A DNA stretch of 23,095 nt, from IMG/VR virus record IMGVR_UViG_3300010150_000186, positions 1 through 23,095 of that record. The stretch is one strand, 5' to 3'. The DNA comes from a virus. This document shows, in pieces, positions 1-23,095 of this stretch. Under the pieces are notes generated by a model, which was not told the DNA's origin, ran no database searches, and saw nothing but the letters and a program-made list of their open reading frames with translations. The position numbers and the translations under genes were made by a program. Each line of letters starts with the position of its first letter. Within the stretch, counting starts at the first letter, position 1.

Positions 1-729
1 ACACAAGCAAATGGCGGAAACTCCACTTTCAGTTTCAATAGTCTTGTCGCCACAGGTGGTGGTCGAGGCGGCGCATTCTATCAGTACAACAGTGTTGATG
101 CTGGGGTAGCTGGTGGTTCCGGTGGCGGTGGTGCTTCTGGTTATCAAACTGGCAGTAGGGGTGGTGGATCGGGTAATCAAAACAGTTATTCTTCTCTTAC
201 TGGCATCACAGGTTACGGTAACAATGGTGCCACCGGACCTGCATGGAATGGAGGATACTTTGGCGGCGGTGGCGGTGGCGCTAATGGTTCTGGCAGTGCT
301 GGTAATACTGGTAGTCATATAGCAGGTAATGGTGGTGCTGGTAAACAATGGGTTGTGGATTCACAATATTATGCTGGCGGCGGTGGCGGTGGTGGTTTTA
401 TTGACAACGGTCAAGGTGGCACTATAACCGGAGGAACTGGTGGTATTGGTGGCGGCGGAAATGGTAGACAAAGACAAGATGGCGGGTCTGTAACACAGGA
501 AACAACTCCGGGAACTGATAATACTGGTGGCGGCGGTGGCGGCGGAAGTGATGGCGGCTCTGGCGTATTTAAAATCTGGATACCTGTTGCTAACTACACT
601 AGCTATGTTCTCGGCTCTGAACTAACCGAAAGTGTAACTCAGCAGGTCACATATAACAGCGTTGATGGCACATTAATCACGATCACTGCAAGCACTGGCA
701 CATCCACAAATACGATTACGTTTCAATGA
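1..729 (+). CDS. Glycine-rich tail fibre/adhesin protein, C-terminal part
   Basis: The reading frame is open from the first base of the window, so the 5' end is missing; 242 residues are visible. Most of it is low-complexity glycine with Ser, Asn and Thr, including runs of six or seven glycines near residues 95, 125 and 177. The last ~50 residues change to an ordinary beta-type sequence (GVFKIWIPVANYTSY onward). Glycine-rich blocks ending in a short beta segment are typical of phage tail fibre tips and adhesins, where they can form polyglycine-II bundles; T-even gp38 adhesins are the best-known case. The location just before another fibre gene and the packaging genes fits a distal fibre or receptor-binding role at the virion surface. 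The exact fibre position is not determinable here. A shorter overlapping frame (113-322) is a shadow of the GGT/GGC-rich DNA. Confidence 0.75.
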   Translation, partial: TQANGGNSTFSFNSLVATGGGRGGAFYQYNSVDAGVAGGSGGGGASGYQTGSRGGGSGNQNSYSSLTGITGYGNNGATGPAWNGGYFGGGGGGANGSGSAGNTGSHIAGNGGAGKQWVVDSQYYAGGGGGGGFIDNGQGGTITGGTGGIGGGGNGRQRQDGGSVTQETTPGTDNTGGGGGGGSDGGSGVFKIWIPVANYTSYVLGSELTESVTQQVTYNSVDGTLITITASTGTSTNTITFQ

Positions 730-748
730 TAAATATGTTACAAAGAAC

Positions 749-767
749 AGGTAAAGATAAATGAGTA
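749..767 (+). repeat. 19-bp direct repeat, copy 1 (SD plus start codon)
   Basis: AGGTAAAGATAAATGAGTA covers the Shine-Dalgarno site, the spacer and the first two codons (M-S) plus one base of the C1q-type fibre gene. It is perfectly repeated at 1397-1415. Confidence 0.9.
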
Positions 768-1390
768 CATTAGCCACTACAAATATAAAAAATCCAAGTT
801 CAGGCACAAACAACATTGTTCTGAATACGGATGGAACTGTTGCTGTTGATAATTTAAATATTGATGGTAATTTAAGTGTAGAGAATGGTGTAATAAAATT
901 ACCTGCTCTCGCAAGTGATCCATCAAGTCCTACCTCTGGAGATTTATACTATAACACAACTGACAATGCAATTAAGCATTATAATGGTACAATTTGGAGT
1001 GGTCCAGCTTCTGTTATATTTGAGGCTGGAAGATCAGCAGGTCATGTGAGTGCTACCAATGTCGTTTTATGGGACGACGTTTCAATAAACATTGGAAGTC
1101 ACTACGATGCAAGCACTGGTAGGTTTACGGCTCCAACTGATGGTATATACGAGTTTCATTGGGGCGGAATTAAAAATAACCAAGCCGGTGTAGTACGGTT
1201 ATATTTAAGAAAAAATGGTACTCAGATAAAGCAAAATAGGTTGTCAGACGGTGATATTTACAACGGGGCAGTTTGGAGTATGTATTTATCACTCAATGCG
1301 TCAGACTATGTAGACGTGCAAGTTACAGAAGGCACCTTATTCGGCACCTTTAGTATATATAACACTTTCGGTGGTAGACTCATAGGATAA
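761..1390 (+). CDS. Tail fibre-like protein with C1q-like C-terminal domain
   Basis: A 209-residue protein. The N-terminus (MSTLATTNIKNPSSGTNNIVL) is of the kind found in short fibre proteins of marine T4-like phages and is probably the virion attachment part. Residues ~45-82 hold the common fibre linker with 'SGDLYYNTTDNAIKHYNGTIW'. Residues ~84-209 resemble the C1q/TNF jelly-roll: an initial F-E-A strand, then FTAPTDGIYEF (122-132), a central strand with LYLRKNG, a DYVDVQV strand, and the closing F-G-G-R-L-I-G. C1q-like domains normally trimerise and bind surface ligands, so host receptor binding is the likely role. The start has AGGTAAAG about 6 nt upstream. The same 19-bp start region recurs just after the stop. 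Confidence 0.72.
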   Translation: MSTLATTNIKNPSSGTNNIVLNTDGTVAVDNLNIDGNLSVENGVIKLPALASDPSSPTSGDLYYNTTDNAIKHYNGTIWSGPASVIFEAGRSAGHVSATNVVLWDDVSINIGSHYDASTGRFTAPTDGIYEFHWGGIKNNQAGVVRLYLRKNGTQIKQNRLSDGDIYNGAVWSMYLSLNASDYVDVQVTEGTLFGTFSIYNTFGGRLIG

Positions 1391-1396
1391 TAAAAT

Positions 1397-1415
1397 AGGT
1401 AAAGATAAATGAGTA
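1397..1415 (+). repeat. 19-bp direct repeat, copy 2 (SD plus start codon)
   Basis: An exact second copy of AGGTAAAGATAAATGAGTA, placed seven bases after the stop of the C1q-type fibre gene. It opens the short remnant frame at 1409. Confidence 0.9.
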
Positions 1416-1435
1416 AAGCAAAAGATGTAGTATAA
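1409..1435 (+). pseudogene. Eight-codon remnant of a fibre gene start (MSKAKDVV)
   Basis: A good SD (AGGTAAAG) and ATG open a frame that reads MSKAKDVV and then stops at TAA. 'MSKA(K/R)D' is a familiar start of tail fibre-like proteins in marine T4-like phages (family knowledge, not checked here). The stop codon lies inside the late-promoter octamer TATAAATA. The simplest reading is that an additional fibre gene once followed the C1q-type gene and was deleted, leaving its translation start. It could also be expressed as a leader peptide, but nothing supports that. Confidence 0.5.
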
Positions 1436-1438
1436 ATA
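1431..1438 (+). promoter_or_regulatory. T4-type late promoter before gp16
   Basis: An exact TATAAATA octamer, the -10-like element recognised by the gp55 late sigma factor, lying in the gap 33 bases before the gp16 frame. Confidence 0.75.
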
Positions 1439-1470
1439 CTTAAAAATATAGGATTTTTTGTGGTTTTTAA

Positions 1471-1872
1471 ATGAAACAGGATAGTGATCAAATGACTGAA
1501 ATTGTAGAAAAGAATGATGTTACAGATGATTACAATTTTGCCAGAGACCAATACTATGAACTGGCATCAAAAGGGTCAGAAGCTTTAGACATGATGATGG
1601 AAGTTGCCCGTGAGATGGAACACCCACGGGCATTTGAGGTCTTATCAACAATGCTTAAAAATAATGCCGACATTGTTGATAAGATGATGGACCTTCAAAA
1701 GAAGAAAGTAGACCTTGCAAAACCACAGGAAAAAGAGCAAAAGGCTCTTACACAAAATAATGTATTTGTAGGTTCCACAGCAGAATTACAAAAAATGCTA
1801 CGTGGAGATGGAGAAAAGGTGATTGAAAATGATTATGACAGAATTGACAAAGGGGATATTCAAACTCCTTAA
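1471..1872 (+). CDS. 16: Terminase small subunit (gp16)
   Basis: A 133-residue, mostly helical, charged protein directly before the terminase large subunit. It contains the conserved small-terminase stretch E-x-P-R-A-F-E-V (EHPRAFEVLSTMLKN, ~50-64) followed by DIVDKMMDLQKKK. In T4-like phages gp16 forms a ring that recognises DNA ends or concatemers and regulates the gp17 packaging ATPase. It is somewhat shorter than T4 gp16 (164 residues). Start uncertain: the first ATG (1471) has only a distant AGGA, while an in-frame ATG at 1492 (MTEIVEKND) has AGGA ten bases upstream. It is expressed from the late promoter at 1431. Confidence 0.85.
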   Translation: MKQDSDQMTEIVEKNDVTDDYNFARDQYYELASKGSEALDMMMEVAREMEHPRAFEVLSTMLKNNADIVDKMMDLQKKKVDLAKPQEKEQKALTQNNVFVGSTAELQKMLRGDGEKVIENDYDRIDKGDIQTP

Positions 1873-2074
1873 AAGACTCATTGGCGAGTCTAGTATTGCA
1901 TTAGCAATCATTTATACTATTGGGCATATCTTTATTGCCACAATCTGCAACTGGTTAATTACAGGTGCAGCTATGGAGTTAGCGGCTATTGATGCAATTG
2001 TAGAACCCATCATTAATGGGATTTGGTTCTATCTACTCCATAAACTAGCAAAAAGATTTATAAAAAATGAATGA
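1829..2074 (+). CDS. Small membrane protein, DUF2061-like
   Basis: About 81 residues, overlapping the ends of both terminase genes. Two hydrophobic segments are visible: IALAIIYTIGHIFIATICNW and a second around AAIDAIVEPIINGIWFYLL, followed by a basic tail (HKLAKRFIKNE). The pattern of a first helix, 'ITGA', a second helix with an acidic residue, Y/F and a terminal H-x-x-x-x-R resembles the DUF2061 family of two-helix inner-membrane proteins, which I recall from this position in marine T4-like phages. Function unknown. The ATG at 1829 is preferred because AAGGTGA lies about 7 bases upstream; an in-frame TTG at 1823 and ATG at 1835 are alternatives. Confidence 0.7.
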   Translation: MIMTELTKGIFKLLKRLIGESSIALAIIYTIGHIFIATICNWLITGAAMELAAIDAIVEPIINGIWFYLLHKLAKRFIKNE

Positions 2075-3653
2075 AAAACAAACGTATCTTGGTAATTCCC
2101 AAGTAAAAAGAGATGGTGTTCAGCATGAATGGACAGAGGAACTTAAAGCAGAATACAGAAGGTGTATGCTTGATCCAGTATACTTTGCAGAAACATATGG
2201 CAAGGTAATTCATCTTGATAAAGGATTAGTACCATTTAAACTATACCCTTATCAAAAAGAAATGTTTAAGCATTTTAAGGATAATAGATTTTCTGTAGTA
2301 TTGGCATGTAGACAGTCTGGTAAGTCTATCTCTTCCTGTATGTACATTCTCTGGTTTGCACTATTTCATCCTACTAAAACTGTTGCAGTACTAGCAAACA
2401 AAGGTGCAACTGCTAGAGAAATGCTTTCTCGTATTACTCTCGCACTAGAAAATGTTCCGTTCTTCTTGCAACCGGGAACCAGAGCATTAAACAAAGGTTC
2501 TATTGAATTCTCTAATAATTCTAGAATCATTGCAGCTGCAACATCTGGTTCATCTATCCGTGGTCTTTCCATTAACCTTTTGTTTCTGGATGAGTTTGCA
2601 TTTGTAGAAGATGCTGCTACATTCTATACTTCCACCTATCCTGTTGTAACTGCTGGTGAAGAAACAAAAGTAATTATTACCTCTACAGCAAATGGTGTAG
2701 GCAATCAATTCCATAAAATTTATGAAAGTGCTGTTCAAGGCACAAGTGATTATAAACCATTTCGTGTAGATTGGTGGGATGTTCCGGGTCGTGATGAAAA
2801 GTGGAAAAAGCTAACTATATCAAATACTTCAGAACTACAGTTCCAGCAAGAATATGGTAATACGTTCTTTGGTACAGGTAACACTTTGATTAGTGGTGAT
2901 GCACTATTAAATATGCGATCATCATTACCTATAGAACAACATGAAAATATTAAAGTTTATGAACACCCTATCCCTAAACACGATTATGTTCTTGCAGTAG
3001 ATGTATCAAAGGGAAGAAACTTAGACTATTCAACTTTTAACATTATTGATATTTCTACTAGACCATTTAAACAAGTCTGTACTTATAGAAGTAATAAGAT
3101 TTCTCCTATCCTATTTCCAAATATTATTCATAAATGGGCATTAAAATATAATGAGGCTTATGTACTGGTAGAATCAAATGATGCAGGTTCTGTAGTAGCT
3201 AATGGTCTTTACTATGATATTGAGTATGAGAATGTGCATGTAGAGTCTATGATTAAAGCAAACTCTATTGGCATTACTATGAATAGAAAAGTAAAACGTA
3301 TTGGTTGTTCTAACTTTAAAGACTTGATTGAAGAAAAAAGATTAATTTTACATGATATGGATACTATTGCAGAATGTTCTACTTTTGAATCAAAAGGTGA
3401 CTCTTATGAAGCAACAGATGGCAACCATGATGACTTAGTAATGAATTTAGTATTATTTTCGTTTTATGTTGGTACAGATTTCTTCACAGAATTAACAGAT
3501 GTAAAGATTAAAGAAATGTTATACCAACAAAGAATTAGAGAGATTGAAGATGAAATTGTGCCTGTGGGAATTTTTGATGATGCAACTGAAGAAGAAAAAG
3601 GTGAATCCATTGATGGTGACGTTTGGTTTACTCAAAGAACAGAAATGTTCTAA
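2067..3653 (+). CDS. 17: Terminase large subunit (gp17), packaging ATPase/nuclease
   Basis: 528 residues. The N-terminal ATPase has the gp17-type Walker A CRQSGKS (81-87), Walker B LLFLDEF (171-177) with the catalytic Glu, and the coupling motif ITSTANG (204-210). The C-terminal RNase H-fold nuclease has acidic residues at AVDVSKG (Asp312), LVESNDAG (369-372) and NHDDLVM (455-456). It docks on the portal and pumps DNA into the prohead, then cuts the concatemer at headful. T4 gp17 is 610 residues, so this is a compact version with all catalytic motifs. The start overlaps the previous gene by eight bases, indicating coupling. Confidence 0.97.
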   Translation: MNEKQTYLGNSQVKRDGVQHEWTEELKAEYRRCMLDPVYFAETYGKVIHLDKGLVPFKLYPYQKEMFKHFKDNRFSVVLACRQSGKSISSCMYILWFALFHPTKTVAVLANKGATAREMLSRITLALENVPFFLQPGTRALNKGSIEFSNNSRIIAAATSGSSIRGLSINLLFLDEFAFVEDAATFYTSTYPVVTAGEETKVIITSTANGVGNQFHKIYESAVQGTSDYKPFRVDWWDVPGRDEKWKKLTISNTSELQFQQEYGNTFFGTGNTLISGDALLNMRSSLPIEQHENIKVYEHPIPKHDYVLAVDVSKGRNLDYSTFNIIDISTRPFKQVCTYRSNKISPILFPNIIHKWALKYNEAYVLVESNDAGSVVANGLYYDIEYENVHVESMIKANSIGITMNRKVKRIGCSNFKDLIEEKRLILHDMDTIAECSTFESKGDSYEATDGNHDDLVMNLVLFSFYVGTDFFTELTDVKIKEMLYQQRIREIEDEIVPVGIFDDATEEEKGESIDGDVWFTQRTEMF

Positions 3654-3664
3654 AATCAGATATT

Positions 3665-3672
3665 TATAAATA
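3665..3672 (+). promoter_or_regulatory. T4-type late promoter before gp18
   Basis: An exact TATAAATA in the 91-base gap between gp17 and gp18, 73 bases before the gp18 start codon. It should drive gp18-gp19 in late infection. Confidence 0.8.
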
Positions 3673-3744
3673 TTATTGTTGTTTTGACTATTCTTATCAT
3701 GGGTAACTTATTATTAATTCAAACGAAAAAAAGGAAGACCGAAA

Positions 3745-5556
3745 ATGGCTTTTTTCACGCCTTCACTGTCTCCAGCTGTAGTAACCCGTGAGATTGATCT
3801 CACTGGAATTGTCCCTAACGTAGCCACATCGACGGGTGTGATCGTAGGTAACTTTCGCTGGGGTCCGGTTGAACAACCGACTGAAGTAGATAACGAAGCA
3901 AGACTTGTTTCTTTGTTTGCCTCTCCTGACACAAATAACACAGTAGATTTTAACTCTGCTGCATATTTTACCAAATACTCCCAAGAACTTTTAGTTGTTC
4001 GGGAAGTAACAGATGCTGCTAAAAACGCATTCTATGACGACTCTGGGGCATGGACTGATGCTGGTTCCAGAACAGCACGTCTTATTAAGAATGGTGCAGA
4101 TTGGGATAACACAATCTCGGCGGCAGATAGTGATACTCACTCATTCATTGGCAAGTACCCCGGTGCACTTGGCAACAGTATTCAGGTTCAAGTCTGTCCA
4201 TACAGTGCAACGGACTCTGCCTTCACTGGTTGGTCTGGTAACCTGAATTTAGAATTTGATGCTGCTCCTGATATGTCTCAGTTTGCAGCAAGTCAAATTG
4301 GTGCAGACTCTATTGGTGTTAGCAAGGTACATGATGAAGTTCATGTTGCTATCATTGATAAAGAAGGATTGTTTAGTGGTCAAGTAGGTGGTGTTCTTGA
4401 AACATTCCCATTCCTTTCCCTTGCATCTAATGCAAAGAATGCAGACGGTTCTACAAACTACATTGCAGACGTACTGAACACTCAGTCCAAGTATGTTTGG
4501 CTTGCTAATGCAGCTAACCTTGACTCTGCATTTAATGCAGCAGGTGCTGGTACTGATCTTGTAGATTCTGCTGATGACTATTCCCTGACTGGTTCTGCAC
4601 AGACAGTACAAACCTATAACCTTTCTGGTGGTAAAAACTCTGGCTCTCTTGGTACTTCTGAGATTGCAACAGGTTTTGACACAATCAAAGATGTTGATGC
4701 ATATCAGGTAGATTTCCTGATTGCTCCACACAACGCTGGTTCTGATGCACAGGCAGTTACTGATCATGTTACAGTTATTAACAACATGACAAGTATTGCT
4801 GCTGTAACTCGTAAGGACTGTGTAGTTGTAGCATCCCCACCAAAAGGTGTGTTGACAAGTGTTGACCCTGTAGGCGATACTGTAACATTTGCTAACAGGC
4901 TTACAAATAGTTCCTACTGTTTCTTGGATAACAACTATCTGAAAGTCTTTGACAAGTATAATGACCAGTACATTACCATCCCGGCAGCTTCCTCTACCGC
5001 TGGTCTGATGGCTCAAACAGACTTTACCACAGCACCTTGGTTCTCCCCTGCGGGTACAAGAAGAGGTATCTACTTTGGCGTAACAGATATCTTACACTCA
5101 CCTGATAAGGGTGAAAGAGATACCCTGTACAGAGCCAATGTAAACCCAATTACTAACCTTCCCGGCACAGGCATTACCTTGTTTGGTGACAAGACCATGC
5201 TGCGCAGACCTTCTGCATTTGACAGAATTAACGTGCGCAGACTGTTCCTGACACTGGAAAGAGCAATTTCCAGTGCTGCTAGACAGGTTCTCTTTGAGTT
5301 TAACGACGAATTCACCAGAGCAGAATTCGTAAATATCGTTGAACCTTTCCTGAGAGAAGTAAAGGGTCGTCGTGGTATCACTGATTTCAGAGTAGTTTGT
5401 GACGAAACAAACAACACACCTGAGATTATTGATCGCAATGAATTCATTGCTACTATCTTCATTAAGCCTGCTCGCTCGATCAACTTTGTTACTCTTAACT
5501 TTGTTGCTACTCGTACCGGCGTAGACTTTGAAGAAGTAGTTGGTCTGTCATTCTAA
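3745..5556 (+). CDS. 18: Contractile tail sheath protein (gp18)
   Basis: 603 residues (T4 gp18: 659). The N-terminus carries the typical sheath start SPAVVTREIDLTG and 'GVIVGNFRWGPVEQP', which pack into the sheath-to-sheath and sheath-to-tube contacts. The C-terminal third (from ~480: FDRINVRRLFLTLERAI, FEFNDEFTRAEFVNIVEPFL, then NEFIATIFIKPARSINFVTL) is the conserved sheath domain. The middle region (~130-330) is the variable protruding part exposed on the tail surface. Sheath subunits stack around the gp19 tube and contract to drive it through the host envelope. SD AAGGAAG precedes the ATG. It is codirectional with gp19, 25 bases downstream. Confidence 0.97.
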   Translation: MAFFTPSLSPAVVTREIDLTGIVPNVATSTGVIVGNFRWGPVEQPTEVDNEARLVSLFASPDTNNTVDFNSAAYFTKYSQELLVVREVTDAAKNAFYDDSGAWTDAGSRTARLIKNGADWDNTISAADSDTHSFIGKYPGALGNSIQVQVCPYSATDSAFTGWSGNLNLEFDAAPDMSQFAASQIGADSIGVSKVHDEVHVAIIDKEGLFSGQVGGVLETFPFLSLASNAKNADGSTNYIADVLNTQSKYVWLANAANLDSAFNAAGAGTDLVDSADDYSLTGSAQTVQTYNLSGGKNSGSLGTSEIATGFDTIKDVDAYQVDFLIAPHNAGSDAQAVTDHVTVINNMTSIAAVTRKDCVVVASPPKGVLTSVDPVGDTVTFANRLTNSSYCFLDNNYLKVFDKYNDQYITIPAASSTAGLMAQTDFTTAPWFSPAGTRRGIYFGVTDILHSPDKGERDTLYRANVNPITNLPGTGITLFGDKTMLRRPSAFDRINVRRLFLTLERAISSAARQVLFEFNDEFTRAEFVNIVEPFLREVKGRRGITDFRVVCDETNNTPEIIDRNEFIATIFIKPARSINFVTLNFVATRTGVDFEEVVGLSF

Positions 5557-5581
5557 ACCGCTTAACTAAGGAGATATAAAG

Positions 5582-6109
5582 ATGGCTATTCTTGGAGTTG
5601 ATGACTTCAAAGCAAAACTGAAAGGTGGCGGTGCTAGACCTAATTTATTCAAGGCAACGATCAACTTTCCCGGTTATGCAAACGGTAATGTAGAACTTAC
5701 CTCTTTCATGTGTAGAGCAGCACAACTTCCTGCTTCAGTAATGTCTGAAATCATTGTACCATTCCGTGGTCGTGAGTTGAAGATTGCTGGTGACAGAACG
5801 TTTGAAATCTGGTCGCCTACAATTATCAACGATACAGACTTTGCTGTAAGAGATGCAATGGAACGTTGGATGAATGGGATCAATGCCCATTCTGACAATA
5901 GTGGTCTTACAAACCCTGTAGACTACCAAGCTGATCTTATTGTAGAGCAACTTGATAGAGATGGTTCTACTATCAAGACCTACAACTTTAGAGGTTGTTT
6001 CCCAACAAACGTTTCTCCAATTGATCTGTCCTATGATCCGGCAGCAGCAATTGAAGAATTTACTGTAGACTTCCAAGTCCAGTATTGGGAATCTAATACA
6101 ACATCCTAA
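5582..6109 (+). CDS. 19: Tail tube protein (gp19)
   Basis: 175 residues, near the 163 of T4 gp19. It contains the gp19-family start F-K-A-K-L-K-G-G-G-A-R-P-N-L-F, the SFMCRAAQLPASVMSEI and VPFRGRELKIAGDRTFEIW strands, the helix DAMERWMNGIN, and the closing strand IEEFTVDFQVQYWES. It forms the inner hexameric tube through which DNA passes. It has a very strong SD (AAGGAG) eight bases before ATG, suggesting high translation. A hairpin terminator follows. A related tube-like gene occurs at 11454. Confidence 0.96.
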   Translation: MAILGVDDFKAKLKGGGARPNLFKATINFPGYANGNVELTSFMCRAAQLPASVMSEIIVPFRGRELKIAGDRTFEIWSPTIINDTDFAVRDAMERWMNGINAHSDNSGLTNPVDYQADLIVEQLDRDGSTIKTYNFRGCFPTNVSPIDLSYDPAAAIEEFTVDFQVQYWESNTTS

Positions 6110-6126
6110 CAGGATGACTAAATAGG

Positions 6127-6156
6127 GGGGAGAATACACTCTCCCCTATACTATTT
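6127..6156 (+). terminator. Hairpin terminator between gp19 and gp20
   Basis: GGGGAGA (6127-6133) pairs perfectly with TCTCCCC (6140-6146) around a six-base loop, followed by a T-rich stretch (TATACTATTTT). It would reduce read-through from the abundant gp18-gp19 message into gp20. Confidence 0.7.
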
Positions 6157-6169
6157 TCGGAGAAAAGTT

Positions 6170-7708
6170 TTGGCTGAAAGTGATACTAGTTTAAAGTTGT
6201 TTGGTTTTGAAATCAAACGGCAGAAGCAGAAAGAAAAAGAATCATTACCATCTGTGGTTCCACCTATGGACCAAGATGGTTCTGGCTATGTTACTGCATC
6301 TGGAACACACTATGGTTCCTTTGTAGACCTTAGTGGTGAGCAAGCCAAAGATGATAAAGATTTAGTTAGAAAGTATCGCACAGTTGCAATGCATCCTGAA
6401 GTAGATGCTGCTGTTGAAGATATTGTTAATGAAGTTATTTCTGGTGAAGATGAAGTTATTGAATTGAATATGGATGAAGTTGAGACTTCCGATTCAATCA
6501 AAAAACAAATCAAAGAAGAATTTGAGAATATTGCGGGTATGCTTGACTTCAAGAACTATGCTCATGATATTTTCCGTAGGTACTATGTTGATGGTAGAAT
6601 GTATCACCATCTGGTTATTGATCCTGCAAGACCACAAGAGGGTATTCAGGAAATCAGACCTATTGATGCACTGAAAATCCGTAAAGTAAAAGAGATTAAG
6701 AAAGAGAAAGACCCTAAGACTGGTGTTGAACTTGTTAAGACAGTCAATGAGTATTTCTTATATTCTGAAAACAATCAAACAACATACTCTTCTACTATGA
6801 AGGGTGGAACTACTGTTAAGATTTTTCCTGATGCTATTAGTTATGTAACAAGTGGACTATTAGATCATTCTCGTAAAAAAGTAGTTTCATATTTACATAA
6901 AGCACTCAAGCCTATTAACCAATTGCGTATGATGGAAGATGCACTGGTTATTTACAGACTTGCCCGTGCACCTGAAAGACGTATCTTTTATGTTGACGTA
7001 GGTAACTTACCTAGAAACAAGGCAGAACAATACCTTAAAGATATCATGACCAGATACAGAAATAAACTGGTATATGATGCTAACACAGGTGATATTAAAA
7101 ATGAGTCCAAGCATATGTCTATGCTGGAAGACTTCTGGTTGCCAAGACGTGAAGGTAACAGAGGAACAGAAATCTCTACACTTCCGGGTGGTGATAACTT
7201 AGGTCAGATTGAAGATATTATATACTTCCAAAAGAAACTTTACAAGTCCCTTAATGTACCAGTTGGTAGACTAGACCCTGAACAGAATGCAAGTGGCATT
7301 CTTGGTAGGACTACAGAAATTACCAGAGATGAATTTAAATTTCAAAAATTTGTAGAAAGATTGCGTCGTAAATTTAGTGAATTGTTCTACAATATTTTAA
7401 AGAAACAATTGATTTTAAAAGGTATTATTACAGAAGAGGATTGGGAAGAGTGGAAGTATAATATTACTGTAGAATATATTAGTGATAACTACTTTACAGA
7501 ACTCAAAGATTCAGAAATTCTCCGAGAAAGAATTAATATGCTCAGAGAGTTAGAACCATATGTTGGAGTATTCTATTCTAAAGAGTGGACTCAGAAGAAT
7601 GTTTTGATGTTATCGGATGATGACATTAAGCAAATGAAGAAAGAGATTGAAGATGAAGTAAAATCTGGCGAAGTCCCTGATCCAGACAAAGAAGAACCAG
7701 AAAACTAA
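6170..7708 (+). CDS. 20: Portal vertex protein (gp20)
   Basis: 512 residues (T4 gp20: 524). Recognisable portal features are the N-terminal 'LVRKYRTVAMHPEVDAAVEDIVNE' helix, the 'YYVDGRMYHHLVID' wing segment, 'FYVDVGNLPRNKAEQYLKD', 'STLPGGDNLGQIEDI' and 'LNVPVGRLDPEQ', and an acidic C-terminal crown. The dodecameric portal starts prohead assembly, is the docking site for the terminase and later connects to the tail. The start is TTG at 6170, supported by GGAGAAAAG just upstream. A rarer start codon after a terminator would keep portal output well below tube and capsid, which matches its 12 copies per virion (inference). Confidence 0.96.
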   Translation: MAESDTSLKLFGFEIKRQKQKEKESLPSVVPPMDQDGSGYVTASGTHYGSFVDLSGEQAKDDKDLVRKYRTVAMHPEVDAAVEDIVNEVISGEDEVIELNMDEVETSDSIKKQIKEEFENIAGMLDFKNYAHDIFRRYYVDGRMYHHLVIDPARPQEGIQEIRPIDALKIRKVKEIKKEKDPKTGVELVKTVNEYFLYSENNQTTYSSTMKGGTTVKIFPDAISYVTSGLLDHSRKKVVSYLHKALKPINQLRMMEDALVIYRLARAPERRIFYVDVGNLPRNKAEQYLKDIMTRYRNKLVYDANTGDIKNESKHMSMLEDFWLPRREGNRGTEISTLPGGDNLGQIEDIIYFQKKLYKSLNVPVGRLDPEQNASGILGRTTEITRDEFKFQKFVERLRRKFSELFYNILKKQLILKGIITEEDWEEWKYNITVEYISDNYFTELKDSEILRERINMLRELEPYVGVFYSKEWTQKNVLMLSDDDIKQMKKEIEDEVKSGEVPDPDKEEPEN

Positions 7709-7713
7709 ATTAT

Positions 7714-7721
7714 TATAAATA
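7714..7721 (+). promoter_or_regulatory. T4-type late promoter before gp67
   Basis: An exact TATAAATA in the 43-base gap after gp20, 30 bases before the gp67 start. It is positioned to drive the head-assembly genes gp67 to gp23. Confidence 0.8.
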
Positions 7722-7751
7722 TTACTACGAAATTTATTTTGAGGCAAACAA

Positions 7752-7958
7752 ATGACTGAAATTGTTGATTTTTTGAATAATGTTAATACTAAGAACTTTG
7801 TTGAAGCAGAAAAGCAATTCTCTGAGTTGCTTAATGATAAACTTGCGACTCGTCTAGATGATGAGAAGATCAAGGTTGCTTCCAAGGTTTTTAATAATGT
7901 TTCTGATGATGTAGAACCAGAAACTGAATCAGAAGAAGTGGCAGATGAAGACGTTTAA
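7752..7958 (+). CDS. 67: Prohead core protein (gp67)
   Basis: 68 residues (T4 gp67: 80). It has a short helical N-terminus with F-V-E-A-E-K-Q-F-S-E-L-L-N-D-K-L and a strongly acidic tail (ETESEEVADEDV). Small acidic core proteins at this position, between portal and protease, are the gp67 family. They help form the internal scaffold of the prohead and are cut by gp21 on maturation. SD GAGG lies upstream. The gene overlaps the next frame by 14 bases. Confidence 0.8.
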   Translation: MTEIVDFLNNVNTKNFVEAEKQFSELLNDKLATRLDDEKIKVASKVFNNVSDDVEPETESEEVADEDV

Positions 7959-8226
7959 AGAGTTTAGTCTCAACATCATTCCAAAAGGACACAAGATGGT
8001 TAAGGTCTTGCAGTCCAAAGATGGTGAAGTCATGATTACTAAAAAAGATAATAAATTTAATATTATGTTTGATAATCAGACTGTAGACACAGAGGACAAT
8101 GAGCGGGATGCTATGAAGTCTGCCCGCAACTTTATTCAAATGATGAATAAGTCTAAAGGTTCTGGTGGAATGTCTACTAAAAATATTGGCGGTAAAAGAG
8201 CAGGTACAGGTGGATACTTCAAATGA
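7945..8226 (+). CDS. Probable prohead core protein (gp68-like)
   Basis: 93 residues. It begins MKTFKEFSLN, followed by a small beta segment (KVLQSKDGEVMITKKDNKFNIMF) and a basic Gly/Lys-rich tail (KNIGGKRAGTGGYFK). Its place between gp67 and the prohead protease is that of T4 gp68, another scaffold-core component. The sequence match to T4 gp68 (141 residues) cannot be judged by eye, so the assignment rests mainly on order. The start overlaps gp67 and the stop overlaps the gp21 start by four bases (ATGA), so the three are translationally coupled. Confidence 0.6.
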   Translation: MKTFKEFSLNIIPKGHKMVKVLQSKDGEVMITKKDNKFNIMFDNQTVDTEDNERDAMKSARNFIQMMNKSKGSGGMSTKNIGGKRAGTGGYFK

Positions 8227-8873
8227 AACTGATTACTGAACATACAGAAGAAGTAGAATACATTGTTGAATCCAAAGAGGATGGCAGCAAGAGCTATGTC
8301 ATTGAAGGTATCTTTGCCCAAGCAGAACAAAAGAACCGCAATGGAAGAATTTATCCAAAAGCAATTTTGGAATCAGCAGTTTCTAAGTATGATAAGGAGC
8401 AGGTGCGCACACAACGTGCAGTGGGTGAACTGAACCACCCTGCGGGACCAATCATTAACTTAGATAAAGTTTCCCATCGAATTACTGAACTAAAGTGGAA
8501 CGGTAATGATGTGATGGGAAAGGCACTTATCCTTGACACACCTAATGGTCAGATTGTGAAAGGTCTCTTAGATGGTGGGGTTAAGCTGGGTGTTTCGACT
8601 CGTGGTATGGGAACTCTTGAGCAAAAAGGTGGAGTGAACATGGTCGGTAGTGACTTTGTTCTTAACACTGTAGATATCGTACAAGACCCATCTGCACCAT
8701 CAGCTTTCGTTAATGGTATTATGGAAGGTGTAGAGTGGATTTGGAATAACGGTGTCTTGGAAGCCCAAGAACTTGAAAGAATTGAGACTGAAATTAAGAA
8801 TGCTTCTAGGTCTGACCGCTCTGCGGTTGAGATTCGGGAGTTTAAGAATTTCCTCTCTAAGATTAATCTTTAA
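8223..8873 (+). CDS. 21: Prohead core protease (gp21)
   Basis: 216 residues, the size of T4 gp21 (212). It is a serine protease of the herpesvirus-assemblin-like fold. The catalytic His is in GELNHP (His72), the nucleophile in GVSTRGMG (Ser125) and a conserved acidic motif in VDIVQDPSAP (150-159). It also has the typical 'AEQKNRNGRIYPK' segment (34-46). It is built into the prohead core, activates by self-cleavage and digests the scaffold and the capsid N-terminus, typically after (L/I)-x-Glu. The ATG overlaps the stop of the upstream gene. Confidence 0.95.
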   Translation: MKLITEHTEEVEYIVESKEDGSKSYVIEGIFAQAEQKNRNGRIYPKAILESAVSKYDKEQVRTQRAVGELNHPAGPIINLDKVSHRITELKWNGNDVMGKALILDTPNGQIVKGLLDGGVKLGVSTRGMGTLEQKGGVNMVGSDFVLNTVDIVQDPSAPSAFVNGIMEGVEWIWNNGVLEAQELERIETEIKNASRSDRSAVEIREFKNFLSKINL

Positions 8874-8885
8874 TAGGAGATAAAC

Positions 8886-10025
8886 ATGTCCGACCAAGAA
8901 ATGTACGAAGACATTCAATCTGTTGAAGAGGTTATTGAGGAAGAAACTCAAGAATCTGATGAGGCAGTAGAAGTGTCTGAGGAAGCTGATGAAGTTTCCG
9001 AAGCAAAGAATGGTGTGGAAAGCCCTGAAGCAGCAATTGGTTCTGTCAATAAGGCAGCCCGTGCTGTTAAGAGCAAGGCAAAAGTTCCCGGTGGTGAAGC
9101 TGTTAAAGCACAACCAGCAGAAAAAATGCCTTCCACAAAAGCTGGTATGATCAATGCTATGTACAGTGAAATGTCCAAGATGAAGAAGTCAGACCTTCAG
9201 GCTGGCTACGGTAAAATCATGGCACAAATGAAAATGAAAGTACATGAAGATGCTGAAGCAGAAGATTTTGATGCAGATGACATTCATGAAAAAGCAGCAG
9301 CAGTATCTGTTGATGTAACTGCTGATATGAATGCTCTGGTAGAATCCGAAGCTACTCTTTCCGAATCCTTCAAGGATAAGGCAGCAGTAATTATGGAAGC
9401 TGCGGTTAAGTCCAAGGTTTCTGAAGAAGTATCTCGCATTGAATCTGAACTTCAAGAAGAATTTGATGAAGAACTGAAGACTACCCGTGAAGAAATGGTA
9501 GAGCAAATTGATGGATACCTGAGCTACGTTGTAGAAAAGTTCATGGAAGAAAACAAACTGGCTATCGAGTCTGGTCTGCGTGCAGAACTGGCAGAAGACT
9601 TTATGGTAGGTCTGAAGAACCTCTTCACAGAATCTTATGTTGACGTTCCTGAGTCTAAAGTTGATCTGGTAGATGAACTGCAAACTCAAGTTAACGACCT
9701 TGAAGAAAAACTCAATGAATCCACAGAAACCTCTATCTACATGTATGGTGAACTGGAAGCACTGAAGCGTGATGCTATCATCCGTGAACATTCCCGTGAT
9801 CTTGCTGAAACACAGGTAGAGAAGTTGAAAGCCTTAGCTGAAGATGTAGATTTTGAAGATGAAGAAACTTTCGCTCAGAAGGTATCTACCATCAAAGAAT
9901 CTTACTTCACAAAGAAAACCCCATCGGTTGTAGGTGAGGAAGTAGTAGAGGAAGTAGAAGAGGAAGAAGTTTCCGATTCTATGGCTCGTTACGTCTCTGC
10001 AATCAAAAGAACTGTAAAACAATAA
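8886..10025 (+). CDS. 22: Prohead scaffolding protein (gp22)
   Basis: 379 residues, strongly acidic and almost wholly helical, with long heptad-like Glu/Lys-rich stretches (around 180-300) and an Ala-rich region near 55-80. It ends in the conserved tail 'SMARYVSAIKRTVK', the scaffold segment thought to contact the capsid shell. The N-terminal ~45 residues and the 'EEVVEEVEEEEV' run near 355 are extreme acidic tracts. T4 gp22 is 269 residues, so this version is longer. It forms the inner core of the prohead and is degraded by gp21. A strong SD (TAGGAG) precedes ATG. Confidence 0.9.
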   Translation: MSDQEMYEDIQSVEEVIEEETQESDEAVEVSEEADEVSEAKNGVESPEAAIGSVNKAARAVKSKAKVPGGEAVKAQPAEKMPSTKAGMINAMYSEMSKMKKSDLQAGYGKIMAQMKMKVHEDAEAEDFDADDIHEKAAAVSVDVTADMNALVESEATLSESFKDKAAVIMEAAVKSKVSEEVSRIESELQEEFDEELKTTREEMVEQIDGYLSYVVEKFMEENKLAIESGLRAELAEDFMVGLKNLFTESYVDVPESKVDLVDELQTQVNDLEEKLNESTETSIYMYGELEALKRDAIIREHSRDLAETQVEKLKALAEDVDFEDEETFAQKVSTIKESYFTKKTPSVVGEEVVEEVEEEEVSDSMARYVSAIKRTVKQ

Positions 10026-10044
10026 TTAAGGAAGGTGTATAGAA

Positions 10045-11385
10045 ATGCAAGCTCCTGTATCTTACGACAATCTCGTAAAAAAGTGGGCTCCAGTACTGAA
10101 TGAAGAAACTGCTGGACCTATTTCCGACCATTACCGTAAGCAAGTAACTGCTGCGATTCTGGAAAACCAAGAACGTGCTATGCGTGAAGAAGCTGCTCAG
10201 TCCTCTTTTGGTCAGCTTAACGAGTACGGCACTGATACCTCTAAGGTTGACAACTTTGATCCAGTATTGATTTCTCTGGTTCGTCGTGCTATGCCTAACC
10301 TGATCGCATATGATCTGTGTGGTGTACAGCCAATGACTGGTCCTACTGGTCTCATCTTTGCGATGAAGTCCAAGTACAAGACCACTAAGGGTGCTGTTAC
10401 TGATTCTGATGAGGCTCTGTTCTCTGAAGCTCAGACTGGCTTCTCTGGTGACTCCGCATTCTCGCAAGGCACTGACCCATCCGGTCTTGGTGACTCTGCG
10501 TTTGCTGGTGACTCCGACATTGATAACAACCGTTCTACAGACATTTACGGTGAAGGTATCTCCACTGCTGATGCTGAAGCACTCGGTTCTACTGGTGCTG
10601 CTTTTGCAGAGATGGGTTTCACCATCGACAAGTCCACAGTAACTGCTAAGTCCCGTGCACTCAAAGCTGAGTACACAATGGAACTGGCACAAGACCTGAA
10701 AGCAATTCATGGTCTGGATGCTGAGACAGAACTCGCAAACATTCTGTCTGCTGAAATCCTTGCGGAAATTAACCGTGAAGTTATCCGTACCATTAACTCC
10801 CAAGCTAAGACAGGTTGCCAGACAGTAACTGGTTCCACTTCTTCTAAGGGTATCTTTGACCTTCAGGTAGATGCTGATGGTCGTTGGTCCGTTGAAAAGT
10901 TCAAGGGTCTGATCTTCCAGCTTGAGCGTGAAGCAAACCAGATTGCTAAAGACACCAGACGTGGACGTGGTAACTTTGTTCTGTGTTCCTCTGATGTAGC
11001 ATCCGCATTTGCTGCTGCTGGTTACCTTGACTACACCCCTGCACTTTCTAGCAACATGAATGTTGATGACACAGGCAACACTTTTGCTGGTGTACTTAAC
11101 GGTAAGCACAGAGTGTACATTGACCCATATGCAACCAATGACTACATTACCACTGGTTACAAGGGTTCCAATGCATACGACGCTGGTGTATTCTACTGCC
11201 CATACGTTCCATTAACAATGGTTCGTGCGATTGGTGAGAACACCTTCCAGCCAAAGATTGGTTTCAAGACTCGTTACGGCATGGTATCCAACCCATTCGT
11301 TGGTGCTACACCTGCAAACGGTCTGGCTGCTGCTAAGTCTAACCAGTACTACAGAATCTTTAGGGTTGATAATATTCTGGCATAA
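10045..11385 (+). CDS. 23: Major capsid protein (gp23)
   Basis: 446 residues (T4 gp23 precursor: 521). HK97-fold capsid protein with the conserved 'LVRRAMPNLIAYDLCGVQPMTGPTG' region (~75-99), the E-loop/insertion part around 110-190, the 'ELAQDLKAIHGLDAETELANIL' spine helix and the C-terminal 'YGMVSNPF' strand. A likely gp21 cleavage site is after Leu-Asn-Glu at 58-60, close to the position of the T4 site (Glu65). It is highly translated: SD AAGGAAGG upstream and smooth codon use. No separate vertex protein gene (gp24) follows. Confidence 0.97.
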   Translation: MQAPVSYDNLVKKWAPVLNEETAGPISDHYRKQVTAAILENQERAMREEAAQSSFGQLNEYGTDTSKVDNFDPVLISLVRRAMPNLIAYDLCGVQPMTGPTGLIFAMKSKYKTTKGAVTDSDEALFSEAQTGFSGDSAFSQGTDPSGLGDSAFAGDSDIDNNRSTDIYGEGISTADAEALGSTGAAFAEMGFTIDKSTVTAKSRALKAEYTMELAQDLKAIHGLDAETELANILSAEILAEINREVIRTINSQAKTGCQTVTGSTSSKGIFDLQVDADGRWSVEKFKGLIFQLEREANQIAKDTRRGRGNFVLCSSDVASAFAAAGYLDYTPALSSNMNVDDTGNTFAGVLNGKHRVYIDPYATNDYITTGYKGSNAYDAGVFYCPYVPLTMVRAIGENTFQPKIGFKTRYGMVSNPFVGATPANGLAAAKSNQYYRIFRVDNILA

Positions 11386-11404
11386 TAACAACTATAAATG
11401 TCAA

Positions 11405-11412
11405 TATAAATA
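11405..11412 (+). promoter_or_regulatory. T4-type late promoter after gp23
   Basis: An exact TATAAATA 20 bases after the gp23 stop. Late transcripts normally begin a few bases downstream, which would be at or next to the GGGGG of the hairpin at 11415. A near match (TATAAATG) lies at 11393. Confidence 0.7.
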
Positions 11413-11414
11413 CT

Positions 11415-11440
11415 GGGGGAGCAACTGCTCCCCCTTTTTT
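11415..11440 (+). terminator. Strong intrinsic terminator after gp23
   Basis: GGGGGAGC (11415-11422) pairs perfectly with GCTCCCCC (11427-11434) around the loop AACT, followed by six T. A textbook Rho-independent terminator for the head operon. Confidence 0.92.
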
Positions 11441-11453
11441 GTTGGAGATTTAA

Positions 11454-11969
11454 ATGGTAGAAGTATTAACAGCAAATAAAAATTACTTGCAACCTACTGG
11501 TTTTCGAGTAGTTATTGATAGAGAAAATTATCCTAACTTAGAATTCTTTGCACAGAGTGTAAACCACCCTGACGTTTCAATGACTGCTCCTAGTGTTCCA
11601 TACCCTCGTATCGGTAATGTGAGTTTACCGGGTGATACTGTTGAATATTCTGAATTAAGTATTCAGTTTCTTTTAGATGAAGACATGACTTCTTACCTTG
11701 AACTGTACAATTGGTTTGAGAGTATGGTCAATGAGAACTTTGCTGGTCCGGGTGCAAGGTCTTCTAGGAATTCAGACAGGGTTCCTACCCAAGCAGATAT
11801 TTCTGTTTCTATTCTTTCTAGTCACAATAATCAAACAAAAAGAGTAATTTACAAAGGATGTAGTCCAACATCTTTAAGTGGTCTACAACTTACCTCTATT
11901 GCAACCAGTGTAGAATATTTAACATTTGATGTTTCCTTTACATTTACAGGCTTTGAATTTAAAGGGTAG
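11454..11969 (+). CDS. Second tail-tube-like protein (gp19/gp54 superfamily)
   Basis: 171 residues with tube-fold features: N-terminal 'FRVVIDRENYPNLEFFAQSVNHP', 'VSLPGDTVEYSELSIQFLLDED' (~59-80), the helix 'YLELYNWFESM', and the closing strand 'YLTFDVSFTFTGFEF'. The same architecture is found in gp19 and in the baseplate tube initiator gp54. Its place between gp23 and uvsY is where marine T4-like phages carry a tail completion/tube-related gene, sometimes labelled gp3. It could therefore cap or initiate the tube. The exact T4 equivalent is uncertain; structure prediction would settle it. SD TTGGAG precedes ATG. The gene lies immediately behind the gp23 terminator, with the late promoter at 11405 supplying transcription. 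Confidence 0.75.
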   Translation: MVEVLTANKNYLQPTGFRVVIDRENYPNLEFFAQSVNHPDVSMTAPSVPYPRIGNVSLPGDTVEYSELSIQFLLDEDMTSYLELYNWFESMVNENFAGPGARSSRNSDRVPTQADISVSILSSHNNQTKRVIYKGCSPTSLSGLQLTSIATSVEYLTFDVSFTFTGFEFKG

Positions 11970-11980
11970 TGTGCTATAAT
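11953..11980 (+). promoter_or_regulatory. Sigma70-type promoter before uvsY
   Basis: TTGAAT (11953-11958), a 16-base spacer and a perfect TATAAT (11975-11980), 34 bases before the uvsY ATG. It suggests early transcription by the unmodified host polymerase of uvsY-PRTase-uvsW. Confidence 0.65.
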
Positions 11981-12014
11981 AAGTAGATTATAACTACACA
12001 CACAGGATTATATA

Positions 12015-12464
12015 ATGAAACTTGATTTAGAAAGCATCTTAGAGATGTGGAAAGAAGATTGTGAGATTGAAGAATTTAAATTAGATGAATCTTCCAGAAA
12101 GACACCTTCTCTACATGCAAAGTATCTAGAGATACGTTCTCTCACAAAACTCAGATTACAAGAAGCAGAACTTGCGCAGAAAACCCTGCTCAAGAATAAA
12201 TGGGCATACTATAATGGTAAAATGGATGAAGATACCATTAGAGAGTTTGGCTGGGAATTTGATCCGTTCAACGGTCTAAAGGTAATGAAGGGTGATATGA
12301 ATCACTTCTATGACTCAGACACAGACATTCAAAAGTCTGAAGTCAAGATTACCTATTATAAAACTATGTTGGAAACTCTTGAAGAAATAATTAATAACTT
12401 GAAATGGCGACACTCCACTATCAAAAATATGATTGATTGGCGGAAGTTTGAGTCGGGAGGCTGA
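12015..12464 (+). CDS. uvsY: Recombination mediator protein UvsY
   Basis: 149 residues (T4 UvsY: 137). The N-terminal 'LESILEMWKEDCEIEEFKLDESSRKTPSLHAKYLEI' and the C-terminal 'DIQKSEVKITYYKTMLETLEEIINNLKWRHSTIKNMIDWRKFESG' are the hallmark UvsY segments, both helical. UvsY assembles as a hexameric/heptameric ring that loads the UvsX recombinase on gp32-covered single-stranded DNA. It is the first gene after the sigma70-type promoter at 11953, with SD AGGA eight bases upstream. uvsX itself is outside the window. Confidence 0.93.
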   Translation: MKLDLESILEMWKEDCEIEEFKLDESSRKTPSLHAKYLEIRSLTKLRLQEAELAQKTLLKNKWAYYNGKMDEDTIREFGWEFDPFNGLKVMKGDMNHFYDSDTDIQKSEVKITYYKTMLETLEEIINNLKWRHSTIKNMIDWRKFESGG

Positions 12465-12465
12465 T

Positions 12466-12852
12466 ATGACATTATTTGTGAATGAAGAATTTACTTCTCA
12501 TGCTGGTCTACAACTAGGATGGAAGATCGAAATGGATGCACTCTATATGAGTGACTGGCGTTGTCTTGCTAAGATTATTCTAGAATATGAGAAGCGCCCA
12601 TTTCGTGAAGCAGTAGGTATTCCCCGTGGTGGTAAACGTCTAGGTGATATTCTAAATGAATCTGCTACAGGCAATCCTGATGACCCTGTTTTGATTGTTG
12701 ATGATGTATATACAACAGGCACTAGTTTCAGAGAATATATTGAAGAGAATTATCCTGATGATAATGTCATTTGTTGGGTTGTGTTTGCTCGCAATAAAAT
12801 CTACAAGAGACATATCAAAGCATTATTTCAAATGCCATCTAAGCCTGAATAA
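12466..12852 (+). CDS. Type I phosphoribosyltransferase-like protein
   Basis: 128 residues from the ATG at 12466, which has GGGAGG about eight bases upstream; the frame is open further upstream (ATG 12433) but that start lies inside uvsY without an SD. The PRPP-binding loop VLIVDDVYTTGTSF (75-88) and a pyrophosphate-loop-like GIPRGGKRLGDIL (51-63) mark a type I PRTase core. Substrate base is not evident. In marine T4-like phages a PRTase often sits between uvsY and uvsW, possibly for nucleotide salvage (inference). It starts one base after the uvsY stop and overlaps the uvsW start by one base (TAATG), so the three form one operon. Confidence 0.85.
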   Translation: MTLFVNEEFTSHAGLQLGWKIEMDALYMSDWRCLAKIILEYEKRPFREAVGIPRGGKRLGDILNESATGNPDDPVLIVDDVYTTGTSFREYIEENYPDDNVICWVVFARNKIYKRHIKALFQMPSKPE

Positions 12853-14333
12853 TGACAGATTTAGTAGTTAGACAGAAAAACTATTCCGCATTAGAAATTC
12901 AGTGTGAACCTCATGTAGCAAATGAATTGAATGATTTCTTCTCGTTTGAAACACCGGGATACAAATACATGCCATCCTACAAGAACGGTAGATGGGATGG
13001 TAAAACACGTTTGTTTAATGTTCGTAATAATGAACTGCCTGTAGGTCTATGGGAGTATCTGTCTGATTTTATTAAACCAAGAAACTATACACTTGGTGTG
13101 GAGTATGATAATCAGTATGGTACACCTGATGGAAAACTAGCAGTTAGACCCAAAGATGTTTATGATTTTATTCAGAAACTGAACTTACCTTTTGAAGTGA
13201 GGGACTATCAGTTTGATGCTATCTGTCAGGCACTACAGTCCAGACGTGCTATTCTACTGTCACCTACAGGTTCTGGCAAGTCACTAATTATCTATGTTTT
13301 GATGATGTGGTATCTAGAACATTATAACAAACGGTTGCTTATTGTTGTTCCCACTACTGGTCTTGTTCAGCAGATGTTCTCTGACTTTGAAAACTATGGG
13401 CTTGAAGCAGGTGAAGTCTGTCACAGAATCTATTCTGGTATGCCTAAGCACGATATTAAACAACGTGTATTCATTTCTACATGGCAGTCAATCTATAAAC
13501 TACCTAGTGGTTGGTTTGAACAGTTTGGTTGTATCTTTGGTGATGAAGTGCATAACTTCAAAGCAAAATCATTATCTGGTATTATGAACAAATCTAGAGA
13601 AGCAGAGTTTCGTATTGGATTGACAGGAACGTTAGATGGGACGCAATGTCACAAACTTGTGCTAGAAGGTCTATTTGGTCGTGTTCGTAAAGTAACCACG
13701 ACAAAAAAACTTATGGATAATGATACACTTGCAGAACTAAAGATTAATATCCTTGCTCTAAAGTATCCTCCTGAAGTTTGCCGTGATATTATAAATACTA
13801 AAGATTACCATTATGAAATTGACTACCTTGTTAGTAATATCAAACGTAATAGACTCATTCAAAATCTAGCATTAGATCAGGAAGGCAATACTCTTGTTCT
13901 ATTTCAGTATGTAGAAAAGCATGGTAAAGTTATCTATGACTTAATCAAGGATAAAGCACATGAACGGCGTAAGGTTTTCTTCGTATCAGGTGAAGTTGAT
14001 GCTGAAGTCAGAGAAGAAATACGGGGCATTGTTGAACAACAGAAAAATGCTATCATTGTGGCTAGCCTTGGTACGTTCTCCACGGGTGTAAATATTCGCA
14101 ATCTTCATAATATTATTTTTGCATCTCCATCTAAATCACAAGTAAAAGTATTACAGTCTATCGGTCGTGGACTTAGAAAGTCTGAAGATGGTAGACCTAC
14201 AGTGCTTTATGATTTGATGGATGATATGCATTATAGACAGAAAAAGAACTACACACTCTTACATGGTCTGGAAAGAATGAGGATATATAAGAAAGAAGAT
14301 TTCTCTTTTGAAATACACGAAATCAAAATGTAG
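12852..14333 (+). CDS. uvsW: RNA-DNA/DNA helicase UvsW
   Basis: 493 residues, full length against T4 UvsW (503). Superfamily 2 motifs in order: Walker A SPTGSGKS (137-144), DEVH box (231-234), motif III TGTLDG (258-263) and motif [12 protein letters not shown] (435-444). The N-terminal ~100 residues match the small UvsW substrate-binding domain ([14 protein letters not shown]). UvsW unwinds R-loops and branched recombination intermediates, ending origin-type replication and favouring recombination-dependent replication. The gene ends next to a homing endonuclease. An exact TATAAATA at 13790 inside the gene codes for part of D-I-I-N-T and is probably chance. Confidence 0.96.
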
Positions 14334-14335
14334 AT

Positions 14336-15013
14336 ATGTATAATATGTTTTATATATACGCATATTTGCGCAAAGACGGCACACCTTACTATATTGGTAA
14401 GGGTAAAGACAATCGAGCATTCTCTAATACTGGTAGAGCTTTCAGGCGACCAAAAGATGAAAATCGTATTGTTATAATGGAATCAAACTTGACTGAGTTA
14501 GGTGCTTTCGCATTAGAGAGAAGATATATAGAATGGTATGGTCGTAAAGATTTAGAAACTGGCACCCTACACAATCGCACGGATGGTGGTGACGGTATAC
14601 ACGGATACAAACACTCACCTGAGTCCATAAAAAAGATGAGTGAAGCACATAAGGGCAAAAAGCTTTCTGAAGAGCATAAAAGAAAAGTGAGTGATGCTCT
14701 TAGTGGTAGAAAGCTTTCTGAAGAACATAAAAGAAAAATGAGTGAGTTACGCAAGGGTAAAAAGCTTTCTGAAGAGCATAAAAGAAAAGTGAGTGATGCT
14801 CTTAGTGGTAGAAAGCTTTCAGAAGAGCATAAAAGAAAAGTGAGTGATGCTCTTAGTGGTAGAAAGCTTTCTGAAGAACATAAAAGAAAAATGAGTGCTG
14901 CTCAAAAGGGATTCAAACAAGAAATCGTAACTTGCCCTTATTGTCAAAAAACTGGTGGGAAAAACATTATGATGAGGTGGCATTATGAAAACTGTAAACA
15001 AAAAAGAACTTAG
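14336..15013 (+). CDS. GIY-YIG homing endonuclease with NUMOD3-like repeats and zinc finger
   Basis: 225 residues. GIY-YIG catalytic domain: FYIYAY (5-10), YYIGKG (18-23), catalytic Arg27, metal-binding Glu61 in [10 protein letters not shown] and Asn80 in [13 protein letters not shown]-contact region follows: a degenerate NUMOD3 unit ([15 protein letters not shown]) and five 17-residue units of KLSEEHKRK (109-193). A C2HC zinc finger closes the protein: Cys200, Cys203, His216, Cys220, in the CPYC...RWHYENC form common to phage endonucleases. It begins two bases after uvsW with no clear SD, so translation may depend on coupling. A free-standing homing enzyme would spread into uvsW-region alleles lacking it. 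Confidence 0.93.
14660..14914 (+). repeat. Five tandem 51-bp units in the endonuclease gene
   Basis: Units at 14660, 14711, 14762, 14813 and 14864, each beginning AAGCTTTC(T/A)GAAGA. Units 1, 3 and 4 encode the same 17 residues ([17 protein letters not shown]) with near-identical DNA; units 2 and 5 diverge in the last third. Each unit starts with a HindIII-type AAGCTT. Confidence 0.93.
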
Positions 15014-15141
15014 AGAAAAAAGCAACTGATCATATAAACTTTCTCTTAGCAAGAGGCTATATAGATGAGAGTCAAAGAGATATAATGATAAAAAGATACT
15101 ACGATCAGTTACTGAAGGATAATGGTTATGTCGGAACTTGA
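14998..15141 (+). pseudogene. 5'-truncated small gene behind uvsW, possibly uvsW.1-like
   Basis: Frame 1 is open from just after a TAA at 14995 to TGA at 15139-15141 and reads as a convincing protein: ATDHINFLLARGYIDESQRD, then IMIKRYYDQLLKDNGYVGT. There is no ATG, GTG or TTG before an internal ATG at 15085 (which would leave 18 residues). Its first codons overlap the endonuclease 3' end. The helical look and the place after uvsW fit a small UvsW.1-type protein (T4 UvsW.1: 76 residues), but I cannot confirm homology. The likely story is that the homing gene replaced its 5' end. Its TGA overlaps the next gene by 20 bases. Confidence 0.55.
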
Positions 15142-15520
15142 TGATTATGGTGAAGAATTTGAGGATGATCGTCCACGGGTATTCAAACTGATTACCGGAG
15201 AAGAGATTGTTACAACTGTCATTAGAACAGATGATACTTTCTTTGTAATAGAAGTTCCTTTAGAGATTAGATACAATTCTGTTAAGCAATCTTTGTTTCT
15301 AACCAAATGGATGTTTGGTGCTGACTACTCTAAGGTAATGACCTTGGCAGGTGCTTCTATTGTTTCTGTTTCTACACCTGAAGATATTGTATCAGAAAAC
15401 TATGCTGAATACAGGAAACAATTAATTGAAAGTATGTTAGAAGAAAAAGAAGAAGAATCTAAAGAAGAATATGCTCAGATAAATATTGAGGCTGATGAAG
15501 ATACACCGACTCTACATTAA
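15122..15520 (+). CDS. Conserved T4-like phage protein with Sm/Lsm-like look
   Basis: 132 residues. The core (residues ~18-95) is a run of short strands, 'RVFKLITGEEIVTTVIRTDDTFFVIEVPLEIRYN', ending with 'GASIVSVSTPEDIVSENYAEYRKQL', then a very acidic tail. The 'FKLITGEEIVTTV...' opening, with Gly-Glu after the first strand, resembles small Sm-like beta-barrel proteins that I recall from many marine T4-like phages in the uvsW-gp55 interval. Function not known; RNA or virion association has been suggested for related folds but is not shown here. The start may be 15122 or the in-frame ATG at 15128 (MSELDDYGEE); AAGGAT lies about 6 and 12 bases upstream respectively. Confidence 0.7.
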   Translation: MVMSELDDYGEEFEDDRPRVFKLITGEEIVTTVIRTDDTFFVIEVPLEIRYNSVKQSLFLTKWMFGADYSKVMTLAGASIVSVSTPEDIVSENYAEYRKQLIESMLEEKEEESKEEYAQINIEADEDTPTLH

Positions 15521-15528
15521 TGTATATT

Positions 15529-15540
15529 CCCCCGGGCCCC
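15529..15540. other. GC-only cluster CCCCCGGGCCCC in AT-rich spacer
   Basis: Twelve G/C bases containing the overlapping palindromes CCCGGG (15531-15536) and GGGCCC (15534-15539). It is isolated in an otherwise AT-rich 136-base gap. No U-tract follows that would make it a terminator. Confidence 0.6.
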
Positions 15541-15594
15541 AAAACCAATAGGATTATATACCAATTTTTATAATTTGTCAAGCAAAAAAATAAC

Positions 15595-15623
15595 TTGACA
15601 GATGAATATATTTTTAGTATAAT
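15595..15623 (+). promoter_or_regulatory. Perfect consensus sigma70 promoter before gp55
   Basis: TTGACA (15595-15600), a 17-base spacer and TATAAT (15618-15623), 34 bases before the gp55 ATG. Both hexamers match consensus exactly, so it should be a strong early promoter using the host polymerase. Confidence 0.9.
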
Positions 15624-15656
15624 GTTTAGATTATTAAACCATTTAAGGTATTATGT

Positions 15657-16247
15657 ATGAAACGTAAAGACAGCAATTACATTAACAATAAAGAATTTTC
15701 ACAGGCAGTCTTTACATATGTAGAAGAATGTAATGAATGTAAAAAGAAAGGTATTGAAGTTCCTGTTGTACCTAACTATGTTGCTCTTGGGTTTCAACAA
15801 ATTGCTGAAGGGTTATCACACAGACCTAACTTCATTTCCTATTCATATAGAGACGAAATGGTAATGGATGCTGTAGAGAATTGTCTAAAAGCAATTCGTA
15901 ACTATAATATTGAGGCTGCTACCCGCACAGGTAATCCTAATGCTTTTGCATATTTTACACAAATCTCCTACTATGCTTTCTTGCGTCGTATTGCCAAAGA
16001 AAAGAAACAGCAAGAAATTAAAGATATTTACTTTGAAAATTCCTTTGCGGCTGACTTGATTGAAGGATCATCTAATCAAGATGAAACCTCACGCCATATC
16101 ACTCATGCTGCTATTGAATCTGCAAAAATGAAGATGAATGAAAATAAAGAGTTGACAGATGACGAATATATTGCTATGCTAGAGGATAGTTTACCTAAAA
16201 AACGTATTCGCAAAACTAACGACTCTGATATAACGGAATTCCTATAA
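15657..16247 (+). CDS. 55: Late-transcription sigma factor (gp55)
   Basis: 196 residues (T4 gp55: 185). It has the family's N-terminal 'YINNKEFSQAVFTYVEE', the 'RPNFISYSYRDEMVMDAVENCLKAI' region-2-like helix and 'NAFAYFTQISYYAFLRRIAKEKKQ' (95-118), the promoter-contact part that reads TATAAATA. The C-terminus ends DSDITEFL, the acidic-hydrophobic tail expected to bind the gp45 sliding clamp. It replaces sigma70 on host RNA polymerase for late genes. The strong early promoter upstream and the four late octamers elsewhere in the window form a consistent early-to-late circuit. gp33, the coactivator, is not recognisable in this window. Confidence 0.94.
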   Translation: MKRKDSNYINNKEFSQAVFTYVEECNECKKKGIEVPVVPNYVALGFQQIAEGLSHRPNFISYSYRDEMVMDAVENCLKAIRNYNIEAATRTGNPNAFAYFTQISYYAFLRRIAKEKKQQEIKDIYFENSFAADLIEGSSNQDETSRHITHAAIESAKMKMNENKELTDDEYIAMLEDSLPKKRIRKTNDSDITEFL

Positions 16248-16248
16248 T

Positions 16249-17301
16249 ATGAAAATTGCTCTACTGAACGATACCCATTGCGGCATTCGTAACTCTGGTG
16301 ATATCTTTCTTGATAATGCTGCTAAATTTTATGATGAAGTGTTCTTTCCTTATGTGAAAGAGCATAATATCAAGCAGATTGTTCATTTAGGAGACTACTA
16401 TGACAACCGTAAAGCAATCAATATCAAAGCTTTACACCACAATAGAAAGCACTTTCTTGAGCCTATGCGAGAATTGGGAATTAGAATGGATATTATTCCC
16501 GGTAATCATGATACTTATTATAAAGATACCAATAATCCAAACTCTCTCAAGGAGCTACTCGGGTTCTTTATCAATGAAGTTGCAATCATTGAAAAAGCCA
16601 AAGTATTGACATATGATAACCTCAAGTTTGCCTTGGTGCCTTGGATAAATAAAAGTAACTATGAAGAAACTATGGATTTTGTCCGTAACTGTAAGGCGGA
16701 TATTTTAGGTGGTCACCTTGAACTAAGTGGGTTTGATATGATGCGTGGCCTTAAAAATGAACACGGGATGGACCCTTCCCCATTTAAAAGGTTTGATATG
16801 GTTTTTTCTGGTCACTACCATACAAAATCTAATATTGATAATATTCATTATCTTGGCACTCAACTAGAATTCTTCTGGTCTGATGCTGGTGATAAGAAGC
16901 ATTTTCATGTTTTAGATACAGAAACCCGTGAGCTATCAGCAATTCACAACCCACATACTCTCTTCAAAAAAATTGTTTACAATGATGAAAAATACGAGTA
17001 TAATAGTGTTCAGAATTTGAAAGATAAGTTTGTAAAAGTAGTTGTGGTAAAGAAAACTAATCCTAAGATGTTTGAAGACTTTATTGATATGATTCAAGAG
17101 CAAGACATTCATGAACTGAAGATTGCTGAGAACTTTGATGATGTTTTGTCTGATGTTGATGATGCTAAGATTTCTTTAGAAGACACCACAACACTGCTAG
17201 ATAGTTATGTAGATGCTATTAGAACTGATCTAAGTAAAGATAGATTGAAAACTGATATGCGAAATCTCTACAATCAAGCGCAGACATTGGAATTAGTATG
17301 A
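16249..17301 (+). CDS. 47: Recombination endonuclease subunit gp47 (SbcD/Mre11-like)
   Basis: 350 residues (T4 gp47: 339). Calcineurin-like phosphoesterase motifs: D-x-H at NDTH (7-10), GDYYD (48-52), GNHD (85-88), GGHLE (154-158) and SGHYH (187-191), all with metal-binding residues intact. With gp46 it forms the Mre11-Rad50-type exonuclease that resects DNA ends for recombination-dependent replication, and it degrades host DNA. It begins one base after gp55. A four-base overlap (ATGA) couples it to the next small gene. Here gp46 is separated from gp47 by about 4 kb of other genes. Confidence 0.96.
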   Translation: MKIALLNDTHCGIRNSGDIFLDNAAKFYDEVFFPYVKEHNIKQIVHLGDYYDNRKAINIKALHHNRKHFLEPMRELGIRMDIIPGNHDTYYKDTNNPNSLKELLGFFINEVAIIEKAKVLTYDNLKFALVPWINKSNYEETMDFVRNCKADILGGHLELSGFDMMRGLKNEHGMDPSPFKRFDMVFSGHYHTKSNIDNIHYLGTQLEFFWSDAGDKKHFHVLDTETRELSAIHNPHTLFKKIVYNDEKYEYNSVQNLKDKFVKVVVVKKTNPKMFEDFIDMIQEQDIHELKIAENFDDVLSDVDDAKISLEDTTTLLDSYVDAIRTDLSKDRLKTDMRNLYNQAQTLELV

Positions 17302-17528
17302 AGAGATATTCTCTTAAAGGATTTATTGAGGTAGTTGAAAGAGCAGACATTATCTATGGTCAGGTAACACTTAATGCAGCAGATAGAGTTACTGCTCGTA
17401 TTAAAAAGAAAACTCTTTTAGCAAGTCTCAAAGCAATTAGGAAACCTTCTCTTTATCAGGAAGAAATTGGATACTATGGTGATTTTCAATTTGATCATAA
17501 AGGCCGCAAGATACTAAAGGTACTATGA
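17298..17528 (+). CDS. Unknown small protein between gp47 and oxygenase
   Basis: 76 residues, basic, no membrane segment. It starts MKRYSLKGFIEVVERADIIYGQVT and ends GDFQFDHKGRKILKVL; the middle has an Arg/Lys-rich helix (RVTARIKKKTLLASLKAIRK). The overlap with gp47 by four bases and with the next gene by four bases indicates coupled translation. I do not recognise a family; its place in the recombination operon makes a nucleic-acid-related role possible but unproven. Confidence 0.75.
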   Translation: MKRYSLKGFIEVVERADIIYGQVTLNAADRVTARIKKKTLLASLKAIRKPSLYQEEIGYYGDFQFDHKGRKILKVL

Positions 17529-18112
17529 TGGAAATAAAAAATTTTTTAGATAATGATATTTTTTCAGAATTTTTTAAAATTGCATATATAATCGATTCAT
17601 CTTCAACTCTTCCGTGTTTAAAAAACAACTGGTATTACACTAGTGATGGTAAACGTGGAAATATCACAAGATTTTACACAGTAACTAAAGAAAGTGATAA
17701 TGTTCTAGAGCAAGAGTTTCACCCTGAATTTGAAAAAGATATTCAAGAACAAATATATTTTTGTTTAAAAAAGGTTTTAGAAAATTATTCTGACAAGATA
17801 GAACAAGCTGGAAAATCTATGGTTGGTAAAAATTTTGATATAGGGGAAACTAAAATTGAATTCCAATACACAGATACTCTTAAATCTCACCGTCCACATA
17901 AACATGATGAAGATTTAAATGGCACGATTTATGTCTATCCAAAAGAGGCAAAAGGTACAATATTTTTTGAAATGGACCATGAACATATTATCCCTTGGGA
18001 AATGAATAAATGTTGTTTTCATACAAAAAACATTTTACACACTTTCGAAAATGATTCGGAATATAATAAAAGATTTACTATAAACTTTTTTGTGAATAAA
18101 AAGGTGCTATAA
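17525..18112 (+). CDS. Probable 2-oxoglutarate/Fe(II)-dependent oxygenase
   Basis: 195 residues. The C-terminal half has the layout of a double-stranded beta-helix oxygenase: a metal motif around HRPHKHDED (122-130), the strand GTIYVYP, the turn KGTIFFE, the 'NKCCFHTKNILHTF' strand with the distal His172, and Arg183 in KRFTINFF, placed to bind the 2-oxoglutarate carboxylate. The canonical H-x-D is not exact: His127-x-Glu129 or a shifted His/Asp pair would be needed. Such enzymes hydroxylate proteins or small molecules and are frequent in marine T4-like phages; the substrate here is unknown. Two adjacent ATGs (17525, 17528) are possible starts. It is slightly more AT-rich than its neighbours. 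Confidence 0.62.
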   Translation: MMEIKNFLDNDIFSEFFKIAYIIDSSSTLPCLKNNWYYTSDGKRGNITRFYTVTKESDNVLEQEFHPEFEKDIQEQIYFCLKKVLENYSDKIEQAGKSMVGKNFDIGETKIEFQYTDTLKSHRPHKHDEDLNGTIYVYPKEAKGTIFFEMDHEHIIPWEMNKCCFHTKNILHTFENDSEYNKRFTINFFVNKKVL

Positions 18113-18372
18113 TGACAGAAGATATTTTTGACTTTGGTTTTACCGCAGTTTCAGAAGAAGAATTAGAAGTTGTTCAAAAGACTGCTGCAAGCGCAGAAGA
18201 AGCTGCTGCTACAGCAACGTCTTATGAAGACAAACTAAACAAACTCTACAATGCCATCCTCCCACTTCTCTCTAACCTCAAACTTAACCCTGAAAAGGAT
18301 TATATCTATTGGCCTAATCGCACAGCAAAAGTTGAACAATTTGAAGATATGATTGCTAATATTATCAAATAA
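18112..18372 (+). CDS. Conserved small protein of T4-like marine phages
   Basis: 86 residues. It has an acidic N-terminus with a short hydrophobic motif (EDIFDFGFTAV), an Ala/Glu-rich helix (residues ~20-40), and a compact C-terminal part 'LYNAILPLLSNLKLNPEKDY' followed by IYWPNRTAKVEQF. The NPEKDYIYWPNR segment is one I recall as strongly conserved among marine T4-like phages near gp46/gp47. Function not known. The N-terminal D-I-F-D-F-G-F would suit binding to a hydrophobic pocket such as that of the sliding clamp (speculation). It overlaps the oxygenase stop by one base (TAATG); AAGGTG is the SD. Confidence 0.75.
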   Translation: MTEDIFDFGFTAVSEEELEVVQKTAASAEEAAATATSYEDKLNKLYNAILPLLSNLKLNPEKDYIYWPNRTAKVEQFEDMIANIIK

Positions 18373-18378
18373 AACTAT

Positions 18379-18452
18379 GCGGGTATAGTATAATGGTATT
18401 ATAGAAGCCTTCCAAGCTTATGATAGGAGTTCGATTCTCCTTACCCGCTCCA
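18379..18452 (+). tRNA. tRNA-Gly (anticodon UCC)
   Basis: A 74-base cloverleaf. The seven-base acceptor arm GCGGGTA (18379-18385) pairs with TACCCGC (18442-18448), followed by T and an encoded CCA. The D-arm contains AATGG, the anticodon loop is CTTCCAA in a GAAGC/GCTTA-type stem, and the T-arm has GTTCGATTC. It closely resembles bacterial tRNA-Gly(UCC). It would read GGA/GGG. No introns or gaps. Confidence 0.95.
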
Positions 18453-18469
18453 CTCTAACCCCTTCACCT

Positions 18470-18487
18470 GTAGGTATAATAACCTAC
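18470..18487. promoter_or_regulatory. Hairpin GTAGGT-N6-ACCTAC before the PiT gene
   Basis: GTAGGT (18470-18475) and ACCTAC (18482-18487) form a perfect six-base stem around ATAATA. The left arm and loop also contain TATAAT (18475-18480), but no good -35 lies upstream. It sits 18 bases after the tRNA and 17 bases before the PiT start, so it could be an operator on a -10 element, a processing site downstream of the tRNA, or a 5' mRNA stem. Confidence 0.45.
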
Positions 18488-18504
18488 TAAAAAGGAAAAA
18501 TAAT

Positions 18505-19455
18505 ATGGACTATATTTCAATCTGGATGGTCGTAGGTTTTCTACTTGCATCCTACTCAGTAATCGCCAACGATTCTGTTCAGACGCTAGGAACATGGATC
18601 GCTTCAAATCAAAAAACAAACCGATTAATTATGTGGGGTGCAGCGTCAGCAGTCCTACTCTTTACTATCTGGTTCGGCTGGTACAGCAATGGGGGGGATA
18701 TCTCCTACGGTCGACTCAACAAAATTCCTTTTCAGGAAATTCAATGGTATCATGCACTCGCTCCGGCAGTACTTCTTGTACTGACTAGGTTCGGTGTTCC
18801 TGTATCTACTTCATTCCTTGTACTGTCTGCATTTGCTTCAACGTTCATCTTGGAGAAAATGCTGGTTAAGTCTATTATGGGATATGCCATTGCTGCTGTA
18901 TCCGCATACGGTATCTGGTTTATCATTAGTAAACTGTTAGACGAATCAGAACCTGTAAAAGATAATCATCGAAAATATTGGGTGGTTGCTCAGTGGGTAA
19001 CTACAGGATTCCTCTGGTATACATGGCTCAGTCATGATATGGCAAATATTGCTGTGTTCCTACCACGGGTAGTCCCTATTGAAATGATGTTCGCAATCTC
19101 TATCATCTTTGTAGCTGGTCTATATTGGATGTTTAGAGAGAACGGCGGACGAATTCAGAACGTTGTTATTAGTAAGCATAATACACGTTATGTTCGTTCC
19201 GCTACTATTATTGATTTGTTTTACTTCCTGATCCTCTGGATTTTCAAAGAAGTAAACGATATTCCAATGTCCACAACTTGGGTGTTCATTGGTCTCCTAA
19301 CAGGACGTGAGTTGGCTATTGCTACATTCACTCAGAAGCGTAAGTTCAAGACAGTCTTCCCGCTTGTCGGTAAAGACTTCTTTAAGATGATGATTGGACT
19401 CGCCGCCTCTGTTGTGATTGTGGTTCTTATCCACTCATTCTTGCAACCTCAATAG
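18505..19455 (+). CDS. PiT-family inorganic phosphate permease
   Basis: 316 residues with about 8-10 hydrophobic helices. The internal duplication of the PiT family is visible. Repeat 1 has IANDSVQTLGTWIASN (20-35) and GVPVSTSF (97-104); repeat 2 has SHDMANIAVFLPR (176-188) and DIPMSTTW (252-259). These match the two G-x-N-D-x-x-N signatures and the two P-(V/M)-S-T-(S/T) turns that build the phosphate/cation site. Each signature has one Asn replaced: the second in repeat 1 (Gln26) and the first in repeat 2 (His177), so it belongs to a divergent subfamily. It should insert in the host inner membrane and import phosphate (or metal phosphate) driven by an ion gradient. SD AAGGAA precedes ATG; a terminator follows. 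Confidence 0.85.
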   Translation: MDYISIWMVVGFLLASYSVIANDSVQTLGTWIASNQKTNRLIMWGAASAVLLFTIWFGWYSNGGDISYGRLNKIPFQEIQWYHALAPAVLLVLTRFGVPVSTSFLVLSAFASTFILEKMLVKSIMGYAIAAVSAYGIWFIISKLLDESEPVKDNHRKYWVVAQWVTTGFLWYTWLSHDMANIAVFLPRVVPIEMMFAISIIFVAGLYWMFRENGGRIQNVVISKHNTRYVRSATIIDLFYFLILWIFKEVNDIPMSTTWVFIGLLTGRELAIATFTQKRKFKTVFPLVGKDFFKMMIGLAASVVIVVLIHSFLQPQ

Positions 19456-19466
19456 AGGTACATCTG

Positions 19467-19500
19467 AAGGGGGAGTGTAAAAATTCCCTCTTTTTATTTT
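19467..19500 (+). terminator. Hairpin terminator after the PiT gene
   Basis: AAGGGGGA (19467-19474) pairs with TCCCTCTT (19485-19492) with one G-U pair around a ten-base loop, followed by a T-rich tail (TTTATTTT). It separates the permease from the binding-protein gene. Confidence 0.7.
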
Positions 19501-19529
19501 AAATATACTAAACAAGGAAACTGCAAACC

Positions 19530-20633
19530 ATGCTAAAGAAAATCTTTGCATCCCTCACCCTCTCTATTGCAACTGCAACTGCTGCATTTGCTGAAACCAA
19601 AGTAGGGTTCATCTATGTAGGTCCGATTGGAGACCTTGGATGGACTTACCGACATGATGTTGGTCGTCTTGCTGTAGAAGAAGCCTATGGTGCAGACGTG
19701 TCTACTACCTATCTGGAAATGGTCCCAGAAGGACCAGAAGCAGTTGAAGCCATTACACAACTGGCAGAAACTGGACACGATATTATTTTCACTACCTCTT
19801 TTGGTTACATGGACGCAACGAATGAAGTTGCTGCTAACTACCCAGACGTGGCTTTCGAGCATGCTACTGGTTATGTCCGTGATACTGATAACATGGCAAC
19901 CTTCTCCGCACGATTCTATGAAGGTCGTGTAGTTCAAGGTTTCATTGCTGCTAATATGACTGAATCTAATAAGATTGGTTATATTGCATCTTTCCCTATT
20001 CCAGAAGTAGTGCGTGGTATTAACGCATTTATGCTGGAAGCACAGAAGCACAATCCAGATATTGAAGTAGAAATTATTTGGCTCTACACTTGGTTTGACC
20101 CTGCAAAAGAAGCAGCAGCCGCACAAGCATTGATTGATGAAGGTGCAGATATTATCGTACAGCATACTGACTCACCTGCACCTGTGCAGATTGCAGAAAA
20201 GAATGGCGTCTATGCATTTGGTCAGGCTTCGAATATGTCTCGGTTTGGTCCTAATGCGCACCTCGTTTCTATTGTAGATGATTGGGATACTTACTATGTT
20301 GATCGTGTAGGTGAAGTAATGAACGGCACTTGGACTGGTGGTGATACTTGGTGGGGTTTCACTAAAGACGGTAAAGGTGGTGAAGTCGGCATGGTTGCAC
20401 TTGAAAGTTACAACACAGCCGCAATGGGTGCAGGTCTTGTGCAGCAAGCACAGGTACTTGAAGCATCATTGGCAAATGGTGATCGACATGCATTCCCATG
20501 TGAAGGTCTGTTGAAGCAAGATGGTTCTGTTCCTGATGAGTGTGCTGCTGGTGCAGAACATTTGGATGACTGGCCAACTCTGCTGTCTATGGATTGGTAT
20601 GTAGAAGGTATTGAAGCATCACTGCCGAACTAA
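19530..20633 (+). CDS. Periplasmic BMP-family substrate-binding protein (PnrA/BmpA-like)
   Basis: 367 residues. A Sec signal peptide is clear: Lys3-Lys4, a hydrophobic core to about 19, and A-F-A|E cleavage after Ala21. There is no lipobox Cys, so it would be soluble in the periplasm. The mature protein follows the BMP fold: KVGFIYVGPIGDLGWTYRHD (25-44), 'HDIIFTTSFGYMD', 'FSARFYEGRVVQGFIAANMT', 'GYIASFPIPEVVRGINAF' and 'GADIIVQHTDSPAP'. Relatives feed ABC importers for purine nucleosides or bases. No ABC permease or ATPase gene is in the window, so it would have to work with the host importer. SD AAGGAA precedes the start. The gene looks recently acquired and intact. Confidence 0.9.
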   Translation: MLKKIFASLTLSIATATAAFAETKVGFIYVGPIGDLGWTYRHDVGRLAVEEAYGADVSTTYLEMVPEGPEAVEAITQLAETGHDIIFTTSFGYMDATNEVAANYPDVAFEHATGYVRDTDNMATFSARFYEGRVVQGFIAANMTESNKIGYIASFPIPEVVRGINAFMLEAQKHNPDIEVEIIWLYTWFDPAKEAAAAQALIDEGADIIVQHTDSPAPVQIAEKNGVYAFGQASNMSRFGPNAHLVSIVDDWDTYYVDRVGEVMNGTWTGGDTWWGFTKDGKGGEVGMVALESYNTAAMGAGLVQQAQVLEASLANGDRHAFPCEGLLKQDGSVPDECAAGAEHLDDWPTLLSMDWYVEGIEASLPN

Positions 20634-20638
20634 CCAAT

Positions 20639-20815
20639 TTGTATGTTGTCATCCATTATGATGACAAAGACTGGTGGGCGCCTCCTACAACGGTGTCCAC
20701 CAGACTGCCTTACTATGAGGCAATGGATGAATATGATAGACTACAAAAGAATAGTGACCCAAATGACACATATCAGGTATTCATGGTAGATTGTAAAATA
20801 ATTGGAAAAAAGTAG
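20639..20815 (+). CDS. Unknown 58-residue protein with TTG start
   Basis: Frame 2 reads a plausible small protein: LYVVIHYDDKDWWAPPTTV, RLPYYEAMDEYDRLQKN, DTYQVFMVDCKIIGKK. There is a beta strand, a helix with A-M-D-E-Y-D and a final strand. No SD is seen; TTG at 20639 is the only standard start near the 5' end and lies five bases after the stop of the binding-protein gene, so coupling is possible. Alternatively its true start was lost when the transporter genes were inserted. Two inverted repeats (20646-20667, 20671-20703) lie within its first third. The general look, a short Y-x-V-x-x-Y-[DN] protein, recurs in T4-like phages, but I do not recognise a family. Confidence 0.5.
   Translation: MYVVIHYDDKDWWAPPTTVSTRLPYYEAMDEYDRLQKNSDPNDTYQVFMVDCKIIGKK
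20646..20703. repeat. Two consecutive inverted repeats after the BMP gene
   Basis: TTGTCATC (20646-20653) and GATGACAA (20660-20667) form a perfect eight-base stem with a six-base loop. CTGGTGG (20671-20677) and CCACCAG (20697-20703) form a second seven-base stem with a 19-base loop. No U-tract follows either. Confidence 0.6.
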
Positions 20816-20847
20816 TTGACATACCTTTCAGACTATGCAACTATAAA
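20816..20847 (+). promoter_or_regulatory. Probable sigma70-type promoter before a small gene
   Basis: A perfect TTGACA (20816-20821), directly after the stop of the preceding frame, is followed by TATAAA (20842-20847). The 20-base spacer is longer than the usual 16-18, so strength is uncertain; an activator or another -10 could be involved. Confidence 0.5.
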
Positions 20848-20877
20848 GCATAACCTCTTCACTGAAAGGAAAACAAA

Positions 20878-21057
20878 ATGACCAACATTCGTTATCCACA
20901 CTACCTTGTTGAAGTCTTCAACAAAGCAGGTGAAGTGATTCATACAGAATATGAATACTCAGGTCATGCAGCATCAGATGAAGCGATGTATTACCGAAAC
21001 AAGTATTGGGATAAGGTTGAGATTATCGTCTCCTACATTGCGAAAGAAGAGAAGTGA
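20878..21057 (+). CDS. Unknown 59-residue protein
   Basis: A short frame with a clear SD (AAAGGAAA, ~9 bases before ATG), its own promoter candidate at 20816 and its own terminator at 21069. It reads MTNIRYPHYLVEVFNKAGEV, then IHTEYEYSGHAASDEAMYY and RNKYWDKVEIIVSYIAKEEK: an open alpha/beta pattern of strand, helix, strand. The monocistronic layout argues strongly that it is expressed. I do not recognise the family. Small early proteins of this type in T4-like phages often act on host enzymes, but nothing here shows a target. Confidence 0.75.
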   Translation: MTNIRYPHYLVEVFNKAGEVIHTEYEYSGHAASDEAMYYRNKYWDKVEIIVSYIAKEEK

Positions 21058-21068
21058 CATAAATGCAA

Positions 21069-21107
21069 CACCCCCTAGAGAAATGCCTTTAGGGGGTTGT
21101 TTTTTTC
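21069..21107 (+). terminator. Intrinsic terminator after the 59-residue gene
   Basis: CCCCCTA (21071-21077) pairs perfectly with TAGGGGG (21090-21096) around a 12-base loop, followed by TTG and a run of seven T (21100-21106). Confidence 0.9.
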
Positions 21108-21117
21108 TCAATAATGA

Positions 21118-21134
21118 TTACATTAATAATGTAA
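21118..21134. promoter_or_regulatory. 17-bp palindrome before the 113-residue gene
   Basis: TTACATTA-A-TAATGTAA is a perfect inverted repeat with a one-base centre. It lies between the terminator at 21069 and the SD of the next gene (AAGGA, 21142-21146). Symmetry and position suggest a protein-binding operator. Confidence 0.5.
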
Positions 21135-21154
21135 GAGAAAAAAGGAATGAACTT

Positions 21155-21496
21155 ATGAAAATGACCGAGAATGTATTCAACCAACTGTCGCAAGACTTTC
21201 ACACTATTCTTACTGAATACTTCCGTTGTTCCATATCAGACGATCCTAAAGAAGCAATGCTAGATGCTTGGGTAGTTTTCAAGGAAGTATGGCAACAGCG
21301 TGGTTATGATGATACACATCCACGGTGGAATCATGGTATTCGGGTGCTGTCACCTGATTGGTCAGACAAGTGGAATATAGATGGTAGTCAAACGGGATAC
21401 CTTGCTTGGGTCTATGACAATGAAGGTGACCCAATCCATGACGATCATATTCAGACTGCACTAAAGAAAATCGTTTCGAAATATCATAAGGCATAA
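21155..21496 (+). CDS. Unknown 113-residue protein
   Basis: The start ATG at 21155 has AAGGA eight bases upstream and gives MKMTENVFNQLSQDFHTILTE. The same frame is open further upstream to 20951, but that extension runs across the terminator and out-of-frame through the preceding gene, so it is rejected. The protein has an N-terminal helical part (to ~45) and a Trp/Asp-rich second half: DTHPRWNHGIRVLSPDWSDKWN, then GYLAWVYDNEGDPIHDDHIQTALKK. No catalytic motif or membrane segment is recognised. The gene sits alone between a terminator and the gp46 promoter. Confidence 0.75.
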   Translation: MKMTENVFNQLSQDFHTILTEYFRCSISDDPKEAMLDAWVVFKEVWQQRGYDDTHPRWNHGIRVLSPDWSDKWNIDGSQTGYLAWVYDNEGDPIHDDHIQTALKKIVSKYHKA

Positions 21497-21504
21497 AAAA
21501 ATGA

Positions 21505-21533
21505 TTGACTTCCTAATCAACTTGATATATAAT
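21505..21533 (+). promoter_or_regulatory. Sigma70-type promoter before gp46
   Basis: TTGACT (21505-21510), a 17-base spacer and a perfect TATAAT (21528-21533). Start of transcription would be near 21540, giving a leader of about 10-30 bases before gp46. Confidence 0.85.
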
Positions 21534-21567
21534 ACTCTTCATTATGTTTGAGTGATTAGGAGAAGTC
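21507..21567. repeat. Long inverted repeat spanning the gp46 promoter and SD
   Basis: GACTTCCTAATCA (21507-21519) is matched by TGATTAGGAGAAGTC (21553-21567): 13 base pairs with a two-base bulge (AG/TC). The left arm lies in the promoter spacer; the right arm contains the gp46 SD (TAGGAG, 21557-21562). Confidence 0.8.
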
Positions 21568-23095
21568 TTATCATTAAGTTTCATTCTGTTCAGTATCGGA
21601 ATTTTTTAAGTACCGGGAACAATTTTACAAAGATTGAATTAGACAAGGCACCTACTACTTTGATCGTAGGTGCTAATGGTGCAGGTAAATCTACTATGCT
21701 AGATGCACTGTCATTTGGTCTATTCGGAAAGCCTTACAGAAACATCAACAAACCACAACTTATCAATACTATTAATAGCAAGGATTGTGTGGTCGAGGTC
21801 GAGTTCTCCGTCGGTCCTAGCAGGTATAAAGTTATTCGGGGTATCAAGCCTAACGTGTTTGAAATTTACAAGAATGGTGAGGTTATTAATGAATCTTCCC
21901 ATGCTAAAGAATTTCAGAAACTACTAGAGCAAAACATTCTGAAACTAAATCACAAATCGTTTCATCAGATTGTAGTGCTTGGCTCATCCTCTTTTATTCC
22001 TTTCATGCAACTGACTGCTGCGCATAGACGTGAGGTTATTGAAGACCTCTTGGATATTAATATCTTTTCTAAGATGAATATTGTTCTGAAAGACAATATT
22101 GCTAGTCTGAAGGATAAAATCCGTGATGCTGCACATCAGGTAGATATTGTCAAGAATAAGATTGATGTTCAACGCAAATACATTAGTGATATTAAGAATC
22201 TAAACGAGGAAAAGAACCGTGAGAAGCAAATTGAAATCAAGACGCAGGAAGATACAATTGAGCAGATCAATCTTGAAAATGAAGAAATACAAGAAACTCT
22301 TGCAGCAAAGTATGATCAGGTCTCAGACCGATTAGTAGAAGCAGGTCAGTCTTTTCAATCTGACCAACACAAAAAGACGCAACTTAAAACGGAGATGAAT
22401 AGACTTGTTAAAGAGGATAAGTTCTTTCAAGACAATGACGTTTGCCCGACTTGTACGCAAGAGATTAACCAGACTATTAAAGAACAAAAGTCTAAGGGTA
22501 TCTCAGCGCAAGCGAAGAAAATCCAAAAGACGTTTCAGACGCTAGAAGAGCAACTGTTTGCTGGTAAAGCATTGGTAGATGAACTTCAAGAGCAGAGTAA
22601 GCAGTCTATGGAATTACATGCTGCTATGCGTGACAATAATACTAAGATTAGTATGTCTCGCAAACTTATTCAAAAGTTAGAGCAAGAGATTACTGATACA
22701 TCTGATAGTAAAGATAATATTGTTCAGGCTAACAAAGACCTTGAAGACTTTATTGATGAGAAGGATGGTCTACTTACACATAAACTAGAACTGTCTGAAG
22801 AATACGACTACAGCAGTGTGATTGCTGATATGCTGAAAGATACTGGTATCAAGACCAAGATTATTCGGCAATATCTGCCTGTGATGAATAAACTGGTTAA
22901 TCAGTATCTACAGACACTGGACTTCTTTGTTCATTTTGAATTGAATGAAAGTTTTGGTGAGACTATTCGTTCACGGCACCGTGATAGTTTTTCTTATGAC
23001 TCTTTCAGTGAAGGTGAGAAGCAACGCATTGACCTTGCACTGCTGTTTACATGGAGACAGATTGCTAAGATGAAAAACTCTGTAGCAACCAATCT
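21552..23095 (+). CDS. 46: Recombination endonuclease subunit gp46 (SbcC/Rad50-like), 3' end cut by window
   Basis: About 514 residues are visible (T4 gp46: 560). The N-terminus has IKFHSVQYRNFLSTGN and Walker A GANGAGKST (40-48, counted from the GTG). Then come the Q-loop region 'FHQIVVLGSSSFIPFM', a long coiled-coil with the CPTC zinc hook (Cys298, Cys301), and the ABC signature FSEGEKQRIDLALL (485-498). Walker B lies beyond the end. With gp47 it forms the end-resecting nuclease complex. No ATG exists at the 5' end: an in-frame TGA at 21549 is followed by GTG at 21552 without SD. The SD TAGGAG at 21557 would instead serve ATC (21570) or ATT (21573), giving M-I-K-F or M-K-F, close to family starts. 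Confidence 0.95.
   Translation, partial: MIRRSLIIKFHSVQYRNFLSTGNNFTKIELDKAPTTLIVGANGAGKSTMLDALSFGLFGKPYRNINKPQLINTINSKDCVVEVEFSVGPSRYKVIRGIKPNVFEIYKNGEVINESSHAKEFQKLLEQNILKLNHKSFHQIVVLGSSSFIPFMQLTAAHRREVIEDLLDINIFSKMNIVLKDNIASLKDKIRDAAHQVDIVKNKIDVQRKYISDIKNLNEEKNREKQIEIKTQEDTIEQINLENEEIQETLAAKYDQVSDRLVEAGQSFQSDQHKKTQLKTEMNRLVKEDKFFQDNDVCPTCTQEINQTIKEQKSKGISAQAKKIQKTFQTLEEQLFAGKALVDELQEQSKQSMELHAAMRDNNTKISMSRKLIQKLEQEITDTSDSKDNIVQANKDLEDFIDEKDGLLTHKLELSEEYDYSSVIADMLKDTGIKTKIIRQYLPVMNKLVNQYLQTLDFFVHFELNESFGETIRSRHRDSFSYDSFSEGEKQRIDLALLFTWRQIAKMKNSVATN

Follow-up and report, generated by a model that had tools for sequence, protein, structure and literature searches.

T4-like marine cyanophages carry pstS (and phoA) cassettes (Sullivan et al. 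2010, PMC3037559), algal viruses have PHO4 genes (Monier et al. 2012, PMC3429862), and pit is known from soil phages (PMC10987575). Phage phosphate genes are known mainly from cyanophages, and our first literature searches returned nothing relevant on a phage PiT gene accompanied by pstS, nor on BMP as a phage gene. Here, we analysed 23,095 nt of the IMG/VR record IMGVR_UViG_3300010150_000186 (the window, meaning this whole stretch), a contig of a marine T4-like virus with matches to Gp23 (E 2e-146), Portal_T4 (E 4e-175) and UvsW_N in addition to gp46 and gp47. The genes between gp47 and gp46 (Table 1) probably form an auxiliary metabolic island, exchangeable and devoted to nutrient uptake, in a T4-like phage that infects a marine alphaproteobacterium, a judgement that covers the assigned transport roles and the movement of the island together.

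Table 1 Features of the gp47-gp46 interval and its surroundings in the window
Feature	Position	Strand	Remarks
NUMOD3 protein (homing-endonuclease type)	14336..15013	+	Pfam NUMOD3 E 2e-24
gp47 (SbcD-like nuclease subunit)	16249..17301	+	PHROG 100 E 7e-95; left flank of site
Small ORFs o17298, o17525, o18112	17298..18372	+	
tRNA-Gly (UCC)	18379..18452	+	ARAGORN; Rfam tRNA 63.9 bits
PiT leader hairpin GTAGGT-ATAATA-ACCTAC	18470..18487	+	Directly 5' of Shine-Dalgarno sequence
Viral PiT-like phosphate permease (predicted), 316 aa	18505..19455	+	Profile comparison
Intrinsic (rho-independent) terminator 3' of PiT	19466..19493	+	
BMP periplasmic binding protein, 367 aa	19530..20633	+	Pfam Bmp PF02608 E 2e-53
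58-aa ORF	20639..20815	+	3' of BMP in most relatives, 60-85% identity
59-aa ORF	20878..21057	+	Conserved in L012 and L091
Strong intrinsic (rho-independent) terminator	21070..21097	+	
113-aa ORF, ATG at 21155	21155..21496	+	Conserved in L012, L091, L101
Sigma70-type promoter of gp46	21505..21533	+	11/12 consensus positions; conserved in clade (alignment of relatives)
gp46 (SbcC-like)	21570..23095	+	PHROG 77 E 2e-146; continues past contig end

A preliminary description of this DNA had placed a tRNA-Gly, a PiT permease, a BMP binding protein and small genes between gp47 and gp46, which ARAGORN/Rfam, Pfam, PHROGs 100 and 77 and profile comparisons confirmed, and had interpreted them as cargo separating two genes that usually lie close together. 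The comparison with relatives bore this out. In about 28 relatives, gp47 directly adjoins or overlaps gp46, and in the window clade the two are split by the tRNA-Gly and alternative loads, namely pstS alone (L106/L186), PiT together with pstS and BMP, or PiT with BMP as in the window. pstS, found in about half of the relatives, is the third uptake gene at this site. Because the contigs are fragments, the absence of a gene is uncertain except inside intact intervals. Relative L109 has an empty gp47-gp46 site, yet carries tRNA-Gly and PiT elsewhere in its genome, behind a permuted tmRNA, and this PiT is 97% identical to that of the window over 116 residues, whereas gp47 and gp46 are only 68-71% identical. 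The tRNA-Gly is also carried with PiT at another site in L357, and L013 and L093 have island genes in still other contexts. The island is a real one and its genes are cargo, not fixed in all close relatives. The gene order shared by most of the window clade and a backbone-like dN/dS would also fit an old backbone block, in which tRNA, PiT and BMP were ancestral and became lost in relatives, but because gp47 adjoins gp46 in every outgroup, the site holds different loads and the genes of L109, L013 and L093 lie in other places, we regard such an origin as exceedingly unlikely. The cargo did not arrive in one clean insertion: o17298 and o18112 lie 5' of gp47 in L109 and L191, whereas the window clade has them on the other side of gp47, before the cargo, and given this difference in small-gene order the site must be the product of at least two events. 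Neither these two ORFs nor o17525, which is restricted to the window and its near-identical relatives, matched a family in Pfam or PHROGs.

The PiT gene had no Pfam match at E 0.01 and so falls below the PHO4 cut-off, a failure explained by its strong sequence divergence; it also had no match in NCBIfam at E 1, in PHROGs, by phmmer against the PDB or among 50,697 phage records. IMG/VR contains 350 relatives. When aligned by hhalign with 25 PHO4 proteins, it gave a probability of 86% (E 4.7e-6) over 234 columns with the motifs in register, and the sole match of its profile in the whole PDB was the Thermotoga phosphate transporter 6l85 (E 3.7e-6). The sequence-profile relation to known PiT proteins spans both repeats, suggesting that the viral protein is a remote PiT relative. 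It has two inverted half motifs, ANDSVQTLGT..PVSTSF and HDMAN..PMSTTW, in which ND/HD and PxST of the canonical GANDxAN/PxSTTH are kept and invariant in the family, while the first motif has Q for N, and F and W replace the STTH histidine. The median dN/dS of 0.06 indicates strong purifying selection. Directly adjoining pstS genes were observed in two phage groups, one consisting of window relatives and L015-L017 (89% PiT) and the other of L049, L438 and L447 from the large clade. This neighbourhood, and the same RNA leader preceding either pstS or PiT, argue for phosphate as the substrate and make it unlikely that the permease carries another anion or a metal-phosphate complex within a general nutrient island, a reading to which the score below the Pfam PHO4 model, the changed motif residues and the only remote profile similarity would otherwise lend themselves.

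Many viral PiT operons begin with this leader, a covarying hairpin of the form TGAGC-stem-GGTAAAR-stem-AAGCA. Scanning IMG/VR yielded 122 sites, all with 5/5 pairing, which sit 5' of PiT (110 sites), pstS or outer-membrane proteins. The hairpin of the window is a divergent form that is not reached by model R1, which was built on the other PiT clade. There was no match to Rfam at gathering, a permissive Rfam scan of the L023 leader gave chance-level matches only, and the leader itself was found in none of 289 alphaproteobacterial genomes in a scan that had no positive control. No relevant paper emerged from a first literature search on RNA motifs of phosphate transporters; the hairpin 5' of PiT in many other marine viruses is new, with no earlier description. 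We rejected a DNA operator, because the arms vary yet pair and position and strand are fixed relative to the start codon, and a mere terminator, because no T run follows. The chances appear about even that the leader is a new cis-acting regulatory RNA, present in divergent form in the window, which would coordinate phage phosphate-uptake genes whose products would act in all three layers of the cell (inner membrane, PiT; periplasm, PstS; outer membrane, the barrel protein) and perhaps binds a protein or senses a phosphate-linked ligand.

The second uptake gene encodes a protein with a Sec signal peptide (..ATAAFA/ET) that scored 181.7 bits with Pfam Bmp against a cut-off of 24.1. Where the preliminary description had proposed uptake of phosphate and possibly nucleosides, the first part is in line with the PiT profiles, but the BMP belongs to the purine-base (adenine/guanine) branch, with the PDB matches 3s99 (E 8e-105) and AtzT (6pi5, E 3e-89), and is nearest to these and not to nucleoside binders of the PnrA/TmpC type. 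The purine pocket is largely kept, with S90, F91, E159 and W188 retained and W38 in place of Y45, and H212 and D214 match the adenine-modelled 3s99. Its dN/dS of 0.07, compared with 0.05 for gp47, indicates strong purifying selection. In the BMP tree, the phage proteins form three separate lineages, and phages acquired this gene independently at least three times; within each lineage, PiT or pstS is present on some contigs as well. Marine alphaproteobacterial MAGs (69-71%) form the sister group of the window lineage, and this kinship points to an alphaproteobacterial host, the sister MAGs being candidate hosts only. A site whose content varies among close relatives and a host-derived gene under purifying selection are both features of auxiliary metabolic cargo.

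The co-occurrence of the two uptake genes, which the preliminary description had singled out as a check, recurs in other phage lineages. Outside the window clade, BMP was found together with PiT in L020, L023/L024, L063/L066, L080 and L093 and with pstS in L098, as compared with 0/50 control contigs without PiT, although L023/L024 and L063/L066 are near-copies and these counts are not independent draws. In the bacterial relatives, the operon comprises an ABC ATPase, two permeases and BMP and adjoins XdhB/XdhC, adenosine deaminase or phosphoribosyltransferase. No ABC permease of its own was noticed among the window ORFs, and therefore a host permease would be needed. Superinfection-exclusion proteins do occur in phages, and some PiT operons also contain an outer-membrane beta-barrel protein, so one might think of the binding proteins as surface or periplasmic decoys, which for example block superinfecting phages for which the host transporter is the receptor. 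Given the retained ligand pocket, the strong purifying selection and the association with a complete permease, we consider this very unlikely and favour a role in purine uptake.

The idea that the tRNA marks an insertion hot spot held in part: whichever load is present, the tRNA-Gly stands at the left edge, and it accompanies PiT to another site as well, but a tmRNA or tRNA-Asn takes its place in other phages, and no integrase or attachment site was found. In different contexts, a tRNA-Gly, tmRNA or tRNA-Asn precedes PiT by 28-98 bp, and in L013 the shared leader starts right after the tmRNA 3' end, as one might expect of true attachment sites for integrase-driven insertion. Such a mechanism is nonetheless quite improbable, with no integrase noticed, no duplicated tRNA end noticed at the far side and an RNA gene ≤400 bp upstream in only 5/77 loci outside the clade (1.7 expected). 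We rather envisage that the island moves as a module with its left-edge tRNA or tmRNA when phages recombine with one another, possibly with the aid of free-standing homing endonucleases; L019 has a relative of the NUMOD3 protein (E 4e-11) at the left edge of tRNA-Gly-PiT.

The claim that the island has its own terminators and promoters stood for the former, with two good terminators, whereas the case for the promoters is weak: 26 promoter-like sites compared with a mean of 23.5 in shuffles are no excess, and only that of gp46 is conserved across the clade. Terminators comparable to that 3' of PiT lie 5' of BMP in most relatives and are missing in L007. According to the start-region alignment of relatives, gp46 has a conserved ATC, not ATG, as start codon. 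The 58-aa ORF is also found at other sites (L093, L095).

During infection, the phage would thus make its own phosphate permease, predicted to require no partner, and sister phages would additionally make the phosphate-binding PstS, while the phage BMP, as a putative periplasmic purine-base binder, would deliver its ligand to the BMP-type ABC permease of the host. The infected cell would in this way take up phosphate and purines from which phage DNA is made, and we infer, in agreement with the preliminary description, that both systems jointly supply DNA precursors. If uptake is confirmed, these phages bring in the bases of DNA as well as its phosphate. The permease family, missed by current models and isolate collections, yet present in hundreds of marine viral contigs, and a purine-binding protein repeatedly acquired beside phosphate genes would mean that phages connected with heterotrophic alphaproteobacteria have a modular solution of their own, parallel to that of cyanophages. 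The covarying RNA leader offers a handle on the control of uptake genes and a tag for finding more.

Like the cyanophage pstS cassettes (PMC3037559), the island is a variably present, phage-borne set with a phosphate uptake gene in T4-like phages, and common to both are hot spots in which tRNAs and cassettes flanked by endonucleases are frequent; the hosts differ (alphaproteobacteria here, judged by BMP kinship), as does the site, here gp47-gp46. To this theme, the window adds a predicted partner-free permease and a predicted purine-binding protein, and the wider PiT family has a shared RNA leader, whereas no single regulatory solution was seen for pstS (PMC3037559). With algal-virus PHO4 (PMC3429862) and soil-phage pit (PMC10987575), it shares a virus-borne transporter of the PiT superfamily, but those genes are seen by PHO4 or pit models, whereas the window family is unseen by them, short (316 aa) and common in marine phage contigs. 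The binding protein belongs to the same BMP branch as AtzT and the Brucella protein 3s99 (PMC6834077), and in its purine site the stacking aromatics are kept along with Ser, Phe and Glu, with His212/Asp214 as in 3s99; it differs in being phage-borne, in lacking its own ABC permease and in having a predicted ligand. Finally, the two-piece tmRNA of phage Melnitz (PMC9004378) is likewise a permuted, alphaproteobacterial-type tmRNA in a marine phage, but in the contigs analysed here it adjoins a PiT or BMP cassette.

By its Gp23, portal, UvsW, gp46 and gp47, the window, a complete IMG/VR contig, belongs to a T4-like phage. Its gp47-gp46 interval holds three small ORFs, tRNA-Gly(UCC), a 316-aa membrane protein (PiT), a 367-aa BMP-type binding protein (BMP), three more small ORFs and two good terminators, and the island limits in the preliminary description (18373-21540) were right. 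Relatives were retrieved via PiT, BMP, gp46 and gp47, and the interval was mapped across them. As had been assumed, gp47 and gp46 usually lie together, abutting or overlapping in ~28 relatives (44-71% gp47 or gp46 identity); in contig L109 the site is empty and the gp47 stop overlaps the gp46 start, and in L191 a single unrelated ORF separates them. In the window clade tRNA-Gly is always present and the load after it varies: pstS, encoding a phosphate-binding protein, alone (L106/L186, and L185 as far as the contig reaches), PiT+pstS+BMP (L009-L012, also L084 and L088, which start inside PiT) or PiT+BMP (window, L004, L006, L007, also L087, which starts inside PiT). The load is sometimes followed by an AsnRS-like gene together with tRNA-Asn. 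pstS is a third uptake gene at this site, added to the earlier picture of PiT and BMP. The order of the small ORFs o17298/o18112 relative to gp47 differs between L109/L191 and the window clade, so a single insertion does not account for the site.

A second location was found in L109, where tRNA-Gly and PiT stand after tRNA-Leu, tRNA-Met and a permuted tmRNA; this PiT is 97% identical over 116 residues up to the contig end, compared with 68-71% for gp47/gp46. With empty sites, alternative loads and PiT elsewhere in L109, the main idea of an exchangeable uptake cargo holds. A permuted tmRNA also lies directly 5′ of PiT-pstS-BMP in L013, where the leader common to other contexts starts right past the tmRNA end, and directly 5′ of BMP in L093. 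tRNA or tmRNA genes are taken to accompany the cassette, and the tRNA edge is a candidate insertion hot spot rather than an established one. A NUMOD3-repeat protein gene of the homing-endonuclease type lies 5′ of the island, between uvsW and the gp47 block; it is present in some relatives and absent in others, and a related gene lies at the cassette edge in L019.

Of the regulatory signals ascribed to the island, the two terminators stand, but promoter-like sites are no commoner than in shuffled sequence, except for a gp46 promoter conserved across the window clade. The clade's gp46 ATC (ATT in L097) sits exactly where the island-free L109 and L248 have ATG; the spacing to a Shine-Dalgarno sequence is normal, and most clade members have no standard in-frame start upstream. 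A putative non-AUG start of this recombination nuclease goes with its separation from gp47.

Positions of features in the window and in related loci (L-numbers)
Feature	Position	Remark
NUMOD3-repeat protein	window 14336-15013	
PiT leader hairpin	window 18470-18487	
gp46 start	window 21544-21580	conserved ATC
Permuted tmRNA	L013:7617-7973; L093:7460-7930; L357:5893-6272; L021:9219-9551	alphaproteobacterial type; such genes adjoin PiT or BMP in several phages
manA RNA	L013:5616-5788	Rfam RF01745, 63.1 bits; upstream of tmRNA-PiT region
Class II aminoacyl-tRNA-synthetase-like protein	L012:9152-10062; L063:6087-7017	271-279 aa
2OG-Fe(II) oxygenase	L063:4738-5595	isopenicillin-N-synthase-like; directly 3′ of phage BMP
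Outer-membrane barrel-like proteins	L430:5870-7308; L453:1950-3605; L409:6579-8096	immediately 5′ of viral PiT
DAO/GCV_T enzyme	L253:7254-9671	sarcosine or dimethylglycine dehydrogenase type

The synthetase-like protein matches Pfam tRNA-synt_2, is nearest to AspRS/AsnRS and is too short for an anticodon-binding domain; phmmer gave no PDB match. Its gene adjoins a phage tRNA-Asn in the island, and the arrangement recurs in an unrelated lineage of phages (75% identity).

No family library recognises the 316-aa PiT protein, and it had no match among 50,697 phage records; IMG/VR holds 350 relatives, and 5 of 289 alphaproteobacterial genomes have relatives at 54-62%, and a sixth shows a short, partial match. 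The family profile aligns to PHO4 proteins across both halves (probability 86%, E 5e-6) and finds one PDB entry only, the Thermotoga phosphate transporter 6l85 (E 3.7e-6), from which we infer a remote, short PiT-type permease that would transport phosphate; pstS adjoining PiT in separate phage groups supports this reading. The family is strongly conserved. The dN/dS values of PiT and BMP are 0.06-0.07, that of gp47 is 0.05.

Viral PiT genes carry a hairpin 33-38 bases upstream of the start codon, in the large clade TGAGC, a 5-bp stem, GGTAAA(A/G), the stem and AAGCA. Across 29 distinct sequences every stem position pairs and all five pairs are changed on both sides (covariation score 0.63 vs 0.22 in shuffles and ≤0.12 with slid partners). 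Searched against 1.09 Mb of PiT and BMP loci, the large-clade covariance model gave 48 matches. Almost all precede PiT, and one lies before pstS where it is paired with a following PiT (L049); 0.86 Mb of control loci gave none. An IMG/VR pattern scan with no constraint on four of the five pairs gave at least 122 sites, all matches listed pairing 5/5; among these, the next feature was PiT in 110, pstS in 2, outer-membrane-type proteins in 5 (one Pfam Phage_OMP), a 55-aa ORF in 1 and the contig edge in 4. The non-PiT genes precede PiT in the examples inspected, and a second scan gave further sites of the same kind. In L430 and L453 the barrel-like gene and PiT each have their own hairpin leader. 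The motif is missing at some PiT loci (L080, L052, L028). The window hairpin, with a different loop, is beyond reach of the model and is regarded as a divergent member because the forms in L004, L008, L011, L015 and L018 are intermediate. No Rfam family matches the leader; its fixed loop and free stem in a 5′ position suggest control of translation or mRNA stability by protein or ligand binding.

In a quick BMP tree (SH-aLRT support only) phage proteins form three lineages: that of the window, which has as its sister group three MAGs of marine alphaproteobacteria (69-71%); L063 and L080, on long branches; and L098-L100, nested within Gemmobacter relatives. The first two include PiT-carrying contigs; in the third, BMP shares its contig with pstS. 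Co-occurrence of the two transport genes recurs outside the window clade, BMP being found on the long PiT contigs L020, L023/L024, L063/L066 and L080, compared with 0/50 T4-like control contigs; L093, retrieved via BMP, has PiT too. As L023/L024 and L063/L066 are near-copies, the independent cases number about four to five. PF01384 was not found in the three nearest MAGs and one Pelagibacteraceae genome, which may be incomplete.

Bacterial BMP genes are grouped with an ABC ATPase and two permeases and, depending on the group, neighbour XdhB/XdhC, adenosine deaminase or a phosphoribosyltransferase. In the nearest MAGs a putative purine-type BMP operon is followed by the DAO/GCV_T enzyme rather than purine enzymes. 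The phage BMP has a Sec signal peptide but lacks a lipobox. Nucleosides had been proposed as its possible substrate; it is instead a predicted purine-base binder, its closest structures being 3s99, with a purine in the site, and AtzT, with guanine bound, and the stacking residues, Ser90, Phe91 and Glu159 being preserved and His212/Asp214 as in 3s99.

Follow-up and report, generated by a model that had tools for sequence, protein, structure and literature searches.

The stretch of viral DNA analyzed here, the window (23,095 nt; IMG/VR record IMGVR_UViG_3300010150_000186), carries T4-like head and tail genes. In a PHROGs profile scan, its portal protein matched phrog_213 (E 2.4e-202) and its major head protein phrog_138 (E 8.1e-161), and a terminase, UvsW, a gp47-like phosphoesterase and a gp46-like AAA protein are also encoded. 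A preliminary description had placed a PiT-type phosphate permease inside a T4-like phage core, and these genes confirmed that setting, with the refinement that the permease gene is located at the junction of the recombination genes gp47 and gp46, outside the virion structural genes (Table 1). The closest GenBank phage to the window is C48C1, with a terminase identity of 67.7%. In C48C1, gp46 comes directly after gp47; the permease block of the window therefore appears to have been inserted between the two.

Table 1. Features of the permease locus (window coordinates)
Feature	Position	Strand	Evidence and remarks
gp47-like (SbcD) phosphoesterase	16249..17301	+	PF00149, E 3.9e-10; left border of the inserted block; same place in C48C1
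tRNA-Gly (TCC)	18379..18452	+	ARAGORN and Rfam; directly upstream of the permease, kept there in close relatives
PiT-like permease, 316 aa	18505..19455	+	Profile and fold match to 6L85; hhalign to canonical PiT; dN/dS about 0.05
First signature N-D-S-V-Q, residues 22-26	18568..18582	+	Canonical N-D-x-x-N with last Asn changed to Gln; aligned with GANDxAN
First turn P-V-S-T-S, residues 99-103	18799..18813	+	P, V, S and T invariant; aligned with PVSTT
Second signature H-D-M-A-N, residues 177-181	19033..19047	+	Canonical N-D-x-x-N with first Asn changed to His; aligned with second PiT signature
Second turn P-M-S-T-T, residues 254-258	19264..19278	+	Invariant in 184 members; aligned with second P-x-S-T-T turn of PiT
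Terminator-like hairpin, T-rich tail	19466..19493	+	Directly 3' of the permease; consensus scan only
PnrA/BMP-type ABC substrate-binding protein	19530..20633	+	PF02608, E 2.1e-53; signal-peptide-like start
gp46-like (SbcC) ATPase	21552..23093	+	PF13476, E 3.3e-17; right border; runs off the window

The permease ORF starts with an ATG that is preceded by a Shine-Dalgarno-like AAAAAGG. Because full-length relatives at 72–100% identity were found in many viral contigs, and the dN/dS values of 0.037–0.065 in viruses correspond to strong purifying selection, it is no chance ORF, and these ratios indicate that its function is retained in viruses. Among the other ORFs of the window, the one directly after uvsW (14336–15013) contains six NUMOD3 motifs, matches GIY-YIG weakly and is likely a homing-endonuclease-type gene; a different GIY-YIG-like ORF lies near this place in a viral relative (L008). 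A 195-aa ORF of low GC content (27%; 17525–18112), present only in the nearest relatives of the window, contains near its end a His/Asp pattern resembling 2OG-Fe(II) oxygenases, with no family match above threshold. The ORF at 20951–21496 contains a terminator-like hairpin (21070–21097) inside its long reading frame, so its true start is probably later than in the ORF list.

Single-sequence HMM scans of the window permease against Pfam, NCBIfam and PHROGs gave nothing useful, and the clade to which it belongs has no name in these three libraries. Against Pfam PHO4 (PF01384), the permease scored 7.7 bits (E 2.1), below the curated cut-off of 33.7 bits, and the bacterial clade members likewise remained below this cut-off; at a permissive E ≤10, PHO4 was listed for 17 of 20 close relatives, with a best E of 3.8e-4. 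The PHO4/PiT search that had been proposed as a check was therefore negative with the single sequence, and became positive once family profiles were used. A profile that included bacterial relatives matched only 6L85, a sodium-dependent phosphate transporter, among the PDB sequences (E 4.3e-7). When the family profile was aligned with 18 canonical PiT proteins by hhalign, 292 columns were matched (E 1.5e-6, probability 90%), with ANDSVQ in register with GANDxAN, PVSTS with PVSTT, SHDMAN with the second PiT signature, and PMSTT with the second turn. An hhalign comparison of the N- and C-terminal halves gave a weak signal for an internal repeat (E 0.005–0.026), in which the two P-x-S-T turns were aligned.

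An initial AlphaFold2 model, for which a shallow alignment limited to close viral relatives was used, reached a pLDDT of only 53 and was replaced by a final model from a deeper alignment including bacterial homologs (pLDDT 83, pTM 0.82). Foldseek with this model retrieved 6L85 (E 3.0e-5), and VIA-align superimposed the two over 284 residues at 3.7 Å with a Z score of 21.2, while the next fold reached only 6.0; a BFVD search with the model found no matching viral structure. Together, the profile alignments and the predicted structure establish PiT homology and a PiT fold over the full length of the permease, as had been read from the sequence beforehand. Since homology and fold hold, while the Pfam cut-off is not reached and the published core motif is not preserved (see below), the protein is named PiT-like and assigned to a divergent PiT-fold clade.

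Both signatures were found where the preliminary description had placed them, and, like the two P-x-S-T turns, they were invariant or nearly so across 184 clade members. These comprised 106 members from viral contigs and 78 from genome collections, a few of the latter probably being phage contigs binned with bacteria. A different Asn is indeed lost from each signature, replaced by Q26 in ANDSVQ (residues 21–26) and by H177 in SHDMAN (residues 176–181). The extended motifs ANDSVQTL and SHDMANIA were present in 184/184 members, so that both signatures depart by one Asn from the GANDVANA-type core published for the two PiT/PHO4 signature sequences (PMC3126765). Consistently, N22, D23, S24, Q26, H177, D178, A180 and N181 were invariant in all 184, as were the P, S and T of both turns. 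Because viral and bacterial members share the altered signatures without exception, these mark an old cellular clade rather than a phage innovation, and the viruses inherited them.

A mutant study of human PiT2 found D28, D506, S113, S593 and H502 critical for Pi transport. By motif register, rather than by direct alignment to PiT2, the invariant D23, D178, S101 and S256 correspond to the first four of these residues. The counterpart of H502, four positions before the Asp, is an invariant W174, and the conserved His of the second signature is absent; a SAR11 canonical PiT (in L132) likewise has no H502-type His. Other invariant residues were found at cytoplasmic or loop positions, for example K224 and P187-R188. 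The changed Asn residues had been taken to suggest a subfamily with altered ion or substrate preference. The distinct clade is supported, its signatures being common to all bacterial homologs, while an altered preference is possible, and the bacterial neighborhoods still point to phosphate.

In the viral group that includes the window, the gene order is gp47, small ORFs, tRNA-Gly, permease, and then one or two binding-protein genes. The permease is followed by the PnrA-like gene alone in the window and in L001–L006, by pstS and then the PnrA-like gene in L008–L012, and, within the sequence available, by pstS alone in L014 and L015. The PnrA-like protein is about 90% identical and in the same place in close viral relatives, and pstS was found directly downstream of the permease in nine close relatives (one copy cut by the contig end and one partly so). 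In L012, a permuted, Alphaproteobacteria-type tmRNA replaces the tRNA-Gly directly upstream of the permease, and a manA RNA motif was also observed on this contig (5633–5973 and 3616–3788). Other viral groups carry the permease at other sites, with PRPP synthetase near it in 22 loci (L039, 6826–7785, and 21 others), usually just downstream. No phoB or phoR gene was found near the permease in the viral loci surveyed. These viral partners fit phosphate and nucleotide supply. The suggestion that a single-polypeptide permease would raise uptake without host ABC partners held in part: the permease is one polypeptide, yet the sister viruses place pstS, which encodes the binding protein of an ABC system, beside it.

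In the bacterial locus L103, a PhoB-type regulator and then a PhoR-type kinase immediately precede the gene, with an OprP/O-type porin nearby. Across the bacterial loci, a kinase was adjacent in nine, a Porin_O_P-like gene was present in eight, and DUF47 and a canonical PiT were located within 6 kb of the gene in 20. In L115, a PhoR/PhoB-type pair, LpxH, a glycosyltransferase, a MIP channel and a phosphatase/ArsC-like gene lie beside the permease (names beyond the Pfam matches are interpretive), a set that resembles the flexible phosphate islands of HIMB59 described in PMC10734472. According to that study, 55 of the 67 genomes in one family have the low-affinity Pit; the text consulted does not set the present clade apart as a separate transporter. 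The bacterial and viral contexts both point to phosphate. Arsenic-type neighbors were also observed, namely the MIP-type channel and the phosphatase/ArsC-like gene of L115 (9365–10448), and an SBF-family (ACR3-like) transporter was found downstream of the permease in L121 and L133.

Relatives of the permease are encoded in at least 547 IMG/VR stretches, an earlier search having given at least 350. The view that a full permease is much less usual in phages was therefore not upheld for viral metagenomes, yet a tblastn search of about 50,700 GenBank phage records returned no clade member. With a canonical PiT as query, tblastn against GenBank phages matched three tiny contigs, two draft bacterial genomes and one 214-kb record; all six look like host DNA and were rejected. 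Bacterial homologs at 57–66% identity were found in Pelagibacteraceae (including the isolate HTCC9565), other Alphaproteobacteria, Flavobacteriales and a few others. A profile search of Alphaproteobacteria detected the clade in 7 of 289; an eighth, weak match (L204) proved to be a canonical PiT.

In a 49-row tree, a quick build with SH-aLRT support only, the viral rows formed one fully supported cluster, inside which the only genome-collection rows were contigs of Water_Bin34 and one bin, L087. Sister to this cluster are L088, a chromosomal alphaproteobacterial gene with genes of the LpxH and glycosyltransferase types beside it, and L089, which comes from a short contig binned with Pelagibacter. 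These positions fit acquisition from marine alphaproteobacteria, from which T4-like marine phages probably obtained the permease. Carriage by a T4-like virus was likewise borne out, and the gene has the attributes of an auxiliary metabolic gene: it is probably host-derived, lies between gp47 and gp46 in both the window and L010, has a dN/dS of about 0.05, and has bacterial homologs at the identities given above. The public bin Rhodobacteraceae bacterium Water_Bin34 (L083–L086) contains nine T4-like major head protein matches on different contigs and several permease copies, and seems heavily mixed with phage contigs.

With respect to the host, the nearest capsid and terminase are those of C48C1, which has no recorded host, followed by Methylophilales phage Melnitz, S-SKS1 and HTVC008M. 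The phage is thus placed near marine heterotroph myophages (C48C1, Melnitz and Pelagibacter phage HTVC008M) and cyanophage S-SKS1; a literature search retrieved no paper naming C48C1. The L012 tmRNA (Rfam alpha_tmRNA, 91 bits) hints at an alphaproteobacterial host, but this hint is weakened because Melnitz has such a tmRNA although its host is a gammaproteobacterium (PMC9004378). A cyanobacterial host was rejected, as a psbA-type gene was present in none of 24 permease-bearing viral records, most of them fragments. Host assignment by co-binning with Water_Bin34 was also rejected, on account of the phage head protein matches in that bin. Marine alphaproteobacteria are tentatively favored as hosts.

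From this evidence, the gene is likely to encode a stand-alone secondary transporter of PiT fold, belonging to a divergent clade of that fold, that imports Pi by an ion gradient for phage nucleotide and DNA synthesis. During infection, the permease would insert into the host inner membrane and bind Pi between its two half-repeats, at the N-D/H-D and P-x-S-T motifs; Pi as substrate, the inward direction and the coupling ion are all putative. The imported Pi would enter nucleotide and DNA synthesis, to the presumed benefit of the phage, and infected cells would thus probably import more phosphate for viral DNA. In the sister phages, the permease would act in parallel to a phage PstS feeding the host Pst ABC system, while in the window it would act beside a PnrA-type protein feeding a host nucleoside-type ABC importer. 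The homology, the fold, the Asp and Ser residues shared with PiT2, the purifying selection and the phosphate-gene context in bacteria and viruses count for this reading. Counting against it are the single-sequence score below the PHO4 cut-off, the loss of one Asn per signature, and the canonical PiT that lies nearby in some genomes, so that the two may have different roles. In addition, a low affinity is usually ascribed to PiT proteins, which fits poorly with a phosphorus-poor sea. A bolder and tentative extension is that the branch with Gln in the first and His in the second signature is functionally distinct, with another ion coupling or a much higher affinity than the classical low-affinity Pit. 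Streamlined ocean bacteria would then have in it an ATP-free, high-affinity Pi importer, which T4-like phages would have carried into many lineages.

The main rival, which we consider unlikely, retains the PiT fold and assigns it mainly to another oxyanion (sulfate, phosphite or arsenate) or to a metal-phosphate complex, with the Gln and His retuning the site. It arises from the Asn lost in each signature and from the canonical PiT beside the gene in some genomes. Both substitutions are invariant, in Pelagibacterales-type genomes the adjacent canonical PiT suggests different jobs for the two proteins, and the SBF-family transporter, MIP channel and ArsC-like gene near some bacterial copies would suit such a substrate. 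The PiT family also includes sulfate carriers, such as CysP. However, the neighbors are otherwise PhoB/PhoR-type regulators, phosphate-selective-type porins, PstS and DUF47, and since arsenate enters cells by Pi carriers, arsenic genes are to be expected beside a Pi importer. It is improbable that the protein mainly serves instead to sense or export phosphate or to modulate the phosphate signaling of the host, for example by keeping the Pho response off or on. The adjacent PhoB/PhoR-type genes in bacteria and the extreme conservation of cytoplasmic or loop residues would agree with such a role, but the full transporter fold with both half-sites kept does not, and viral copies are accompanied by genes for uptake and nucleotide supply rather than by phoB or phoR. 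Close homologs in bacterial chromosomes would suit a host fragment misassembled into the phage contig, or a passing passenger of it, but this very improbable reading is already largely refuted. Independent contigs such as L010 repeat the order gp47, small ORFs, tRNA-Gly, permease, binding protein, gp46; moreover, dN/dS is low, hundreds of viral contigs have the gene and the viral copies cluster on the tree.

Compared with PiT/PHO4 proteins (PF01384; Thermotoga PiT 6L85, E. coli PitA, human PiT1/PiT2), the permease shares the fold, the two-fold motif layout, both signature Asp residues and the Ser/Thr of both turns, and its length is close to that of a minimal bacterial PiT. It differs in its score below the PF01384 cut-off, in having ANDSVQ and SHDMAN instead of GANDxAN twice, and in forming its own clade. 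Marine cyanophage pstS, phoA and phoH are thought to raise phosphorus supply in phosphorus-poor water. The permease would likewise be a phosphorus-supply phage gene, and pstS is its next-door gene in the sister phages of the window; however, the cyanophage genes need host ABC subunits, encode a phosphatase or are of unclear function, whereas the permease is complete in one polypeptide.

Virus-carried PHO4 is already known, from algal viruses and from one phage-derived pho4 metagenomic clone that branches near alphaproteobacterium HIMB59 (Monier et al., 2012; PMC3429862). Those are also PHO4-superfamily phosphate permeases taken from hosts, but, compared by description only, the algal-virus genes are eukaryote-type and the phage clone is one sequence, recovered with a PHO4 HMM. 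For soil phages, likewise compared by description, pit has been listed as one of the phosphorus genes (PMC10987575); bacteriophage contigs of another habitat thus also carry a pit-type gene. The new elements here are how large and coherent this PiT-like clade is among marine T4-like phages, the altered signatures that are invariant in it and common to bacteria, and the phosphate and nucleotide genes that accompany it. Discussion of how phages affect ocean phosphorus has centered mostly on pstS, phoA and phoH, and a one-gene permease would be a more direct lever on phosphate uptake. As the clade, although abundant in marine viral contigs, lies below the Pfam cut-off and is unnamed in the standard family libraries, surveys relying on that cut-off would miss it; if it is a true Pi transporter, counts of viral phosphate genes and the SAR11-type routes of phosphate uptake would need revision. 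The adjacent PnrA/BMP-type protein of the window might feed nucleosides to a host importer, and its sole matches in GenBank phages, at <40% identity, are unannotated genes of unclassified "Bacteriophage sp." contigs, nearly all of them human faecal.

Follow-up and report, generated by a model that had tools for sequence, protein, structure and literature searches.

A marine T4-like phage encodes an orphan Bmp-family protein with a predicted purine-base pocket that may serve a host importer

The sequence analysed comprises positions 1 to 23,095 of IMG/VR record IMGVR_UViG_3300010150_000186, and this whole stretch is referred to here as the window. A gene for a Bmp-family protein (BMP) runs complete from ATG to TAA within it (Table 1), preceded by a plausible ribosome-binding site (aacaaggaaactgcaaaccATG). 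The product matched Pfam Bmp (PF02608) over residues 23–281 with an E-value of 2.1e-53 and 181.7 bits, against a gathering cut-off of 24.1. Direct reading of the N terminus (MLKKIFASLTLSIATATAAFA, followed by ETKVG) revealed a basic n-region, a hydrophobic core, and AFA preceding Glu22, as expected of a Sec-type signal peptide; neither a twin arginine nor a lipobox Cys is present in this signal. A preliminary description of the locus had proposed a secreted Bmp protein with signal peptide and full length intact, and the complete reading frame, the family match, and the AFA–Glu site all agree with it. Scanning of PHROGs with BMP returned zero matches, and a full-length viral structural match was not found in BFVD. 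A vitamin B6 role was also considered and is unsupported, the NCBIfam match to the B6-type BMP being weak, partial, and far under its cut-off.

Table 1. Positions of the BMP gene, its neighbors, and selected genes of related phages (window coordinates unless a contig is named)
Feature	Position	Strand	Evidence
BMP gene, predicted AtzT/3S99-type purine-base-binding periplasmic protein (Bmp family), 367 aa	19530..20633	+	Pfam, PDB sequence matches, model and fold match, pocket
Predicted Sec-type signal peptide, residues 1–21, AFA before E22	19530..19592	+	Read from sequence; kept in relatives; low pLDDT over residues 1–18, as expected
gp47 homologue, left border of cargo region	16249..17301	+	Gene calls/Pfam; gp47 and gp46 adjacent in relative C48C1
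gp46 homologue, right border of cargo region, runs off window	21552..23093	+	gp47 and gp46 adjacent in C48C1
Terminator-like hairpin with T tract, between PiT-like and BMP genes	19466..19493	+	Similar hairpins ahead of BMP in L010 and L012
PiT-like membrane protein of the phosphate permease type (316 aa); ND...T and P-x-ST motifs in two repeats	18505..19455	+	PDB profile match; adjoins BMP in relatives
Phosphoribosyltransferase-like small protein with PRPP motif, candidate partner	12475..12852	+	Pfam, PDB profile match
PstS, between PiT and BMP in relatives	L012 8918-9928; L013 5679-6668; L007 8942-9931		
PF00152-type core gene	L005 6134-6949	-	
PF00152-type core genes	L175 4973-5812; L164 4983-5813		

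An AlphaFold2 model of BMP (mean pLDDT 89.9) adopts the two-lobe type-I periplasmic binding fold. The nearest solved sequences were 3S99 from Brucella melitensis (E-value 7.7e-105) and AtzT from Pseudomonas sp. ADP (PDB 6PI5/6PI6/6PII; 3e-89), with PnrA reaching just 3.8e-5, and fold matching gave Z scores of 47.7 for 3S99 (330 residues, rmsd 1.8 Å), 46.6 for AtzT, and 33.8 for PnrA. AtzT and 3S99 thus share the fold of BMP over about 330 residues (Z 46–48), at 44–52% identity in structural alignments and with the same purine-base pocket architecture. The nucleoside-binding Bmp proteins PnrA/TmpC, BmpD, and Lbp have family and fold in common with BMP (Z 33–37) but are far more distant from it in both sequence (17–19% identity) and fold; they were solved with bound nucleosides and several are lipoproteins, whereas BMP looks soluble and falls in the base-binding subgroup. 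Unlike AtzT and 3S99, BMP is phage-encoded, and its C-terminal segment is longer than theirs; AtzT has a TAT signal, whereas that of BMP is predicted to be of the Sec type.

In the available text of the AtzT paper (PMC6834077), guanine is contacted by Tyr45, Ser97, the Phe98 backbone, Glu165, Trp194, Asn218, and Asn220, with KD values of 110 nM for guanine and 2.5 μM for adenine; 2-hydroxyatrazine is also accepted, and the ligands are given as bases and triazines, not nucleosides. For 3S99, the same text records adenine as the modelled ligand. By sequence alignment (paper numbering = chain index + 5, anchored on Ser97–Phe98), these positions map to W38, S90, F91, E159, W188, H212, and D214 of BMP, which therefore has Trp, His, and Asp where AtzT has Tyr45, Asn218, and Asn220. 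All seven base-contacting residues are those of 3S99, comprising an aromatic sandwich together with Ser, the Phe backbone, Glu, and polar contacts, and they were invariant in a 35-sequence alignment (A1), kept in 65/65 distinct phage copies compared, and all kept in 78 of 79 bacterial copies. This identity with 3S99, together with the invariance, points to a pocket of the purine-base-binder type, although with His212 and Asp214 in place of Asn218 and Asn220 the preferred base may differ from that of AtzT. Loss of the pocket residues and clustering with non-transport proteins, which the preliminary description had named as outcomes that would speak against it, did not occur. As a ligand it had suggested a compound such as a purine nucleoside; the purine part of that suggestion is supported and the nucleoside part becomes less likely, the nearest characterised relatives being binders of bases.

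BMP is surrounded by T4-like genes, namely those for terminase, sheath, tube, portal, prohead protease, scaffold, major capsid protein, UvsW, the gp55 late sigma factor, gp47, and gp46. The major capsid protein is 64.6% identical to that of Phage C48C1 and 59% identical to that of pelagiphage HTVC008M. A second IMG/VR record of 67 kb, from another sample, is 99.8–100% identical over the shared stretch and extends 45 kb beyond the window into tail and baseplate-type genes. Because this record agrees so closely and continues in phage genes, host contamination or a chimaera is very unlikely and the BMP gene belongs to the phage; contamination was rejected on the basis of T4-like flanks in many contigs as well as the second assembly. 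The BMP gene sits in a genuine T4-like marine phage. Just 3′ of uvsW, positions 14336-15013 encode a putative GIY-YIG-type homing endonuclease with tandem repeats, which is missing or different in several relatives.

The genes for gp47 and gp46 are direct neighbors in C48C1 and are split, in the window and its relatives, by a cargo region that holds small unknown genes, a tRNA-Gly, the PiT-like membrane protein, BMP, and more small genes. Gene order around BMP is conserved across many contigs. The position of the hairpin ahead of BMP suggests that the gene may be transcribed separately. In a scan for T4-like late promoters, the match ahead of BMP carried one mismatch, and such matches were not clearly above chance in the window. 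The sole PDB profile match of the PiT-like protein was the phosphate transporter 6L85 (E-value 3e-4); its Pfam scan gave zero matches, and its AlphaFold model had a pLDDT of 37.6. Relatives of this protein were found in 350 stretches of viral contigs, in 5 of 240 alphaproteobacterial genomes, and in none of 50,697 deposited phage records, making it a candidate for a common, unnamed phage transporter. In several relatives of the phage, a gene for the phosphate-binding protein PstS (PF12849, E-value 2.6e-46; TIGR02136) lies between PiT and BMP; PstS is absent from the window, and the gp47–gp46 interval appears as a hotspot for gain and loss of nutrient genes. The phosphoribosyltransferase-like (PRTase-like) protein carries a PRPP motif (VLIVDDVYTTGTS). 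It matched Pfam Pribosyltran at 4e-4, under the cut-off, and its best solved match by PDB profile was the orotate enzyme OPRTase (E-value 0.002), so that a salvage role is only a suggestion. There were 52 relatives of it in viral contigs and 0 in the deposited phage collection.

A profile scan of the viral collection identified 426 stretches encoding BMP relatives, and the best 80 of the 426 were fetched. The gene occurs in the gp47–gp46 cargo region, directly 3′ of the major capsid gene, and in other settings. It adjoins PiT in L192, L300, and L306, and a 2OG-Fe(II) oxygenase and/or a PRTase-like gene in L175, L282, L320, and others (the PRTase-like relatives adjoin it in those three); the PiT–BMP, PstS–BMP, and PRTase–BMP pairings recur across different phages. 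An ABC ATPase or permease was found in 0 of 101 phage stretches, some of which share a contig. Among 23 whole related virus records (about 640 kb; none known to be a complete genome), BPD_transp_2 gave no match, and ABC_tran matches were confined to gp46- and clamp-loader-type genes. The earlier statement that BMP comes without its ABC permease and ATPase thus holds for the window and these 23 records. Compared with the window copy, phage BMP copies had dN/dS of about 0.05–0.13 at dS mostly of 0.6–1.4, so the copies have been maintained, and they are under strong purifying selection; together with the intact, conserved pocket, this favors the earlier view that the gene is likely functional. 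The deposited-phage collection yielded 14 BMP matches, which are 25–38% identical, all from unannotated 'Bacteriophage sp.' entries, and faecal where a source is given; these were left out as evidence.

Bacterial homologues were examined at 80 loci. The cognate ABC permease was present at 78/80, usually about 100 bases upstream of the BMP homologue, and a purine gene lay within the fetched flanks at 47/80. XdhC was found at 34 loci (TIGR02964 above cut-off for the representative), the xanthine dehydrogenase small subunit at 27, and adenosine deaminase near the BMP homologue at 5. All 11 Pelagibacteraceae loci carry a phosphoribosyltransferase, and L111, a low-GC bacterium outside the 80 loci, has the order permease–permease–BMP–phosphoribosyltransferase (PF00156, 83 bits, cut-off 26). 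Judged from gene neighborhoods, and independently of the pocket, these bacterial neighbors support a purine as the probable ligand.

A maximum-likelihood tree of 144 BMP proteins (quick search, SH-aLRT support only) needs five changes between phage and bacterium, at least four of them forced by strongly supported branches. The gene thus appears to have been taken up by phages repeatedly, with at least four transitions, some of which could be losses rather than gains. One phage copy (L021 to L023, L281 in the tree) lies within a Rhodobacterales branch. The clade of the window is sister to L025/L026/L027, a lineage of marine alphaproteobacterial MAGs, with which it has in common an insert and the C-terminal segment; among the aligned sequences, no other lineage shares the latter. 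In samples of 240–385 alphaproteobacterial genomes, BMP (72%) and the relatives' PstS (73%, the next being 59%) both had their best match in this lineage, which is therefore the likely host, or recent host, of the phage as judged from gene origin. Its genomes carry a full importer in the order ATPase–permease–permease–BMP, with a BMP 70–72% identical to that of the phage; the phage has the binding protein alone.

Taken together, we propose that BMP is an orphan binding protein for purine bases and increases purine supply during infection by docking on a host importer, a reading to which we assign a probability of roughly 0.7. The gene would have originated in a marine alphaproteobacterium, as part of an operon for an ABC importer. 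Its product would pass through the host Sec pathway during infection, bind periplasmic adenine, guanine, or a similar purine base, and dock on the resident Bmp-type permease–ATPase complex, the extra binding protein raising purine uptake. Phosphoribosyltransferases of the host, and perhaps of the phage as well, would then turn the bases into nucleotides for phage DNA; the adjoining PiT-like protein and, in relatives, PstS would raise phosphate uptake likewise. The preliminary description, which is partly supported overall, had the binding protein plug into a host importer and redirect it toward its ligand. Because the likely host lineage already has a 70–72% identical BMP together with permeases and ATPase, boosting of the existing importer is more likely than its redirection to a new ligand. 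More broadly, marine T4-like phages may carry a modular purine and phosphate scavenging kit that turns host importers into suppliers for viral DNA, assembled repeatedly from the orphan BMP (captured several times and placed at several genome positions, including behind the major capsid gene), the PRTase-like protein, and the PiT-like protein and/or PstS; to this wider proposal we would give even odds.

Three other explanations were weighed. The importer could be hijacked in the same way, but with a nucleoside of a purine, or a different compound resembling purines, as the physiological ligand instead of a free base. The wider family does include the nucleoside binders PnrA, BmpD, and Lbp, the five adenosine deaminase loci would suit such a ligand, and AtzT accepts 2-hydroxyatrazine as well; nevertheless, BMP retains in full the base-type pocket seen in the AtzT/3S99 group, and the xanthine dehydrogenase and phosphoribosyltransferase neighbors act on bases, making this variant rather unlikely. 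Binding proteins can also have chemotaxis roles, and a function other than uptake, be it as a periplasmic sink, a chemoreceptor partner, or a superinfection modulator at the cell surface, would be compatible with the failure to find a permease in the phage stretches and records searched. The repeated association of BMP with PiT-like, PstS, and PRTase-like genes speaks instead for supply, and the bacterial homologues lie in complete importer operons, so that we consider a non-uptake role improbable.

That BMP is a functionless passenger, brought in recently with host DNA or created by the assembly, draws some plausibility from the copy inside the Rhodobacterales branch, as recent transfers do occur. 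Against it stand the agreement of two assemblies, the gene order conserved over many contigs, the low dN/dS, and the four or more transitions on the tree, and we regard it as very improbable. Uptake of a purine base through the host importer remains the preferred reading.

Orphan substrate-binding proteins are already known from marine phages in the form of PstS, which was reported in 31 of 153 cyanophage genomes (review, PMC10452541). Like cyanophage PstS, which is thought to raise nutrient uptake in infection, BMP is an orphan ABC substrate-binding protein of a marine phage. The two differ in that PstS binds phosphate and belongs to PBP_like_2, whereas BMP is predicted to bind a purine base, belongs to the Bmp family, and here probably serves phages of non-cyanobacterial hosts. 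To our knowledge, the phage nutrient genes of this orphan type described so far concern phosphate, and what would be new is the predicted purine-base ligand class. A phage protein of the Bmp/AtzT type was not described in the literature searched, where journal coverage was partial and evidence of novelty correspondingly weak; the available text of a pelagimyophage paper (PMC7029224) mentions substrate-transport genes, with no Bmp/AtzT-type gene among them. With no PHROGs match and only distant, unannotated deposited contigs, yet hundreds of viral-contig stretches, the gene seems to represent a trait that is common among uncultured marine phages and has been overlooked. If the proposal is correct, phages would draw on nucleobases dissolved in the surroundings of the infected cell, in addition to recycled host DNA and host synthesis, and the claim is testable with one phage protein, one host importer, and one measurable flux.

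Several further genes were observed in BMP-carrying phages. In one group, a 2OG-Fe(II) oxygenase (DIOX_N and 2OG-FeII_Oxy) lies directly 3′ of BMP (L175 3624-4484, L309 7053-7907, L320 2893-3759). In several phages, the genes for BMP, the PRTase-like protein, and PiT are accompanied by one for a class II aminoacyl-tRNA-synthetase-like catalytic core (PF00152; phrog_29758). L017 has an aldolase-like gene, so called without Pfam confirmation, beside its BMP copy, together with a DAHP-synthase-family (KdsA-like) gene (11174-11968 and 19968-20855), and L301 encodes a tryptophan-halogenase-family protein just 3′ of the late sigma factor (11559-13040). The L016 phage encodes a GMP reductase (18928-20064; 525 bits against a curated cut-off of 397) and also carries BMP and, at another place on the record, PiT.
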